In this document: piece after piece, positions 1 through 64,000 of the stretch | Numbering within the stretch: the first letter of the stretch is position 1 | Layout of the letters: the number at the start of each line of letters is the position of its first letter | Assembly (NCBI RefSeq): GCF_000143985.1 | Contig: NC_014364.1 | Span: forward strand, 930,001-994,000 | DNA length: 64,000 nucleotides | From: Sediminispirochaeta smaragdinae DSM 11293 | GTDB lineage: Bacteria; Spirochaetota; Spirochaetia; DSM-16054; Sediminispirochaetaceae | Direction: 5' to 3' | Translations under genes and position numbers: made by a program | The notes under the pieces: model-generated | Told to the model about the DNA's origin: nothing | What the model saw: the letters and a program-made list of their open reading frames with translations, nothing else | Databases searched by the model: none

Positions 1-996
1 TTATTTATCGGAGGAACGGGGAATCTTTCCCTCGACTGTTCCCTTCGGGCGATCTCCCAGGGCCACCGTCTCTACCATCTAAATCGAGGCCACAGTCCCC
101 TTTCTATTCCGGGTGTTCAAACCATCGTCGGGGATATGAATGATGAGGCTGCGATCGCCTCAAAACTTGCGGGAATGCACTTCGATGCGGTGGTTGAGTT
201 TATCGCCTTTAGCCCCGATCAGGTGGAGCGGGATATTCGCCTGTTTACTGGTAAGACGAAGCAGTATCTCTTTATTTCCACCGCCTCCGCTTATCGTAAG
301 CCTCCGGTCCATCATGTGATGACCGAGGCGACCCCTTTGGAGAATCCCTATTGGGACTATTCTGCAAAAAAGATTGCCTGTGAGCGGATTCTTGAGAGGG
401 CGTACCGAGCCTCCGGCTTTCCCGTTACCATTGTCAGACCTTCCCATACCTACAGCAGTCGATGGATTCCCACGGCGTGGAGCTCTTCCGATTTTACCGT
501 TGCCGCCAGAATGCTGGCGGGAAAAGAGGTCATTGTTCATGGCGACGGACAGTCCCTTTGGACCCTCACTCATACCAAAGATTTCGCCGTTGGCTTGGTT
601 GGGCTTCTCGGTAATCCTGCGGCCATTGGTGAGGCCTTTCAGATTACCGGGGATCAGGCTCTTACCTGGGAGGCCATCCACATGGCCGTCGCCGCAGCCC
701 TTGGTGTTGAGGCGAGGATCGTCCATGTACCCTCGGACTTTATCGCTGCGGTCGATCCCGAGATGGGAGCCCATTTCCTCGGCGACAAGGCCTGCTCGGC
801 CCTTTTCGACTGTTCCAAGCTCAAACGTCTTGTGCCCGAGTTTCGAACAACCATCCCCTTTCATCAAGGCGTTCGAGAATCGGTAGCATGGTATCTTGCC
901 GATCCGGCCCGCCAACGTGTAAATGAGCAGATCGATGAGGTAATTGAAAGGGTCCTTAGTGCCTGGCACCGGGGAATGCAGGCAGCGCTTTCCTGA
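1..996 (+). CDS. NAD-dependent epimerase/dehydratase, 5'-truncated
   Basis: This is an extended short-chain dehydrogenase-like protein that probably acts on a nucleotide sugar or a related sugar. The open frame runs into the left edge of the window: the first codons read LFIGGTGNLS, the glycine-rich NAD(P)-binding loop that normally sits within the first 15 residues, so only a few N-terminal residues are missing. An internal ATG at 136 is not the true start because it lies after this loop. STASAY followed by YSAKK matches the S...YxxxK catalytic triad. The substrate cannot be assigned from the sequence. The gene ends 31 bp before the next gene. Confidence 0.85.
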   Translation, partial: LFIGGTGNLSLDCSLRAISQGHRLYHLNRGHSPLSIPGVQTIVGDMNDEAAIASKLAGMHFDAVVEFIAFSPDQVERDIRLFTGKTKQYLFISTASAYRKPPVHHVMTEATPLENPYWDYSAKKIACERILERAYRASGFPVTIVRPSHTYSSRWIPTAWSSSDFTVAARMLAGKEVIVHGDGQSLWTLTHTKDFAVGLVGLLGNPAAIGEAFQITGDQALTWEAIHMAVAAALGVEARIVHVPSDFIAAVDPEMGAHFLGDKACSALFDCSKLKRLVPEFRTTIPFHQGVRESVAWYLADPARQRVNEQIDEVIERVLSAWHRGMQAALS

Positions 997-1027
997 TGCA
1001 ATGTGATAACCATCAAAGGAGCTTTGA

Positions 1028-2344
1028 GTGCGTTTTCAGGTTGGACTTATAGCCCCTCTTTGGTCATCGGAAAGGATCCTTGAGATAGCCAAAGAGTTTT
1101 CTGATGACCTGGAGCTTGTTCCTTTTGTCTTTGAACGGCTGGAGGAAATTGCAGATATTCTCGATGAACATATGGAAGCCTTTCCTTTCTGGCTTCTTTC
1201 CGGCCCCTTGCCTTTTGCAGTTGCTAAGCATCATGTAGGCCCTGTTGAAAATCTTGTATATTGCCGAGTGACGGAAACCGGACTTTTGATGGAACTCTTG
1301 AAGATGGCATTTGAATGTCATTCATTTCTGGAAAAGTTATCGATTGATTTTATTGATGATGCTGCTGATATTGAAGAGGTGCTGAATGAATTGGGCCTCC
1401 CGCGACATGATGTTAAGGTGAAGCGCTATAAGATTCCTGTAGTCGAAGAAGAGATCCTCAAATTTCATCAAGATTTGTGGGAAAGCAAAGCGATACAGTA
1501 CGTAATAACAACAATCCCTTTTGTATACAAATATCTCAAGCAGAAAGGTGTTCCTGTATACGGGGTGCACTCATCACGGCTTGAAATTCGCCTGTCGCTT
1601 GAACTTCTTATAGAAAAAATCCGCGGTTCCTATTTCCGTAATACGCAGTCGAGTTTGGTAATGTTTGAGATAGAAGATTTTGATGCGCTTATTGAGAAGG
1701 CCCAAACTCCTTATAAACTTCAGCTTTTAGAATTGAAAATTCGCAATATGCTGCTTATGTACAGTGAGGGAATTGGCGGGTATCTTGTTTATAAGGAAAA
1801 CGGCCATTATGAAATTTTTGCTTCAAGAGGGCGTATTGAACAAAAAATCAGTGAACTTCAGGATGTAAAAACTTCAATCGCCCTTGACTTGGACAGTACC
1901 ATTACTATCGGTATTGGATATGGTGAAACTGTTTTTGCTGCCCAGATTAATGCATATAAGGCCTTAAAGCATTCCCGGCAGGGGAGACACATTGTTGTTG
2001 TAGAAGATGGGCGTGAAATCATCGAATATGATAATGAGGCTGGAACGTTGCAGTATGGTACCTCATCCGATGATGAGGTACTGAATCGTCGTCTGCGTGA
2101 AGCAAAGGTCAGTATCAGGACATATAGAAAAATACAAGCTTATTCCCGTAACTTAAGTCCTGCTGGTTTTTCTGCGGCTGAAATAGCGCAGCAGATGGGA
2201 GTAACCAATCGTAATGTTCGTCGCATATTGGCCGGTCTTTTCCGTGTTGGCCTCGTTAAGGCTATAGGTGAAGAGAGTATTGGGGCCAGTGGTCGTCCTG
2301 GACGGATTTATCAATTTGTAGCGATCGATCAATCTCTTTCATAG
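1028..2344 (+). CDS. Regulator with degenerate cyclase-like domain and C-terminal winged HTH
   Basis: A 438-residue cytoplasmic protein starting at GTG 1028 behind a good AAAGGAG. The first ~190 residues look like a PrpR_N/ligand-sensing alpha/beta domain. The middle (about 200-345) ends in GIGYGETVFAAQINAYKAL, the pattern seen in degenerate GGDEF/GTP-cyclohydrolase-III-like domains of CdaR-type regulators, without a GGDEF signature. The last ~65 residues (FSAAEIAQQMGVTNRNVRRIL) form a helix-turn-helix. It is transcribed just ahead of an M20 hydrolase and a DUF3100 transporter, with a large palindrome in between, so I infer it controls that operon. The domain assignments come from pattern recognition only. 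Confidence 0.7.
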   Translation: MRFQVGLIAPLWSSERILEIAKEFSDDLELVPFVFERLEEIADILDEHMEAFPFWLLSGPLPFAVAKHHVGPVENLVYCRVTETGLLMELLKMAFECHSFLEKLSIDFIDDAADIEEVLNELGLPRHDVKVKRYKIPVVEEEILKFHQDLWESKAIQYVITTIPFVYKYLKQKGVPVYGVHSSRLEIRLSLELLIEKIRGSYFRNTQSSLVMFEIEDFDALIEKAQTPYKLQLLELKIRNMLLMYSEGIGGYLVYKENGHYEIFASRGRIEQKISELQDVKTSIALDLDSTITIGIGYGETVFAAQINAYKALKHSRQGRHIVVVEDGREIIEYDNEAGTLQYGTSSDDEVLNRRLREAKVSIRTYRKIQAYSRNLSPAGFSAAEIAQQMGVTNRNVRRILAGLFRVGLVKAIGEESIGASGRPGRIYQFVAIDQSLS

Positions 2345-2396
2345 TATCTTCAGGTAGAAAAATGTGGACAGGATGGATAGTGTATGGTATAAATTA

Positions 2397-2431
2397 CGGT
2401 ATAATTAAGGAATAGTTCCTTAATTATACCG
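2397..2431. promoter_or_regulatory. Perfect 16-bp inverted repeat upstream of the M20 hydrolase
   Basis: CGGTATAATTAAGGAA (2397-2412), a 3-base TAG spacer, then its exact complement TTCCTTAATTATACCG (2416-2431). It lies 38 bp before the hydrolase ATG and 53 bp after the regulator gene. There is no T-run after it, so it is a poor intrinsic terminator. It is best read as an operator for the upstream regulator or as a 5'-leader hairpin. The sequence GGTATAAATTA just to the left (2386-2396) resembles part of the arm. Confidence 0.7.
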
Positions 2432-2468
2432 ATGATAATGCGCATATGCGAGAAAGGAACACACAAAG

Positions 2469-3785
2469 ATGGCAAGTGAGACGCAACAAGTGGAGACGGA
2501 TATTTCGGCCCTATTTTTCGAGGCCGTTGAATGGAGAAGAAGTTTACATCGCCACCCTCAATCGGGGTGGTTGGAATTTTATGCTACGGGCTTTGTTGCA
2601 AAAAAGCTTGAATCTTGGGGGTATCAGGTTTTGTTGGGTGATAAGATAATTGACCCTCATTCGCGTTTGTTTTTGCCTGCTCCCGAAACCATGGATGAGG
2701 CGTATGGGAATGCCCTTTCTGCTGGTATTGATGAACAGTATATTCGTCCTGCCAAAGGAGGGCTGACCGGTGTTGTCGGTATTATTCAGGGAAAACAACC
2801 TGGTCCTGTGATTGCATATCGGTTTGATATTGATTCCTTAGAAATAACAGAAACAAGCAATCCTGAACTGGCAGCTAACAAAGAGGGTTTTGTCTCTTGC
2901 TATAGAGGATATGCACACATGTGTGGCCATGATGCAAATACGGCAACAGGACTTCTATTAGCAAAATATCTCTCACAAAGAGTCGACTCATTATGCGGTA
3001 CCGTTAAATTGATTTTTCAGCCGGATGAGGAACGGCTATCGGGTGCTAAATCCATGGTTGCCGCAGGTGTTGTCGACGATGTTGATTATTTAATGGCCGG
3101 GCATATTGCGGCAACCATGGCTGAAACTGGAGCTGTTGCTTTTCATGTTTCAAATATGCTGTCGGTATCACGTTCTGAAATCACCTTTCACGGTGCATCG
3201 GCCCATTCTACAGGAAGACCGGATCTCGGTAAAAACGCAATCCTCGGAGCCTGTAGTGCCGCTTTGAATCTTCACACCATTGCCAGACACGGAAATGGCC
3301 TTTCTGTAGTCCATGTCGGTAAGATTACCGGTGGCGACAGCTGGAATAATGTAGCGGACCGCGCCTCATTGTGGATAGAAGTCCGGGCAGCAAGTTCCGA
3401 TATTGATGCGTATCTTCAACGGAGAGTACAGCGAGTCTTGGAGGGGGCAGCCGAAAGCTATGATTTGCATGTGGAGAGTCGATTGGTTGTGAGTTCTGAA
3501 GCGGGCCATAACTCTCCTGAGCTGATAGAGCTTGGAAAGCGGGCAATCGATGGGCTTTCTTGTGTAACTGCTGTTCCTACGGCGCAGGTCAATGCTTCTG
3601 AAGATTTTGTGGCAATGGCAAACATTGTCCGGAGGCGGGGAGGGCAGGCCATGTATATGCTTCATGGGAGTCCTGTGGGAGGAGGCCTCCATAGTGATTC
3701 GCTCGAAATTGATGAAAAGGTAATTCGCAATGCTGCAGTCACATATGCGGCGATCTACGAAGCGCTTACAAAATTTACTATATAG
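2469..3785 (+). CDS. M20-family amidohydrolase, AbgA-like
   Basis: A 438-residue zinc-dependent amidohydrolase of the aminoacylase/p-aminobenzoyl-glutamate hydrolase type. The metal-site motifs are in order: CGHD at 152-155, FQPDEE at 183-188 and a GHI histidine at about 212, followed by a dimerisation (lid) domain. From memory, the N-terminal block (WRRSLHRHPQSGWLEF) and the overall length match E. coli AbgA. No AbgB partner is adjacent; two DUF3100-type membrane proteins follow instead. It probably hydrolyses an N-acyl or aryl-amide amino acid imported by them. The start ATG has an AAAGGA 11 bp upstream. Confidence 0.85.
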   Translation: MASETQQVETDISALFFEAVEWRRSLHRHPQSGWLEFYATGFVAKKLESWGYQVLLGDKIIDPHSRLFLPAPETMDEAYGNALSAGIDEQYIRPAKGGLTGVVGIIQGKQPGPVIAYRFDIDSLEITETSNPELAANKEGFVSCYRGYAHMCGHDANTATGLLLAKYLSQRVDSLCGTVKLIFQPDEERLSGAKSMVAAGVVDDVDYLMAGHIAATMAETGAVAFHVSNMLSVSRSEITFHGASAHSTGRPDLGKNAILGACSAALNLHTIARHGNGLSVVHVGKITGGDSWNNVADRASLWIEVRAASSDIDAYLQRRVQRVLEGAAESYDLHVESRLVVSSEAGHNSPELIELGKRAIDGLSCVTAVPTAQVNASEDFVAMANIVRRRGGQAMYMLHGSPVGGGLHSDSLEIDEKVIRNAAVTYAAIYEALTKFTI

Positions 3786-3813
3786 AAGAATTACAACATT
3801 ATAGGAGGTTTGC

Positions 3814-4665
3814 ATGAAAGGAGGCAAAGGTACAGATTCAGGAGCATTGGGCGGTTTTTTCGCAGTTGTAAAAGACAGCCGGCTCATACTATCTGTCGTT
3901 GGTATCGTTGTTGTATCGGAATTGATAGGAATTGTCAAAATCCCTTTAGGTGCTTCTCTGTCAATAGCACTGTTTCCGATGCTTTATGCCATGGTTTTGG
4001 GAATGTTTTCTTATTTTTTGAAAGTGGTGAAAAAAGAACAGAGCCAAAAAGCAGAGAACATGATTTTGTTAGCGATCCTTCCTTTGATAGCGAAACTTGG
4101 TATGTCTATTGGACCATCCCTTTCTAAGCTATCGGATATGGGGCTTGCTATCTTGCTTCAGGAATTCGGCCATGTCGGTTCAATTCTTATTGCTCTACCT
4201 ATTGGTCTTTTGTTTGGGTTTCGCCGTGAATTAGTGGGAATGACCCACTCTATTGGCCGGGAGGCAAATGTATCACTTATTGCCGAACGTTACGGTATCG
4301 ATTCGGATGAGGGAAGAGGCGTTATGACCATTTACATTGTCGGAACCTTGTTGGGAACCCTGTTTTATGGATTGATGGTTCCCGTTTTTGTAAAAATGAT
4401 TCCCTCTCTCCATGTTGAAGCGTGGGCACTTGCATCCGGGGTTGGTAGCGGCAGTATGATGGCTGCTTCCAGTGGGGCCCTTAGCACCGTTTTTCCCGAT
4501 CGTGCCAAAGATATCTTGGCCTATGCTGGGGCCAGCCAGGTCCTAACGACTGCAACGGGATTGTATATGTCAATTTTTATTTTTTTACCTCTTACCAACC
4601 GCCTCTATGCGTGGTTGTCGCCTATTATCGGAAAGAAAAAAGATGAGGAGAAAACATATGAGTGA
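3814..4665 (+). CDS. DUF3100-like integral membrane protein
   Basis: A 283-residue polytopic membrane protein with about eight hydrophobic segments. The central GFRRELVGMTHSIGREANVSLIAERYG and the later GVGSGSMMAASSGAL are typical of the DUF3100 family as I recall it. The start is preceded by ATAGGAGG. It lies 28 bp after the M20 hydrolase and overlaps the next, smaller membrane gene by 8 bp, so the two are almost certainly translated together. The function is unknown; the gene neighbourhood suggests a permease for the hydrolase's substrate. Confidence 0.75.
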   Translation: MKGGKGTDSGALGGFFAVVKDSRLILSVVGIVVVSELIGIVKIPLGASLSIALFPMLYAMVLGMFSYFLKVVKKEQSQKAENMILLAILPLIAKLGMSIGPSLSKLSDMGLAILLQEFGHVGSILIALPIGLLFGFRRELVGMTHSIGREANVSLIAERYGIDSDEGRGVMTIYIVGTLLGTLFYGLMVPVFVKMIPSLHVEAWALASGVGSGSMMAASSGALSTVFPDRAKDILAYAGASQVLTTATGLYMSIFIFLPLTNRLYAWLSPIIGKKKDEEKTYE

Positions 4666-5128
4666 TTCCGCTTATTCTCTGAGGTTTGTTTCAACGTTTT
4701 GTATCTTGCTGGTTGTTTCTCTTCTGATCATGTTGGGAATTGGAGTTGGCTATCATACCTCTCCTCTGGAAGTGATACCGGGGCTGCTTCTCTTTTCGTT
4801 TCTCTCTCTTGGTGGACTTCTTCTTGCCGATATCGTTCCTATTCCCTTTCCCGCTGTCGGGTGGGTGGCTGTTTTAGGGGTCATCTTTTCTGTTCCAGGT
4901 CTTCTTCCCTGGACCAATTCTTTTATTGACTATGCAAACAGGATTCCTTTTCTTGCTACCGCCACCCCTCCATTAGCTTTTGCAGGGATAGCGGTGGGCA
5001 AAGATTGGAGTAAATTCAAAAAGGTCGGCTGGAAGGGACTATTTGTTGTTTTTCTCGTATTTTCCGGTACATTCGTGGGGTCCGCTCTGGTTGCGGAATT
5101 TCTGCTTCGTCTGACAAAAGCTATATAG
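4658..5128 (+). CDS. Small membrane partner of the DUF3100-like protein
   Basis: A 156-residue protein with four or five hydrophobic segments and no soluble domain. I chose ATG 4658 because GATGAGGAG precedes it and because the protein then begins just ahead of its first membrane segment; the longer frame from 4607 would add a charged, unlikely N-terminus. It overlaps the upstream gene by 8 bp. It looks like the smaller half of a two-component transporter. I do not recognise a named family with certainty. Confidence 0.7.
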   Translation: MSDSAYSLRFVSTFCILLVVSLLIMLGIGVGYHTSPLEVIPGLLLFSFLSLGGLLLADIVPIPFPAVGWVAVLGVIFSVPGLLPWTNSFIDYANRIPFLATATPPLAFAGIAVGKDWSKFKKVGWKGLFVVFLVFSGTFVGSALVAEFLLRLTKAI

Positions 5129-5165
5129 AAAATTCTTTTTTGCAGTGTATTTCGCTTCTTTCATG

Positions 5166-5190
5166 AGCCGCAGCAGGACTGCGGCTTTTA
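5166..5190. terminator. Intrinsic terminator between convergent genes
   Basis: AGCCGCAG (5166-5173), a 5-base loop, CTGCGGCT (5179-5186), then TTTATTCTTT on the + strand. The perfect 8-bp GC-rich stem lies 38 bp after the membrane-pair operon and just before the 3' end of the convergent GH65 gene. It terminates + strand transcription and may work less well in the other direction. Confidence 0.8.
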
Positions 5191-5197
5191 TTCTTTG

Positions 5198-7513
5198 TTA
5201 CAAATAAACTTCCACACTTTCTCCCGCCTTAAGCTCCACCGCTTTTTCAGGCAGTAGGAGTTGTATCGGTTTTCCCTTGCCTTTATGTTCGAAACGGGCC
5301 TGCTTTTTTCCCACAGTAACTTCGATTCTGTTACCATGGTAATAAAAGGGGAACGAGAGCTTTTTCCACACTTCAGGTAAGGCAGGTTCAAAGCGGATTC
5401 CCCCTTCGTAAGCCTCTACGCCGGCAAAGCCCTGGATTGCCATCTGGCGGGCGATGCCGCATGCTGCGGTATGAATACCGCCGATGAAGGTCCCGCCGCT
5501 TATGGCCGGCTTGGAATTGTAGAGGTCGATGAGCCCTGCCTCGAGAAAATAACGGTAGGCCTCATCGGCGAAACCGAGGCGGGCGGCGACAATGGCATGG
5601 ACTGCCGGACTCAGGGATGAGCGGTGTTGTGTCCGTTTTTCATAATAGCGATAGTTGCGACGCATTGTCTCTTTATCGTACAGGTGGGGGTACTGGTAAA
5701 AAAGCTGTATCACATCGGCCTGCTTGATCACCTGGGTTTCGAAGGCAATGCCGTTTGGCCAGCCCCAGTACTCATTACTGTCTTTCAGGCGTCCGGCAAG
5801 CTCGGAGGGCGCTATATCCTCCAAATCAAAATAGCCGTCGAATTGAGGAAGTAACCCCGTCGTTGGATCTATGCCAGGAATGAAGAGTTTGTCGGCGATG
5901 TCCTTCCAGAGTGCGATTTCTTGTTCTTCAAGTTGTAGTAGCGATGTGAGCTCCTCAAGGCGCTTTGGCTGCTCTCGTTTCAAGCGTTGCAGAGTTTCAA
6001 GGGCCTCGGTAAGTGCAAAACGACACTGGACGTTGGTAAAGAGGTTGTTGTTTGCATTCTCATGGTACTCGTCGGGACCTAGTACCTGGTGGATCTCATA
6101 GCGGCCCTTGCGGGGAAGCCAGACCACCCTGCTGGCGATAAACCTGGCAACTTCAAAGAGGATTTCCGCCCCCTCTCCAACAGTGAAAGCGTGATCGTCG
6201 GTGGCAATGCGGTAGCTTCGTATGGCATAAGCAATATCTGGACTTATGTGAATTTGCCAGTCGTTGAAGTGGTTCCTGATTTTCCTTCCTGTCAGCACAT
6301 CTTTGAAAAAATAGTCGGGACAAAGCTCGTCCCCGCTGTCCCCGCTGATCCAGGCGTAAAAGGCCCCCTCGAAACCGAGTCGGGCCGCCTTGCGCCTTGC
6401 TCCGTCCAAGGTTTTGTAGCGGTAGATTAAAAGCCGTCGCGCGGTTTCCGGCTGGGCGTAGAGGTGTCCGGGGAGGTTGAATATCTCCTGGTCCCAAAAT
6501 GCCGCCCCCTGATATGCCTGGCAGGAGAGTCCTCTTGCTCCGATGGGAAGATGGTCACTATGGGCGGGGGTGGCAATGACGTTATGATAGGTATTGAAGT
6601 TGAGTATGCCCCAGGCATCATCATCGCTATCGACGGAAACAGTGTAACGCTCCCAGATTTTTTTCCAGCAGGCCTCGTGTTCCTCTCGTATGGCATCAAA
6701 ACCTTGCTCTAAAAACTGTTTTGCATCTTCTTCCGCCTCTTCCTGGGGAGTGGGGAGATCCCGGGAAGAGTAGATACTTACACCTACATCGATGGTTACG
6801 CTTTCGCCTGCCCTGAGGTCGAGGTGAAAAGGGCGCAGCATGATGCCTTCTTGTATCGTAAAATTGGTCCCTTCCTTTGGTTTTGTTCCATTCAGAAGAA
6901 GTGCCTGGCGGAGGGCTATATCGATACCGGACTGGCCTGTTCTCATATCGATGCCTGGGCCAGCGTTTGTAGCCCTTTGCGCCTTTGCAAGGGTTGCAAA
7001 GTGATTGCCATTGAGGCTCCACACATCGGTATCGATACCGACAACCGCGATTATGGAACAATCGGTATCTGCGGAGAGAACTATGCGCTGAGCAAGGAGA
7101 TGGATGCCGCTGATATTTGCCAGCCGAGTGAAGGAGCAGGTCATGCGCCCGCTTTCGGGAAGGTCGAAATCCATGGAACCTGATAGCAGTGCCTTTTCCA
7201 AATCAAGACGTAGGAAGCTTTTTGCCTCGGGAGCAGTTGAGGTTTGTAAGGCTTTTCCTTCTGCATTCTCTACCCGAAAATAGAGGCCGTTTGGTATAGA
7301 AGAGAGTTCGCTCCAGGTACCATCAGCGTTGTCCCAGGTATCCTCGACCACACAGGCAACATATGATTCTTTTCGCCAATGGGGAAAGGTTCCCCGGTAG
7401 CCGAGATATCCGTTTGCACAGAGGAAGTTGCTACCCATTGCAACGACTCCTTCCTCATTGTGTACACCCTGTTCGAGTAGCCAAGGACCTGCGAAGTGGG
7501 GCGAGCTCTTCAT
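5198..7513 (-). CDS. GH65 disaccharide phosphorylase (maltose/kojibiose/trehalose type)
   Basis: A 771-residue, signal-less (cytoplasmic) member of glycoside hydrolase family 65, which cleaves alpha-glucosides with inorganic phosphate to give beta-glucose-1-phosphate. The catalytic region is GPDEYHENANNN near residue 480, where the Glu of GPDE is the general acid. The length and the C-terminal beta-rich tail (FEHKGKGKPIQLLLP) fit the family. Which disaccharide is used cannot be fixed from the sequence. The start has AAGGAG nearby, and the promoter shares its control region with a divergent LacI repressor gene. There is no phosphoglucomutase gene in the window. Confidence 0.9.
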   Translation of the reverse strand: MKSSPHFAGPWLLEQGVHNEEGVVAMGSNFLCANGYLGYRGTFPHWRKESYVACVVEDTWDNADGTWSELSSIPNGLYFRVENAEGKALQTSTAPEAKSFLRLDLEKALLSGSMDFDLPESGRMTCSFTRLANISGIHLLAQRIVLSADTDCSIIAVVGIDTDVWSLNGNHFATLAKAQRATNAGPGIDMRTGQSGIDIALRQALLLNGTKPKEGTNFTIQEGIMLRPFHLDLRAGESVTIDVGVSIYSSRDLPTPQEEAEEDAKQFLEQGFDAIREEHEACWKKIWERYTVSVDSDDDAWGILNFNTYHNVIATPAHSDHLPIGARGLSCQAYQGAAFWDQEIFNLPGHLYAQPETARRLLIYRYKTLDGARRKAARLGFEGAFYAWISGDSGDELCPDYFFKDVLTGRKIRNHFNDWQIHISPDIAYAIRSYRIATDDHAFTVGEGAEILFEVARFIASRVVWLPRKGRYEIHQVLGPDEYHENANNNLFTNVQCRFALTEALETLQRLKREQPKRLEELTSLLQLEEQEIALWKDIADKLFIPGIDPTTGLLPQFDGYFDLEDIAPSELAGRLKDSNEYWGWPNGIAFETQVIKQADVIQLFYQYPHLYDKETMRRNYRYYEKRTQHRSSLSPAVHAIVAARLGFADEAYRYFLEAGLIDLYNSKPAISGGTFIGGIHTAACGIARQMAIQGFAGVEAYEGGIRFEPALPEVWKKLSFPFYYHGNRIEVTVGKKQARFEHKGKGKPIQLLLPEKAVELKAGESVEVYL

Positions 7514-7544
7514 TATTTACTCCTTTCGATATATGAGTTTTCGT

Positions 7545-7573
7545 AGTATAATTGGTTATGCAACCGTGTGCAA
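7545..7573 (-). promoter_or_regulatory. Promoter of the GH65 gene
   Basis: Read on the minus strand: TTGCAC (-35, 7573-7568), a 17-bp spacer and TATACT (-10, 7550-7545). The -35 box overlaps the LacI-type operator at 7559-7572, which suits direct repression. Confidence 0.65.
7559..7572. promoter_or_regulatory. LacI-type operator, site 1
   Basis: TGCAACCGTGTGCA has the TGCA-NN-CG-NN-TGCA symmetry and central CG typical of LacI-family operators. It covers the -35 of the GH65 promoter. A second CG-centred palindrome (AAACGTTT, 7604-7611) lies 42 bp away, close to four helical turns. Confidence 0.55.
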
Positions 7574-7603
7574 GGACGCTTTTTTCGATTATTGCTGCAA
7601 ATG

Positions 7604-7611
7604 AAACGTTT
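7604..7611. promoter_or_regulatory. LacI-type operator, site 2
   Basis: AAACGTTT, preceded by TG, is a CG-centred palindrome just upstream of TATACT (7619-7624), the likely -10 of the repressor gene. It is probably an autoregulatory site that pairs with site 1. Confidence 0.4.
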
Positions 7612-7651
7612 TTTTCGCTATACTGACGAAGTTTTTATCAGGAGCTGGAAG

Positions 7652-8686
7652 ATGGAGAAAGAGCACAAACCGGTAACAATTAAAGATATTGCGAGAATCG
7701 CCGGTGTTAGCCATTCGACGGTGTCGCGAAGCCTTAACAATAGTTCTCTCATTTCTCAGGCCACAAAGCAACGTATACAGAAAATCGCCAAAGAATTGAA
7801 TTTTGTTTTCGATTCAAGTGCCCGCAGTCTTTCTACCGGAAGAACGGGAAGCGTTGCGGTAATTTTCCCCGAACTCTTTGATTATTTCGGAAATTCGCTG
7901 TACATGGGGATGTTGATTCAAGGGGTTCGGCATGGTTTCGATCGTTTTTCCATCGACAGCATCGCCACTTTTGCCAAGAACGAATACACCGGTGAAAGTA
8001 ATATAAGAAGACTTATCAGTCGGCGAAAGATTGATGGCCTGTTAATTGTCCATCCCGAGATTGACCCCGGAGATTGGGAATATATCGAAAAATCGGGGAT
8101 TCCCTTTGTTGTACTTCACTTTAAACCGAGAAGCTATGATTATTCTCACATGAATTATCTTTTTACCGATCACGTCTATGGTGGCGAACTTGCAACGCGT
8201 AGACTGATTGAATCGGGGTGCCGAAAAATTCTCTGCCTCAGTGAAGATTCTGTCGAACCGCAGTTTCAAGAGCGTACTGATGGGTATAAACGTGCTCTTG
8301 CCGAGGCAGGAATCCCTTTTGATGCTCGACTTGTGAAAAAAGGAATGGTTTCATTCGAATTTGGGTATCGCACGATACTTGAGATGCAAGATCGCCTGCA
8401 TGAAATTGACGGTATCTTTGCCGAGGCGGATCTTGTTGCCATCGGCTGTATTGAGGCGTTGAAAGGCCTTAGTGTTTCTATTCCTGGTGATATACCGGTT
8501 ATCGGCTACGATGATACTGAGCTCGGTGCGGTTTTTCATCCACCGCTCACTACTATTCATCAGCCTCGGGAGGAGCATGCAGGACTTGCTTGTGCTCGTC
8601 TTGTAGAGTTAATTGAAGGAGCGGGGGATCCGCCTATGCAGCTTATTGTCAAGCCGCAGTTGATTGAGCGGGAGAGCTGCCCATAG
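7652..8686 (+). CDS. LacI-family repressor of the GH65 gene
   Basis: A 344-residue repressor. The N-terminal helix-turn-helix reads VTIKDIARIAGVSHSTVSRSL, followed by the hinge helix and a periplasmic-binding-protein-like sugar-sensing domain (ending in DIPVIGYDDTELGAVFHPPLTTI). I chose ATG 7652, which has AGGAG eight bases upstream and puts the HTH at residues 8-30; the longer frame from 7568 would add an unneeded tail. It is divergent from the GH65 phosphorylase and almost certainly controls it in response to a related disaccharide. Its stop codon directly abuts a 142-bp inverted-repeat element. Confidence 0.9.
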   Translation: MEKEHKPVTIKDIARIAGVSHSTVSRSLNNSSLISQATKQRIQKIAKELNFVFDSSARSLSTGRTGSVAVIFPELFDYFGNSLYMGMLIQGVRHGFDRFSIDSIATFAKNEYTGESNIRRLISRRKIDGLLIVHPEIDPGDWEYIEKSGIPFVVLHFKPRSYDYSHMNYLFTDHVYGGELATRRLIESGCRKILCLSEDSVEPQFQERTDGYKRALAEAGIPFDARLVKKGMVSFEFGYRTILEMQDRLHEIDGIFAEADLVAIGCIEALKGLSVSIPGDIPVIGYDDTELGAVFHPPLTTIHQPREEHAGLACARLVELIEGAGDPPMQLIVKPQLIERESCP

Positions 8687-8828
8687 TGTCCGGAATCGTG
8701 GTGATTCCTTTACCTTTAAGCCCAGGCATAAGAGGGCAGATAGTCAATCGTCCTTTTTTGTATCGTTCTTACTATAAGTAACTACGAGAAAAGGAGATTT
8801 TATTCATTTTCCACCACGATTCCGGACA
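8687..8828. mobile_element. MITE-like element, copy A (142 bp)
   Basis: This stretch begins TGTCCGGAATCGTGGTG (8687-8703) and ends with its exact complement CACCACGATTCCGGACA (8812-8828): 17/17 perfect terminal inverted repeats. There is no ORF inside. A very similar 143-bp arrangement occurs at 51582-51724, and single ends occur at 22765 and 26277. The flanks show no clear target duplication. It looks like a non-autonomous miniature transposon, but an interspersed hairpin repeat is also possible. Confidence 0.6.
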
Positions 8829-8872
8829 GTCGTTGACTTTACCAAATCATAGAATTTTGGTAAGAAATCATC

Positions 8873-9955
8873 ATGACCAATACACACAACGATGCTGTGG
8901 TTATCGCTCTCAGTGGCGGTGTCGATTCCAGCGTTGCCGCCTGGATGCTATCCAGGCAGTCAGGCAGGATCTTCGGTGCCACCCATTACATCCAGGATGA
9001 CTCTCCCTGCTGCAATACCAAGACGATTTATCGGGCCCGGGTAATCTGCAGGGACCTCGGTATTCCTTATCGCCTGCTGGATATGCGAAGCTCCTTCCGG
9101 CAAAGTGTCGTTGATCCCTTTGTGGAAACGTATCGCCGTGCAGAGACCCCAAATCCCTGCGTTCGCTGTAATGAACGGCTTCGTTTCGGTGATTTTTATC
9201 ATCAGGTTCGCAGGCTTCTCGTCGAAGAGGGGGCTCTTCGTGAAACTGAGAGGCCGCGTATCGCCACTGGCCACTATGCCCGAACCGCGGTGGTGGACGG
9301 GGTTTCCTATATTCGCAAAGGGGTTGATCCCTCCAAGGACCAGTCTTATATGCTTTACCGAATTCCAAGGGATGTTCTTCCCTATGTCTGTTTTCCCCTT
9401 GGTGAATATACAAAAAAAGAGGTGGTGGAGATTGCCCTCCGTGAAAATCTCCCGACCAAGAGCATAAAGGAGAGTCAGGACATCTGTTTTGCCGACGGTG
9501 GCTATATTGATTTCCTTCGCCATCGTCTTGGAACCGAATTTGTTGATCGTCCGGGGGATCTTGTGGATAATTCCGGCAAGCGGCTGGGGCAGCATCGCGG
9601 CTACCTGCATTACACCATTGGTCAACGCCAAGGGCTTGGCCTTGGGGATGGGCCTTGGTATGTTTCGCAAATTGATGGTGATGCCAATAGGGTTGTTGTC
9701 GCCCGTAAAGGGGAGTTCGGTACCCAACGTTTTAGCCTTTCCGAGGTGATCTGGGATCTCCCTGATGCTCCTCCTTTCGAATGCATGGTTAAAATACGCT
9801 ATAACTCAGGAGAAGTCCCCTGCCGGGTTGAGGGATTGCCCGAATCCGGTTCACTTCTGGTTGAACTGGAAGAGCCGGCCTCTGTCACTCCCGGCCAGTC
9901 AGCCGTCTTTTATCGGGATGATTTGGTGATTGGCGGCGGAATCATCGACCGATAG
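8873..9955 (+). CDS. mnmA: tRNA-specific 2-thiouridylase MnmA
   Basis: A 360-residue enzyme that thiolates U34 of tRNA-Lys, -Glu and -Gln, using ATP and sulfur relayed from a persulfide. The PP-loop SGGVDSS is at residues 14-20. The two catalytic cysteines are in NPCVRC (about 97) and SQDICFAD (about 203), and GQRQGLGLG and the C-terminal beta-barrel are present. The length is normal. The ribosome-binding site is weak; a short inverted repeat (TTACCAAA/TTTGGTAA, 8839-8863) sits in the leader just ahead of the ATG. Confidence 0.95.
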   Translation: MTNTHNDAVVIALSGGVDSSVAAWMLSRQSGRIFGATHYIQDDSPCCNTKTIYRARVICRDLGIPYRLLDMRSSFRQSVVDPFVETYRRAETPNPCVRCNERLRFGDFYHQVRRLLVEEGALRETERPRIATGHYARTAVVDGVSYIRKGVDPSKDQSYMLYRIPRDVLPYVCFPLGEYTKKEVVEIALRENLPTKSIKESQDICFADGGYIDFLRHRLGTEFVDRPGDLVDNSGKRLGQHRGYLHYTIGQRQGLGLGDGPWYVSQIDGDANRVVVARKGEFGTQRFSLSEVIWDLPDAPPFECMVKIRYNSGEVPCRVEGLPESGSLLVELEEPASVTPGQSAVFYRDDLVIGGGIIDR

Positions 9956-10038
9956 GCCTCTTTCCCCCTTTACATCCTGCCGGTAAAAATTATAGTTATG
10001 TGCAAACATATTTTCATTTTTACGGACAGGTTTAATAT

Positions 10039-12600
10039 ATGGACGGAAAAACACTGGTAATTGTCGAGTCTCCAACGAAAGCACGCACGATAAAACGCTT
10101 TCTTCCGAAGAATTTCATTGTTGAAGCAAGCGTCGGTCATGTTCGTGATCTTCCTCAATCAGCCTCAGATATTCCAAAAGAGTTAAAGAAGGAGGAATGG
10201 GGTCGCCTCGGTATCGATATCGATAATCAATTCCGTCCCTTATATGTCATTCCCCGGGGGAAGGGTAAGATTATCCGCGAGCTAAAGAAACGGATCAAAG
10301 AGGTTGATCTCGTGCTGCTTGCCACTGATGAAGATCGTGAGGGAGAGAGCATATCGTGGCATCTTACCGAGGTGCTGCAACCCAAGGTGCCGGTGAAACG
10401 CATGGTTTTTCATGAGATTACCAAAAAGGCGATTGAACGGGCATTGGAGAATGAACGCGCTATCGACATGGACCTGGTCAATGCCCAGGAAACTCGACGT
10501 ATTCTCGATCGTCTCTACGGTTATACCCTAAGTCCCCTTATCTGGAAGAAAATTGCCTATGGTCTTTCTGCCGGTCGGGTTCAGAGCCCCGGCCTGCGTC
10601 TCATTGTTCAAAGGGAACGGGAACGAATTTCCTTTGTGAAGTCTGTATATTGGGATATAAAGGCTGAACTCTTTCCTGAGGATGAAAAGAAGAGTTTCGA
10701 GGCGAAACTTGAATCCCTCGACGGCAGCAGAATTGCCGGGGGTAAAGACTTCGATCCTGCCACTGGTAAGCTGCTGCCAAATAAAAAGAATGTTGTCGTT
10801 GTTGATGAAGCCACTGCCCGAAGCCTGGAAAAGGAGCTTGCCGATGTCCGGTGGGCCGTCTCCGAGCTCTCGGAGAAGCATTCCAAGACACGGCCTGCAC
10901 CTCCCTTTATCACCAGTACCCTTCAGCAGGAGGGAAACCGGAAACTGCGAATGTCGGCACGGGAGACCATGCGCACCGCTCAGAGGCTCTATGAGCAGGG
11001 CTTTATCACCTACATGAGAACCGACTCTCCGACCCTTAGCGCCGAGGCCCTTCAGGGGGCTCGTAGTGCGGTTCAGGAGCTTTATGGGAAGGAGTATCTC
11101 TCTGAAGCCCCCCGTCAGTATGCTGCAAAATCCAAGGGGGCGCAGGAGGCTCATGAGGCAATTCGTCCGGCTGGAGAGCGTTTCCGTCATCCCGATGAAA
11201 CGGCTCTTTCCGGCAGGGAAAAATCCCTGTACACCTTGATTTGGAAACGGACCCTTGCCAGTCAGATGGCCGAGGCACGAAAGGTCTCTGTCACTGCAAA
11301 GATCGATGCCGGACGGACGCGGTTTTCGGCAACAGGAACGAGAATCGAGTTTCCCGGATTTATCCGCGTCTACGTAGAGGGCAAGGATGACCCCGAAGCG
11401 GCTCTCGACGACAAAGAGACGTTTCTTCCTCCTCTGGCCGAGGGACAGGAACTTAGCCTGAAGGGGCTTGAAAGTCTTGTCCATGAGACCAAGCCCCCAG
11501 CCCGCTTTACCGAAGCCACCCTGGTGCGGGAGCTTGAAAGTCTTGGGATCGGCCGTCCTTCTACCTATGCTACCATCATCAACACCCTATTTGAGCGACA
11601 ATATGTGCGTAAGCAGGGAAATGCACTGGTTCCCACCTTTACCGGTTTTGCCGTTGTGCAGCTCCTTGAGCGCCATTTCCAGGAAATGATCGAATATAGC
11701 TTTACAAGCGACATGGAAGCTGCTCTCGACCAGATTGCCGTGGGAAAGCGGAATCGACTTGAGTACCTGACTTCCTTTTATTTGGGAGATTCCGGACTAA
11801 AAGCGCGGGTCGAGCATCGTGAAAAGGCGATTAAACCCGAGGAGTCGCGTACCATCGACTTGCCGCATATCACGGAGGGCATCAAGGTCGGTAAATATGG
11901 CCCCTACCTTGTGCAGCACCATGATGGTGAAGAGGTCCATGCCTCCATTCCGGAAGATATCGCTCCTGCGGATCTCCGTGAAGAGGAGATCCAGGAGTTG
12001 ATTCGGGCCCAGAAAAACGGACCGGAACCCCTTGGCAGCGACCCTGAAAGCGGTGAACCTGTCTACTGCCTGACCGGTAGGTACGGCCCTTATGTCCAGC
12101 TTGGTGAAAAGAGTGACGACAATCCCAAGCCTAGACGTGCTGCCGTTCCCAAAGGGCTAAAGCCTTCGGAGGTCACGCTTGAGCTTGCTATCCAGCGCCT
12201 GAGTCTTCCTCGGGCACTGGGTATCAACCCGGCAACCGGCAAAGAGGTTTTGGTGAACGACGGTCGCTTCGGACCCTATGTCCTCCATGACGGAGAATTC
12301 CGTTCGTTGAAGAAAGATGACGATCTTTTTACGATAGGCCTCGATCGGGCCCTCGAGATTCTTGCCGAACCGAAGCGAGGTAGGGGGGGCGTTTCCGTTC
12401 TGAAGGATTTTGGAGCCATTGCTGATGGAGGGCGCAAGGTTGCCGTATACGACGGAAAGTACGGACCGTATATTAAATGCGGTGCAAAGAACATTCGTCT
12501 TCCGGATGACAAACGAGAGACGGAGGCGATCGAAAAACTTTCTTCGGAAGAGGTCCTTGAAATTATCAATACGGCTTCTAAGGCCAAGGGAAAGAAGTAA
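10039..12600 (+). CDS. topA: DNA topoisomerase I
   Basis: An 853-residue type IA topoisomerase that relaxes negative supercoils. The Toprim domain opens the protein (LVIVESPTKARTIKRFL, then ATDEDREGE for Mg2+). The catalytic tyrosine is Tyr325 in FITYMRTDS. The C-terminal third carries at least four topoisomerase C-terminal repeats with GKYGPYL, GRYGPYV, GRFGPYV and GKYGPYI, and no CxxC zinc fingers, unlike the E. coli enzyme. The tail is lysine-rich (SKAKGKK). It ends 2 bp from the convergent hydrolase gene. Confidence 0.96.
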   Translation: MDGKTLVIVESPTKARTIKRFLPKNFIVEASVGHVRDLPQSASDIPKELKKEEWGRLGIDIDNQFRPLYVIPRGKGKIIRELKKRIKEVDLVLLATDEDREGESISWHLTEVLQPKVPVKRMVFHEITKKAIERALENERAIDMDLVNAQETRRILDRLYGYTLSPLIWKKIAYGLSAGRVQSPGLRLIVQRERERISFVKSVYWDIKAELFPEDEKKSFEAKLESLDGSRIAGGKDFDPATGKLLPNKKNVVVVDEATARSLEKELADVRWAVSELSEKHSKTRPAPPFITSTLQQEGNRKLRMSARETMRTAQRLYEQGFITYMRTDSPTLSAEALQGARSAVQELYGKEYLSEAPRQYAAKSKGAQEAHEAIRPAGERFRHPDETALSGREKSLYTLIWKRTLASQMAEARKVSVTAKIDAGRTRFSATGTRIEFPGFIRVYVEGKDDPEAALDDKETFLPPLAEGQELSLKGLESLVHETKPPARFTEATLVRELESLGIGRPSTYATIINTLFERQYVRKQGNALVPTFTGFAVVQLLERHFQEMIEYSFTSDMEAALDQIAVGKRNRLEYLTSFYLGDSGLKARVEHREKAIKPEESRTIDLPHITEGIKVGKYGPYLVQHHDGEEVHASIPEDIAPADLREEEIQELIRAQKNGPEPLGSDPESGEPVYCLTGRYGPYVQLGEKSDDNPKPRRAAVPKGLKPSEVTLELAIQRLSLPRALGINPATGKEVLVNDGRFGPYVLHDGEFRSLKKDDDLFTIGLDRALEILAEPKRGRGGVSVLKDFGAIADGGRKVAVYDGKYGPYIKCGAKNIRLPDDKRETEAIEKLSSEEVLEIINTASKAKGKK

Positions 12601-12602
12601 GA

Positions 12603-13451
12603 TCAGAAATGTTCTGCCAGCCAGATGGAGATGGCGGCGAAGACCTTTTGTTTTTCCGGTTCGTTGAGAATCTCGTGGTATAAGCCGTCGAAAATTTCCA
12701 GTCTCTTGTCTGTTGATCCCAGGCCCTTAAGCAGCAATGTGCTGCATCCGGGGGCAACGATTCTATCTGCACTTCCGTGCATAATAAGGGCAGGCACCTT
12801 AACTCGCGCTAGTTTCTCCGCACTCGTTAGTTTGGATATCCTTAACATTTCCCTGCCCATCCGCGCCTTCATGGGACCGGTATAGACCAATGGATCCGCC
12901 ACATAGGCCTCTACGACGCGAGTGTCTCTGCTGATTCCTGCCGTATCGAAAGGGCGTACACCCATATTCGGTGCCAAAGTTGCAAGCACCTTTGCACCCC
13001 ACCGCAGGGGAAGGGAGACCCCTGCCTCGTTGCGTATTGCAGCGCCGGAGAGAATAAGTGCATCGATCTTGTCGGGGTGACGGCAGGCAAAGGCCGTTGC
13101 AATGGCACCTCCCATGCTGTGTCCGAGTAGAATAACAGGAAGCCCGGGCGTTTTCTTCTCCTGAGATTGTATGACCAACATCAGGTCGTCGAGGTAGCGT
13201 TCAAAATGAGGAATATCCGCCCGTCTCCCGCCTGATTGTCCGTGTCCGTAATGGTCAAAGGCTACAACCTTGAAACCGGATGAGGTGAGCACTTCGGCAA
13301 GTCCCCGGTATCGTCCCGAATGCTCGGCATAGCCGTGGGAAATAAAAATAGTCCCCTTCGGGGCCCTCTGTTTGAAGGCCTCGGCCGACCATACGCGGAG
13401 GAATCGTTTCCCTCCGTCGAAGCCCTGCATCGATTCATTATGTTCTGTCAT
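12603..13451 (-). CDS. Alpha/beta hydrolase, monoglyceride-lipase-like
   Basis: A 282-residue cytoplasmic serine hydrolase of the Hydrolase_4/monoacylglycerol lipase group. The oxyanion region is SHGYAEHSGRY, the nucleophile elbow is GHSMGG with Ser112, the acid is in HGSADRIV and the histidine is in GLYHEIL, all with correct spacing. It probably hydrolyses monoacylglycerols or related esters. It has no signal peptide. It is monocistronic and convergent with topA. Confidence 0.88.
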   Translation of the reverse strand: MTEHNESMQGFDGGKRFLRVWSAEAFKQRAPKGTIFISHGYAEHSGRYRGLAEVLTSSGFKVVAFDHYGHGQSGGRRADIPHFERYLDDLMLVIQSQEKKTPGLPVILLGHSMGGAIATAFACRHPDKIDALILSGAAIRNEAGVSLPLRWGAKVLATLAPNMGVRPFDTAGISRDTRVVEAYVADPLVYTGPMKARMGREMLRISKLTSAEKLARVKVPALIMHGSADRIVAPGCSTLLLKGLGSTDKRLEIFDGLYHEILNEPEKQKVFAAISIWLAEHF

Positions 13452-13596
13452 ATTGCGTTTTCCTCTTTCAGAAAAGTATTCAGGGCTTTGCCGAAAAGGT
13501 CAAGAAGGAATAGTATTGGGTTCTAATAAGTAGACAAATAAATAATAGAATTGAAAATAATTTTATAGAGTAAATAGAGATAAATAATTAACATAA

Positions 13597-13610
13597 GTAT
13601 AAGTTTATAC
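13597..13610. promoter_or_regulatory. Palindrome in the AT-rich opuA control region
   Basis: GTATAAGTTTATAC is GTATAA and its complement TTATAC around a GT centre. It lies 27 bp upstream of the -35 of the opuA promoter, inside a strongly AT-rich stretch (about 13520-13690) that contrasts with its surroundings. It is a possible operator or a site for a nucleoid protein involved in osmotic control. Confidence 0.35.
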
Positions 13611-13637
13611 AAATAAAAGAGTTATAAAGCACCTTAC

Positions 13638-13666
13638 TTGACCTTATATGTATAATTATATATTAT
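13638..13666 (+). promoter_or_regulatory. Promoter of the glycine-betaine transporter operon
   Basis: TTGACC (13638-13643), a 17-bp spacer and TATTAT (13661-13666), about 50 bp ahead of the ATG at 13719. The surrounding 170 bp are very AT-rich. Confidence 0.65.
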
Positions 13667-13718
13667 GTGAGAAGAAATATCCGGGAAATGATATGAACAG
13701 TATAGATAAGGACACTGA

Positions 13719-14978
13719 ATGGAACATGAGGTAAAGATTAAAATTGAGAATCTTTACAAGATTTTTGGTCCGAACCCTAAACGGGTTTTTCCCCTTCTTG
13801 AGCAGGGGCGGACAAAAGAGGAGATTCTCAAAAAGAGCGGCTGTGTCGTTGCTGTCAACGATGTCAGCTTTGAAATTGGAAAGAGGGAAACCTTTGTCAT
13901 TATGGGGCTTTCGGGAAGTGGAAAATCAACGCTTATCCGTTGCCTGAATCGTCTGATAAATCCCACGGCGGGAAAGATTCTGATCGATGGGGAAAACATT
14001 CTCGATATGGACAAAGAGCAGTTGCGAAAGGTCCGGCGGTATACCCTTTCGATGGTTTTTCAGCATTTTGGCCTTCTTCCGCATCGGACGGTGCTTGAAA
14101 ATGTGGAATTTGGACTCGAAATCAGCGGCATGGACAAAGAGACCAGGAGGGAGAAGGCCTTATCTTCTCTGGACCTGGTAGGTTTAAAAGGCTACGAAAA
14201 GAGTATGCCCGACGAGCTTTCTGGTGGTATGCAGCAGCGGGTCGGGCTTGCCAGGGCCCTTGCAAACGATCCTGAAGTGCTTCTGATGGATGAAGCCTTT
14301 AGTGCTCTGGATCCTCTTATCAGGACACAGATGCAGGATGAGCTTTTAACCCTTCAGGCCAAGATGCATAAGACCATCGTTTTTATCACTCACGACCTTG
14401 ATGAGGCCCTCAAACTTGGCGACCGTATACTCATTCTTGGTCCCGGAGGTGTTATCAGACAGATCGGAACCCCGGAGGAAATACTCTCCGATCCGGCAGA
14501 CGATTATGTGAAGGCATTCGTTCAGAATGTGGATAAGTCAAAGATCATCACCGTCTCTTCAATCATGCGCAACGCACAGGTTGTAAATATTGATAAAGAT
14601 GGTCCGGGGACTGCAACACGGTTGATGGAAAAGGCTTCCATGGATCGTATCGTCGTTGTTGATTCGGACAGAAAATTGCTTGGTATTGTGAAGATCGACG
14701 ATACGGTACGTCTCCAGAAGCAGAAGGTGAAGAGCCTTGAATCGATTTTGTTCGACCAGGTCTACACGGCTCACCCTACAACCCCAATATCCGAGCTACT
14801 TCCCGTGGCGTTCGATTCAGAAGATCCTATTGCCGTGATCGACGAGGATGGGGTCTTCCATGGGGCCGTGGATAGGGGTGCGATTATCGCCGAGGTGAGC
14901 GACGAAAACGACGACGGTGGTCCTGTTATCCTCAGTGAGTTCATTGAACAGAACGGAAACGGAGGAAAGGACATATGA
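13719..14978 (+). CDS. proV: Glycine betaine/proline ABC transporter ATPase with CBS domains
   Basis: A 419-residue ATPase of the OpuAA/ProV type that powers osmoprotectant uptake. Walker A GLSGSGKST is at 63-71, the signature is LSGGMQQR (about 167-174), Walker B is VLLMDEAFSALD, and it starts with the family's extended N-terminus (KIFGPNPKRVFPLLEQG). The last ~140 residues hold a pair of CBS motifs thought to sense ionic strength or nucleotide. The stop overlaps the permease start (ATGA). Three genes, proV-proW-proX, form a complete operon closed by a terminator. Confidence 0.95.
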   Translation: MEHEVKIKIENLYKIFGPNPKRVFPLLEQGRTKEEILKKSGCVVAVNDVSFEIGKRETFVIMGLSGSGKSTLIRCLNRLINPTAGKILIDGENILDMDKEQLRKVRRYTLSMVFQHFGLLPHRTVLENVEFGLEISGMDKETRREKALSSLDLVGLKGYEKSMPDELSGGMQQRVGLARALANDPEVLLMDEAFSALDPLIRTQMQDELLTLQAKMHKTIVFITHDLDEALKLGDRILILGPGGVIRQIGTPEEILSDPADDYVKAFVQNVDKSKIITVSSIMRNAQVVNIDKDGPGTATRLMEKASMDRIVVVDSDRKLLGIVKIDDTVRLQKQKVKSLESILFDQVYTAHPTTPISELLPVAFDSEDPIAVIDEDGVFHGAVDRGAIIAEVSDENDDGGPVILSEFIEQNGNGGKDI

Positions 14979-15829
14979 TATTGGAGACGTTACGAGATAT
15001 TTTGGATGTCGGTGGATGGTTCGAGGCTATTATCGATTGGATGACCCTCCATTGGGACGGCTTTTTCGATGGTGTAAGTGCTATTGTTCAAGCTGTTCTA
15101 AGTGCGTTCTTGGCTGTCTTCTCTTTTCCGCCACCGATTGTTTTGGTTCTTTTGCTTGCGGCTCTTGCCTGGTGGCTTGTTAGTCGTGGAGCAGGAATCC
15201 TGAGCTTTATAGGGTTCTCCCTTATCTGGATCATGGGCTTGTGGGGGGAAACTATGGAAACCCTCTCACTTGTCGTGACCTCCGTCATCCTTGCTTTGCT
15301 CATTGCCGTGCCGGTTGGAATTTGGTCTTCGAAAAAGGATACGGTACAGCGCATTGTGCGCCCCGTCCTTGACTTCATGCAGACCCTGCCGGCCTTTGTC
15401 TATCTGATTCCCGCCGTACTCTTTTTCAAACTTGGGCCGGTTCCCGGTGTTATCGCCACGTTGATTTTTGCCATGCCTCCTTCGGTTCGACTTACCAACC
15501 TCGGTATCCGTCAGGTTCCCAAGGAGATTAAGGAGGCTGCCAAAAGCTTTGGGGCCACAAGCCATCAAATGCTTCTTAAGGCTGAACTACCGGTTGCCCT
15601 TCCCACCATCCTTGCCGGGGTGAATCAGACCATCATGCTGGCCCTCTCCATGGTAGTGATCGCCGGTATGATTGGTGCCGGTGGCCTTGGAAATGAGGTC
15701 CTTAAGGGAATTACACAGTTAAAAATTGATCAGGGTTTTGAAGGGGGAATTGCCATAGTCATACTCGCAATGTACCTCGACAGGGTAACCCAGGCACTTG
15801 GAAAAGTCGCCGGCACCCGTCGGCGTTAA
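14975..15829 (+). CDS. proW: Glycine betaine/proline ABC transporter permease
   Basis: A 284-residue inner-membrane permease with about six transmembrane segments and the EAA loop that contacts the ATPase (EAAKSFGATSHQMLLKAELP). The short hydrophilic N-terminus before the first helix resembles OpuAB/ProW. It overlaps proV by 4 bp and is followed 33 bp later by the binding-protein gene. Confidence 0.94.
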   Translation: MILETLRDILDVGGWFEAIIDWMTLHWDGFFDGVSAIVQAVLSAFLAVFSFPPPIVLVLLLAALAWWLVSRGAGILSFIGFSLIWIMGLWGETMETLSLVVTSVILALLIAVPVGIWSSKKDTVQRIVRPVLDFMQTLPAFVYLIPAVLFFKLGPVPGVIATLIFAMPPSVRLTNLGIRQVPKEIKEAAKSFGATSHQMLLKAELPVALPTILAGVNQTIMLALSMVVIAGMIGAGGLGNEVLKGITQLKIDQGFEGGIAIVILAMYLDRVTQALGKVAGTRRR

Positions 15830-15862
15830 GGATATAGTGATGAATTTTTTTCAGGAGGTTTC

Positions 15863-16765
15863 ATGAAGTTTACTAACAAATTGTTGCTTGCACTGATGGC
15901 CGTGACCCTCGTGTTTGCAGTCTCTTGCTCTCAGAAGGATGAGAAAGCGGGCGAATCCGCTTCGGCAAAAGGTGCAGCTTCTGCCGAGGAAAAAACGGCG
16001 GAGCTTGTCTATGTTAATTGGGCGGAAGGGGTCGCCTTCACCAATCTTGCGAAGGTGGTGCTCGAGGATAAGATGGGTTACGATGTCACCATCACTGCCA
16101 CCGACGTAGCCCCGGGGTATGTTTCCATTGCACAGGGAGACAAAGATGCCTTTATGGAGACGTGGCTCCCTGTTCTTCATAAGGATTATTACGATGAGTA
16201 CAAAGACGATATCGTAGATTTGGGACATGTCTTCGAAGGAACCCAAAGCGGACTTGTTGTCCCTGCTTACATGTCGATCGACAAGATCAGCGAGCTCAAT
16301 TCCATCAAGGATGATCTCGGCGGCAAGATTACCGGTATCGATGCCGGGGCCGGTGTTATGAAGACAACCGAAGAGGTTATTGAGCTTTACGATCTCGATC
16401 TCAGTCTCATGTCTTCCAGTGGTCCCGCGATGGCGGCCGCTTTAAAGGATGCCTATGCAAAAAAAGAGCCGATCGTCGTTACCGGCTGGACCCCGCACTG
16501 GATGTTTGGAAAGTGGGATCTGAAGTTTCTACAGCAGGACCCGGATAAAACGGTATGGGGAAAAGGAAATATCCATATTATGGCCCGCAAAAACATCCGC
16601 GAAGATAAGCCTACCCTTGCCACATTTCTATCGAATATGTTTTTTGATGAGGCTCAGCTTGGAGACCTGATGGTCAAAATTGAAGAGTCCGATGACGATA
16701 TCGAAGTTGTTACACGTCAGTGGATGAGCGATCATTCCGACCTCATCGATAGTTGGATTCCGTAA
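15863..16765 (+). CDS. proX: Glycine betaine-binding lipoprotein
   Basis: A 300-residue substrate-binding protein of the OpuAC family. The signal peptide ends in the lipobox FAVSC with Cys22 as the acylation site, followed by a low-complexity linker. The mature part starts LVYVNWAEGVAF, and later VTGWTPHWMF carries the aromatic cage residues typical of betaine binding. It has AGGAGG upstream. It completes the proVWX operon and would be anchored in the inner membrane facing the periplasm. Confidence 0.93.
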   Translation: MKFTNKLLLALMAVTLVFAVSCSQKDEKAGESASAKGAASAEEKTAELVYVNWAEGVAFTNLAKVVLEDKMGYDVTITATDVAPGYVSIAQGDKDAFMETWLPVLHKDYYDEYKDDIVDLGHVFEGTQSGLVVPAYMSIDKISELNSIKDDLGGKITGIDAGAGVMKTTEEVIELYDLDLSLMSSSGPAMAAALKDAYAKKEPIVVTGWTPHWMFGKWDLKFLQQDPDKTVWGKGNIHIMARKNIREDKPTLATFLSNMFFDEAQLGDLMVKIEESDDDIEVVTRQWMSDHSDLIDSWIP

Positions 16766-16791
16766 TACGGCCCGACCAAAGATGAATAGAT

Positions 16792-16822
16792 AAAGCCGCC
16801 TACGTAAGCAGGCGGCTTTTTT
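16792..16822 (+). terminator. Intrinsic terminator of the proVWX operon
   Basis: AAAGCCGCCT (16792-16801), an 8-base loop and AGGCGGCTTT (16810-16819), followed by more T residues: a 10-bp GC-rich stem with a T-tract. Confidence 0.9.
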
Positions 16823-16865
16823 ACATACTTTACACTCCTTTTACCTCGCTTTTACAACGCTTTAC
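16820..16865 (+). promoter_or_regulatory. Five TTTAC direct repeats upstream of the efflux operon
   Basis: TTTAC occurs at 16820, 16829, 16840, 16851 and 16861, separated by 4, 6, 6 and 5 bases, so that successive copies lie on nearly the same face of the helix. The complement, GTAAA with N4-6 spacing, is the arrangement bound by CpxR/OmpR-type response regulators. The likely -10 is TATCAT at 16882-16887, which puts the array at about -73 to -29. The first copy overlaps the T-tract of the preceding terminator. Confidence 0.5.
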
Positions 16866-16916
16866 CGGTAAATTATTAGACTATCATTGAAACCTTAATG
16901 AATGGAGAGTGATGAT

Positions 16917-18242
16917 ATGAGAAAACGCATGGCCACGGGAGTAATCATGTTTACGATGCTTTCCCTCATGCAGCTTTCGGCGGAAACCCTTTCTCTCGAC
17001 AAAGAGAAGTGTATTGCCCTTGCTCTTAAGAACAATACCGGACTCCTGGAAGAGTCCATCTCTCTCCAAACCTCCGAGCGCAGTGCGAAAAATAGTTGGA
17101 ACCTCCTTTTGCCCGATGTTTCAGCTTCTCTCTCGCTGAGTAGTTCTTCGAGCTACTCTGATGATACGGATGAGACAAAGCTTGGAGTAAGTCCGGGACT
17201 TTCGTTGACCTATACTGTTTCTCCCGGGCTCAAGGAGTCGATGAGGCAGCTTCAAATTGAATTGGAAGGTTCTCAAATCAGTTATGATGATGCCCTTTTA
17301 CAGCTCAAGATGGATGTAGAGAGCGAATTCTATTATCTCCTCACTAGTCGGGGAAATCTTGAGATACAGAAGAACGATATTGAACTTGCTCAGCGAAGAT
17401 ATGAGCAGGTTCAGGAAAAATTTAGAAATGGTCTGGTTCCTGAATTGGATGTGCTTCAGGAGCGGGTCAATGTTGCGAATTTGAAACCCACCTATAGTTC
17501 TCTTAAAGCCACATATCAGAATCGCCTAAAAGAATTTCTGGTCATTCTCGGACTCGACCCCTCTCAAGAAGTTTCCCTGGAAGGTTCTCTCGAAGTTGAT
17601 ACCTATGAGTTGGACGCCCTTCAATTGATTGAGCAGTATCTTGCGAATCGATCGGATATCAAGGCTCAGCAAAATAGTTTGGAACTGCTTGAAAGTTCAC
17701 TTCGTTACTCTCAGAAGACCGGACATTTACCATCGATCTCTCTCTCTGCCACTGTGTCGGAAGATTATTCCAAGCCGTTTTCTTCCGGCACGTGGCAGGA
17801 TTCTTCCCAGAAAACCGGACTTGCGTTTTCAATTGGAGTTTCTTTGGGTTTGGATAATTATATTCCCGGTTCATCTACGGATCTGGAAATCAAAGAACTT
17901 GAAGATTCTATACAGAAGGCCCAGCTCTCTTTTGATCAATTGATCCAGGACGCTCGTCTGGAGATTATCAATGTCGTTAATTCGATCAATACAGATCGTG
18001 AAAATATCGAGCTTTCCAGGTTGAATCTGGAATTATCGGAGAAATCCTACGCGATGACCGAAGAAAGTTTTTCACGTGGAAAAAGCGACCGTATTACCCT
18101 TGATGATGCTCAGCAGGATCTTTTGACCGCTCGGCAAAACCTTCTTGAAAGCCAATATGATTACATGAGTGATCTTATTACGTTACGTGGAGCCCTTGGT
18201 ATTGAATCTCTGGATGAGTTGAACAAAGCGGATAAGGAGTGA
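16917..18242 (+). CDS. TolC-family outer-membrane efflux protein
   Basis: A 441-residue outer-membrane channel of a tripartite efflux system. A signal peptide (MRKRMATGVIMFTMLSLMQLSA) is followed by two internally similar helical halves with the typical QERVNVANLKPTYSSLK and SRGKSDRITLDDAQQDLLTARQNL segments. ATG 16917 was chosen because GGAG lies nine bases upstream; an in-frame ATG at 16902 would add five acidic residues ahead of the signal peptide. It is the first gene of a four-gene operon with an adaptor, an RND pump and a PII-like protein. Confidence 0.9.
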   Translation: MRKRMATGVIMFTMLSLMQLSAETLSLDKEKCIALALKNNTGLLEESISLQTSERSAKNSWNLLLPDVSASLSLSSSSSYSDDTDETKLGVSPGLSLTYTVSPGLKESMRQLQIELEGSQISYDDALLQLKMDVESEFYYLLTSRGNLEIQKNDIELAQRRYEQVQEKFRNGLVPELDVLQERVNVANLKPTYSSLKATYQNRLKEFLVILGLDPSQEVSLEGSLEVDTYELDALQLIEQYLANRSDIKAQQNSLELLESSLRYSQKTGHLPSISLSATVSEDYSKPFSSGTWQDSSQKTGLAFSIGVSLGLDNYIPGSSTDLEIKELEDSIQKAQLSFDQLIQDARLEIINVVNSINTDRENIELSRLNLELSEKSYAMTEESFSRGKSDRITLDDAQQDLLTARQNLLESQYDYMSDLITLRGALGIESLDELNKADKE

Positions 18243-18246
18243 TTGC

Positions 18247-19248
18247 ATGGAGACGAAAAAAGGCGATCGGATAATTCAGATCATACTTTTGTTGATAATA
18301 GCTGCAGGTTTTGCAGGTATCGCATTAATACTTAAAGGCTCTGGTGCCGATTCAGGACAAAAAGGCGGCATGCCGGGAGGTCCTGGGGCAGGTGGCGCGC
18401 CTACTGCACAGCAGCAATCTTCGGATGGATCGGGAGAATCTTCCACGGTCGCCGTTGAGGCCGAATATGCCGCAAGACAGACCGTAAGTCAATTTATTCG
18501 TGTAAATGGTGATGTCGTAAGCGATGTTTCGGTCGATATCTATCCGGATGTGGCCGGAAAGATCGTAGTGCGAAACGTTGATCCCGGCAATTTCGTGAAA
18601 AAGGGCGATGTGGTCGCCATTGTTGACCCGTCGGTACCCGGCGAGTTTTACAGCCGAAGCCCGATTTTGTCGACGATTTCAGGGACGATCATCGATGTGA
18701 ATGTGAATGTGGGAGATACCGTTTCCACCTCCACTTCGGTGGCCGTCGTCGGTGATCTTACGAAACTTTCTCTTGTAACCTATGTGCCCGAACGATACAT
18801 TACCTATCTCAAATTGGGGCTCCACGCAGAGGTCTTTCTCGAAGCCTTTCCTGACACGGTTTTCGATGCCAGGGTTGTTCAGCTTAATCCCGTCGTAGAT
18901 AACGAATCTCGCTCCATGGAAGTCAAACTCGAGATAGTCAATCAGGATTCCCGTATTCGAGCCGGAATGTTTGCTTCGATGAAACTTATCACCAGGGAAA
19001 GCCGTGATTGTATCGCGGTCCCGTCCGGTGCTGTTTCAAGCTATTACGACGATTCTGTTGTATATGTCGTCAAGGACGACAATAGTGTGGAGCGTCGGGT
19101 GGTAAGCTTGGGACTGAAATCGGATGAAATGGTCGAGGTTCTTTCAGGCCTTTCCGAAAACGAGCTTGTGGTTACCCAGGGGGTCTCTTCCGTAACCGAT
19201 GGTTCTCCTGTGCGGATGGTCAACGACCCGGATGCCGTGGAGGAATAG
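18247..19248 (+). CDS. RND efflux periplasmic adaptor (membrane fusion protein)
   Basis: A 333-residue HlyD/AcrA-type adaptor. An N-terminal anchor helix (IIQIILLLIIAAGFAGIALIL) is followed by a glycine-rich linker (about 38-60), then the lipoyl/barrel-sandwich halves (VDPGNFVKKGDVVAIVD and NVNVGDTVSTSTSVAVVGD), a beta-barrel domain and a membrane-proximal domain. The alpha-hairpin between the lipoyl halves is almost absent, so contact with the channel must differ from AcrA. It starts 4 bp after the channel gene and ends directly at the pump's ATG. Confidence 0.9.
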   Translation: METKKGDRIIQIILLLIIAAGFAGIALILKGSGADSGQKGGMPGGPGAGGAPTAQQQSSDGSGESSTVAVEAEYAARQTVSQFIRVNGDVVSDVSVDIYPDVAGKIVVRNVDPGNFVKKGDVVAIVDPSVPGEFYSRSPILSTISGTIIDVNVNVGDTVSTSTSVAVVGDLTKLSLVTYVPERYITYLKLGLHAEVFLEAFPDTVFDARVVQLNPVVDNESRSMEVKLEIVNQDSRIRAGMFASMKLITRESRDCIAVPSGAVSSYYDDSVVYVVKDDNSVERRVVSLGLKSDEMVEVLSGLSENELVVTQGVSSVTDGSPVRMVNDPDAVEE

Positions 19249-22200
19249 ATGAATATTACAGAGTTATCGGTACGGCGTCCCGTCACCATACTGGTTGTAA
19301 CGGCCTTGCTTGTCGGGCTCTCCCTTTTTATGGTTCCCGATCTTGCTGTTGAGATGTTTCCCTCCACCGACTTTCCCGTGATCATGGTTCGGACGACCTA
19401 TACCGGCGCCAGTCCCGAGGAAGTTGAAGATAGTATTACCAGTGTTCTGGAAAAACAGCTTTCCAATGTAAGCGGAATAGAATCGATCACCTCAACCTCG
19501 AGTGAGGGATCGAGCCTTATCCGTCTGGAGTTTGATTACAGCACGGATCTTGACGACGCCACAAACGACATACGTGATTCTCTTGAGCGTGTTACTTCGG
19601 CGCTGCCCGACGATGCCGGATCCCCTCAGATTCTGAAATTCGACAGCAGCTCGATGCCCATCATGCGATTGATGGTTTCGGGAGAGGAAACCTCCGATGT
19701 CCTGACACAGCTTGCCGAGGACACCATCCAGCCGCGACTGGAACGTATCAAGGGCGTGGCCTCGGCAGATGTCCGTGGGGGTGAGACCAAAGAGGTGAAG
19801 GTCGACCTCTCTCTCAACAGGATGGAGGCATACGGTATTTCCTTTTCGACGGTAGAGTCGGCCCTTGAAGCCCAGGATGTGCTCCTTAGCGGCGGAGACT
19901 TTGAAAAAGGAGGAATGTCGTACAACCTGCGCATCAATGAACGTTTCGGTAGCTTAGACGATATTTGCAGAACCGTTGTGGCCAGTATCGATACGAACAA
20001 TTCCTCAGGTTCGGTCAATCGTTCCAACGTAGTCAGGCTTGAAGATATTGCCGATGTCTATCTTGGCGAAGAAGATTCAACCACGAGGGTCTATGTAAAC
20101 GGTTCTCCTTCGGTATCGGTGGTGATCAGAAACGAGACCGATACCAATACCGTGCAGATTGCAAATGCGGTCAGGAAGGCCCTTCCCGAGATCAATAAGA
20201 CCCTTCCCTCAGGGGTAAAGGTCGAGATCCTCTACGATACGACAACCATGATCTCCACCCTTTTGAATCAGGTCTACATCTCGGCCTTGCAAGGTGCTAT
20301 TCTTGCCATGCTTATTCTCTTTGTGTTCCTGCGAAACATCAAAAGTACATTGATCGTCGGTATATCGATTCCCATCTCCCTTTTAATAACCCTCGGAGCG
20401 ATGTTCTTTTTCGATCTGACGTTGAACATGATATCCCTCACCGGATTGATTCTTGGCCTGGGAATGATTGTTGATAGTTCCATCGTCATCCTCGAAAATA
20501 TCTACAAATATCGGGAACGTGGAGCAAAGCTGCATGCTGCCGCAATTTTGGGATCCAGAGAGATGGTCACAGCCATCGTTGCCTCCACCTTGACGACCCT
20601 CTGTGTGTTCATCCCTATGATCATCTGGAAAGACGATCTTGAGATGCTTGGCCAGATGTTCCAGGATATGATCTTTACCATCGTTATCTCTCTGCTTTCC
20701 TCCCTTGCTGTTGCGCTCATGGTTGTTCCGGCCCTCAGCAGTACGTACCTCAAGGTCTATTCCCGAAAACAGAAACCACTGAAAAATCCTGTGCTTCGAA
20801 AGTTGGATAACATATCGGAAAGAGGGTTCACCGCCTTTGAAAACGGCTATGCGTCGGCACTTCGTTTTGCACTGAGGAACAGGGCCCTTGTCCTGACTTT
20901 GGTAATCGTTCTCTTTCTTCTGTCTCTCGCACAATTGTCCACCATGGGGCTCCAGTTTCAACCCAATTCCGACTCTGACGACGAGGTTACCATCGATCTT
21001 ACCATGCCCGTCGGTACGGCACTTGATAGCACCGAAGCCGTTTTGATGGAGATGCGTAAGACGGTCGAAAAAGAGATCAAAGGTTATGAAAATATCATCA
21101 TAACGGTGGGATCGGGAGGCTTTACTTCATCCAATACCTATGAAGGTAGTATCGAGATCATGCTGCCGGACCTTGAAGATCAGATCGACAACCCTACGAC
21201 GATCAAGAAGAAACTGCGGCCCTACCTGAATGAGATACCCAACGCCAGTTTCGAATTTTCTTCGGGACGGAGATTTGGGGGGACCAGCGACCCCGTCGAT
21301 ATCGAGGTGGTTTCCAGCGATCTCACCCTTGCTGGGGAAACCGCGTCCAAGATACGTGATCTTATTCGCGATCTGCCGCAAATCGTCGATCCTCTGTCTT
21401 CTCTTGAGAACGGAGCCCCCGAATACCGTATCGTTATTGATAAAGATCGTGCCGCCGCCCTCGGCCTGACGGTTTCCGATGTGGCTTCTGCGGTGAGCGA
21501 CCTTGTGGACGGCGATGCTCCGGTTACCTATTGGCTCAACGGCGATGAGCTGGATGTACTGGTTCGCTTGAAGGAAGAGGACCGAAACAGTGAGACGGTA
21601 CTCAACTCTTTATCCATCATTTCTTCCTCGGGTGAAGCGATCCCGCTTTCCAATATCGCCTCCTTCGAGTTGACGGCGGGACCTGAGGATATCGATCGCG
21701 AGGATGAAAAGCGTGTTGTCCATGTAACCTCTGATATCACCTCCGATACTACAGCGACCGAGGTGAATGCGATGCTCCAGGAGTATCTTAGCACCTCTTT
21801 TGTGGTTCCCGACGGCGTGACGCTCTCTTTCAGCGGCGAGGCCGAGGATATATCCCGAATGGGTGGGCCTTTGGTCATCGTTCTGGTTATAGCCATCATC
21901 ATGGTTTTTGCCGTGATGGCGAGTCTGTTTGAGTCTCTTGTCGATCCCTTTATTATCTTTTTCTCGATCCCAATGCTGCTTATCGGAGTTGTTTTGGTCT
22001 ATACCCTACTGGGCCAACCGCTCAGTCTTTTTTCGATCGTTGGAATGGTTGTTCTTGTCGGAATCGTTGTAAACAACGGAATCGTGCTTGTCGATTATAC
22101 GAACCTATTGCGCCACAAGGGGGTGCCGCTGATGGAGGCGGTCCAGACCGGTGCCAGAAGCAGATTGCGGCCGGTATTGATGACGAGTCTTACCACCATT

Positions 22201-22392
22201 CTCGGAATGGTTCCTATGGGATTTTTTGGGGCTGAGGGTACCGAATCTATTCAGGCCATCGGTCAAACCATCGTCGGCGGACTTGTCGCAAGTACCTTCC
22301 TTACGCTTTTGGTTACCCCAGTGGTCTATTCGCTCATCAACAGGGACCGCAAGTGGTTTAGGAAGAAGAAAAAAGAGGAGGGCAACAAATGA
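19249..22392 (+). CDS. RND-family efflux pump (AcrB/MdtB-like)
   Basis: A 1047-residue inner-membrane proton-driven exporter with twelve transmembrane segments and two large periplasmic loops. The N-terminus is standard (MNITELSVRRPVTILVV). In helix 4 the usual VDD is IVDSS: the first aspartate is kept and the second is serine. The C-terminal half carries PMLLIGVVLVY, VGIVVNNGIVLVDYTN and RLRPVLMTSLTTILGMVP, all family hallmarks. GGAGG lies upstream. The stop overlaps the next small gene by 4 bp. The exported compound is unknown. Confidence 0.93.
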   Translation: MNITELSVRRPVTILVVTALLVGLSLFMVPDLAVEMFPSTDFPVIMVRTTYTGASPEEVEDSITSVLEKQLSNVSGIESITSTSSEGSSLIRLEFDYSTDLDDATNDIRDSLERVTSALPDDAGSPQILKFDSSSMPIMRLMVSGEETSDVLTQLAEDTIQPRLERIKGVASADVRGGETKEVKVDLSLNRMEAYGISFSTVESALEAQDVLLSGGDFEKGGMSYNLRINERFGSLDDICRTVVASIDTNNSSGSVNRSNVVRLEDIADVYLGEEDSTTRVYVNGSPSVSVVIRNETDTNTVQIANAVRKALPEINKTLPSGVKVEILYDTTTMISTLLNQVYISALQGAILAMLILFVFLRNIKSTLIVGISIPISLLITLGAMFFFDLTLNMISLTGLILGLGMIVDSSIVILENIYKYRERGAKLHAAAILGSREMVTAIVASTLTTLCVFIPMIIWKDDLEMLGQMFQDMIFTIVISLLSSLAVALMVVPALSSTYLKVYSRKQKPLKNPVLRKLDNISERGFTAFENGYASALRFALRNRALVLTLVIVLFLLSLAQLSTMGLQFQPNSDSDDEVTIDLTMPVGTALDSTEAVLMEMRKTVEKEIKGYENIIITVGSGGFTSSNTYEGSIEIMLPDLEDQIDNPTTIKKKLRPYLNEIPNASFEFSSGRRFGGTSDPVDIEVVSSDLTLAGETASKIRDLIRDLPQIVDPLSSLENGAPEYRIVIDKDRAAALGLTVSDVASAVSDLVDGDAPVTYWLNGDELDVLVRLKEEDRNSETVLNSLSIISSSGEAIPLSNIASFELTAGPEDIDREDEKRVVHVTSDITSDTTATEVNAMLQEYLSTSFVVPDGVTLSFSGEAEDISRMGGPLVIVLVIAIIMVFAVMASLFESLVDPFIIFFSIPMLLIGVVLVYTLLGQPLSLFSIVGMVVLVGIVVNNGIVLVDYTNLLRHKGVPLMEAVQTGARSRLRPVLMTSLTTILGMVPMGFFGAEGTESIQAIGQTIVGGLVASTFLTLLVTPVVYSLINRDRKWFRKKKKEEGNK

Positions 22393-22682
22393 TTGAAATG
22401 AATATCATTGCAAACCAATCCATCGAAGAAGATATCATCGAGGTACTGGAGGCCCGCGGATTCAGGGATAACTTTTCCCTCTTTTCTCCCCTTTTCGGGC
22501 GTGGCCGTCACGGTCGAAGAGAAGCTTCGGCTATTTGGCCGGAGAAGAATGTTATGTTTTATATCGTTATGGAGGATGATCAAATAGATGTTCTTGTGGC
22601 CGATCTGAAGATGCTTAAGGAGAAGTTTGAACAAGAGGGAATACGCTGCTACGTGAAACGTGATATAAGCCGCCTTTTGTGA
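22389..22682 (+). CDS. Small PII-like protein associated with the RND pump (PG0541-like)
   Basis: A 97-residue soluble protein whose beta-alpha-beta pattern (MIEMNIIANQSIEEDIIEVLEARG, then NVMFYIVMEDDQIDVLVADLKML) resembles PII/ferredoxin-like folds. From memory it matches a PG0541-type transporter-associated family that follows RND pump genes. It overlaps the pump gene by 4 bp, so it is co-translated. It may gate or regulate the pump; no ligand is known to me. A strong terminator follows. Confidence 0.7.
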   Translation: MIEMNIIANQSIEEDIIEVLEARGFRDNFSLFSPLFGRGRHGRREASAIWPEKNVMFYIVMEDDQIDVLVADLKMLKEKFEQEGIRCYVKRDISRLL

Positions 22683-22713
22683 TTCCTGGAATGAAGGCGT
22701 TTCGAACTATGTG

Positions 22714-22746
22714 GGGGCGGTACTGATCGGTACCGCCCCTCTTTTT
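22714..22746 (+). terminator. Intrinsic terminator of the efflux operon
   Basis: GGGGCGGTAC (22714-22723), a 6-base loop and GTACCGCCCC (22730-22739), followed by TCTTTTT: a perfect 10-bp stem with a T-tract. Confidence 0.9.
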
Positions 22747-22764
22747 GGGTGATATCCCGGTAGT

Positions 22765-22782
22765 TGTCCGGAATAATGGTGG
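22765..22782 (+). repeat. Solo end of the ~142-bp inverted-repeat family (copy C)
   Basis: TGTCCGGAATAATGGTGG matches 16 of 18 positions of the terminal repeat of copy A. No inverted partner is found ~142 bp to the right, where the sequence is coding. It lies 12 bp beyond the stop of the minus-strand phosphatase/glycosidase gene. It is either a remnant of an element or a short repeat in its own right. Confidence 0.45.
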
Positions 22783-22794
22783 TTGCAGCTCCTG

Positions 22795-24882
22795 CTACTG
22801 CTCCGAGTTATCGGCTTCAAGCTGCAGCGCATAATAGGCCCCGATAAAACCGGCGGCAGACCATGCCTGATATCTTTTTCCCATCGGCCTGCCGGTTCTG
22901 CCATGTACCCATTCGTTGAACTCCCACTCATGTTCAATTCCTTCATGATTGACCAGTGCAAGCCGAAATAATTCTTGCTGAGCAAGGTCTCTGAGGCCGA
23001 GGCGGCTAATGAACATCACCCAATAGGCCCCAATAAAGGGCCATATACCTCCGTTGTGGTAATGGTGGGGAAGGTTGAGTAAATTTACGGTATAATAGGT
23101 GCGCCAAGCAGGATCCCCTGCATTGACAGGCGGATAAAGATTGGCCACCGGAGCCGGTTCGTTCACCCCGACCCCCCACATAAACTGGAAGGCAATCTTT
23201 GCCCGCTCGGCGGATAGCACATTGAACAGGACGGCAAGAATATTGCCGTAAACATCGCAGCGCCAGTCAAAACCGAAGGGGGTAATCTCGGCAAGAAGAT
23301 AGGATGTGTCTCCCATGGAGAATTGCTGATCGGAAAAAGCTTTGATGGCATCGCTATGTATCGAGGGCCAGAACTTGCGGTTAATGGTTTCTTTGATCTG
23401 TTGGGCCATCCGCAGCCGCTGCCCTGCGGTGTCGAAGTCTCCCAATAGTTCGGCAATTCTGCCGTGGCAGAGATTTGCATTGTACCAGAGGACCTCGTCG
23501 TATAGGATATTATAGCTTCTTCCGAAAAGATCCATCCAATCACCTGCTTCCGGGATTTCAAGAAGCGAATCGTTGTTACTGTCCTGGGCTTCAAGCCAAT
23601 TCATGGCATTTTTGATTTCACCCGCCCAGTTGCGAAGAAACTGGTAGTCTCTGGTTTCTCGTATGAAATGATAGAAGGCGATCACCAGCCACAGCCCGGA
23701 ATCGATTGAGGCGATGCCTCCAATACCGGAATAATCCGGCTCTCCAGTGTCGATTGAAACATTACTCGGCACCTGTCCTCTTGGCGTGATATGGGAAAGC
23801 AGGGTTGTCATGGTTGCTTGCTGGCATCGTTGAATATCAGGGTCCTTGAGGGATAGGCTGTTCATGACAACAATCGCTCCGTCTCTGGCCCATATACTTT
23901 TGTAGTTTGAATCGGTAGCGTCGAGGATATTGTCATCGAGGCTGCAGGCAGAAAAACCTTTTGGCGTAATACAGCGTTTTAAAGCGTTTATCGCTTCCTG
24001 ATAGGCCTCATTGATCAGCCCGTGCTGTGATTCACTCAGGCTCTTAAAAGCGTCTGAGTTCACTACACTATGGAATCTGGGATCGAATTGGCTGTGGACT
24101 AGTTCTATATCGCTGATATCCGCAATTTCTTCGATGAGTTCGTAGTGGAGAAGCCCGTCGAGAACCCCATCGGCAAAAGGCCTCCCAGCCGTATAGGTTG
24201 GCAACTCCATAGTCGCCAAAAACAGCTCCGGCTGAGCGTTCTCGACAATGATTCCCCTGACACCTCTGATGGTAAACATGGAGCTGTCGTTGCCGGTATC
24301 TCCGGCGACGATGACCTCTTCGGCTTCGATTTCTATTCGTTTCAGAAGCCAGGCAAGGGCATTTCCCTTATTGGCGTACTGGGGAAGAATATCAAGATCT
24401 CTGCTTGATGAGTAGACCACATTGACCGATAGCCCGAGTCCTCGCAGGGCATCTTTGATTTCTTGAAGGCGCTCTGGTGTGGCGTCATGGATATACCAGC
24501 TTGATTTAAAGGCGTTTTGATATTTGGGCGGCTGTTCCTCGGTATCGGAAAATGAATCGAGGCAAGTCCTGACCGTTTTCAGATCCCATCCCGTATTGAG
24601 GGTTTCGGCGAAGCGTTTAATCAATTCCCGCTTCCGAAAGTCGTAGATAAGGGTTCCTACTCCGCAGATGAGATAGTCGGGATCCGGAAGGTCGCTCTGC
24701 TTCAGCAGCTCAAAGGTATGCGGGAGCAGCCTGCCACTGTTGTAAACAAGCAGGGGGGCGGCGCTTCCTTTTTTCCTGCGCAATCCCTCCCATGTTCGCT
24801 TAAACGAGACCGTAGCATCCGGCTTGCCAATCAATGTTCCGTCAAGGTCGGAAGAAAAAAGTCGTGCCGCTTTCTTATTCAT
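22795..24882 (-). CDS. Fusion: mannosylfructose/sucrose-phosphate phosphatase (HAD) and glycosidase-like domain
   Basis: A 695-residue cytoplasmic two-domain protein. Residues 1 to about 250 form a HAD-IIB phosphatase: SSDLDGT with Asp12/Asp14, a conserved VYNSGR, a SSRDLDILP block and GDTGND near 197. As I recall it, this resembles Agrobacterium mannosylfructose-phosphate phosphatase most closely, and plant/cyanobacterial sucrose phosphatases less so. Residues ~280-690 form an (alpha/alpha)6 glycosidase-like domain (SIWARDGAIV, GQVPSNV, SIDSGLWLV, IPEAGDWMDLFG, YNILYDEVLWYNA) of the GH100/glycogen-debranching type. It overlaps the 3' end of the synthase gene by 4 bp. The product of the first domain is a plausible substrate for the second. 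Confidence 0.75.
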   Translation of the reverse strand: MNKKAARLFSSDLDGTLIGKPDATVSFKRTWEGLRRKKGSAAPLLVYNSGRLLPHTFELLKQSDLPDPDYLICGVGTLIYDFRKRELIKRFAETLNTGWDLKTVRTCLDSFSDTEEQPPKYQNAFKSSWYIHDATPERLQEIKDALRGLGLSVNVVYSSSRDLDILPQYANKGNALAWLLKRIEIEAEEVIVAGDTGNDSSMFTIRGVRGIIVENAQPELFLATMELPTYTAGRPFADGVLDGLLHYELIEEIADISDIELVHSQFDPRFHSVVNSDAFKSLSESQHGLINEAYQEAINALKRCITPKGFSACSLDDNILDATDSNYKSIWARDGAIVVMNSLSLKDPDIQRCQQATMTTLLSHITPRGQVPSNVSIDTGEPDYSGIGGIASIDSGLWLVIAFYHFIRETRDYQFLRNWAGEIKNAMNWLEAQDSNNDSLLEIPEAGDWMDLFGRSYNILYDEVLWYNANLCHGRIAELLGDFDTAGQRLRMAQQIKETINRKFWPSIHSDAIKAFSDQQFSMGDTSYLLAEITPFGFDWRCDVYGNILAVLFNVLSAERAKIAFQFMWGVGVNEPAPVANLYPPVNAGDPAWRTYYTVNLLNLPHHYHNGGIWPFIGAYWVMFISRLGLRDLAQQELFRLALVNHEGIEHEWEFNEWVHGRTGRPMGKRYQAWSAAGFIGAYYALQLEADNSEQ

Positions 24883-26165
24883 TCATCCTCCTCAAACGCA
24901 TCTGTACAGGTATCGACGGCGTCAAGCAGCTGCTGTGCAATCCCTGTCCAGGTAAATCTGGATCGTGCAAGTGCCGCCCCTCTGCTTGAAAGTCGTCTGC
25001 GAAGACGTCGGTAGTGTAGGGCTTGATAGATGGCTATTCCAAACTCCTCACTGTCGAAGGGGTCGGCAATGAGGGCGTTGTCCCCAAAGCTGAGAACCCT
25101 GGCGAGCCCTCCGTGGGCGGTCACAACTACCGGGGTCCCGCTTGCCATTGCCTCAATACTTGTCATGCCGAAGGGTTCGTATCGACTTGAGAGAACAAAT
25201 AGATCTGCCGCACGGTAGTAATCGGGAAGATCTTCGTCGGCGATGAAACCGGTAAACCTGACTTGCTTTCCCAATCCATATTGAGAAACCCGCTCGAGAA
25301 GTGTTTCGTAGATTGCCTGTTCCGTTTCATTTCTGTCTTCATATCCTATCGCCAGGACCAGCTCTGCTTCGGGAATTCGTTGTACGGCAACACTAAAGGC
25401 ATCAATCAACAGATCGAAGCCCTTATTATGAGCGAGCCTGCTGACCGCAAAAATCGTTGCCGGACCGAAGCCGAGGCGTTCTTTTCGTGCCGCCTTTGTA
25501 GAGGGCCCGACGGGAAAGAAGCGATTGTCGTCGTAGCCAGGCGGGATCATTCGTATTTTCTCCTGGTCGATATCGTAGGCTTCTTGGATGAGATCCACTT
25601 GGATCGGGGTTGTTGCGGTAATCAGATCGCAGGAGCGGTAGAGCTGCCCCTCTGTTCGTATGCGCTCCGTGAAATTATAACGCTCTTCAAATTCTTCCTC
25701 ACTGTCGGGAAAATCGGTAAGCATCTGTTTCTGTTTCCAGGTTCCAATGGAGTGAGGTGTATGAACATGGGGAATTGAGAGCTGGTGTGCCAGATGCTGG
25801 CCTGCAACACCAGCATCCCAGTAGTGGCTATTGATAAAACTATAGGTGAGCTTTTCTTTTTTGATGCGTTTTCTTGCGTTTTCAACCCATTCGGGAATGG
25901 ATCGGATAAGGTATTCTTTCGGGATAAAGGCTTTTCCGCCGCAGGGGACCCTCAGAACCCGAACATGTTCGTCTACTATGTCGGTGTCCGGTTGGTCCTC
26001 AAAACGTCGGGTCCAAATGTCGACATCATAACCGAACTGTCCCAGTTTTTTGGCCAGTTCGAGGATGTAAACCACCTGTCCTCCCGTGTCGGGAGCTCCC
26101 AGAGGTGGGTCGGCCGCCACGTATCCATGGGTAGAGATCATCATAATTCGTTTTTTATCATGCAT
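24879..26165 (-). CDS. GT4 synthase, mannosylfructose-phosphate (or sucrose-phosphate) synthase
   Basis: A 428-residue cytoplasmic glycosyltransferase joining a nucleotide sugar to fructose-6-phosphate. Key segments are ISTHGYVAADPPLGAPDTGGQ, NSHYWDAGVAGQ, HTPHSIGTWK, IPPGYDDNRFFP and the GT-B donor site SSRYEPFGMTSIEAMASG. From memory the whole length matches Agrobacterium MfpsA (GDP-mannose donor) better than classical sucrose-phosphate synthases, but I could not run a comparison. ATG 26165 has GAGGAGG in front; the frame extends upstream to 26270 without a ribosome site. It is the first gene of a two-gene operon with the fused phosphatase. The product would be a compatible solute. Confidence 0.78.
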   Translation of the reverse strand: MHDKKRIMMISTHGYVAADPPLGAPDTGGQVVYILELAKKLGQFGYDVDIWTRRFEDQPDTDIVDEHVRVLRVPCGGKAFIPKEYLIRSIPEWVENARKRIKKEKLTYSFINSHYWDAGVAGQHLAHQLSIPHVHTPHSIGTWKQKQMLTDFPDSEEEFEERYNFTERIRTEGQLYRSCDLITATTPIQVDLIQEAYDIDQEKIRMIPPGYDDNRFFPVGPSTKAARKERLGFGPATIFAVSRLAHNKGFDLLIDAFSVAVQRIPEAELVLAIGYEDRNETEQAIYETLLERVSQYGLGKQVRFTGFIADEDLPDYYRAADLFVLSSRYEPFGMTSIEAMASGTPVVVTAHGGLARVLSFGDNALIADPFDSEEFGIAIYQALHYRRLRRRLSSRGAALARSRFTWTGIAQQLLDAVDTCTDAFEEDE

Positions 26166-26220
26166 ATTTTCCTCCTCTGTCCGGGAAATGATCACAGAAT
26201 AGGAAAACCGCCTGAACGCA

Positions 26221-26235
26221 ACGAAATTATTTCGT
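26221..26235. promoter_or_regulatory. Palindrome upstream of the synthase gene
   Basis: ACGAAATTATTTCGT is a perfect 7-bp inverted repeat about a single central base, 56 bp before the synthase ATG. It is a possible operator for osmotic or sugar control; no regulator gene is adjacent. Confidence 0.4.
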
Positions 26236-26276
26236 ACTGTAAGTATATTGATGTGGTGCCATAAAGGCAAGGGTAG

Positions 26277-26293
26277 TGTTCCGAATCCTGGTG
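26277..26293 (+). repeat. Solo end of the ~142-bp inverted-repeat family (copy D)
   Basis: TGTTCCGAATCCTGGTG is identical over 17 bases to the left end of copy B (51582). It lies between the PAP2 gene's stop and the synthase gene, pointing toward the PAP2 gene. No inverted partner is found at the expected distance. Confidence 0.45.
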
Positions 26294-26318
26294 ATCGCCG
26301 ATATCCATACCATCGGTT

Positions 26319-27221
26319 TCACCTCTCCCTCGGGTGGCGTTGGGTCTTCTCGAAAAGTGATACCTTCATTGCGGTAGCCGGGTACCAGACCGCGATCCAC
26401 AATCCTATAATGAGGTAGGCCAATCCGTCGCCAATCGGATTTTCAGGAATAAAAAGCTTCAAGAGCAGGCGCAAAAACAGAGTCGTAGTCATCCCTGCGA
26501 GAAATCTGATGACCTTTTTGGAAAGTGACGCATGGCACTCGAAGGCAACAAACCGCTGTTCCAATCTTCGAGCCACGGCAAAACCTAAAAGCATTCCTGC
26601 CGATTTTGTTACGGCTTCGACTCCCTTAAGGTTCCAGCCCATGGATTTGTCGATAGAAGCTACAACTATCCCTGCGGTAAACAGGACAACGGCAATAATC
26701 GGGATTCGAGAAAAGATGGATGGACGGTCGAAAAAGAGTGGTAAGGCGAAAAGAATTCCAAGGATTACGCCGACCGCTACATCGGTCGGCCAGTGTACCC
26801 CGAGGTAAAGTCTGCTGAGAGCTACCAGAGCGGTAATGGCCAGAGCGCAGCCTACCGCTTCCTTCCTAAAACGTTCTGGAAGAGAAGCGGCACATGCAAA
26901 ATAGAAGGTAGCTGCGGCCTGTGAGTGACCACTGGGAAAGCTGTATCCCGCGGCGGTTTCGAGTCGCTTTGCTCTAATGGTTTCGAGGAGTTCATAGGGA
27001 CGCGGGACGCCGAAAAGCAGCTTGAGAAAGCCGTTTACCGATGCCGATAGGAGCAGCAGGAGAACGATGTTGGAGCCTTTTTCCTTTGAAACGTTCCAGT
27101 AGATCCAGCTAAGAACGACGACCATGATAGTTTCTTCACCCAACATGGTGATCAGTTCGACCAAATGATCAAGAAAAGGGGTCGAAAGGTTCTGAAAAGC
27201 CATGAGAATTGATTCCTGCAT
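26319..27221 (-). CDS. PAP2-family membrane phosphatase
   Basis: A 300-residue membrane protein with the three phosphatase motifs: VPRPYE, YSFPSGHSQAAAT and SRLYLGVHWPTDV. The active-site histidines therefore face the periplasmic side between membrane helices. About four extra C-terminal hydrophobic segments follow the catalytic domain. Likely substrates are lipid phosphates such as phosphatidate or undecaprenyl diphosphate. ATG 27221 is preferred, with AGGA seven bases upstream, over GTG 27227. It may be read with the downstream synthase operon, but 150 bp and a repeat end separate them. Confidence 0.87.
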   Translation of the reverse strand: MQESILMAFQNLSTPFLDHLVELITMLGEETIMVVVLSWIYWNVSKEKGSNIVLLLLLSASVNGFLKLLFGVPRPYELLETIRAKRLETAAGYSFPSGHSQAAATFYFACAASLPERFRKEAVGCALAITALVALSRLYLGVHWPTDVAVGVILGILFALPLFFDRPSIFSRIPIIAVVLFTAGIVVASIDKSMGWNLKGVEAVTKSAGMLLGFAVARRLEQRFVAFECHASLSKKVIRFLAGMTTTLFLRLLLKLFIPENPIGDGLAYLIIGLWIAVWYPATAMKVSLFEKTQRHPRER

Positions 27222-27319
27222 CTTCACATCCTACTCTTCTTGCCAATTTAGCAGTGACGGGTTACAGTGCCCTTATGAACAATAGAGTATATACCGTCGC
27301 GGAGTGTGTCTCAATTGTA

Positions 27320-28189
27320 ATGAGGACTCCCAGGCGCTTCGTCTTATTATTTTTCTTTCTTTTTTTTGCAACTTTCTCTGTTGTCGGAAATGAAATTGAT
27401 CGCTTCTGGATCGTAGAGGAGGACGATAATTCTTCCGGAGATGTCAAGCAGCTCGTGGATCCCTTGTTTCGACCGGGTGAAACCTTCAAGACGCTTATCG
27501 TTGTAAACGACTTAAGGATTCGGCAGGGAAAGGGCTCTGTTTCCTGGAATTTTAAGTACTATATAAACGGACATTTAAGTCATATGACCGATACCGAGTC
27601 CTACAGCGGATTTCAGGAGGGAATAGACTGGCATTTCCGCCGTGAACGCTTTTTTACCATAGCGCCTTCGGCCCTGCGTGGGAAGCATCGTATTGAAATT
27701 TTTCTGAAAGATAACAACAGTGGAAAAATCTATCACGGTGCCGTTCATTTTGAGGTGGGCGGCAAACCTATAACCGAGACAACTCCTCCCATGGCCTCAG
27801 GTGGTTCTCGAGAGGCAGTGGAGCCTTCTCGATTTGAGCCGACGATACTGATTGATGATATTTCGATCAGGCTGAGCGCTGTCGATGTTCGGAACGGCCA
27901 TTTGGTCTGTACCTTTTTGGTTTCGACCGAGCTTGCGGGCCAATGGCTTGGTTTCTCCGATGCTTTGCTCGTGGACAGCGAAGGAGGCAGGCACGAGGCC
28001 ATCGTCGGCGGCACGATCCGGGGAGATGGCGGAGGAGGCTTGGATCTCGTCCGCGGGATTCCTATAAAGGGTGAAGTTTTTTTTGATTCATGGGCGGCCG
28101 GTCTTGGCCATTTTGCATTGCTGGAAGTACATTTCGACGGTGACAGGACCGGCCGCTGGAGAGATATCTCAAATCCCTACGGGACCTAA
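27320..28189 (+). CDS. Exported hypothetical protein
   Basis: About 289 residues with a clear signal peptide (RRFVLLFFFLFFATFSVVG) and no lipobox. The mature part has two beta-rich blocks (about 30-165 and 190-289) joined by a Pro/Ser/Glu-rich linker. The second block reads like an immunoglobulin-like fold. I do not recognise the family. ATG 27320 gives the best signal peptide but has no good ribosome site; ATG 27275 is an alternative in the same frame. It is divergent from the PAP2 gene and convergent with the agmatinase gene. Confidence 0.6.
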   Translation: MRTPRRFVLLFFFLFFATFSVVGNEIDRFWIVEEDDNSSGDVKQLVDPLFRPGETFKTLIVVNDLRIRQGKGSVSWNFKYYINGHLSHMTDTESYSGFQEGIDWHFRRERFFTIAPSALRGKHRIEIFLKDNNSGKIYHGAVHFEVGGKPITETTPPMASGGSREAVEPSRFEPTILIDDISIRLSAVDVRNGHLVCTFLVSTELAGQWLGFSDALLVDSEGGRHEAIVGGTIRGDGGGGLDLVRGIPIKGEVFFDSWAAGLGHFALLEVHFDGDRTGRWRDISNPYGT

Positions 28190-28207
28190 GCAAAGAGACC
28201 TTTATCC

Positions 28208-29107
28208 CTACTTGTTTTCCGGCCGACAGTTCCGTTCGACCAGGCCCATTACTTCGTAGATGAGTCTGGCTGCTCCGAAGGGGTCGGCGTTGCGATCCCG
28301 AACAGGAGCAAGCTCAACAAGATCAAAACCGATTACATTTCGGTTTCTGGTCAGCGAAGTAATCATATCTATGGTCTGATACCATGAAAGGCCGCCTGGT
28401 TCCGGGGTTCCTGTAGAGGGGAAGAGGGCGGGATCAAGACCGTCGATGTCGATCGTAAGATAGACATGTTCAGGAAAGGCATCGGGGAGGGGGATGATAT
28501 CGACCTGTCGCCTAGCCGCTTCCGCTGCGTCCAGCCAGCCGATGGACTCCGGCCTTTTTGCTTTCTGCTCGTTCCGAAATGTAACTTCTTCGGGGGATAT
28601 GCTGCGGACTCCGACCTGAAATATGGGGAATCCCAGCTCTACGGCTCGGCGCATCACACAGGCATGGCTCATGTGAATACCACGATAATCACTTCGCAGA
28701 TCCCCGTGGGCATCAATCTGAACAATACCGATTTTGTTGCCTGTTTCCTTGCGCCATTGATCCAAGGCGTGAAAAGCCCCGACGCTGACGGTATGTTCGC
28801 CCCCAAGTATGATGGGAATCCTCCCTTTTCCAAGGGCCTCTACCACTTTTGCCGCACAGGCCTCGACCATGGCGTCTGCCTTTTCTGCCTCAACGGCCTC
28901 GTCCGTAACAATTCCTCTAAGGGCGGGAATCCCTGTGCCGTCCCATAGTTCGAGCTGTTGTGATGCTTCGAGTATGGCCTGCGGACCTCCGGCGGTACCG
29001 TGCCCGTAGGATACACTCGCCTCAAATGGTACCGGAATGATGTGAAAGAGTCCTTCACTTTTCTGCTGCTCGGTTAATTCCTCACCGAGAAACGATCGAT
29101 AGTTCAT
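28208..29107 (-). CDS. speB: Agmatinase (ureohydrolase family)
   Basis: A 299-residue dimanganese hydrolase converting agmatine to putrescine and urea. Metal-binding motifs are GGEHTVS, QIDAHGDLR and TIDIDGLDPA. The start overlaps the stop of the carboxyspermidine decarboxylase gene (ATGA), so the three polyamine genes are translationally coupled. The context favours agmatinase over arginase or guanidinobutyrase. An arginine decarboxylase to supply agmatine is not in this window. Confidence 0.88.
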   Translation of the reverse strand: MNYRSFLGEELTEQQKSEGLFHIIPVPFEASVSYGHGTAGGPQAILEASQQLELWDGTGIPALRGIVTDEAVEAEKADAMVEACAAKVVEALGKGRIPIILGGEHTVSVGAFHALDQWRKETGNKIGIVQIDAHGDLRSDYRGIHMSHACVMRRAVELGFPIFQVGVRSISPEEVTFRNEQKAKRPESIGWLDAAEAARRQVDIIPLPDAFPEHVYLTIDIDGLDPALFPSTGTPEPGGLSWYQTIDMITSLTRNRNVIGFDLVELAPVRDRNADPFGAARLIYEVMGLVERNCRPENK

Positions 29108-30267
29108 GACAAACGCTCCCTGAAGTCTTCAAATCCAAATTGTTTTACCACTTCCAGCGTGCCTGTCGCCGAATCATAGGTGGCGATGGCGGGAAGGGGG
29201 ACTCCGTTGAAGGTGGTGGTCTTTACCATCGAGTAGTGGGCCATGTCCCCAAAGACCAGGCGACTGCCCGGCTCTAACGGGGTATCAAAGGAGTAGGTGC
29301 CAATCACGTCGCCGGCAAGGCAGGAGCTGCCGCCGAGACGGTAGGTGTACCGTTTCTCACCCGGCTTTCCTGCTCCGGCAATCTCAGGCCTATAGGGCAT
29401 CTCCAGTACGTCGGGCATGTGGGTCGCCGCACTGGTGTCGAGAAGCGCTATCCTGCCGTCGTTTCGTACGATATCGAGAACTGTGGCTACCAGCACGCCG
29501 CTGTTAAGGGCTACTGCTTCGCCAGGTTCGAGGTAGACGTCAACGCCGTAGCGATCGGAACACTCCTCAATGAGTCGACAGAGTAGGGCTCTGTCGTAGT
29601 CGTTTCTTGTGATATGGTGCCCGCCGCCGAAGTTGATCCACCTCATCCTCCCGGCCCATGTTCCAAAGGAGTGATGAAAGCCCTTAAGGACCCGTTCAAG
29701 ATCGTCGGCATTCTGTTCGCAGAGCGCATGAAAATGGAGCCCCTCGATTCCGTCGAGGAGTTCCGGCCGAAATTCGGCAGCCGTGACACCAAGCCTGCTT
29801 CCCGGCGCCGAGGGATCGTACAGCCGAACAGCGGCAGTAGATACTTCCGGGTTTACCCGTATTCCACATGACACCCTTCCTGCAAAGGGAAGACAACTGC
29901 TTCGAAATCGTTTCCACTGTGAGAAAGAGTTGAAAACGACATGATCGGAAAGTTCGAGTATCGTTTCAAACTGCTCCGGAACAAATGCGGGACTGTAGGT
30001 GTGTACCTCCTTTCCGAACGCTTCCCTCCCCAGTTTCGCTTCATAAAGCCCCGAGGCACAGACCCCTTTAAGGGTCTGCGAGATCATCGGGTAGAGGCTG
30101 AACATGGAAAAGCCCTTTTGGGCAAGAAGTATTCGGGCACCGCTTGTTTTTTGTATCGAGTCAAGTATTGCCAGGTTTCTCCTGATGGCTGCTTTGTCGA
30201 CGACAAAACAGGGTGAGGGGACCGCTTCCGGCCGAAATCCCTCTAATCCGAAATAGTCAGCTTCCAC
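29104..30267 (-). CDS. nspC: Carboxynorspermidine/carboxyspermidine decarboxylase
   Basis: A 387-residue fold-III PLP decarboxylase that converts carboxyspermidine to spermidine. The Schiff-base lysine is Lys51 in LLAQKGFSMF, GGGHHITR and LEPGEAVALNSG bind PLP phosphate, and SSCLAGD carries the catalytic cysteine from the partner subunit. The start is GTG 30267, with no later start codon before the conserved PSPCFVVD. It overlaps the dehydrogenase gene by 25 bp and the agmatinase gene by 4 bp. Confidence 0.9.
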   Translation of the reverse strand: MEADYFGLEGFRPEAVPSPCFVVDKAAIRRNLAILDSIQKTSGARILLAQKGFSMFSLYPMISQTLKGVCASGLYEAKLGREAFGKEVHTYSPAFVPEQFETILELSDHVVFNSFSQWKRFRSSCLPFAGRVSCGIRVNPEVSTAAVRLYDPSAPGSRLGVTAAEFRPELLDGIEGLHFHALCEQNADDLERVLKGFHHSFGTWAGRMRWINFGGGHHITRNDYDRALLCRLIEECSDRYGVDVYLEPGEAVALNSGVLVATVLDIVRNDGRIALLDTSAATHMPDVLEMPYRPEIAGAGKPGEKRYTYRLGGSSCLAGDVIGTYSFDTPLEPGSRLVFGDMAHYSMVKTTTFNGVPLPAIATYDSATGTLEVVKQFGFEDFRERLS

Positions 30268-31424
30268 GGCAGACCGTACCTTGCAAGATCGTCGAGAAAG
30301 GGATCCGGGTCGAACTGCTCCATGTTATATACCCCTTTTCCACTCCACTTCCCCTCGATCATCATTTTTGCACCGACCATTGCCGGAACGCCCGTCGTAT
30401 AGCTGACACCCTGGCTGTTGGTCTCTTCATAGGCCGCTTCATGGCTGCAGATGTTGTAGATATAGGCCTCGCGGCTCTTGCCTTCTTTCCGTCCCCGTCC
30501 GATGACACCGATGCAGGTCTCTCCTTTGGTATCGGGACCGAGGCTTGCCGGTTCCGGCAGCACGGCTTTAAGAAACTGGAGGGGGATGATCTTTGTTCCC
30601 TTGTAGTCTACCGGCTCGATGCTGGTCATGCCGACATTTTGGAGTACTTCGAGATGTTTTAGGTAGTTTTCGGAAAAGCTCATCCAGAACTGGGCTTTTT
30701 TCAGGCTTGGAATGTGCTTTATCAAGGATTCCAGTTCCTCGTGATAGAGACGGTAGATGGTATAGGTTCCCACTCCTTCCGGGCAGGTGAAGGCTTTTGA
30801 TGCGCTCATGGGCGGGGTTTCAATGAAACGTCCCGATTCCCAGTGACGACAGGAGGCCGTTACCTCCCGAATGTTGATTTCGGGGTTGAAGTTGGTTGCG
30901 AAGGGTTTTCCGTGGTCCCCGCCGTTGACATCGACGATTTCAATCTCCTCAAGTTCATCGAACTGGTGGCGGGCTAAATAGGCAGTGAAGACGTTTGTCA
31001 CGCCGGGATCGAAGCCGCTGCCGAGCAGGGCCATCAATCCTGCCTTTTCAAATTTATCCTGATAGGCCCATTGCCAGGAGTATTCGAATTTAGCCACCTC
31101 TTTGGGTTCGTAATTCGCCGTATCGAGGTAGTGTACCCCCACCTCAAGGCAGGCATCCATGATGGTGAGATCCTGATAGGGAAGGGCTACATTGATAACG
31201 AGGTCGGGCTTATATGAACGCATCAAGGCTGCCAATTCCGAAACGTTATCGGCATCGACCCGTGCCGTTTCGATCGCTCTCGGCAATTCTTCGGCTATCT
31301 GATCGCACTTTGCTTTTGTGCGGCTTGCAAGCATGATGGAATGAAAGGTTTCCGGTAGTTGTGCACACTTGTGAGCGACTACCCGACCGACTCCGCCGGC
31401 CCCGATGATAAGAACACGATTCAT
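30243..31424 (-). CDS. Carboxynorspermidine/carboxyspermidine synthase (saccharopine dehydrogenase-like)
   Basis: A 393-residue NADPH-dependent enzyme of the saccharopine-dehydrogenase family. It begins VLIIGAGGVGRVVAHKC (Rossmann loop), contains GSGFDPGVTNVFTAY, and ends with the family's PAMVGAKMMIEGKW. Next to nspC and speB it is best assigned to condensing putrescine with aspartate semialdehyde to carboxyspermidine. AAGGAGGTG lies just before the ATG. The route bypasses S-adenosylmethionine decarboxylase. Confidence 0.9.
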   Translation of the reverse strand: MNRVLIIGAGGVGRVVAHKCAQLPETFHSIMLASRTKAKCDQIAEELPRAIETARVDADNVSELAALMRSYKPDLVINVALPYQDLTIMDACLEVGVHYLDTANYEPKEVAKFEYSWQWAYQDKFEKAGLMALLGSGFDPGVTNVFTAYLARHQFDELEEIEIVDVNGGDHGKPFATNFNPEINIREVTASCRHWESGRFIETPPMSASKAFTCPEGVGTYTIYRLYHEELESLIKHIPSLKKAQFWMSFSENYLKHLEVLQNVGMTSIEPVDYKGTKIIPLQFLKAVLPEPASLGPDTKGETCIGVIGRGRKEGKSREAYIYNICSHEAAYEETNSQGVSYTTGVPAMVGAKMMIEGKWSGKGVYNMEQFDPDPFLDDLARYGLPWKLTISD

Positions 31425-31499
31425 GGGTCACCTCCTTATGGGGATGGAATGATGGAAGTATGGCGAATCACTCGGCGAATTTCAATCGACCAGGAAAAA

Positions 31500-32129
31500 C
31501 TACGGCGCCTTTTTAATGGCAATCGTCAAACCGTCTCCGACCGGCAGGATCGTGCTGACGATCCTCTCGTCTCCGGCGATGAGCTTGTTAAAGCGTTCGA
31601 TAGGCGGAATAAGGTCGTGCCATTTCGGATCCAAATCGATGACGGGGAAGAGGCTGTCCTCAGCAAGAAAAAGGGCTCCTGGCTTTAATAAGCGCACGCA
31701 CTCTTCGAAAAGGTCGGGATAGAGGTGTTTATCCGCATCCTGAAAAATGAGATCATACTGCGGTTCCAAACGGGGCAGGGCCTTTCGTGCATCGTCGATG
31801 ACGAGTTCTATCACATCATCAACCCCCTCTCTTCGAAAGTTTTCTTGGGCCTGAGCCGCAACCCGTTCGTCGTATTCAATACTTGTTATCCTGCCGTCCC
31901 ATGTTTGTATTGCCTTTGCCATTGAACTTGTCGAATAGCCGATGCTGGTTCCGATTTCGAGAATTCTGGCAGGACGTTTCAGCATAATAAGCAGCTGCAA
32001 GATCCTTGCAACATCATCGTCGACAACGGGTATAAAGGCTTTGAGTGCAGTTTGATCTATGTACTCTTTTTTATTAAGCCCCTTTTTCTCTGCATACAAT
32101 GCTTCGATATAGTGTGCTACACGGTCCAT
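31500..32129 (-). CDS. SAM-dependent O-methyltransferase (family 3 type)
   Basis: A 209-residue soluble methyltransferase. The SAM-binding motif is ILEIGTSIGYSTSSMA, followed by ITSIEYDERV and YDLIFQDADKHLY, whose aspartates fit the metal-dependent catechol O-methyltransferase-like group, which also includes the tRNA 5-hydroxyuridine methyltransferase TrmR. The substrate is unknown. It lies 75 bp upstream of the polyamine genes in the same direction and may be their first cistron, although no functional link is obvious. Confidence 0.85.
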   Translation of the reverse strand: MDRVAHYIEALYAEKKGLNKKEYIDQTALKAFIPVVDDDVARILQLLIMLKRPARILEIGTSIGYSTSSMAKAIQTWDGRITSIEYDERVAAQAQENFRREGVDDVIELVIDDARKALPRLEPQYDLIFQDADKHLYPDLFEECVRLLKPGALFLAEDSLFPVIDLDPKWHDLIPPIERFNKLIAGDERIVSTILPVGDGLTIAIKKAP

Positions 32130-32189
32130 TTTCCATCCTCTTTTTGGCTACGCTATATCATCGTATGGTTTTGAGCAAGCGTTTGAGCC

Positions 32190-32218
32190 TTGACCCATAC
32201 TCTTTCGCTCAGTATAGT
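32190..32218 (+). promoter_or_regulatory. Promoter of the lacI-gtfA operon
   Basis: TTGACC (32190-32195), a 17-bp spacer and TATAGT (32213-32218). The predicted start of transcription (about 32225) abuts the operator at 32227-32244. Confidence 0.75.
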
Positions 32219-32226
32219 AACCGATA

Positions 32227-32244
32227 AATGTAAGAGCTTACATT
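32227..32244. promoter_or_regulatory. Operator of the sucrose repressor
   Basis: AATGTAAGAGCTTACATT is an exact 8-bp inverted repeat with a 2-base AG centre, right at the transcription start and 12 bp before the repressor's GTG. The position suits autorepression of lacI-gtfA. Confidence 0.7.
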
Positions 32245-32255
32245 CGGAGCATGTT

Positions 32256-33257
32256 GTGAAAAACGATTCAACGATTTATGATGTCGCCCGGGAAGCCGGG
32301 GTCAGCATTGCCACCGTTTCCCGGGTCATGAATCACCCCGAACGGGTAGCCCCTGTTACCCGTTCACGCATTCTCTCGGTCATGACAAGGCTCGATTTTT
32401 CTCCGAGCTCGGAAGCGGTAGCCAGGGCCCGGATAGGTTTGAAACGGGTAGGTGTGGTAGCGCCCTTTGCCTGGTCCTACTCTTTTGTCCAACGAATTCG
32501 GGGGCTCAGCAGCCATTTATCTCCCCGCGAGTATGAGATAACCACCTATTCGGTGGAAAATCGCAGCCAGCTTGATTCTGTTTTTGCAATGCTTTCGGCA
32601 GGGGAACGGGTCGACGGCGTTGTTGTTATGGCTCTTCCGGTTGACAAAGAAGCCCTTATGCTTTTTCGCAGACGGGGTATGCCTCTGGTGAGCCTTGAAA
32701 CGCGTATTAAATATGTCTGCTCAATCCTTTCGGATAACCAGGAGGGAGGAAGGATTGCCGCCGAGTACCTGCTTGGTAAGGGGTTCCGCCATCCTGCTTT
32801 CCTTGGTGAAGGGGGGCATCCCGATTATGTAGTCGATTCAGCCCGTAGCCGCTTTCAGGCCTTTTCCGAGAGGCTTGGCGCCGAAGGCATAGAGATACCG
32901 GAGGAGCATATGTGCTTTCACTATACCGGGGCCGATTATGCACGTGGGGCGGCCCGTAAGCTTATTTCGGGAAAATTCCTTCCCGATGTGGTTTTTGCCG
33001 CCAGTGACTATGAGGCCCTGATCCTTTATCGCATCGCCCGGAACGCGGGACTTCAGGTGCCTGGTAATCTTGCTATCCTCGGGTACGACAACATTGAGGC
33101 GGCCGAGTTTATCGGCCTTTCGACGGTCGATCAGCAGCTTGACGAGTCCGGACGACTTGCCGCCGAAATGATCGAGCTGGCCTTCCGAGGCAGTTTCGGA
33201 CAGATCCCGGAAGTGATACGACTTCCTGTAACCCTTATCGAACGTGATACCGCCTAA
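32256..33257 (+). CDS. LacI-family repressor of sucrose phosphorylase
   Basis: A 333-residue repressor with the HTH STIYDVAREAGVSIATVSRVM at the N-terminus and a sugar-sensing domain ending in NLAILGYDNIEAAEFIGLSTVDQQ. GTG 32256 is chosen because GGAG lies six bases upstream and the HTH then starts at the usual distance; the longer frame from 32190 begins inside the promoter. It is 21 bp upstream of gtfA in one operon, so it probably responds to sucrose or a related sugar. Confidence 0.9.
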   Translation: MKNDSTIYDVAREAGVSIATVSRVMNHPERVAPVTRSRILSVMTRLDFSPSSEAVARARIGLKRVGVVAPFAWSYSFVQRIRGLSSHLSPREYEITTYSVENRSQLDSVFAMLSAGERVDGVVVMALPVDKEALMLFRRRGMPLVSLETRIKYVCSILSDNQEGGRIAAEYLLGKGFRHPAFLGEGGHPDYVVDSARSRFQAFSERLGAEGIEIPEEHMCFHYTGADYARGAARKLISGKFLPDVVFAASDYEALILYRIARNAGLQVPGNLAILGYDNIEAAEFIGLSTVDQQLDESGRLAAEMIELAFRGSFGQIPEVIRLPVTLIERDTA

Positions 33258-33278
33258 TATGAGGAGGAACCTTTATAC

Positions 33279-34721
33279 ATGAAAAACGGCGTTCAACTTA
33301 TCACCTATCCCGATAGTCTCGGCATCAATCTCGAGGAACTATCTACTGCCCTGGAACGCTATTTCCCCGATCTTTTTACCGGGATTCATCTCCTTCCCTT
33401 TTATCCCTCTTCTGCGGACCGAGGCTTTGCACCCCTTGGGTATGATCGAGTCGATCCGCAGTTCGGTGATTGGAACGCGGTGGAAGGCCTTGCCGGCAGG
33501 TATGATATCGTGGTTGATTTTATGGTCAACCACATCTCGCGGCACTCCCCTCAATTCCTTGATTTCCTTAAACGGGGAGAGAAAAGCCTCTGGGCGGACC
33601 TTTTTCTCAATGTTCGAAAGTTTCATCCTTCGGGAGAGATCCCTCCCGATGATCTGGCAAAAATCTATACCAGAAAACCTCGGGCACCTCTTACCAAAGT
33701 GGTACATCCGGACGGAAGTGAAGATACCCTGTGGTGTACCTTCAGCGAGGAACAGATCGATCTCGATATTGCCTCTCCCGTCGGTACGGCGTTTCTGGAG
33801 GATAACCTTCGTTCCCTTTGCGGTCATGGCATATCGATGCTTCGCCTCGACGCCTTCGCCTACGTGACGAAGAGGCTCGGTACCAACTGCTTCTTTGTGG
33901 AGCCCGATGTATGGGAGCTCCTGCATCGAATCCAAACGATTGTGGCCGAATATGGTGTGGAGATCTTGCCCGAGATCCATGAGCACTACTCGATTCAGCT
34001 GAAGCTTGCGAACAAGGGCTATCGCGTATATGATTTCGCCCTTCCCATGCTGTTGCTTCATACCATCTTCAGCGGCAGCAGCAGAAGGCTCAAGGAGTGG
34101 CTAAAGATTTCTCCGCACAACCAAATCACCACCCTGGATACCCACGACGGTATCGGAGTTGTCGATGCGGCCGATCTTCTTTCTTCTGAGGAGATAGAGA
34201 AAACCGTTGATGCTCTTTATGAACGGGGTTCCAATGTCAACCGGAGATATTCGTCGGAAGAGTACAACAACCTCGATATCTATCAGATCAACTGTACCTA
34301 CTATTCCGCTACCGGTGAAGATGATGATGCCTACATCCTTTCAAGGGCCATCCAGTTTTTCGCACCCGGTATTCCCCAGGTCTATTATGTCGGAGCACTT
34401 TCGGGACGGAACGATACCGATCTCATTGAGCAAACCAAGCAGGGTCGGGATATCAACCGCCATCCCTACGGCCTCGATGAGATTGCTGTCGAAATAGAGC
34501 GGCCGGTGAATAAACGGCTTTTTCGGCTCATGCGCTTTCGCTCACATACCCCGGCCTTTGAGGGCTCCTTTTCCCTTGCCGATAGTGACGACAGCAGGCT
34601 CAGCATCGTGTGGACGGGAAACGGTGGGGATCAGGCGATACTTGATGTGGACCTGAATGAACTCCGATGTGAGATTCGATATCGGGATGCTCTCGGCAAA
34701 GAGGAGCGGTGGATCTGTTAG
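33279..34721 (+). CDS. gtfA: Sucrose phosphorylase (GH13_18)
   Basis: A 480-residue cytoplasmic enzyme converting sucrose and phosphate to alpha-glucose-1-phosphate and fructose. Catalytic residues are the Asp nucleophile in LRLDAFAY (about 190), the Glu in ILPEIHEHY (about 232) and the Asp in TLDTHDGIG (about 289). From memory it aligns along its full length with Streptococcus mutans GtfA. Close relatives act on sucrose-6-phosphate or glucosylglycerol, so the acceptor should be tested. AGGAGG precedes the start. It ends overlapping the convergent TIGR03545-like gene by 4 bp. Confidence 0.92.
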   Translation: MKNGVQLITYPDSLGINLEELSTALERYFPDLFTGIHLLPFYPSSADRGFAPLGYDRVDPQFGDWNAVEGLAGRYDIVVDFMVNHISRHSPQFLDFLKRGEKSLWADLFLNVRKFHPSGEIPPDDLAKIYTRKPRAPLTKVVHPDGSEDTLWCTFSEEQIDLDIASPVGTAFLEDNLRSLCGHGISMLRLDAFAYVTKRLGTNCFFVEPDVWELLHRIQTIVAEYGVEILPEIHEHYSIQLKLANKGYRVYDFALPMLLLHTIFSGSSRRLKEWLKISPHNQITTLDTHDGIGVVDAADLLSSEEIEKTVDALYERGSNVNRRYSSEEYNNLDIYQINCTYYSATGEDDDAYILSRAIQFFAPGIPQVYYVGALSGRNDTDLIEQTKQGRDINRHPYGLDEIAVEIERPVNKRLFRLMRFRSHTPAFEGSFSLADSDDSRLSIVWTGNGGDQAILDVDLNELRCEIRYRDALGKEERWIC

Positions 34722-36784
34722 AAACCGAATGACCTGCCAAGGGATTCCAGGGCCTTCTTGCCCTCGTCGGCCTTCTGTTCGATAATCCTTTTCGCCCTTT
34801 GCTCGGCTTCCGCCTTTTGCCGCTCTATTTCCCGTTCTATCTGATCGGATTCGCTTTTATCTGATGCAATGGCCAGGCTGAGAGCATGCAAGGTCGCTTC
34901 TGCTCCCTTTACCTGCGCCAGCTCCTCGGTTATGGAGGCATTGAAGTCGGCAAGTAGCTTTTCACTCTGGGCCATGGCCTCTTGTTTTCCGAATCGCATT
35001 AATGCCTTGCCGATCTTATCATCGAGATCGGTCTTTACCTTGAGTGATGAGATGATTCCCCTATCCAGGGAAAAATCGGTTATCAATGTGATGCTAGTAT
35101 TTTCGGTGAGAACCGCTCTTGCAGCTCTGGAAAGGAGGTCCTGCGAAGGGTTGAAGTCATAATTGATTTCTTCCAGGCGGATATTCCCTTCGCCCGTGCC
35201 TGTGAGATGCTGGTCCATCACCGTCTGTAAGGCTATCGCTGCCTGCGCCGAGATTCCCGCAATACCGAGCTCAGACATGGGCCCTGTTTCCACCGGGATT
35301 CGCTTCAGATTAAGTTCCGTATCGACCGATGTTCCTTCGTCGGTGACTGAAGCCGCCGTATCCGTTTCAATATCACCGCTATCGGTTACCATTCCCACAG
35401 AAAGGGTCATGGGGCGCTTCCATCCCTTAGGATTCGAAGAGATATCCGATAGAGATACTCGTGTGTAACCGGTGTCGCCGCTTTCGCCGAATTCAACAAG
35501 CAGGGATTGGAGCAAAAAAGATGGTCGCTGATCGTCGACGAAGTGTATGAGCTCTCCCTGTCGCGAATTCTCCTTCCGATCGGAGCTCTCCTCTTTCGAT
35601 TTCTTCTCCTCGGAAAGCTTTCCAATATACCCGATAACCTTTTTCGCCGTTGGCACCAGGGAGCCGAAACGCTCGGTTAGCATGCGTTCGGCGTTGGCTC
35701 CTACAGCAGAGACGGAGTCGGAACGAAAGGAGTCCGCCATTTCTCTGAGAAAGGCCCTATCCTGTTCCACGGCAGCCTCGATCTCTTTTGTATAGGCCGA
35801 GGCCCTGTCACTATCTTCCCTCACCGCTTGGAGTCCCGATTCGAAGTCGTCACCGATCTGCTGAACCGATGTTTTGAGGTCTGAAAGCTCTCTCACATAT
35901 GATGCAATCGCTTCCGGGCTTTTCAAATCGCCAATATCCCTTTTGAGGAGGGCTTCTGTTCCGTGCCGAAGATCTCGCAGCTGATCATCGTATGATTCGA
36001 CTCTGGTTTCCCATGATGCGGAAAGTCCCTCCAGTTCTTCCTTTCCCTGCGTAAGCAGTTCCGGACTGGCAAGTGAGGATCGGTAACGATCAAGAAGGCT
36101 TTGCGTCGAGCTGGTTATAAGCTCCTGACCCGTTTTTTCTATTTTCCCTAATTGGCTTTCCTCTTCCTTTTTTGCATCATCTTTCTGAGCACCTTTCCCC
36201 TCCGTTGCCGCCTCCAGCACTCCTGAAACCTGCCTGTCTGTTCCGAAGAGAATGGATCGGCTTTCAGCCTTTTCAATGATGAACCGACGTTTTAGCAATT
36301 GCGCCAGGTCGATGTCCATCACCGTAGGTCCCAGTTCAAAAAGGTTTTTCATCGGCTTTTCTTTGTCGGCGACTGTTAAGGAAGCGAGGGATATACGGCC
36401 CGAGAGAAGCGAAAGATCCACCCCCGCTGCATCGACTTTCGCGCCGAATATCCCTTCAAGGGATTGCTCAATGCCTTGTTGGGTAAGCCTATCGGCAAAA
36501 AGAAAAGAGAAAACGAGTACGGCCGCTATGGGTATCAGGAGAATACCGAGTTTCCAGGTAGTGACTATCCCCTTGTTTTTGCCTATGGTTTTTGCGAGCT
36601 TTTTCAGATGCTTTGCCGTGCCTGGATCTTGGGGTATCTCCATCCTGAATCGACCGTCGTCTCCTTGCTTGTAAAGCGACCGTACAAGCTCTTTCTCCTT
36701 CGGAAGATGGATTCTCGACAGGATCTTTTTTTGCAGCTGTTTTTGACTGAGTGCTTTTCGAAACCGTTTCGGGAGTTTTTTCAT
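34718..36784 (-). CDS. TIGR03545-like membrane-anchored coiled-coil protein
   Basis: A 688-residue protein with a basic N-terminal segment, one transmembrane helix near residues 77-97 (WKLGILLIPIAAVLVFSFLF), then a long, charged, partly coiled-coil region presumably outside the inner membrane. The C-terminal part has AsmA/DUF748-like beta repeats (DRGIISSLKVKTDLDD) and ends in a Glu/Ala/Lys-rich helix. ATG 36784 is chosen because it overlaps the upstream stop (ATGA); the longer frame to 36970 runs back inside the neighbour. As I recall the family, it occurs as a two-gene pair only in bacteria with an outer membrane. Confidence 0.8.
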   Translation of the reverse strand: MKKLPKRFRKALSQKQLQKKILSRIHLPKEKELVRSLYKQGDDGRFRMEIPQDPGTAKHLKKLAKTIGKNKGIVTTWKLGILLIPIAAVLVFSFLFADRLTQQGIEQSLEGIFGAKVDAAGVDLSLLSGRISLASLTVADKEKPMKNLFELGPTVMDIDLAQLLKRRFIIEKAESRSILFGTDRQVSGVLEAATEGKGAQKDDAKKEEESQLGKIEKTGQELITSSTQSLLDRYRSSLASPELLTQGKEELEGLSASWETRVESYDDQLRDLRHGTEALLKRDIGDLKSPEAIASYVRELSDLKTSVQQIGDDFESGLQAVREDSDRASAYTKEIEAAVEQDRAFLREMADSFRSDSVSAVGANAERMLTERFGSLVPTAKKVIGYIGKLSEEKKSKEESSDRKENSRQGELIHFVDDQRPSFLLQSLLVEFGESGDTGYTRVSLSDISSNPKGWKRPMTLSVGMVTDSGDIETDTAASVTDEGTSVDTELNLKRIPVETGPMSELGIAGISAQAAIALQTVMDQHLTGTGEGNIRLEEINYDFNPSQDLLSRAARAVLTENTSITLITDFSLDRGIISSLKVKTDLDDKIGKALMRFGKQEAMAQSEKLLADFNASITEELAQVKGAEATLHALSLAIASDKSESDQIEREIERQKAEAEQRAKRIIEQKADEGKKALESLGRSFGF

Positions 36785-37320
36785 GATGCAAAATACCCCC
36801 ACGCTTCGGATGTCTTTTTCATAGCGCTGCCGATTTTCTTTATTAGGGGAATCTTTTGAAAGGCCTTTACCACCTTGCTTTCTGCGATTTTGGGAGCAAG
36901 CCGGGAACGGTAGCCTTTGACAAGGAGCCTGCCGAGGAGAAAAAGCGGAAGCCACAGGATGATCGACCATATCAGGGAACCCATGACGACTGTATCATTA
37001 AAATGGGTAAAGGGAAGGATCGGGAGCGTCGCGGCCTTCACAAATAATGGTTGTAAAGACAAACGGGAAAGAATGAAAAGTCCTGTTTTGTGGAGGAGCG
37101 GATCGGCAAGATGAGCCAGCGGCTTCAATAGTGCAGTGGTAACGAGCATGGTTGCCGCATGAAGCTTTAGCAGAAAGAACAGGATAAACAGCACTACCCA
37201 GAGAAGATTTCCCCCCGGTATAAGGGCGAGGACGCATCCGCAGGCAAGGGCCGCGGCAATTTCCCCCGGACGGGAGTTTGCATTCAGTGCGGTAAGGAGC
37301 TTGGCGATAAAGGCAATCAT
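36781..37320 (-). CDS. TIGR03546-like small membrane protein
   Basis: A 179-residue membrane protein. The first half carries a DUF2062-like pattern (NSRPGEIAAALACGCVLALIPGGNLLW), with about four hydrophobic segments overall and a basic C-terminus. ATG 37320 has AAGGAGG nearby; an upstream in-frame start at 37344 lacks a ribosome site. It is coupled to the following large gene through a 4-bp overlap. No function is known to me; the pair probably acts at the envelope. Confidence 0.8.
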   Translation of the reverse strand: MIAFIAKLLTALNANSRPGEIAAALACGCVLALIPGGNLLWVVLFILFFLLKLHAATMLVTTALLKPLAHLADPLLHKTGLFILSRLSLQPLFVKAATLPILPFTHFNDTVVMGSLIWSIILWLPLFLLGRLLVKGYRSRLAPKIAESKVVKAFQKIPLIKKIGSAMKKTSEAWGYFAS

Positions 37321-37422
37321 GGCGATCCTCCTTATTCTTATCACGTAGTATAGCCTGCGAAGCCCGGACTGCGCAATTGATACGGAGGATCGGCTAACGG
37401 CAAATAGATGACGTAGATGCTA

Positions 37423-38517
37423 TTAGCGAATAACTCGCCCCGATCCGTTACCCTGTGCAAGTCTTAAGACTTCTTCCCGTGAAGAGTAATTCATATCCCC
37501 ATGGATCGAGTGACACAAACAGGATGCTGCGCTTGCATAGGTAATGACCTCCTGCGGATGTGCCGAGAGCACACTGTCGGTAAGGGCATAAATGAGTCCC
37601 GCCGAAAAGGCGTCTCCGCCTCCCACTCTATCGATTATCTGGGTAATCCGGTAGGGCGTGTATGTATCGCCGGAACGTGGTGCGGCATACTGTTTTCCCT
37701 CCTTTACGTCGTACAGCATGGCCCCCCAGTTGTTGTGTGAAGCCGAAATACTTTCTCGAAGAGTAAAAGCGATATACCGGAGGTTCGGGTATTGTTCTGC
37801 TATTGTTTTCGCCACGGAGGTGTATGCAGCCAGATCTATTGTTCCTTTGTTGACATCCACATGCTGGGGATGGATATTGAGCATATCCGAGGCGTCTTCC
37901 TCATTGCCGATGACAACATCAATATTGGGCATGATTTCCCGTATGATGTTACGAGCAAGATCTTTCTTTTTATGGGTCTCCCCCCAGTTCCACAGTTTTT
38001 TTCGGTAATTGAGATCGAAGGATATCGGAACCTGATGAGCCTTCGCTTTCTCTATGCCCAGGAGTGTGGCTTCTGCCGCGTTACGGGATAGTGCCGGCGT
38101 AATTCCACTTACATGAAACCACTGGGCATCTGTAAAAAGTTGATTCCAGTCATAGGCTTCTGGTTTCTGCATACTGATGCTTGTGTCATCTCTATCGTAG
38201 ATAACGTTGCTGGGGCGTTGGTTTGCGCCGGACTCGAGGAAGTAGAGTCCCAGTCTGCCAAAGTCGCTGCTGAGGATATAATCGATACCGACATCCATGC
38301 TTTTGAGAAAGGCGCGACAGGAATCTGCAATCGCGTGTTGAGGCAGAGATGTAACGAATTGTGTTGCTCTTCCCATAAAGGCAAGAGAGGCTGCAACATT
38401 TGCCTCTGCGCCTGCAAACGTGAGGCGAACGTCACCGGGAAGCGATTGCCGGAATCGATAGTGATCTTCCATTTCGATTCTGGCCATGATTTCTCCGAAG
38501 GTTACTATGTGTTTCAT
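37423..38517 (-). CDS. kdgK: 2-keto-3-deoxygluconate kinase (PfkB family)
   Basis: A 364-residue sugar kinase that phosphorylates KDG to KDPG. It opens KHIVTFGEIMARIE, with FAGAEANVAASLAFMG in the substrate site, and ends with the PfkB anion-hole motif IDRVGGGDAFSAGLIY carrying the catalytic Asp. ATG 38517 has GAGAGGAA upstream and overlaps the stop of the aldolase gene (ATGA); the frame continues upstream to 38790 inside that gene and should be ignored. With eda it forms the lower part of the KDG pathway. Confidence 0.92.
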   Translation of the reverse strand: MKHIVTFGEIMARIEMEDHYRFRQSLPGDVRLTFAGAEANVAASLAFMGRATQFVTSLPQHAIADSCRAFLKSMDVGIDYILSSDFGRLGLYFLESGANQRPSNVIYDRDDTSISMQKPEAYDWNQLFTDAQWFHVSGITPALSRNAAEATLLGIEKAKAHQVPISFDLNYRKKLWNWGETHKKKDLARNIIREIMPNIDVVIGNEEDASDMLNIHPQHVDVNKGTIDLAAYTSVAKTIAEQYPNLRYIAFTLRESISASHNNWGAMLYDVKEGKQYAAPRSGDTYTPYRITQIIDRVGGGDAFSAGLIYALTDSVLSAHPQEVITYASAASCLCHSIHGDMNYSSREEVLRLAQGNGSGRVIR

Positions 38518-39170
38518 TGCTTCCTCTCTTCCCGGAACCTTTTTACGGCAGAGCATGCGTTTTTTTCTATTGCATCCCAGTCTCCTGCGGCAATGAGGGA
38601 TGACGAGGCTATCCAGCTGCCTCCGATTCCGGCAATTATCGGTTCTTTTGCATACGATGTGAGGTTTGCCGTATTGATACCTCCCAGTGGAAGAAACGAG
38701 AGCCCCAAGTGCTGATAGGGGGCGTTCAGGCTTTTGAGATAGGCTATACCTCCTATCTTTTCGGCAGGGAAAAATTTCAGCAGTGTGCAATCATACTCCA
38801 AAGCGGATTCGATATCTGAAGCAGTTGTGATACCCGGGGCAAATGGCAGGCCCATCCGTTTCGCTTCATCCATTACCTTTCGATTTAGCCCCGGAGCCAC
38901 GGCAAAATCGGCTCCCGCCTTCTGCGCATCGGATATCTGTCGTGGGCTGAGCACCGTTCCTGCACCACAAAGTATATGAGGGTAATGAGTATGAACGATG
39001 GTAATCGCTTCGAGAGCTATCGGTGTCCGTAATGTCAGTTCTATAGCCGATACTCCTCCGGATGATAGTGCCTCAATAGTGGGGCGGATCTCCTTCTTTT
39101 CATGGAAAATCAGCACCGCCACAATCCCAGCATCTTTGATGCGGTTTTGGATCTCGATATTCATGAGCAT
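38514..39170 (-). CDS. eda: KDPG/KHG aldolase
   Basis: A 218-residue class I aldolase cleaving KDPG to pyruvate and glyceraldehyde-3-phosphate. The Schiff-base lysine is in LLKFFPAEKIGG, the active-site Glu/Thr segment is AIELTLRTP, and ILCGAGTVLS is conserved. AGGAGG lies 11 bases before the ATG. It is the first gene of the eda-kdgK operon, divergent from an IclR regulator. Confidence 0.95.
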   Translation of the reverse strand: MLMNIEIQNRIKDAGIVAVLIFHEKKEIRPTIEALSSGGVSAIELTLRTPIALEAITIVHTHYPHILCGAGTVLSPRQISDAQKAGADFAVAPGLNRKVMDEAKRMGLPFAPGITTASDIESALEYDCTLLKFFPAEKIGGIAYLKSLNAPYQHLGLSFLPLGGINTANLTSYAKEPIIAGIGGSWIASSSLIAAGDWDAIEKNACSAVKRFREERKQ

Positions 39171-39209
39171 GCCGATCGAAGCCTCCTTGTAAAAAGTACG
39201 TATATCCGC

Positions 39210-39238
39210 AGTATCCCGGAAAAGTATGCTTCTGTCAA
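39210..39238 (-). promoter_or_regulatory. Promoter of eda-kdgK
   Basis: On the minus strand: TTGACA (39238-39233), a 17-bp spacer and GATACT (39215-39210), about 40 bp before the eda ATG. The two IclR-type sites at 39247-39279 lie immediately upstream of this -35. Confidence 0.7.
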
Positions 39239-39246
39239 TAAAAATG

Positions 39247-39279
39247 AAATACTGTTTTGTATTTAATAAAATAACATTT
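39247..39279. promoter_or_regulatory. Two IclR/KdgR-type operators between eda and iclR
   Basis: AAATACTGTTT (39247-39257) and AAATAACATTT (39269-39279) both fit AAAY-N3-RTTT, spaced 22 bp centre to centre. The second lies in AATAAAATAACATTTCAA, which matches 16 of 18 bases at the ABC-transporter promoter (40271-40288). The shared motif in both control regions of one sugar-acid regulon marks it as the probable binding site of the IclR protein. Confidence 0.65.
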
Positions 39280-39308
39280 CAAGTTTGTCGAAACTTTGTA
39301 CGTTATAT

Positions 39309-39337
39309 TTGACACACTGAAGCTTATTAGGTATATA
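39309..39337 (+). promoter_or_regulatory. Promoter of the iclR regulator gene
   Basis: TTGACA (39309-39314), a 17-bp spacer and TATATA (39332-39337), with transcription expected to start about 30 bp before the ATG at 39372. Confidence 0.75.
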
Positions 39338-39371
39338 TGTAGAGTGTTTTCTAGCGAAAAAAGGAAATGTT

Positions 39372-40151
39372 ATGGCGAAACAAGAAAATTCGACTTCAGT
39401 TACCTCGGTTATTCGGGTCTTTGGTATTCTGGAAGAACTGGCAAAAGAACGGGAGCTTGGACTTAGTGACCTGGCAAAGCGCATGTACATGTCCAAAAGT
39501 ACCATCTTCCGTTTTCTTCAGACGATGAAAGAATTGGATTACGTTTCTCAGGATCCCGTAACAGAGCGTTATTCCCTCACGGTAAAGCTGTTTCAAATTG
39601 GATTGATGACATTGGATTTGCATGACCTCAACAAGATCGCAAATAAGCACATGATAAAGCTTGCTCACCGAACATGCGAAACCGTCCATTTGGCAATTTT
39701 GGACGCAGAATCAAGGTCCATCATCTATGTGCATAAGGTTGATGCGGAATACTCATTGTCTTTGCTGTCCCGGATAGGAAAGAAAGCCCCCCTTCATTGC
39801 ACTGCGCTTGGAAAGGTTCTTATGGCATATAGCGATGAAGATACCCTTCGTGAGGTCTTACGCGGTCTTAGCTATCGGGAATACACTCCGAAGACAATCA
39901 ATAATGAAGCTGATTACCTTAAAGAACTCGAGAAAGTCCGTAATCAGGGCTATGGAGAGGATCTTTGCGAACACGAAGAGAATATCTGCTGTCTGGCGGC
40001 TCCCATTCGGGATCGGTTCGGAAATGTGGTCGCAGGTATGAGCATTACCTGGCCGGAGTTTCGATTCTCGGAAGATGAAAAGGATACCTATCTTGAGTGG
40101 ATAATGGAAACCGCCAATGCCATATCAAAAGATCTTGGGTATATAGCGTAG
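39372..40151 (+). CDS. IclR-family regulator (KdgR-like)
   Basis: A 259-residue regulator. The N-terminal winged HTH covers SVIRVFGILEELAKERELGLSDLAKRMYMSKSTIFRFLQ, and the C-terminal IclR effector domain includes GKKAPLHCTALGKVLMAY and NICCLAAPIRDRFGNVVAG. It lies between eda-kdgK and the ABC-transporter operon, with matching operators on both sides, so it probably senses KDG or a related sugar acid. AAGGAA precedes the ATG. It has its own terminator. Confidence 0.9.
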   Translation: MAKQENSTSVTSVIRVFGILEELAKERELGLSDLAKRMYMSKSTIFRFLQTMKELDYVSQDPVTERYSLTVKLFQIGLMTLDLHDLNKIANKHMIKLAHRTCETVHLAILDAESRSIIYVHKVDAEYSLSLLSRIGKKAPLHCTALGKVLMAYSDEDTLREVLRGLSYREYTPKTINNEADYLKELEKVRNQGYGEDLCEHEENICCLAAPIRDRFGNVVAGMSITWPEFRFSEDEKDTYLEWIMETANAISKDLGYIA

Positions 40152-40189
40152 CGTCCTTTCCCGGCAGTTTAGAGCTTCCTTTGGTTTGT

Positions 40190-40228
40190 AAGACCTGTCA
40201 TCCCTTTGATGTTCAGGTCTTTTTTTAT
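40190..40228 (+). terminator. Terminator after the iclR gene
   Basis: AAGACCTG (40190-40197) pairs with CAGGTCTT (40214-40221), with an inner CATC/GATG pairing, followed by a run of seven T. Confidence 0.8.
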
Positions 40229-40240
40229 GGGCGTTTTTTA

Positions 40241-40269
40241 TTGACATATCAGGAACGACGGTTTATAAA
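40241..40269 (+). promoter_or_regulatory. Promoter of the sugar-acid regulon transporter operon
   Basis: TTGACA (40241-40246), a 17-bp spacer and TATAAA (40264-40269), near consensus. The IclR-type site at 40271-40288 directly follows the -10 and covers the likely transcription start. Confidence 0.8.
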
Positions 40270-40270
40270 T

Positions 40271-40288
40271 AATAAAACAACGTTTCAA
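40271..40288. promoter_or_regulatory. IclR/KdgR-type operator of the transporter operon
   Basis: AATAAAACAACGTTTCAA contains the core AAAC-AAC-GTTT (40275-40285), the same AAAY-N3-RTTT pattern as the two sites near 39250. Lying at the transcription start, it suits repression. Confidence 0.65.
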
Positions 40289-40305
40289 AACTATAAGGAG
40301 GTCTT

Positions 40306-41163
40306 ATGAAAAAGAAAAACGCAATCATTTTTTGCCTTTTTGCGCTGGCTTTGGGATTCTTTTTAACGGGATGTTCTCAGAGCGCCTCAAAGACGGCAGC
40401 TACAGGTAGTTCCGCAATGGCTGCAGGCGGGACTCAAGATGCAATGGATCAGATTTTTGCGGACGGTAAGCTCGTTGTTGCAACGGAGCTTGGAACACCC
40501 CCCTTTGCGTACAAGGATCCGAAGACAGGTGAAATCGATGGTTTGGCCATTGAACTTGCCAGGATGTTTGCCGACGAATTGGGAGTGGAGCTTGAGATTC
40601 GAACCTTTGAATGGGCTGGCATCATACCGTCACTTCTTACCGGTCAGGTCGATATGCTTACAACCTGTCTTACGCGAACGACCGCCCGTGCCGGAAAGAT
40701 GATATTTATCGAACCTTTCGTTGCGGTTCCCGCACATGCTCTGGTGCGCAAGGGCACATTCCATTCCCTATCAGAATTGAATAATCCGGATGTTGTTCTC
40801 ACCACTACTACCGGCGGTATTTATGAAGAACTTGCAGAGAAGCTTTTCCCCAATGCCCAGATAAAGACAAATGGAACAAATGCGGACAATGCTGTTGCTT
40901 TGCAGACAATGCGTGCCGATGCGTATTTGAACGATAAACTTCAGCTCGTTGCATCTATGGAAATGTATAAAGATCAATTCGAATTAATTCCTGAACCAAT
41001 AGCCTGGGACTCTCTCGCTTTCGCAACCCGTTTTGATTCGCCGAAGCTTGCAAATTCGGCCAACATGTTTATGCGCTTGATCAAAATGGACGGAAAATAT
41101 GCGGAGATTTTCAAAAAATGGATGGGCTACGACTACGTACCAACCTTCGAGGTTGGAAGTTGA
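40306..41163 (+). CDS. Family 3 ABC substrate-binding lipoprotein
   Basis: A 285-residue periplasmic binding protein of the polar amino acid family. The signal peptide ends in the lipobox FLTGC (Cys23), then a low-complexity linker, then the family signature GKLVVATELGTPPFAYKDPKTGEIDG and DMLTTCLTRTTARA. The family usually binds amino acids or opines. Here it heads an operon of sugar-acid-type dehydrogenases, so the ligand may carry both amino and sugar-acid groups. A good AAGGAGG lies upstream. Confidence 0.88.
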   Translation: MKKKNAIIFCLFALALGFFLTGCSQSASKTAATGSSAMAAGGTQDAMDQIFADGKLVVATELGTPPFAYKDPKTGEIDGLAIELARMFADELGVELEIRTFEWAGIIPSLLTGQVDMLTTCLTRTTARAGKMIFIEPFVAVPAHALVRKGTFHSLSELNNPDVVLTTTTGGIYEELAEKLFPNAQIKTNGTNADNAVALQTMRADAYLNDKLQLVASMEMYKDQFELIPEPIAWDSLAFATRFDSPKLANSANMFMRLIKMDGKYAEIFKKWMGYDYVPTFEVGS

Positions 41164-41192
41164 TGTAATAGGAATAGCAATCCGCCATTAAG

Positions 41193-41226
41193 CAGCCTTT
41201 TGCCGCTTTCTGAGGGCAGGAGGCTG
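41193..41226 (+). promoter_or_regulatory. Intercistronic hairpin after the binding-protein gene
   Basis: CAGCCT (41193-41198) pairs with AGGCTG (41221-41226), with GCC/GGC pairing inside and no T-tract. Such hairpins after binding-protein genes often stabilise the upstream message and set a higher level of binding protein than permease. Confidence 0.45.
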
Positions 41227-41273
41227 TACCATTTTCTGCGTCATTGTATAAGCCTACGAAAACAGGAACGGTT

Positions 41274-41927
41274 ATGAATTTTAATTTGTATGTTTTGATA
41301 GAATGGTGGCCTAAGATCCTGTCTGCCTTCGGCACAACCCTGTTTTACTTTGTTGTGTGCTCATGCGTGGCTGTGCTCTTTGCGATTCTCATATCGATGC
41401 TGCTTGCTTTACGGCTGAAGGGATTAACATGCTTTTTGCGGGCCTATATTGCGGTTTTTAGAAATACTCCGCTTCTTGTACAGTTATTTCTCTTGTTTTA
41501 TGGGCTGCCGTTTATCGGCATTCGAATGCCGGCATTTTTTTGCGGTCTTATTGGTGTGGCTCTCAACGAGGGGGCTTTCATCAGTGAAATTATTCGGGGC
41601 TATATCGAGGCCTTGCCCAGGGGGGACTGGGAAGCAGGCGAAAGCCTTGGCCTGTCCCGCTTCTCTGTTATTCGCTACGCTATTCTTCCCCAAGCTCTAC
41701 GAGACTCCGTCCCCGCAGTTACCGGACAGATTTCCATTATTATAAAAGACACTTCTCTTTTTTCCATGATCATGATCAGTGAACTTACACGTACTGCAAA
41801 CAGTATCTACACACGAACATTTGACACCTCCGGATTTATTATTTCGGCAGTACTGTATCTTTTCATATTTTTCCTTTTGACCCTTCTCTCAAAACAGATA
41901 GAGCGACGATATAAGGTGAAGAGGTAG
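41274..41927 (+). CDS. Amino-acid-type ABC transporter permease 1
   Basis: A 217-residue inner-membrane permease of the HisM/GlnP type with about five transmembrane segments. The domain opens with FGTTLFYFVVCSCVAVLFAI, then FRNTPLLVQLFLLFYGLP and the EAA loop EALPRGDWEAGESLGLS. ATG 41274 has AGGAA a few bases before; the longer frame from 41244 has no ribosome site. It is followed after 4 bp by the second permease. Confidence 0.9.
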   Translation: MNFNLYVLIEWWPKILSAFGTTLFYFVVCSCVAVLFAILISMLLALRLKGLTCFLRAYIAVFRNTPLLVQLFLLFYGLPFIGIRMPAFFCGLIGVALNEGAFISEIIRGYIEALPRGDWEAGESLGLSRFSVIRYAILPQALRDSVPAVTGQISIIIKDTSLFSMIMISELTRTANSIYTRTFDTSGFIISAVLYLFIFFLLTLLSKQIERRYKVKR

Positions 41928-41931
41928 GCCT

Positions 41932-42570
41932 ATGGCAGATATAATAACAATAGTAAAATTTCTCAGCACCGGCGTCATAGCGCTTATAGAAGTCATTCCT
42001 GCAAGCGTCGCTATTTCCTTAGTGCTTGGTATTATCATCGGTATTCTTGGCTATTTGCAGATACCAATCATACGCTACATCGTCTCTGCATATATCATAG
42101 CAATGAGAGGCCTTCCCCCACTGACATTACTGCTGCTCGTCTTCTTTTCCGGAAGTTTTGTCAGCCCAATTGTTACGGCCATTGTGGTGCTTTCTGTCTA
42201 TCATGGAGCATATATTGCGGAGATTGTCCGTGCCGGTATTTCCGCAATTCCAAAAGGACAACACGAGGGTGCCGATTCTATCGGTTTGTCCGTTATTGCG
42301 AAAATGGTGCATGTGATCATGCCGCAAGTTTGGCTTTCAATTATTCCTTCACTTGTTGGGCAATACATTATTCTGATAAAGGATACAACGCTTATCTCGG
42401 CCATCGGGGTTATGGAGTTGTTAAACAATGCGCGACAGATCATGCAGGTTGTGTATCGGCCTATCACTGTCTACGTTATTGTTGCCGTCTTTTTCTTTGT
42501 AATCTGCTTTTTTCTTGAAAACCTTTCAAAACATTTAGAGCGAAGAATAAAAGCAAAAACGATTCTCTAG
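41932..42570 (+). CDS. Amino-acid-type ABC transporter permease 2
   Basis: A 212-residue permease paralogous to the previous gene, with the EAA-type loop AYIAEIVRAGISAIPKGQHE followed by GADSIGLS, and MRGLPPLTLLLLVFF in place of the usual RGTP segment. The two proteins would form the heterodimeric channel. It is 4 bp after permease 1 and 15 bp before the ATPase gene. Confidence 0.9.
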   Translation: MADIITIVKFLSTGVIALIEVIPASVAISLVLGIIIGILGYLQIPIIRYIVSAYIIAMRGLPPLTLLLLVFFSGSFVSPIVTAIVVLSVYHGAYIAEIVRAGISAIPKGQHEGADSIGLSVIAKMVHVIMPQVWLSIIPSLVGQYIILIKDTTLISAIGVMELLNNARQIMQVVYRPITVYVIVAVFFFVICFFLENLSKHLERRIKAKTIL

Positions 42571-42585
42571 GGAGCATTATCACAT

Positions 42586-43326
42586 ATGGAACAGGAAAAA
42601 CGAGTAGTGGTCGAATTCAAGGATGTCGTTAAGCAGTTTGAGGATGATCTTGTTGTGTTAGATCATCTGAATATGAAATTCTACGATGGAGAGACTCATG
42701 TTCTGTGCGGCAGGAGCGGAGCCGGCAAAAGTACGCTCATACGATGTATTAATTATCTTGAAAGCATTAATGCGGGAGAGATCCTGGTCGAAGGAGAAGC
42801 GGTAACAAAAAAGCGTGCAAGGGCTATTCGGAAAAAATGTGGAATGGTTTTTCAGTCCTTTAATCTTTTTCCGCATATGACGATCCTTGAAAATGCCTTG
42901 TTGGGCCCTATGAAGTCTTTGAACAAGCAAAAGGCCGAGATTATTGAAAAGGTTGAATCGTATTTCCATAAGGTCGGTCTTGCCGAAAAGATGAGAGCCT
43001 TGCCCGGAGAACTTTCCGGGGGACAAAAACAGCGTGCCGCAATTGTGCGGGCTCTTGCAATGGAACCGGATCTCATTTTGTTTGATGAACCAACCTCCGC
43101 TCTTGATCCCGAGATGATCGGTGAGGTGTTGAATGTCATGAAGCAGCTATCGGACGAGGGTAGAACAATGCTTGTTGTTACTCATGAAATGGGATTCGCC
43201 AGAGAAGCTGCCGACAAAATATCATTTATGGATGCCGGTAAGATTGTTGCAACAAAAACCCCGGTCGATTTTTTTCATGATCCTGGACATGAAAGTGTTG
43301 AGCGCTTTCTTAAGCAAATTCTTTAA
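42586..43326 (+). CDS. Amino-acid-type ABC transporter ATPase
   Basis: A 246-residue GlnQ/HisP-type ATPase. Walker A GRSGAGKST is at 42-50, then the Q-loop VFQSFNLFPHMT, signature LSGGQKQR, Walker B LILFDEPTSALDPE and the switch histidine in VVTHEMGFA. It completes a four-gene importer with the lipoprotein and two permeases. Confidence 0.93.
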   Translation: MEQEKRVVVEFKDVVKQFEDDLVVLDHLNMKFYDGETHVLCGRSGAGKSTLIRCINYLESINAGEILVEGEAVTKKRARAIRKKCGMVFQSFNLFPHMTILENALLGPMKSLNKQKAEIIEKVESYFHKVGLAEKMRALPGELSGGQKQRAAIVRALAMEPDLILFDEPTSALDPEMIGEVLNVMKQLSDEGRTMLVVTHEMGFAREAADKISFMDAGKIVATKTPVDFFHDPGHESVERFLKQIL

Positions 43327-43356
43327 TACACACAAAAGGAGAGGAGGGTTGACCGT

Positions 43357-44457
43357 ATGATCAAAGGAGAATACCAGCTCTTTATTCCCGGACCTATCGA
43401 ACTGTCCGGGGAGGTTCTCGAGGAGTTAGCGGCTCCCATGATGCCTCACTTCGGGACGGAATGGGCAGAGCTTTATAAAGAGACTACCGCACTGGCAAAA
43501 CAGATGTTTCAAACAGAGGGTGAGCTCTATATTGTTCCGGGCTCGGGCAGTGCGGCGCTTGATATGGGAATAGGCAACCTTGTTTATGGAAATAAGTCGG
43601 TGCTGGTCGTTAGTAATGGTTTTTTTGGGAATCGACTGTTCGAGATGGCGCAAGGCTTCTCACCGAATGTCGAACTTCTGGATTTTGGCTTTGCACAAGC
43701 GGTGGATTGCCAGCGTGTCAAGGCGGCTCTTGCAAAAAAGCACTACGATGTTTTGATGGCCGTACAGGTCGAGACCTCTATCGGTATTCTCAATCCGATA
43801 GAGACATTGGCATCACTCACAAGGGACTCCGGCACGGTCTTTTTTGTCGACGGAGTATCATCGATAGGGGTGGAGCGGATGCTGATGGACCGGTGGGGTG
43901 TTGATGTTTGCGCCTCCGCTTCTCAGAAGGGACTTGAATCACCTCCGGGCCTGGGCTTATTGGCCTTTAATGCAAAAGCATGGTCTCTTATGGAAACGAC
44001 TTCCCGTCCCGATTGGTATCTCAATCTCAAGGTGTGGAAACGCTACGAACCCTACTGGGGGCCGACGCATCCGCAGCTTGTGACCCATGCCGTGCCGATT
44101 GTGAGGGCGATGACGGTTGCATTGAAGCAGATGCTTAAAGACGGCTATGAGCGGCATATCGATTCATATGCCACTATTACCAAGTATTTCCGAACGGAGT
44201 TGGAAAGACAGGGCTTTCAGCTGTATATAAAGGATGGTTATGCTCACGGGCTTACGGCCGTCACCATCCCCGGTGGCAAGGCCGGCGAGCTTGTTGAGTA
44301 TTTTAAGCAGCAGCACCGCATCCTTATAGGTGGCGGCTTGGGCCCGTCCAAGGGGCTTGTTGTGCGTATCGGCCATATGGGTTCTGTCGCCGATCGGAAG
44401 CATCTGGACAAAATTCTCTCGATTTTTGCGGAAGCCAAAAGTAGTGTGCCATTATGA
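43357..44457 (+). CDS. Class V PLP aminotransferase (alanine-glyoxylate/ureidoglycine type)
   Basis: A 366-residue fold-I PLP enzyme. The N-terminus IPGPIELSGEVLEELAAPMMPHFG is typical of the serine-pyruvate/alanine-glyoxylate group. The cofactor Asp is in VFFVDGVSSIG and the Schiff-base lysine in SASQKGLESPPG; the C-terminus has LRIGHMG-like VVRIGHMG. It would remove or transfer an alpha-amino group. It sits between the transporter and three dehydrogenases and overlaps the next gene by 4 bp, which suggests the imported compound is aminated. The precise substrate is unknown. Confidence 0.87.
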   Translation: MIKGEYQLFIPGPIELSGEVLEELAAPMMPHFGTEWAELYKETTALAKQMFQTEGELYIVPGSGSAALDMGIGNLVYGNKSVLVVSNGFFGNRLFEMAQGFSPNVELLDFGFAQAVDCQRVKAALAKKHYDVLMAVQVETSIGILNPIETLASLTRDSGTVFFVDGVSSIGVERMLMDRWGVDVCASASQKGLESPPGLGLLAFNAKAWSLMETTSRPDWYLNLKVWKRYEPYWGPTHPQLVTHAVPIVRAMTVALKQMLKDGYERHIDSYATITKYFRTELERQGFQLYIKDGYAHGLTAVTIPGGKAGELVEYFKQQHRILIGGGLGPSKGLVVRIGHMGSVADRKHLDKILSIFAEAKSSVPL

Positions 44458-45221
44458 AACGTGCGGGGAAATCGTTTTTAGGAAAAACTATTTTTATCAC
44501 CGGATCTAGCAGAGGCCTGGGAAATACCTTTGCCAGGGTGTTTGCGGCCGAAGGCGCCACCGTTATTCTGCATGGAAGAGATAAGGATCGTCTGGAGCAG
44601 GCCCGATTGTCAATGGACCGGCAAGGGTATGATGTGCATGCTGTTTCCTTCGACGTTACCGACCAAGAGGCCGTACGGCAGGGAATCGATCATATCGAGG
44701 AGAATATCGCACCAATCGATGTTCTTATGAACAATGCGGGAATCAATATACGCGATCACTTTCTCACCATGAGCAGAGAACACTGGGAGGCCGTACTGAA
44801 AACGAATCTCGATAGTGTCTTTTACGTCGGGCAAGCCGTTGCAGCATATATGGCAAGACGAAAGAGTGGAAAGATTATCAATACCTGTTCTTTGCTGAGT
44901 GAACTTGCACGTCCGGGGATCCCTGCCTATACCGTTTCAAAGGGCGGTGTAAAGATGCTGACAAAAGCCATGGCCATTGACTTGGCTGCTTTCAACATCC
45001 AAGTGAACGGTATCGGCCCCGGATATTTTGCAACTGAGATGAATCAACCCCTGAAGGCGAATGAAGAGTTTGATACGTGGCTTAAGCAAAGGACTCCTAT
45101 GCAGCGGTGGGGTGATGAAGTAGAACTCTGTTCGGCCGTTCTTTTTCTTGCCGGCGAGGGATCAAATTTCATGACAGGACAAATCGTCTATATCGACGGT
45201 GGAATCCTCGCATCTTTGTAA
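44454..45221 (+). CDS. SDR oxidoreductase, gluconate 5-dehydrogenase-like
   Basis: A 255-residue NAD(P)-dependent short-chain dehydrogenase. It has FITGSSRGLGN (cofactor loop), NNAGINIRD, a serine in NTCSLLSE and the YTVSK catalytic pair, then NGIGPGYFATEMNQPL. The long match to IdnO-type gluconate 5-dehydrogenases, recalled from memory, suggests interconversion of a keto- and a hydroxy-aldonate. It overlaps the aminotransferase gene by 4 bp. Confidence 0.88.
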   Translation: MKRAGKSFLGKTIFITGSSRGLGNTFARVFAAEGATVILHGRDKDRLEQARLSMDRQGYDVHAVSFDVTDQEAVRQGIDHIEENIAPIDVLMNNAGINIRDHFLTMSREHWEAVLKTNLDSVFYVGQAVAAYMARRKSGKIINTCSLLSELARPGIPAYTVSKGGVKMLTKAMAIDLAAFNIQVNGIGPGYFATEMNQPLKANEEFDTWLKQRTPMQRWGDEVELCSAVLFLAGEGSNFMTGQIVYIDGGILASL

Positions 45222-45253
45222 TTTTTGAATGGTAAGAGAGGTACAACAAGATT

Positions 45254-46276
45254 ATGCGAACACTTGAATATCGTGGCAACGCAACGATCGGGCTCGGAGA
45301 AAAACCGATTCCGGAGCCCAATAAAGACCAGGTACGCATACGAATAGCCTACGCAGGTATCTGCGGCACCGATATGCATATCTCTGACGGACAGCATCCG
45401 AGGGCCAAAGCAGGGTTAACAATGGGACACGAATTTTCCGGAGTCATAGATAAGGCTGGCAGCGATACCACCTTTACTGCCGGGGAGCATGTGATCGTAG
45501 AGCCTCTTATCAGCTGCGGGACCTGCTACAGTTGCCGTGCCGGTTTTCCGCACGTTTGTGCGAACCTTGGTTTGTACGGCATCGATCAGGACGGAGGCTT
45601 TGCCGATTACTGTGTCGTTCCTGCTCAAAGTGTCTACCATCTTTCCGATTCCGTCCCGTTGGTGCATGGGGCGCTTGTCGAGCCCTTGGCGGTTGGAGTT
45701 CATGCCGTACGTTTGTCTCGAACAAAGGTCATGGATACCGTCTTGGTCATCGGAGGCGGCCCCATCGGTTTTTTTGTCGCCACTGCGGCACGTCAAGCCG
45801 GAGCGGAGGTGCACATCGCAGAGATTAATCCCTTTCGACGGAGGATTATCGAAGAGATGGGCTTTTCTCTCTTCGACCTTCCTGCCGATGGCGACATGAC
45901 CATGAGGGATGAAGTAACGGACGGAAAAGGCTTCGATGTGGTGTTTGACGCAGCGGGAGGAGCTTCGACGCTCCGCTCCGCCGTCGATCTTGCAAGGGTA
46001 CGTGGTGAGGTGGTCATCGTTGCAGTACCTCCTCAGGAGCGGGTGATCTCATATACGCCCATCGCCTTTAAGGAGATCTCATTTGTAGGAGTCAGGGTAT
46101 ATGAATACTATGACTTTAAACGCGCAATACAGCTACTTGAAGGGCTTACCATAGAGCTCTCAAAGCTCTATCGCGTCTTTCCTCTTGCGCAATATCAGGA
46201 GGCCTTCGAGGCTGCAAAACAGGGGAATGGGGTGATGAGGGTACTTTTTTTCCTGGGAGAAGGTGCGACCCTATGA
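45254..46276 (+). CDS. Zinc-dependent medium-chain dehydrogenase (polyol/sugar-acid type)
   Basis: A 340-residue alcohol dehydrogenase. The catalytic zinc ligands are in AGICGTDMH and MGHEFSG, the structural zinc cysteines in CGTCYSCRAGFPHVC, and the Rossmann loop is VIGGGPIGFF. It belongs with sorbitol, threonine and L-idonate 5-dehydrogenases; beside an IdnO-like SDR, an aldonate oxidation is likely. It overlaps the following dehydrogenase gene by 4 bp. Confidence 0.88.
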   Translation: MRTLEYRGNATIGLGEKPIPEPNKDQVRIRIAYAGICGTDMHISDGQHPRAKAGLTMGHEFSGVIDKAGSDTTFTAGEHVIVEPLISCGTCYSCRAGFPHVCANLGLYGIDQDGGFADYCVVPAQSVYHLSDSVPLVHGALVEPLAVGVHAVRLSRTKVMDTVLVIGGGPIGFFVATAARQAGAEVHIAEINPFRRRIIEEMGFSLFDLPADGDMTMRDEVTDGKGFDVVFDAAGGASTLRSAVDLARVRGEVVIVAVPPQERVISYTPIAFKEISFVGVRVYEYYDFKRAIQLLEGLTIELSKLYRVFPLAQYQEAFEAAKQGNGVMRVLFFLGEGATL

Positions 46277-47226
46277 GTTTTCTTGTTGCGCAAGTTGATT
46301 ATGATTACCCCGATACCAGGATCGAACGGGAAATCATTGAAGCAGCCGGGGGAGAGCTAAAATCGGCTCATCTCCGAGATGAGCAAGAGCTTATCGACTT
46401 TGCTGCCGATGCCGATGCCGTTATCGTCCAATATGCCCCAATCACCCGTAATGTGCTTGAACACCTTCCCTCTTGCAAGATTGTCAGCCGATATGGCATT
46501 GGTATCGACAATGTCGATACCATCGCTGCTCAGGAGCTGGGGATCTATGTCGCCCATAATCCCGAATATTGTATCGACGAAGTTTCCGACCATGCATTGG
46601 CCATGATCATGACCCTGCAGAGGCAAATAGCCTCCGGTACCGATCTTGTTAAACAGGGAATTTGGGATTTTACGAAACTCACGCCGATAAAGGCTTCCCC
46701 GCAAACTACCATTGGCATCATCGGCTTCGGGCATATCGGCCGGAGAATTGCGCAAAAACTGCAGGCCATTGGCTTTTCCTGCATTGCGCATGATCCCTAT
46801 GTCGCTCAGGAGACATTCGATTCCCATGGTGTGCGGAGGGTCGCCCTTCCGTACCTCATGCAACATGCCGATTGCATCACGGTTCACTGTTCCCTTACCG
46901 ATGAAACAAAAAACCTTGTAGATGCTGCCATGATAGGGCTCATGAAACCTGAGGCCTATATTGTAAATACTTCCAGGGGACCGGTCATCGACGTAGATGC
47001 GCTTTCCCTCGCTCTTCGTCAGGGAAAAGTAAGGGGAGCGGCCCTTGATGTGCTTCCCGAAGAGCCTCCGAAGTCGTTTGAGGAGATCGCCCATTTACCT
47101 TCTCTGCTGCTCACTCCCCATATCGCCTTTTATTCGGAGACCGCCATCGTTGAATTACGCTCATCAATTGCCCGGCAGGTTGTGCAGGTAATGCAAAACG
47201 AACCTCCTCAGTATAACGCCTACTAA
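46273..47226 (+). CDS. D-2-hydroxyacid dehydrogenase (CtBP/SerA-like)
   Basis: A 317-residue NAD-dependent dehydrogenase. The cofactor loop is GIIGFGHIGRRIA, and the substrate and catalytic residues lie in NTSRGPVIDVDAL (Arg), DVLPEEPP (Glu) and LTPHIAFYSE (His). This group reduces 2-oxoacids such as glyoxylate, hydroxypyruvate or 2-keto-aldonates. It could use the keto acid made by the aminotransferase in the same operon. It is the last gene before a hairpin. Confidence 0.88.
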   Translation: MSFLVAQVDYDYPDTRIEREIIEAAGGELKSAHLRDEQELIDFAADADAVIVQYAPITRNVLEHLPSCKIVSRYGIGIDNVDTIAAQELGIYVAHNPEYCIDEVSDHALAMIMTLQRQIASGTDLVKQGIWDFTKLTPIKASPQTTIGIIGFGHIGRRIAQKLQAIGFSCIAHDPYVAQETFDSHGVRRVALPYLMQHADCITVHCSLTDETKNLVDAAMIGLMKPEAYIVNTSRGPVIDVDALSLALRQGKVRGAALDVLPEEPPKSFEEIAHLPSLLLTPHIAFYSETAIVELRSSIARQVVQVMQNEPPQYNAY

Positions 47227-47233
47227 GATCTAC

Positions 47234-47263
47234 CGCCCCCCTTTGCCTCAAGGAAGGGGGGCG
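47234..47263 (+). terminator. Probable terminator hairpin at the end of the regulon operon
   Basis: CGCCCCCCTT (47234-47243) pairs exactly with AAGGGGGGCG (47254-47263) around a 10-base loop. The stem is very strong, but it is followed by TAATCAAAA rather than a T-run, so termination may be partial or assisted. Confidence 0.6.
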
Positions 47264-47368
47264 TAATCAAAATCCTATGTAGGAATTTCCAATCCCCTTT
47301 TTTTTCGAATCTCCGTTACAATTTACTACATGAGCGCTACCGCTTCATTGCGGAGGGGGTACTTGAGA

Positions 47369-48421
47369 ATGAAACGAATCACAATTAAGGATATTGCTGC
47401 TGCCTCAGGCTATTCAAAGACCGCTGTTTCCTTTGCTTTCAACCGCCCCGAGCGAATCTCCGAGGAGGCACGACGTGCCATCTTCCAGGCGGCAGAACGG
47501 CTCGGCTATATTCCCGACCCTTTTGCGAGGAATCTTTCCCGCTGTAGTTCCGACACCATAGGACTTTTACTCCCTCAACCAGTGGAATACTCCTTTGAAA
47601 ATCCCTATCTTGTCGATATTGTTCGCGGAGTGGGCCGAGAGTGTCACGTGCGACAAAAAAGCCTTTCCATCATCCCGCCCGTGAAAGGGCGCCTCCCAGA
47701 ACTCGCTGGCGAGGCCGCTGTCGATGGAATGATCGCAATCGGTCTTGATCCTGATGATGAACTTCTTGAGGCGCTGCGACGTCGGGAACTCCCCTTTGTC
47801 ACCATCGACGGCGATGCCGTGGCTGGTGTTCCGTCGGTGGGAATTGACGACCGCAAGGCGGCAAAAACCGCTACCGAACATCTTCTCTCCCTGGGCCACC
47901 GACATATTTTGGTCCTTGGCTTGTGCGCACCCGATCCACCGGTCAATTACCGCTACAGCTCCCTGCATGCCAGGCGTCTTGCAGGTATCCATGATGCCTT
48001 CGACTCCCTCTCGCTTGTCGACAGCCCGGATGATGTACTCATATTCGAATCGTGTGAACTTACGCCCGACGCCGGTGCCGAGGCCGTTCGTCGTATTTTT
48101 TCATCGTCGTCTGAGAAGGCCTTTTCACTCCCAACGGCGATCTTTGCCTTCAGCGACATCATAGCGGCTGGGGCGCTTCGTGCCCTGCGGGAACTTGATA
48201 TTCCCGTTCCCCGTTCCGTTTCGGTCCTGGCCTTCGACGGATCATCTATCTCAAATCTTACCGTGCCCCGCCTTTCTTCCATTGTGCAACCTGGAGAAGA
48301 GAAGGGGAGCTGTGCCGCAGCCGCCCTCTTTTCTCTCATCCGCGGGGATAAGGCCGAATCCGCTATACTTCCTTTTTCTCTTCGTTTGGGAGATAGCCTT
48401 GCGCCTCCTTTCTCAGAGTGA
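47369..48421 (+). CDS. LacI-family repressor, probably of the GH31 gene
   Basis: A 350-residue repressor with HTH ITIKDIAAASGYSKTAVSFAF and a sensing domain ending SVSVLAFDGSSISNLTVPRLSSI. ATG 47369 has GGAGGGGG ten bases upstream and places the HTH at the N-terminus; the frame from 47330 would add 13 residues. Its 3' end overlaps the convergent GH31 gene by 9 bp. It probably responds to maltose- or isomaltose-type sugars. Confidence 0.88.
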   Translation: MKRITIKDIAAASGYSKTAVSFAFNRPERISEEARRAIFQAAERLGYIPDPFARNLSRCSSDTIGLLLPQPVEYSFENPYLVDIVRGVGRECHVRQKSLSIIPPVKGRLPELAGEAAVDGMIAIGLDPDDELLEALRRRELPFVTIDGDAVAGVPSVGIDDRKAAKTATEHLLSLGHRHILVLGLCAPDPPVNYRYSSLHARRLAGIHDAFDSLSLVDSPDDVLIFESCELTPDAGAEAVRRIFSSSSEKAFSLPTAIFAFSDIIAAGALRALRELDIPVPRSVSVLAFDGSSISNLTVPRLSSIVQPGEEKGSCAAAALFSLIRGDKAESAILPFSLRLGDSLAPPFSE

Positions 48422-50809
48422 GAAGTCGATGGGTCCTGCACCGCGCTGAATTTCTATGACTTCCGTGGGGTGATCTTCTCCTCGGTGAATGTAGAATTCG
48501 ATGTCCGCTTCAGGACCCGCTCCTTCAATCGTCGCAAGGGAGAAATGCAGTGTCGATGACGAACTACGTTTAAGTACTGCACGGCTTGTTCGAAAATCGG
48601 TTTTGTCGCCGGAAAGGATACTGGCCCCGTCGTCTTCCCGGATAATGCAGGAGCTTTCGCCGAAAGTTTCCTTCCGTGAAGGGAGAAAGAGATGCAGCTG
48701 GAGGGGATTCCACCAGGCATCGGTGGTATGCTGTGCCACCTTGCACATCGGGAGGATTGTTCCCGTTCGAACAAAAAGAGGAATCTGATCCAGGGATGCC
48801 GTAACGAGAATATCTTGTCCGCCAAGATAACGCTTCCCCGATTCCACCTCTTCCCATATCCCTTCCGGAAGATAGACCGACCGTGCCCGTGCTCCGGGCG
48901 TCAGTATGGGCGCCACTATGAGGGAAGGACCGAAGAGGTATTGATCCGATACGGTACGACATCTCGGATCCTTAGGGAACTCCCAAAAGAGCGGACGCAT
49001 GATCGGGGCCCCCGTTTCTGCAGCCTCGTGGAAAAGCGAGTAGGTATAGGGAAGGAAGCGGTAGCGCCGTTCGATTGCCAGCTTTGCCGCCCTCTCAACC
49101 TCGGACCCAAAGGCCCAGGGCTCATGGGATCTGGTGCCAAGGTTGCTGTGGCCCCTAAAAAACGGGGTGAAAGCGGCGTAGGCAAGCCATCGCGCAAAAA
49201 GCTCTCCGCTGGCGTTGCTCTGAAAACCTCCGGCATCCGACCCGACAAAGGGCACTCCGCTGATCCCAAGTCCTGTGAGCATGGGAATCGACATTGCCAT
49301 ATGCTCCCACCAGCTGTTGTTGTCGCCTGTCCAGAGGGCTGCATAACGCTGGATTCCCGCATATCCGGCCCGGGAAAGCACGAAAGGCCTTTCGTTCGGT
49401 TTTGCCGATTGTATGCCCGCACGGGTTGCTTTGCACATTCCCTGTCCAAATACATTGTGAAGCTGAACAAAGGGAACCTCGCGGTCGTCTCCGACGCTTC
49501 GGACGGAATCGGGGAGGGTGAAGTTGGAGCGGTCATAGGGATCACCGGTAAAATCGGCCGGCTCATTCATGTCGTTCCAGATCCCGGAAACCCCCAATTC
49601 CATGTGCTGCTTCACATGGCCGCTCCACCACCTGCGCGGCTCCTCCCTGGTGAAATCGGGGAAGGCTGCCTTCCCTGGCCATACCTTCCCAATATAGGGC
49701 TTCCCGTCCTTGTCCTCCAAAAAGTAGCCTTTGTCGATCCCATCCCGAAAAACGGCGTATGCTTCTTCTGACCCGACTCCCGGGTCGATGATGGTGACGA
49801 CCCGAAATCCCTTCTCCCTCAGTTGCGCCAGTAACTTTCTGGGATTGGGAAAGCTTTTACCGTTCCAGGTAAAAACCTTGTAGCCCTCCATATAATCGAT
49901 ATCAAGATGAATGACGTCGCAAGGGATCGCTTTTTGCCGGAACGTTTCGGCAAGATGGGTCACCTCTTCTTCGGTAAAGTAGCTGTATCGACTCTGGTGA
50001 TAGCCCAGACTCCAAAGCGGTGGAAGGGGCGGTTTGCCGGTGAGACGGGAGTAGTGGGCAAAGGCATCTGCAATGGTTGCTCCGCTCCACAGATAGAAAC
50101 GCAGCCGCGAAAGGGGGGCTGCCACTGTGCAGCGATCACTCCGGCTGTCGGCGAGATCGAACCAGCTCTTTCCCGGCTCGTCCAGGAAAAGGGCGCTTAC
50201 GCTATCGCCTGTATGACGATAAAGCAGGGGAATTGAAACGTACAAAGGATCTCTCTCCGGCGTGTGGCGCGGTTCATCGCTGTTCCACATCTGATAGGTT
50301 CTGCCTCGGCGATCGAGATTTCCACTCTTTTCTCCCAGTCCGAAACATTGTTCTTCCTCTTGCGTTAGGAATGTGAGGCCCGAGAGTGTAGGGGAGAGCA
50401 TAACCGCTCCATCCGCCAGGTCGAAGACGACTCTCCCATCCGCATCACATATCGTCATGGCCCCAGATGCGGATTCTACCTCGACATGTCCTCCCTCCCA
50501 CCGTGCCGTGACGAGGTTATCCTGTTTTCCTGCGGTAACGGAAAGAGGCGCAGGCTTCTCCTCTACAGCCCAGCTTCGGTCGCTTCGAGCGGGAAACGGC
50601 CTCTTTTCCGTCTCGCTGTGACAACTTACCGTCAGTTCGACAAGACCGCCCTCTCTCGGCTGTACCATGAGTTCGGCCTCTTCGAAATCAAAGGTGATGG
50701 CATGCCTGTCGGTGGAGAGATCATACGAACGCAGAGCTCCGGCGCTCTTCAGAGACGTTCCGATGTTCGCAGATAGTGCTTCTATTAGATCGCTGGATAC
50801 GTTGTTCAT
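48413..50809 (-). CDS. GH31 alpha-glucosidase
   Basis: A 798-residue cytoplasmic GH31 enzyme releasing glucose (or xylose) from alpha-glycosides. The nucleophile Asp is in GIWNDMNEPADF; HLDIDYMEGYKVFTWN and GFQSNASGELFARWL, together with FTPFFRGHSN, belong to the conserved barrel. An N-terminal beta domain precedes it. There is no signal peptide. AAGGAG lies before the ATG. An upstream palindrome TAAACCGGTTTA suggests LacI control. Confidence 0.92.
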   Translation of the reverse strand: MNNVSSDLIEALSANIGTSLKSAGALRSYDLSTDRHAITFDFEEAELMVQPREGGLVELTVSCHSETEKRPFPARSDRSWAVEEKPAPLSVTAGKQDNLVTARWEGGHVEVESASGAMTICDADGRVVFDLADGAVMLSPTLSGLTFLTQEEEQCFGLGEKSGNLDRRGRTYQMWNSDEPRHTPERDPLYVSIPLLYRHTGDSVSALFLDEPGKSWFDLADSRSDRCTVAAPLSRLRFYLWSGATIADAFAHYSRLTGKPPLPPLWSLGYHQSRYSYFTEEEVTHLAETFRQKAIPCDVIHLDIDYMEGYKVFTWNGKSFPNPRKLLAQLREKGFRVVTIIDPGVGSEEAYAVFRDGIDKGYFLEDKDGKPYIGKVWPGKAAFPDFTREEPRRWWSGHVKQHMELGVSGIWNDMNEPADFTGDPYDRSNFTLPDSVRSVGDDREVPFVQLHNVFGQGMCKATRAGIQSAKPNERPFVLSRAGYAGIQRYAALWTGDNNSWWEHMAMSIPMLTGLGISGVPFVGSDAGGFQSNASGELFARWLAYAAFTPFFRGHSNLGTRSHEPWAFGSEVERAAKLAIERRYRFLPYTYSLFHEAAETGAPIMRPLFWEFPKDPRCRTVSDQYLFGPSLIVAPILTPGARARSVYLPEGIWEEVESGKRYLGGQDILVTASLDQIPLFVRTGTILPMCKVAQHTTDAWWNPLQLHLFLPSRKETFGESSCIIREDDGASILSGDKTDFRTSRAVLKRSSSSTLHFSLATIEGAGPEADIEFYIHRGEDHPTEVIEIQRGAGPIDFSL

Positions 50810-50844
50810 GCTGATTGCTCCTTGCCCACTGTTGATTTGGCATG

Positions 50845-50856
50845 TAAACCGGTTTA
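50845..50856. promoter_or_regulatory. LacI-type operator upstream of the GH31 gene
   Basis: TAAACCGGTTTA is an exact CG-centred palindrome, 36 bp before the GH31 start on the minus strand and downstream of a TTGACC (-35, 50896-50891 on the minus strand). Confidence 0.55.
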
Positions 50857-50885
50857 GTTCCTATCTTAGGGTACAAGGTGATCGA

Positions 50886-50914
50886 TTGTCGGTCAAGCCC
50901 TTTTATGTGATACT
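50886..50914 (+). promoter_or_regulatory. Extended -10 promoter of the GDSL esterase gene (possible leaderless transcript)
   Basis: TTGTCG (50886-50891), a 17-bp spacer and GATACT (50909-50914) preceded by TG at -15 (TGTGATACT). Transcription would start at about 50921, only three bases before the ATG at 50924, and no ribosome-binding site is visible. An inverted repeat TATGTGA-TACT-TCACATA (50904-50921) overlies the -10 and resembles a CRP/FNR-type site with a 4-base spacer. Confidence 0.45.
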
Positions 50915-50923
50915 TCACATACT

Positions 50924-51553
50924 ATGAAGACAGCATTATGTTACGGAGATTCCAATACCTGGGGACACAGGCCTGAAGATGGAAGTCGCTATCATCGTGA
51001 CCAGCGCTGGCCTGGGGTCCTGCAAGATAAGCTGGGGTCTGAGTGGTCTGTTATTGAGGAGGGGCTTTGCGGACGAACCACGCTTTTCGATGATCCCCTT
51101 ATGGAAGAGCGAAACGGAAAGCGCTATTTGATTCCCTGCCTTGAAACTCACGCTCCCCTCGACCTTGTCGTCCTTATGCTTGGAACAAATGATCTGAAGA
51201 TGCAGTTCAATCTGCCTGCCGAGGCCGTAGCGCAGGGGTGTGAGATCCTCGGAAACATGATCCTTTCCAGCGGCTGCGGAATTGCCGGAGGTGCACCTAA
51301 GCTGCTTTTGCTCGCGCCGCCACCGATCATTGAGACGGGTTGCTTTGCCGCCTCATATGCGGGAGGCGCGGCAAAATCCCTGTATTTTGCAAATCTTTTC
51401 AGAGATGTTGCAGAACGTCTGGCCTGTTCCTTTTTTGATGTGGCGACCGTTGCATCTTCAAGCCTTGTGGATGGTATCCACCTCGACCTGGATGGCCATA
51501 AGGCCCTTGGAAAGGCGCTTGCCGAAACTATTAGCCGCTTAGTCCTCAATTGA
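50924..51553 (+). CDS. SGNH/GDSL esterase
   Basis: A 209-residue cytoplasmic lipase/arylesterase. The nucleophile Ser is in CYGDSNTWG, the oxyanion Gly/Asn in MLGTNDLK, and Asp/His in DGIHLDLDGH. No signal peptide is present, which matches bacterial arylesterases of the TAP-independent group. The protein must begin at ATG 50924 because the catalytic strand follows at once, yet there is no Shine-Dalgarno sequence. It is divergent from the GH31 gene. Confidence 0.88.
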   Translation: MKTALCYGDSNTWGHRPEDGSRYHRDQRWPGVLQDKLGSEWSVIEEGLCGRTTLFDDPLMEERNGKRYLIPCLETHAPLDLVVLMLGTNDLKMQFNLPAEAVAQGCEILGNMILSSGCGIAGGAPKLLLLAPPPIIETGCFAASYAGGAAKSLYFANLFRDVAERLACSFFDVATVASSSLVDGIHLDLDGHKALGKALAETISRLVLN

Positions 51554-51581
51554 TGGATGAATTTCCCTTAAGTTTGCCTAC

Positions 51582-51724
51582 TGTTCCGAATCCTGGTGGC
51601 TGAGGGAAGACAATTACTTTCCCCCCAGCCAATTGAAGGAAAAACTATGAGAAAAAGCATATACCGGCAAAAACGAAACTATTCTACTGGCAAGACGGCG
51701 TGTGCACCACCAGGATTCTGGACA
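51582..51724. mobile_element. MITE-like element, copy B (143 bp)
   Basis: The left end is TGTTCCGAATCCTGGTGG (51582-51599) and the right end is the complement of TGTCCAGAATCCTGGTGG (51707-51724): 16 of 18 matching terminal inverted repeats. Length and end sequence agree with copy A (8687-8828), but the interiors do not clearly align and carry no ORF. It sits 28 bp after the GDSL gene and 11 bp before the 3' end of the DUF3783 gene. Confidence 0.6.
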
Positions 51725-51735
51725 CTAAGAAAAAT

Positions 51736-51960
51736 TTATTTTGCCGATGGTGGGTTTTCCTTCATGTATTCGTGTTCTTCCCTGACCTCACGAATGAGCT
51801 GACCGACCTGCCACTGGACATTCGTCGGAGTTGTTACCGAAAACGCCACTCCCTGGGGATCTTCTATGACCGATTTTACGGCCCTCATGATGGCTACCGC
51901 TTCCTGGTTGTCGAAACCGTGAAGCAGCACCATTCGGTCGTCTTTTTTCTCTTCTTCCAT
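51736..51960 (-). CDS. DUF3783-like small protein
   Basis: A 74-residue soluble protein with the segment RMVLLHGFDNQEAVAIMRAVKSVI, which I recognise as DUF3783. ATG 51960 is preferred with AAAGGA seven bases upstream; ATG 51966 is closer to it. The function is unknown. It is divergent from clpB. Confidence 0.7.
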   Translation of the reverse strand: MEEEKKDDRMVLLHGFDNQEAVAIMRAVKSVIEDPQGVAFSVTTPTNVQWQVGQLIREVREEHEYMKENPPSAK

Positions 51961-52073
51961 GATCATCCTTTCAATTTGACCGCCGACAAAAGCGTAAGTA
52001 TTTTATAAGCGTAAAGAAAAAGCGGCGTGCAATCAACCGAAAAGATATAGACATATAAAATAGAGGTGCATCT

Positions 52074-54668
52074 ATGCGATACGAAAACATGACGGTAAAG
52101 GTACAAGAGGCGTTTCAGGAGGCCGACTCCATCGCCCGGGACTACAATCATTCAACTATTGAACCGGAACACTTTTTACTGGCCCTGCTGCGGCAGAAGG
52201 ATGGTGTCGTGCCGCCTCTTCTCGACAGGCTTGGGGCCGATAGAGGAGCCATAGAAGCCGATGTGCAGGAGGCTCTCGAATCAAAGCCCAGGGCCTACGG
52301 GAGTGCTTCCCAGATTACCCTTTCTGCGGAGATGGGGAATATCCTCCACAAGGCGGAGCAGGAATCAAAGGGGCTGAAAGACCAATATGTAAGTGCTGAA
52401 CACATCCTCCTGGCGATGCTATCCGTGGGAGGGAACGCTGCCGACTTGCTTGGGCGACAGGGGGTTACCCGGGACAGAACCTTCGAGGCTCTTCGTGCCG
52501 TCCGCGGAAATCAGCGTGTGACCGACCAGAATCCCGAGGAGCGGTATCAGGTCCTTGATAAGTATTGTAAGGACCTCACGGCCCTTGCCAGGAGAGAGAA
52601 GCTTGATCCAGTCATCGGAAGGGACGAAGAGATTCGTCGGGTAATGCAGGTTTTAAGTCGGCGGACAAAGAACAACCCCGTGCTGATCGGTGAACCGGGG
52701 GTCGGAAAAACCGCTATTGCCGAGGGCCTTGCCCGAAGGATCGTTTCCGGTGATGTCCCCGATTCTCTTAAAAACAAACGTCTGCTTGCCCTCGACCTTG
52801 GAGCTCTTATTGCCGGGGCTAAGTTCAGAGGAGAGTTTGAAGAGCGTCTTAAGGCCGTTATTCATGAGATAGGAGAGTCCGACGGTCAGATTATTCTCTT
52901 CATCGATGAGCTTCACACCCTTGTCGGCGCGGGAGCTGCCGAAGGTTCCACCGATGCGAGTAACCTTCTCAAGCCTGCCCTTGCCCGGGGAGAATTGCGG
53001 GCAATTGGTGCCACGACCCTGGATGAGTACCGAAAGCATATCGAGAAAGACCCTGCGTTGGAACGCCGTTTTCAGCCGGTAATGACCAGCGAGCCTTCGG
53101 TGGAAAGCACCATCGCCATTCTCAGGGGACTTCAGGAGCGCTACGAGGTGCATCACGGGGTCAGGATCAAGGATGAGGCGCTGATCGCTGCGGCCACCCT
53201 TTCGGACCGCTACATCACCAGCCGTTTCCTGCCCGATAAGGCGATAGACCTTGTCGACGAGGCTGCCAGCAGGCTCAAGATGGAGATCGAGAGTCAGCCC
53301 ATCGAACTCGACAAGATCGAGCGGAAGATTCTGCAGCTCAATATCGAGCGACAGGCCCTGGTTCGGGAGGATGATGAGGCAAGTAAGGAGCGGTTGGAAA
53401 AGCTTGACCGCGAGCTGGCCGATTTAAAGAGCGGTAGAGACGCCATGCGGCTTCAGTGGAACAATGAAAAAAAGGTGATCGATGGTATTCGAGAGCTGAA
53501 AAGTCGTCTCGAACAGTACAAAAGCGATGAGGTCCGTTTCGAACGGGACGGGAATCTTACCGGTGCCGCAGAGATAAAACACGGTAAGATACCGGAAATC
53601 AAGCATCAGATCGAGGAAAAAAGCGCCGAGCTTGCAAAAATGCAGGGCCAAAGCGCACTGCTCCGTGAAGAGGTTACCGAAGAAGATATTGCCGAGGTTG
53701 TCTCAACCTGGACCGGTATTCCCGTCAGTAAGATGCTTGCAAGCGAGATGGCAAAGTATCTCCAGCTGGAATCGACCCTGGAAAAGCGGGTGGTCGGCCA
53801 GAAGGAGGCTATCCGTGCCGTCAGTGATGCCATCAGGCGGAACAAGACCGGTCTCTCCGATGAGGCAAGGCCTCTTGGTTCCTTTATCTTCATCGGCCCG
53901 ACGGGGGTTGGAAAGACCGAACTTGCCAGGACTCTTGCCGATTTTCTCTTTGACGACGAGCGCGCCCTTACCAGAATCGACATGAGTGAATATATGGAAA
54001 AGCATGCGGTCAGTCGTCTTATCGGAGCGCCTCCTGGCTATGTCGGCTACGACCAGGGGGGGCAACTTACCGAGGCGGTGAGAAGACGCCCCTACTCGGT
54101 GGTCTTGTTCGACGAAATCGAAAAGGCCCATCCCGATGTTTTCAACATCATGCTTCAGCTTCTGGATGATGGAAGGCTGACCGACGGCCAGGGGCGTCTG
54201 GTTGATTTTCGCAACGCCATCATCATCATGACCAGTAATATCGGAAGCGACCTTATTCTTCAGGCTGCAGACGGCGACGAGATCAATGAAAAGGTACATC
54301 AGCTGATGCGTGCCACCTTTAAGCCCGAATTCCTCAACCGGGTCGATGAGATCATCACCTTCCACCGCTTAGGCAAGGAGGAGATTCTCTCTATTGTCGA
54401 TATTCAGCTCGAGCGGCTCGAGCGGCGGCTTGCTTCGCAGCATATCTCGCTTGTGCTGAAGCCTAAGGCGAAGGAGCTTCTTGCCTCCCTTGGCTATGAT
54501 CCCGCATTTGGTGCCCGCCCGGTAAAGCGGACCATCCAGAATCTGCTTCAGAACCAGCTGGCAAAGATGATGCTTGCAGGGGAGATCCAGGACGGCGGCG
54601 GAGTCGAGGTTTCGGCCTCGGGGGGAAACCTCACCTTTAAACCCTTTGCACCGGCACCGAAGGTCTAA
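52074..54668 (+). CDS. clpB: ClpB disaggregase
   Basis: An 864-residue hexameric AAA+ chaperone that rescues aggregated proteins with DnaK. In order: the Clp N-domain (residues 1-145), AAA1 with Walker A GEPGVGKT near 204 and Walker [13 protein letters not shown], the coiled-coil M domain (about 410-520), and AAA2 with GPTGVGKT and [15 protein letters not shown]. The length is standard. No CIRCE-type inverted repeat is visible upstream; the likely promoter is TTGACC-N17-TATTTT at 51976-52004. It ends overlapping the convergent gene by 4 bp. Confidence 0.97.
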
Positions 54669-55690
54669 CGGCCTCCGGTACGGTGGCTCCAGGAGATGTG
54701 AAAACCGATATCGGTTGCGGCAAAGGTAAAGAACTCCTCGGCAAAACCAAAGTCCAGTGTGTCGCGGGGGCTTGTCCGAAGGCAGCCCCCGAGCAAAAAT
54801 ACGGCCGAGAACGTATCCGTGCGCTCATATCCGAGATGAAAGGGGCTTGTTGTTCCTGAAACCGAACACTTTGCACTGACCTCCTCGCCGAAGCATCTTC
54901 CGATGGTGAAATCGAAGAGGAATTGCAGCGCGTCGAGATCTTCGGAATCCAGGAACCTCGGGGCACTTGTTCCCGCCAATGAGCCTGAGGCCTGAAGAAA
55001 GTAGGGCCCTGTTTCAATGGCGAGGTAGCTTCGTATCCCCGCCTTGAGGCTTTCTTTTTTCGATGCCGCAAGGGGGTGGCCGGGGACGAAGAGGGGAAGG
55101 GCGCTCCAAAGTCCAAGGCTCATTGTTGCAAAAAACCTTCCAACCCTCTTATCACGAAAAAGCAGCAGTCTCGGTTCCAAAGTCATGTAAAGCGATCCCA
55201 GATGATCATCCGTTTCCAGGATGGTCTGATGATCCTGATATATGATGAAGCTCGTCTCGTTGGGATCCCTCAATTCTCGCCCGCCGTTTGGAAAACCGAA
55301 AAGGTTGTGGAACCCGTTGATGATGGGATCGAGGACTCCCCCGTATTGGCCTGAGGCTTGAAGCCCGACAATGAAATCGCTGCGATTATTCAGACCGATC
55401 CTGGCCGAGAGATCGGCTGCCACCCCTTCCGAGTCAAGCTCGAGGTCGATGGTGGTGTCGTCGTCCTGCAGTCCCTCTACGATATAATTGTTTCCGTAGC
55501 TTATCGCCGCCTTGAAAATAAGCTCTCCCTCGCCGGCAGTCTGCGCCGGATTGCAGAGGGGTTGAGCCCCTGCGGTATAGAGGGGGTGGAGGTTAAAAAG
55601 CACAGGAGGAGCTATCATGTCCTGGGGAAGGGCGGAGGCGATACACGGGATGAGCAGGAGCATGAAAAGTATAACCGGAGCACGATTCAT
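54665..55690 (-). CDS. DUF3187-like exported protein
   Basis: A 341-residue protein with a signal peptide ([17 protein letters not shown]) and alternating hydrophobic strands of a probable outer-membrane beta-barrel. The segment [31 protein letters not shown] is typical of DUF3187 as I recall it; I quote it only as a landmark. The protein ends in strands with terminal aromatics. It overlaps the upstream MobA-like gene by 4 bp (ATGA). The function is unknown. Confidence 0.7.
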
Positions 55691-56322
55691 TGTTCCCGTG
55701 TACCCTTTTCCTGTTCGACAGCCATACGGTAGGCCTCCGGTGTGTCAACGTCCTGCACCTGTCCTCTGTTTGATACGGGAAGCTCCAAAAGCGTATGCTG
55801 AGCCAGGACCCTTTTCATTGCAGAGTCATCGGGTTCACCCATAATCGTTTCTCCTACCGTGTAGCTGCAGAGAACGGGGTGGGCAGGCAATCCCTGAAAA
55901 AGCGGCCGAATCACCTCTGCTCTGCCGCTTTCCCTGCAGAGGTATTGATATCCCGCAGTCGTGACTGCGGGCATATCCGCAAGGGCGATGAAAAAGGGCG
56001 TCCCGGGCTCTCTTCCCTCGATTTTTCGCATCTTTGCGACCCCTCGCCGTATGCTTGAAAACATCCCCTTTGGGTACTCGTCATTCCTGACCGTTGTAAC
56101 GACGGCATGGTCGAAGGAGAGGCCTTCTATATAGCTTTCGAGTTCCTCTGCCCGGAAGCCCGTGACAACGATAATAGTACGGCAACAGGCGGCCGCCGCC
56201 CGCAGTGAGGCTTCGATAATGGTACCGTCGCCGTAGGGAAGCATCAATTTCCATGTGCCGCCCATGCGGCTGCTGGTTCCTGCAGCCGCCATGATACAAT
56301 AATAGGGTGTTTGCTCTTTCAT
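55687..56322 (-). CDS. MobA/MocA-like nucleotidyltransferase
   Basis: A 211-residue NTP-transferase with the signature MAAAGTSSRMGGTWKLMLPYG at the N-terminus, followed by VTGFRAEELE and a metal-binding FFIALADMPAV. This resembles the molybdenum-cofactor cytidylyltransferase MocA, but the WK-LML spacing is slightly unusual and no molybdenum-enzyme genes are nearby. ATG 56322 has AGGTG close upstream; GTG 56328 is possible. It is coupled to the DUF3187-like gene. Confidence 0.75.
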   Translation of the reverse strand: MKEQTPYYCIMAAAGTSSRMGGTWKLMLPYGDGTIIEASLRAAAACCRTIIVVTGFRAEELESYIEGLSFDHAVVTTVRNDEYPKGMFSSIRRGVAKMRKIEGREPGTPFFIALADMPAVTTAGYQYLCRESGRAEVIRPLFQGLPAHPVLCSYTVGETIMGEPDDSAMKRVLAQHTLLELPVSNRGQVQDVDTPEAYRMAVEQEKGTREQ

Positions 56323-56398
56323 GCTCACCTACTGTACCCGGATTTTGAAATTCTTGCCAGCAAGCTTTATCACGGTTATCCTTAAGAGGGAGGTGTTT

Positions 56399-56776
56399 AT
56401 GGACAAAGATACATTCAAACAAGAAGCCAAAACGCTGCTTTCGGAGGCAGAGGCAGTGATCGATCTCGATGATTCCCACCAGCTTGATCAGACGGCGGCT
56501 ACCTTGGAAGGCTATCACTATGCTCCGACGCTGCTCTGGCCCATCAACGGCTTCGTCCGCATGAATAAGGAGAAGCTCTTGCGGGTGATGAAAGAGGCTT
56601 TTGAGTCTGATGATGATGCTCTGATAAGCTACGGCTTCGATACTTCCGCCGATCTTGACGAAAAGCGGCTGCTCCAGATGCGCTCCCTCCTGCACCATTA
56701 TCGCTTTCTTCTTCGCCTTCGTAAGGGAGAAGCAGAGGCTTGGGATCAGTTCAGCGAACTGTACGAGGACGATTAA
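56399..56776 (+). CDS. Small acidic helical hypothetical protein
   Basis: A 125-residue soluble, strongly acidic and mostly helical protein (MDKDTFKQEAKTLLSEAEAV at the start, DQFSELYEDD at the end). No family is recognised. ATG 56399 follows GAGGGAGG at ideal spacing; the longer frame from 56321 includes an unlikely hydrophobic extension. It is divergent from the MobA-like gene and monocistronic. Confidence 0.65.
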   Translation: MDKDTFKQEAKTLLSEAEAVIDLDDSHQLDQTAATLEGYHYAPTLLWPINGFVRMNKEKLLRVMKEAFESDDDALISYGFDTSADLDEKRLLQMRSLLHHYRFLLRLRKGEAEAWDQFSELYEDD

Positions 56777-56965
56777 GTAGCCTAAGGAAGCCATGAGGTG
56801 TGTTAGAAAGGTGCTAAAAAGAGCCGATTCCCCCCTTTTGTACCACCTCTTTGGCCGAATATGATAGAATAAAGGGCATGTCTTCGATTTTCTTTCCACC
56901 CTTGATACCAATTGTTCTTATGACGTGAAAAGTGTGTGAAAAAGCAGATATGAGGAGTAAAACAG

Positions 56966-58246
56966 ATGAAATATCCGATACAGACCACCGGACGGGCGCT
57001 ATGCTTTGCAGCTGGCCTTGTCCTCGTTTCTCTTTTTTCCGGTTGCGGCCGACAAGGGGCAGGTGAGGGCGAGATTGTTCTCAAATGGCCGACCATTTGG
57101 GTAGGGAAAGATTCGAAGGCTCCGATGGTTGAGAAGCTCGTTGCCGAATTCAACGAGGAACACGCCGGCAGTATCAAGGTCGAAATTGAGCCGAATCCCG
57201 ATTACGACGGATATCGGAATAAGCTTAATACGGCCATAGCCAGCGGACAGGTACCGGATATTTTCGTTTTTAATCCGGATCCGACAACCTTCCAATATTA
57301 CGAGGGAGACCTTTTGATGGATTTTTCCGAAGATCTTAAGGGCCCTTGGGGGGAGACCTTTGTTTCAGGTACCATCGACGCGGCCACTAAAAACGGGATG
57401 GTGAAGTCGATCCCGTACGAACAGGCCATCACCCCGATTTGGTACAATCAGGCGCTCTTCGATAAGGCCGGCATCGACTCCTTTCCGAAAACCTTTGATG
57501 AGTTCTGGGTTGCCTGCGATACGTTGAAGGCCGCGGGTATTGTCCCTACGAGCCAGATGACGGGAGGAACCAACGCCTGGACAAGCATGTTGTGGTACAG
57601 CCACATCGTGGCCGGACTTGGTGGTCCTGATGTCTGGAAGAAGCCTTTTTCCGATCCTGTCTTTGAGAAGGCGGCGGCTATCCTTCTGCACATGTACCAG
57701 GACGGAAATACAACCAGAGATGCGGTCGGCGGAGATGCAGCCGTTTCCGGGGGGCACTATCTGGCGGGAGACACCGCGATCTTCATCAACGGACCGTGGT
57801 ATATCGGCAGGGTAAAAAGCGATGCTCCGGAGGTATATGCCCATACCAAGGTGACTGCGGCGCCTCAGGCTCCGGGTGGCAGTGCAGGGGCCCAGATCGG
57901 TTTTCTCCTTTCCAATCTGGCTGCGGCAAAAACAGATGATCCTACCCGTCGTGCTGCCGTCGTTAGCTTTATGAAGTGGATGACCGCTCCTGAGAACATA
58001 AAACGGATTTCCATGGATTCGGGGAGCCTCTTTTGTGTGAAATTTCAGGTCGGTGATGAGGCTGTGGACCCACTCCAGAAGCAGTTTATGGAAGCGGCCT
58101 CCAACGCCACCTTCATCACCTCTCACTTTCAGGGCAATGTTACAACCGATGTGGCCGCCGAATTTGGCCAGGCCCTGGGAAAGATGGCCCTCGGGGAGGC
58201 CACTCCGAAGGAATTTGTGGATCAGATTATCGAAGCGGCCGAATAG
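56966..58246 (+). CDS. Family 1 sugar ABC substrate-binding lipoprotein
   Basis: A 426-residue extracytoplasmic sugar-binding protein. The signal peptide ends in the lipobox LFSGC, and the mature part follows the malE/UgpB-like pattern (KVEIEPNPDYDGYRNKLNTAI, then GQVPDIFVFNPDP, and late GDTAIFINGPWYIG). AGGAG precedes the ATG. It heads an operon with two permeases but no ATPase, the usual state where a shared MsmK-type ATPase serves several importers. The sugar is unknown; alpha-glucosides are plausible given the neighbouring enzymes. Confidence 0.9.
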   Translation: MKYPIQTTGRALCFAAGLVLVSLFSGCGRQGAGEGEIVLKWPTIWVGKDSKAPMVEKLVAEFNEEHAGSIKVEIEPNPDYDGYRNKLNTAIASGQVPDIFVFNPDPTTFQYYEGDLLMDFSEDLKGPWGETFVSGTIDAATKNGMVKSIPYEQAITPIWYNQALFDKAGIDSFPKTFDEFWVACDTLKAAGIVPTSQMTGGTNAWTSMLWYSHIVAGLGGPDVWKKPFSDPVFEKAAAILLHMYQDGNTTRDAVGGDAAVSGGHYLAGDTAIFINGPWYIGRVKSDAPEVYAHTKVTAAPQAPGGSAGAQIGFLLSNLAAAKTDDPTRRAAVVSFMKWMTAPENIKRISMDSGSLFCVKFQVGDEAVDPLQKQFMEAASNATFITSHFQGNVTTDVAAEFGQALGKMALGEATPKEFVDQIIEAAE

Positions 58247-58291
58247 TCGAATAAGCGTACGACGAACGGTTTCGTTCCAACGGGACAATAT

Positions 58292-59179
58292 ATGAGTGCA
58301 TCAAGAACGAATTGGAAGGGAATCATGCTCTTTCTTCTGCCGGTGGTGCTACTATATTGCGCCTTCTTTCTCTATCCCCTCGTATTTGTTTTTGTCACAG
58401 GTTGTACCTCCTGGAACGGCATCAAGGCGATGTCGTTCACGGGGCTTAGCAATTACATCAAGCTTTTCGGAAACGGGACCTTCCGCCTCTCCCTTCGTAA
58501 TAATTTCATCTGGGCCTTTGCTCTTGCCTTTATACAGGTTCCTCTGGCCACAATAACGGCGATGATTCTGGCGAGAAAGCCCAGGGGGTGGCGTTTCCTG
58601 CGGACCGTCTACTTCCTTCCCAATGTCATCAGCCAGGTTGCAATCGCCATGATGTGGATGGCTCTCTATAATGCCGAATACGGCATTCTCAACCATTTTT
58701 TGTCGGCGGTCGGTCTTGCATCATGGACCCATAACTGGTTGGGGGAGATAGGGACCGCCCTTCCTGCCGTCATAGCTCAGCAGGTGCTCTATATCGGTTA
58801 TTTCATGATCATCATCCTTGCCGGTATCCTTTCTATTCCCGACTCATTGTACGAGGCCGCGGAAATGGATGGGGCCGGGGTTCTGCGACAGGAGTTGTAT
58901 GTCACCCTGCCCATGATCCGGGGGCTCCTTGTCACCTCCATGACTTTGGCCGTTGCCTACGGCCTTAGGCATTTTGAGGCAACCTACCTGATGACCAACG
59001 GCGGACCTGCAAATTCCACCAGCGTATTGGGGCTGTTGCTTTACAAAAAGATGGGAGCCCTTGACTATGGTCAGGCCAATGCCATCGGGTCGGTTCTCGT
59101 TCTGACGGGGGTCCTTCTTATCATTTTCATCCGTAGAATATTCGGGCGTGTGGAAGCTGCCAGCGAGACGGTGCAGTAG
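58292..59179 (+). CDS. Sugar ABC transporter permease (MalF-like)
   Basis: A 295-residue permease with six transmembrane segments starting with MLFLLPVVLLYCAFFLYPLV. The EAA loop is YEAAEMDGAGVLRQELYVTLP. The start has only a weak GGGACAA ribosome site. It is 45 bp after the binding-protein gene and immediately before the second permease. Confidence 0.92.
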   Translation: MSASRTNWKGIMLFLLPVVLLYCAFFLYPLVFVFVTGCTSWNGIKAMSFTGLSNYIKLFGNGTFRLSLRNNFIWAFALAFIQVPLATITAMILARKPRGWRFLRTVYFLPNVISQVAIAMMWMALYNAEYGILNHFLSAVGLASWTHNWLGEIGTALPAVIAQQVLYIGYFMIIILAGILSIPDSLYEAAEMDGAGVLRQELYVTLPMIRGLLVTSMTLAVAYGLRHFEATYLMTNGGPANSTSVLGLLLYKKMGALDYGQANAIGSVLVLTGVLLIIFIRRIFGRVEAASETVQ

Positions 59180-59188
59180 GTGAGGAGT

Positions 59189-60040
59189 ATGGGAAGGAAC
59201 GGTACACCATCATTAATAGCGCATCGTGCGGCAGGTCTTGTAAAATGGCTTTTTCTGCTCTTTTTTCTCATCGTCACCCTCTTTCCCCTGATCTGGTTGG
59301 TGATTTCCAGTTTCAAAACCAATCTTGAGTTTCAGACCAAGCCCTTTTCCCTCCCTGAGCTGTGGCAGTTTGCAAACTATATTAATGCAGTCTCCATAAG
59401 TGACCTCCACCTGTTGTTTTTACACACCATTATTGTCTCCTGTGCTTCGACGGCCCTCAATATCCTTGCATCGTCCATGGCTGCCTTTGTCATAAGCCGA
59501 GAGCCCTTTCGGGGACACGAAACCCTCTTTAATATTGTGGTTGCCGGAATCTTAGTCCCCGTTATCGCACTCATGGTTCCTTATTTCCGTCTTATCAGCA
59601 GCCTGGGCCTTTACGATACGCTTTTCGGCTTGATCATAACCTATGCCGCCGTCAGCATCCCCGTATCGGTTTTTCTGATTCACGGATTTATGCGAAGCAT
59701 CCCCCGAGAGTTGGAGGAGGCGGCGGTTATCGACGGTTGTTCCCTGGCTCAACGCTTTACCCGGGTGATTTTCCCTCTCAGTAGGCTCGGATTGGTAACG
59801 GCCGGGACCTTTGTCTTTCTTTTCAGCTGGAACGAATTTATCTATGCACTGCTGCTGACCAGTTCGGTAAAGGCGAGGACCCTCCAACTGGGAATACGAT
59901 TCTTTAAGAGCCAGTTTATTACCGATTACACCAGCATGTATGCGGCCATTGTCCTGAGCATTATTCCGACCATCTTCGTCTATATCCTGTTTCACGACAA
60001 AATCATCAAGGGGATGACAAGCGGGGCCGTGAAAGGGTGA
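59189..60040 (+). CDS. Sugar ABC transporter permease (MalG-like)
   Basis: A 283-residue permease with six transmembrane segments and the EAA loop LEEAAVIDGCSLAQRFTRVIF. ATG 59189 is preferred, although the ribosome site GAGGAG is very close; GTG 59180 in the same frame is an alternative. It completes the ATPase-less importer. The region after it contains only a weak hairpin (CCCC...GGGG near 60053-60071). Confidence 0.9.
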   Translation: MGRNGTPSLIAHRAAGLVKWLFLLFFLIVTLFPLIWLVISSFKTNLEFQTKPFSLPELWQFANYINAVSISDLHLLFLHTIIVSCASTALNILASSMAAFVISREPFRGHETLFNIVVAGILVPVIALMVPYFRLISSLGLYDTLFGLIITYAAVSIPVSVFLIHGFMRSIPRELEEAAVIDGCSLAQRFTRVIFPLSRLGLVTAGTFVFLFSWNEFIYALLLTSSVKARTLQLGIRFFKSQFITDYTSMYAAIVLSIIPTIFVYILFHDKIIKGMTSGAVKG

Positions 60041-60094
60041 GCTATCGCCAAAGCCCCACTTATCAGCGGGGTCTTTGCTGCCGATACTTTCTAT

Positions 60095-61255
60095 ATGAAG
60101 GCTCCAGCTTATTATATCGCTGCTGTTTCGTTCTCGCTGGCATGTATGCTCGCATTGCCGTTATATGCCCAGGAGAGCGCTCTGACCCTAACGCCCGACG
60201 ATCTTGTGATCGAACAAAGCCTGGAGGGCGGCTATTACCTCTATATCCGCGCCAAGAAGGGTATAGGGTCGGTACTCCTTACCGAATCCACCGCTCATCC
60301 CGACAGGCGGGTCGACAGCTATGCGTTTCAGAATCCGAACTATCATCCGGCGAATGGAAATGAGATGAGGATGCTCGATGGCAAGATCCTTGATCCTGCG
60401 GAAACCAGCCGTTATTTCCTTGTCGATTCTACTCCGGAGCCCCATCCCCAGCTTGGATCGGCTTTCCGGATTTTTATCCCCTATGTGGTGCAGTTCGGTT
60501 ATGAATGGTCGCGTAACGGCAGGATTCAGATCCTGGACGGAAGCTGGTTTAACATACGAACCTTTTCCCTTCCCTATGCCGATTATGAAGGCTCCTTCGT
60601 CGACAATCCCTTTGTCGTACGGGTCATTCAGCATCCCCTTCCTCCTCCCGAACCGGTCGAACCGGAGGAAGAGCCTGATCGAAGCCGATATATGAAAGAG
60701 ACCCTTGAAGCCTACGAAGAGATCAGCGAAAAAGGGGAGGGAGAGATCATCTACGGAAAGGGTGAGAGCGACCTCATCGGCGATATAAAGAAGCTCATCG
60801 ACAAGGCCGAGGGCGACAGCCTTGATCTGGTTCTCTGTCTCGATACCACAAAGAGTATGGAAAACGATATCCCCCACCTGAAAACCTCACTGATTCCGAT
60901 GCTGAAAGAGGTGAGTGGACACTTTGCCCGTTTTCGTTTCGGCCTTGTTCTCTACAGGGATTACTACGAGGAATATCTGACCAAGACCTTCCCCTTTCAG
61001 GACGATTTTTCGTCGCTCCAGCGGGTACTGTCTGGAATTCGCGTTTTCGGAGGAAGGGATATTCCCGAAGCTGTGTATGAAGCGCTGTATGCCGGCATAC
61101 ACGAATACCCCTGGTCCGGCGATGCCAAAATGATCATTCTCGTCGGGGATGCTCCCCCCCATCCTATGCCGAGGGGGAGGGTGACAAAGGAGCTGGTCTA
61201 CACCGACGCGGAGGCGGCGGGGATCGAATTAAACGTAATTATTCTGCCTCAGTAG
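60095..61255 (+). CDS. Exported von Willebrand factor A domain protein
   Basis: A 386-residue protein with an N-terminal signal peptide (AAVSFSLACMLALPLYA), a beta-rich N-terminal half (about 25-200), and a VWA domain in the last ~150 residues. The metal site is the DxTxS variant LCLDTTKSM, followed by a GGRDIPEAVYEAL threonine-less motif and LVGDAPPH for the last aspartate. It is probably a periplasmic or surface adhesion/scaffold protein. Its 3' end overlaps the convergent lipoprotein gene by 17 bp. Confidence 0.8.
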   Translation: MKAPAYYIAAVSFSLACMLALPLYAQESALTLTPDDLVIEQSLEGGYYLYIRAKKGIGSVLLTESTAHPDRRVDSYAFQNPNYHPANGNEMRMLDGKILDPAETSRYFLVDSTPEPHPQLGSAFRIFIPYVVQFGYEWSRNGRIQILDGSWFNIRTFSLPYADYEGSFVDNPFVVRVIQHPLPPPEPVEPEEEPDRSRYMKETLEAYEEISEKGEGEIIYGKGESDLIGDIKKLIDKAEGDSLDLVLCLDTTKSMENDIPHLKTSLIPMLKEVSGHFARFRFGLVLYRDYYEEYLTKTFPFQDDFSSLQRVLSGIRVFGGRDIPEAVYEALYAGIHEYPWSGDAKMIILVGDAPPHPMPRGRVTKELVYTDAEAAGIELNVIILPQ

Positions 61256-61682
61256 CGGGCGGTGTTTGATTTCCCTGCTGTTGTTGCCTGATTTCTTCGC
61301 TTACCTTTGTGGCAAGGACCTTGGGCCACTGCGGGTAGACCGCCGCCTCTTCGCTCCGGTACTTTTCCAAAAGCGCATCAAATAGTCTCAGAGCTTCCTG
61401 GTCGTTACCCATTTTATGGATCAGGAAGGCTATTTCATATTCAGCTTCAACCCTTCTTGAGGTTTCATTCGGGTAACTATCCAGAAAGTAGTGGTAATAT
61501 TCAATTGCCCTCTGAAATTTATCATTTGAGGCCGCTTCCTGGGCCTGTTGAAATATTTGCGCCGGTGTGAGATCGGAGAGAACCGGTTCGGGTTCTGAGG
61601 CGCAGGATGCAAGTATAGAGAATGATAGAATCGACACGACAATGGCTGCCGTGAGATAAGAAAACAGGTTTCTGCATTTCAT
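61239..61682 (-). CDS. TPR-like lipoprotein (YfiO/BamD-like in type)
   Basis: A 147-residue protein with a signal peptide ending in the lipobox ILASC and then helical repeats (AQEAASNDKFQRAIEYYHYF, YEIAFLIHKMGNDQEALRLF) that fit tetratricopeptide repeats. ATG 61682 is chosen because it follows the upstream stop by 22 bp; the frame to 61733 overlaps it. It is too short to be BamD itself. It is co-transcribed with the small Cys-rich gene upstream. Confidence 0.7.
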   Translation of the reverse strand: MKCRNLFSYLTAAIVVSILSFSILASCASEPEPVLSDLTPAQIFQQAQEAASNDKFQRAIEYYHYFLDSYPNETSRRVEAEYEIAFLIHKMGNDQEALRLFDALLEKYRSEEAAVYPQWPKVLATKVSEEIRQQQQGNQTPPATEAE

Positions 61683-61704
61683 GTTGATGGTTAACCTCGA
61701 TTGT

Positions 61705-61998
61705 CTAGTATTCCGAAGGAGAGTAAATTTCATCCTTAATCGGGAGGTTCTTTTTTAACTCCTTTATGAAATCACGACTTTCTCCCATCTCTTCATAATG
61801 GGGACAGTCCGAAGCATCCCTTCGCGAAACGGTGAAATACTTGTGAAGCTTTTCCTCGCCCAGTTTCTTTCTCCATTGCCCGGCTTCGCATCGGATACGG
61901 AGTTGGTAGCTGCGTCCGTCTCCGGCAGGTACACGAACCGTCTTGCAGTGAATACAATTGGCACAATACCGTTTTTCGTCATCTTCGCAGCCGCTCAT
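61705..61998 (-). CDS. Small Cys-rich hypothetical protein
   Basis: A 97-residue cytoplasmic protein with CANCIHC, RIRCEAGQW and ASDCPHY, spacing that could hold a zinc ion or iron-sulfur centre. ATG 61998 follows GGGGGAAAT; the frame to 62052 lacks a ribosome site. No family is recognised. It is the first gene of a pair with the TPR-like lipoprotein. Confidence 0.65.
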   Translation of the reverse strand: MSGCEDDEKRYCANCIHCKTVRVPAGDGRSYQLRIRCEAGQWRKKLGEEKLHKYFTVSRRDASDCPHYEEMGESRDFIKELKKNLPIKDEIYSPSEY

Positions 61999-62122
61999 AT
62001 TTCCCCCTTTTTGTTTAGCGGTATAGTACAATGATCGAAATAGCACCGTCAAGAGTTGAGATTTTTCCTCTCTCCGCAGCTACTTTTCCAAATATTCAAA
62101 AATCGATACAATACCGCACATT

Positions 62123-62854
62123 ATGATAGCTACTATTGTGAATTGTATCACAGTTTTCTTCGGTTCACTGATAGGGATCACCGTTCACGCTAAAATTCGG
62201 GATGATATTCGGGATGTTGTCTATATCGGCGCCGGATGTATAAGCCTCGTAATCGGACTTCAGATGGCGTTTGAGTCCGCCCGGGTTCTTTACCTGGTTT
62301 TCAGCCTTTTCCTCGGTGGTATTCTCGGGACGATCTGGAACATCGAGGGCTGGATCATGCGTTTCGGAACGTTTCTTGAATCCCTGGTAAAACGTGGAAG
62401 GCAAGAGACGGCGGAAAACAAGAACTTCGCTCTTGGCTTTCTTAACGCCTCTGTTCTTTTCTGTGTCGGTGCGATGACCATCGTGGGAGCGATGAAGGCT
62501 GGGGCCGAGGGGGATTACGACCTCATTCTTATGAAATCGATCATGGACGGTTTTATGGCTATCATGTTCTCTGCGGCCCTTGGGATAGGCGTGATGTTTT
62601 CCATTATCACCATTCTTGTCTACCAGGGAGGCTTAACCCTTCTCGCCGGCTGGATCGGGCCGATGATTGGGCAACTCGGCCTGAGTGAGATCTCCGGTGT
62701 CGGAGGTGTTCTCGTTATGATGATCGGTATTAATCTCCTTGGGCTCAGGGAGATAAAAACGGCAAATTTCCTTCCCTCCTTGCTGATCGTCCTTGCCTTT
62801 ACCGGCGCGGAGCCCTATTGGCTCCCCGCCGCAAAGTCCTTCTTCGGTTTCTAA
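62123..62854 (+). CDS. DUF554-family membrane protein
   Basis: A 243-residue inner-membrane protein with about seven hydrophobic segments. The landmarks NCITVFFGSLIGITVHAKI, GGILGTIWNIEGW, LFCVGAMTIVGAM and GVGGVLVMMIGINLLGLREIKTANFLPSLL match DUF554 (YdfK-like) as I recall it. Proposed roles are transport or polyol metabolism, unproven. It is convergent with the glycogen phosphorylase gene 23 bp away. Confidence 0.85.
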   Translation: MIATIVNCITVFFGSLIGITVHAKIRDDIRDVVYIGAGCISLVIGLQMAFESARVLYLVFSLFLGGILGTIWNIEGWIMRFGTFLESLVKRGRQETAENKNFALGFLNASVLFCVGAMTIVGAMKAGAEGDYDLILMKSIMDGFMAIMFSAALGIGVMFSIITILVYQGGLTLLAGWIGPMIGQLGLSEISGVGGVLVMMIGINLLGLREIKTANFLPSLLIVLAFTGAEPYWLPAAKSFFGF

Positions 62855-62877
62855 GGCTTCCACCGGTGCCCCGTCGG

Positions 62878-64000
62878 CTATCCGTGGCGCCGCTCTTTTT
62901 TCGTTCGTCGTTCCTGAATGGCTCGGGCGTCTTCGATAATCTCCCGTGCCGATCCGTCTTCACCCACCGGTCTTGGCCCGATATCCCACACGTCCGATGC
63001 GTATTGGGCGATTGCTCTGTCACTTGAAAATTTCCCTGCCGAAGCGATATTGAGGACTGCCTTTTTGCACCACGCCTCGGGTTCGTTCCTGTAGAGCTGT
63101 TCGGCCCGGCGCTGGGCGTCGGCATAGCTGCGCAGATCGGCAAGGTGGAGGTATCGGTCTCTTCCTCCAAGCAGCATATCTCGAATGGGGTCGAAAATGC
63201 CGGGCTCGGCAAAATTGAAATGGCCTGAAAAGAGCAGTTCTACCGCCCTTCTGATCTCTTCGTCTTCCGTTATATACGGTGACGGGTCGTAGTGAGGGAT
63301 CAAGGCCTCTGCCTCATCGGCTTTTAAGCCGAAAAGGAAAAGATTTTCGGCTCCCGCCTCCTCCGCAATTTCGATGTTTGCTCCATCGAGGGTTCCCATG
63401 GTAAGGGCACCGTTACACATAAACTTCATATTCCCCGTGCCCGAGGCTTCTGTTCCCGCCGTGGATATCTGTTCGGAGACATCTGTAGCAGGAATGATCT
63501 TCTCGGCCAGGCTTACACGGTAGTTGGGAACAAAGTGAAGGGCGAGCTTTCCCTTCATCGCCGTATCGCTATTGACGACCTGGGCGATGTTATTGATAAG
63601 TTTGATAATGAGCTTTGCCATGGCATAACCCGGAGCCGCCTTGCCGGCGATAAGAAAACTCCTCGGCTGAAAATCATCCTTCTTTCCGTCCCTGATCCTG
63701 TTGTAGAGCATGACGATGTGAAGGGCATTGAGAAGCTGCCGCTTATATTCGTGGATCCGCTTAACCTGTACATCGAAAAGGGTGGCGATTTCCAGCCGTA
63801 TCCCCTGCTCCCGCTGCAGTTGAAGTGCCAGGGCCTCTTTTGCCTGTTTCTTAACCTTTCGGAACTCATCGAGAAAGCCGGGATCGTCGGCAAAGGGCTT
63901 CAGCTCGGTAAGCCTGGAAAAATCGGTAATCCATCCTTCTCCGATGGCTCCGGTGATAAGTTCTGCCAGCGGTGGATTTGCCTGAAGAAGCCAGCGCCGC
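62878..64000 (-). CDS. glgP: Glycogen/alpha-glucan phosphorylase, 5'-truncated
   Basis: The C-terminal ~373 residues of a GT35 phosphorylase releasing glucose-1-phosphate from alpha-1,4-glucan. The frame enters at the right edge with RRWLLQANPPLAELI and continues through LFDVQVKRIHEYKRQLLN. The PLP lysine is in EASGTGNMKFMCNGALTMGT; one residue differs from the more usual FMLNGAL. The C-terminus ends in a basic tail. The N-terminal half lies beyond 64000. No frameshift is present; the apparent break at 63711 is merely an internal methionine. Confidence 0.95.
   Translation of the reverse strand, partial: RRWLLQANPPLAELITGAIGEGWITDFSRLTELKPFADDPGFLDEFRKVKKQAKEALALQLQREQGIRLEIATLFDVQVKRIHEYKRQLLNALHIVMLYNRIRDGKKDDFQPRSFLIAGKAAPGYAMAKLIIKLINNIAQVVNSDTAMKGKLALHFVPNYRVSLAEKIIPATDVSEQISTAGTEASGTGNMKFMCNGALTMGTLDGANIEIAEEAGAENLFLFGLKADEAEALIPHYDPSPYITEDEEIRRAVELLFSGHFNFAEPGIFDPIRDMLLGGRDRYLHLADLRSYADAQRRAEQLYRNEPEAWCKKAVLNIASAGKFSSDRAIAQYASDVWDIGPRPVGEDGSAREIIEDARAIQERRTKKERRHG

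What the first reader, a model, noticed from the sequence alone, without database searches (positions are those of the whole stretch)
22795..26165. Probable mannosylfructose locus with the phosphatase fused to a glycosidase-like domain
Seen: a GT4 synthase gene overlaps, by 4 bp, a gene encoding an N-terminal HAD phosphatase and a C-terminal (alpha/alpha)6 domain. Known: Agrobacterium MfpsA/MfpsB make mannosylfructose as a compatible solute; as I recall their sequences, both the synthase and the phosphatase domain here resemble these more than sucrose enzymes. Inference: one polypeptide both makes the sugar (dephosphorylation) and can break it down, a built-in turnover switch for osmotic down-shock. 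I do not know of this fusion being described.
Basis: partly seen in the sequence, partly recalled or inferred. Interest (0 to 1): 0.75.

Follow-up and report, generated by a model that had tools for sequence, protein, structure and literature searches.

The report
Sugar-making and sugar-breaking enzymes fused together
A salt-loving bacterium encodes a sugar synthase next to one protein that joins the phosphatase finishing a protective sugar (probably mannosylfructose) to an invertase-like enzyme that probably breaks it down; the same set occurs in at least six bacterial phyla, and I found no published description of it.

Summary
A GT4 synthase gene (24879-26165, -) overlaps by 4 bp a gene (22795-24882, -) encoding an S6PP-type HAD phosphatase (residues 7-249) joined to an (alpha/alpha)6 domain (about 281-690). 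By profile and by predicted fold that domain is closest to GH100 alkaline/neutral invertases. Catalytic residues are invariant in both halves. The genome length equals that of Sediminispirochaeta smaragdinae, an obligate halophile.

The mannosylfructose reading holds at sequence level. The synthase is 61% identical to a rhizobial protein matching recalled Agrobacterium MfpsA, against about 30% for sucrose-phosphate synthases, and carries 26 of 32 MfpsA-diagnostic residues against 2. The phosphatase is nearer MfpsB (44%) than SPP (34%).

The fusion is not unique. 49 of 80 retrieved loci carry it, across six phyla. Eleven have the hydrolase as a separate gene at the locus, and Alphaproteobacteria have a GH32-like gene instead. 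In Verrucomicrobiota all 22 genomes with the synthase also have the hydrolase. A PfkB kinase lies near the module in 19 loci.

Best explanation: a synthesis-turnover module for mannosylfructose, with hydrolysis probably gated by ions. Donor, substrate and regulation are inferred, not shown. I rate it a new variant of a known kind.

The parts
24879..26165 (-). GT4 glycosyltransferase, 428 aa, MfpsA-like (mannosylfructose-6-phosphate synthase, inferred). EX7E motif E330/E338; R243 and K248; acceptor-phosphate-type residues K83, Y115, S139, R168
22795..24882 (-). Fusion gene, 695 aa: HAD phosphatase plus GH100-like hydrolase
24136..24864 (-). HAD-IIB / S6PP domain (residues 7-249), MfpsB-like; D12, D14, K172, D195, D199 invariant in 26 fusions
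22813..24042 (-). GH100-like (alpha/alpha)6 domain (residues about 281-690)
23530..23532 (-). Codon of D451, predicted general acid (equivalent of InvA Asp188)
   Evidence: InvA residues from PMC6995568
22912..22914 (-). Codon of E657, predicted general base (equivalent of InvA Glu414)
   Evidence: InvA residues from PMC6995568
24879..24882 (-). ATGA overlap: stop of the GT4 gene and start of the fusion gene (translational coupling likely)

Best explanation
A two-gene synthesis-and-turnover module for the compatible solute mannosylfructose. The GT4 transfers mannose from GDP-mannose to fructose-6-phosphate. The N-terminal HAD domain of the second protein removes the phosphate. Its C-terminal GH100-like domain hydrolyses the alpha-mannosyl (1,2) beta-fructofuranoside bond with acid D451 and base E657, giving mannose and fructose, which re-enter metabolism (through a PfkB kinase in many relatives). 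The likeliest control, by analogy with the salt-inhibited Synechocystis invertase, is that ions suppress hydrolysis at high salinity and release it at down-shock, so the fused protein sets pool size. Shown by computation: domain content, intact catalytic residues, MfpsA/MfpsB kinship, conserved linkage of synthase and hydrolase, GH100-like fold. Inferred: donor, substrate of the hydrolase, ion gating.
For: GT: 61% identical over 427 residues to the rhizobial MfpsA-type protein, 30-31% to sucrose-phosphate synthases of Halothermothrix and Thermosynechococcus. It falls in one clade with rhizobial MfpsA, 98/99 support against 10 more distant members of the same GT family, and apart from SPS. 26 of 32 diagnostic residues match MfpsA, 2 match SPS. 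HAD: in a fully supported clade with rhizobial MfpsB; 16 of 20 diagnostic residues against 1. Hydrolase: GH100 hits by profile and fold, with InvA Asp188 and Glu414 equivalents invariant in fused and separate copies. Linkage: 49 of 80 loci fused and 11 with the hydrolase as a separate gene at the locus; 22 of 22 synthase-positive Verrucomicrobiota genomes hold the hydrolase, while only 25 of the 289 genomes sampled hold it. A GH32-like gene stands in for it in six alphaproteobacterial loci and a Paracoccus plasmid, and a PfkB kinase lies near the module in 19 loci. The genome has a mannose-1-phosphate guanylyltransferase. The host is an obligate halophile that uses mannose and fructose but not sucrose (PMC3035371). 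Ion-inhibited invertase controls sucrose pools in Synechocystis (PMC6753628).
Against: No activity has been measured. GH100 invertases are reported to be specific for sucrose (PMC6753628), so acting on mannosylfructose needs a changed sugar pocket. To my knowledge only one MFPS has been assayed (Agrobacterium), and rhizobial genomes with MfpsA lack this hydrolase, so it is not needed for synthesis. The GH model has low confidence (pLDDT under 50) around the active site. Synthesis and hydrolysis in one polypeptide is a futile cycle unless regulated, and no regulatory element was identified.
Confidence: 0.62

Rival explanations
1. It is a sucrose module: the GT4 makes sucrose-6-phosphate, the HAD makes sucrose, and the GH100-like domain is an ordinary invertase.
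For: The C-terminal domain's nearest solved relatives are sucrose-specific invertases. The NCBIfam models that score best are SPS and SPP, although below their cut-offs, as they also are for the MfpsA and MfpsB orthologues.
Against: Synthase and phosphatase are phylogenetically with MfpsA/MfpsB and carry their diagnostic residues. The GH domain is only 17-20% identical to invertases over the aligned fold.
Confidence: 0.17
2. The synthase-phosphatase pair makes mannosylfructose, but the GH domain acts on something else, such as an imported glycoside.
For: A standalone relative (36% identical) sits in a Deinococcus plasmid next to a ROK kinase gene and near sugar ABC importer genes.
Against: Near-perfect linkage of this hydrolase subfamily to the synthase across phyla, as a fusion or a neighbour, and replacement by a GH32-like gene in Alphaproteobacteria.
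Confidence: 0.12
3. The GH domain is a catalytically dead scaffold that modulates the phosphatase or docks the synthase, as the SPP-like domain of plant SPS may do.
For: Precedent in plants (PMC4493782 abstract).
Against: Both predicted catalytic residues and the surrounding motifs are invariant in 26 fusions and in separate single-domain copies.
Confidence: 0.05
4. The GH domain works as a transglycosylase and lengthens the disaccharide into an oligosaccharide.
For: The (alpha/alpha)6 fold also hosts phosphorylases and other activities, and the residues after the acid differ from invertases (DLFGRS in place of DRRMG).
Against: Both the acid and the base of an inverting hydrolase are kept; no oligosaccharide gene was seen with it.
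Confidence: 0.04

Closest known systems
Agrobacterium MfpsA/MfpsB mannosylfructose pathway (Torres and Salerno 2007, PNAS 104:14318; reference seen, paper itself not readable here)
   Same: Orthologous synthase (61% identity) and phosphatase (44%), with adjacent overlapping genes.
   Different: The rhizobial phosphatase is a single-domain protein of about 258 aa, and no relative of the hydrolase was found in the rhizobial genomes searched.
GH100 alkaline/neutral invertases (Anabaena InvA/InvB, Arabidopsis CINV)
   Same: (alpha/alpha)6 fold and both catalytic residues.
   Different: 17-20% identity. The motif after the acid differs, and a three-residue piece near the Arg430 position is missing. 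Here fused to, or next to, a phosphatase.
Cyanobacterial SPS/SPP plus invertase regulation of sucrose pools
   Same: Synthase, phosphatase and an ion-inhibited hydrolase set the pool (PMC6753628).
   Different: Separate proteins and a different sugar; ion control is untested here.
Bacterial SPS-SPP fusion enzymes (TIGR02471/TIGR02472; L009-L020 here)
   Same: GT4 and HAD partners.
   Different: There the synthase is fused to the phosphatase; here the phosphatase is fused to a hydrolase. Synthase identity about 29%.

Membership tests
Mannosylfructose-phosphate synthase (MfpsA) | GT4 retaining fold with EX7E motif | tested here: met
Mannosylfructose-phosphate synthase (MfpsA) | Groups with rhizobial MfpsA and not with SPS or MshA | tested here: met
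   The MfpsA reference is a sequence recalled from memory that matched a real rhizobial genome at 98% over 438 residues
Mannosylfructose-phosphate synthase (MfpsA) | Uses GDP-mannose and fructose-6-phosphate | not testable with these tools
   Acceptor-phosphate-type residues K83, Y115, S139, R168 conserved; donor unproven
Mannosylfructose-phosphate phosphatase (MfpsB) | HAD-IIB/S6PP fold with catalytic residues, grouping with MfpsB and not SPP | tested here: met
Sucrose-phosphate synthase/phosphatase | Reaches the NCBIfam equivalog cut-offs (TIGR02472 576; TIGR01485 183.65) | tested here: not met
   219.4 and 160.2 bits
GH100 | Passes the Pfam Glyco_hydro_100 gathering score | tested here: met
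   66.3 bits against 23.6, matched over profile positions 256-428 of 435
GH100 | Catalytic Asp (InvA D188) and Glu (InvA E414) | tested here: met
   D451 and E657
GH100 | Hydrolyses sucrose specifically | not testable with these tools
   Residues next to the acid differ from invertases

The most novel reading that the evidence does not exclude
The C-terminal domain is a mannosylfructose hydrolase, a GH100-related enzyme that cleaves an alpha-mannoside, and its fusion to the phosphatase makes one protein both finish and destroy the same osmolyte under ionic control. This would be the ancestral form of a pathway so far known only from its hydrolase-less rhizobial branch.
Probability: 0.42. Interest if true: 0.75.

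Novelty: new variant of a known kind. Interest (0 to 1): 0.6.

Why it matters
Mannosylfructose is known to me as an osmolyte from a single bacterial group, and to my knowledge nobody has named an enzyme that breaks it down. If this reading is right, the sugar is used across at least six phyla, many of the carriers marine or from saline sites, its degrading enzyme is identified, and a single polypeptide offers a compact system for studying how cells set osmolyte levels. It would also extend GH100, an invertase family, to another sugar.

Tried and rejected
Sucrose system: kept as a rival, disfavoured by trees and diagnostic residues. Unique or artefactual fusion: rejected by 49 fused loci. GH domain as a glucan debranching enzyme (PF06202 passes its cut-off): rejected because profile and fold searches rank GH100 first. 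Dead domain: disfavoured by invariant catalytic residues. Secondary loss of the GH domain in rhizobia: only partly supported. The synthase tree nests rhizobia inside fusion carriers (99/97 and 97/92), but the AU test is marginal (p 0.048), and the phosphatase tree puts MfpsB as sister to all fusions.

Full report
Observation. Two minus-strand genes lie at 22795-26165. The first encodes a 428-residue GT4 enzyme. Its stop codon overlaps the start of the second by ATGA. The second encodes 695 residues: PF05116 S6PP at 7-249, then a region whose best Pfam match is Glyco_hydro_100, with weaker GDE_C. AlphaFold2 models built from 26 fusion relatives and 25 hydrolase relatives gave pTM 0.83 each, with low confidence near the hydrolase active site. 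Foldseek matched 1s2o (sucrose phosphatase) for the N-terminal half, and its 28 best hits for the isolated C-terminal domain were all GH100 invertases.

Host. The genome is one contig of 4,653,970 bases, exactly the published length for Spirochaeta (now Sediminispirochaeta) smaragdinae. That species is obligately halophilic (1-10% NaCl, optimum 5%) and uses fructose and mannose but not sucrose (PMC3035371). The identification rests on genome length and on the spirochaete relatives found.

Which sugar? I wrote out the same protein from memory as a lead and tested it. It matched a real Hyphomicrobiales genome at 98% over 438 residues in a 454-residue frame, with a 258-residue HAD frame overlapping downstream, so the reference is real. 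The window GT4 is 61% identical to it and 30-31% identical to characterised SPS and to MshA. In a tree of 80 proteins SPS and MshA fall outside, while rhizobial MfpsA falls with the window protein. A careful tree of 41 proteins gives 98/99 support for the clade holding both. Of 32 columns that separate rhizobial MfpsA from SPS, the window has the MfpsA letter at 26 and the SPS letter at 2. For the HAD domain the figures are 16 and 1 of 20, and the phosphatase tree joins fusions and rhizobial MfpsB with full support. The genome also encodes a mannose-1-phosphate guanylyltransferase for GDP-mannose.

What the C-terminal domain does. A profile of 25 relatives ranks GH100 invertases first, well ahead of anything else. 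The residues aligned with InvA Asp188 and Glu414 (PMC6995568) are D451 and E657, invariant in fused and separate copies. The stretch after the acid (DLFGRS against DRRMG) and a three-residue gap near the InvA Arg430 position differ from invertases. [quoted passage not shown] If the substrate is mannosylfructose, the sugar pocket must have changed. This is a prediction, not a result.

The module across bacteria. One genome-collection scan gave 80 loci. Of these, 49 carry the HAD-GH fusion next to the synthase (25 Bacteroidota, 13 Verrucomicrobiota, 7 Spirochaetota, 2 Chloroflexota, 1 Planctomycetota, 1 Sumerlaeota), and 11 more carry the same hydrolase as a separate gene, mostly Planctomycetota and Verrucomicrobiota. 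Gene order varies: synthase first in Spirochaetota and Verrucomicrobiota, fusion first in Bacteroidota and Chloroflexota. In 289 sampled Verrucomicrobiota genomes, 25 have the hydrolase and 22 the synthase, and all 22 are among the 25. In 296 sampled Spirochaetota only 2, the window's own genome included, have a close fusion, which suggests horizontal transfer. Six alphaproteobacterial loci and a Paracoccus plasmid lack this hydrolase and carry a GH32-like gene beside the HAD and GT genes. A PfkB kinase lies near the module in 19 loci. The pattern of synthase, phosphatase, one hydrolase of either unrelated family, and often a kinase points to hydrolysis of the product as part of the pathway.

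Mechanism. I propose synthesis by GT4, dephosphorylation by HAD and hydrolysis by the GH domain, with hydrolysis repressed by high ion levels as in Synechocystis, where invertase falls to about 15% activity at 145 mM NaCl and its loss raises sucrose (PMC6753628). Synthase, phosphatase and linkage are well supported by sequence. The hydrolase substrate is likely. Ion gating is an analogy.

Evolution. The synthase tree nests rhizobial MfpsA inside fusion carriers, sister to a Planctomycetota fusion locus (99/97), but the AU test is marginal (p 0.048), and the phosphatase tree puts MfpsB outside the fusions. Either rhizobia lost the hydrolase or they keep an older unfused state. Searched rhizobial genomes have no copy.

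Novelty. Full-text searches found five papers naming mannosylfructose and none describing this fusion. The library lacks subscription papers. I class it as a new variant of a known kind: known enzyme families in a new, widespread and functionally suggestive arrangement.

Noticed in passing
window 5198-7513 (-): GH65 protein whose closest solved relatives are 4ktp/4ktr (705 bits), known to me as the Bacillus selenitireducens glucosylglycerol phosphorylase; possible breakdown of a second compatible solute.
   Followed up: partly
window 32190-34721 (+): LacI regulator followed by a GH13 phosphorylase close to both sucrose and glucosylglycerol phosphorylases (7qqj, 7xdq), although the species is reported not to use sucrose.
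   Followed up: partly
window 13719-16765 (+): Glycine betaine/proline-type ABC transporter genes (ATPase, permease, binding protein, by reading of the ORFs) about 6 kb from the module, separated from it by an efflux-type operon.
   Followed up: no
L021 1444-3763 and L023 3-2559: Two Spirochaetota genomes have a distant GH100-like gene (28-30% identity) overlapping a different GT4 gene, possibly another synthase-hydrolase pair.
   Followed up: no
L044 8849-11098: A Planctomycetota locus has a second S6PP-type phosphatase and a phosphofructokinase gene after the fusion gene.
   Followed up: no
L146 3361-5208 and relatives: Beta-propeller hydrolase (weak GH32, weaker GH43/GH130-type matches) in the alphaproteobacterial version of the module; substrate unclear.
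   Followed up: partly
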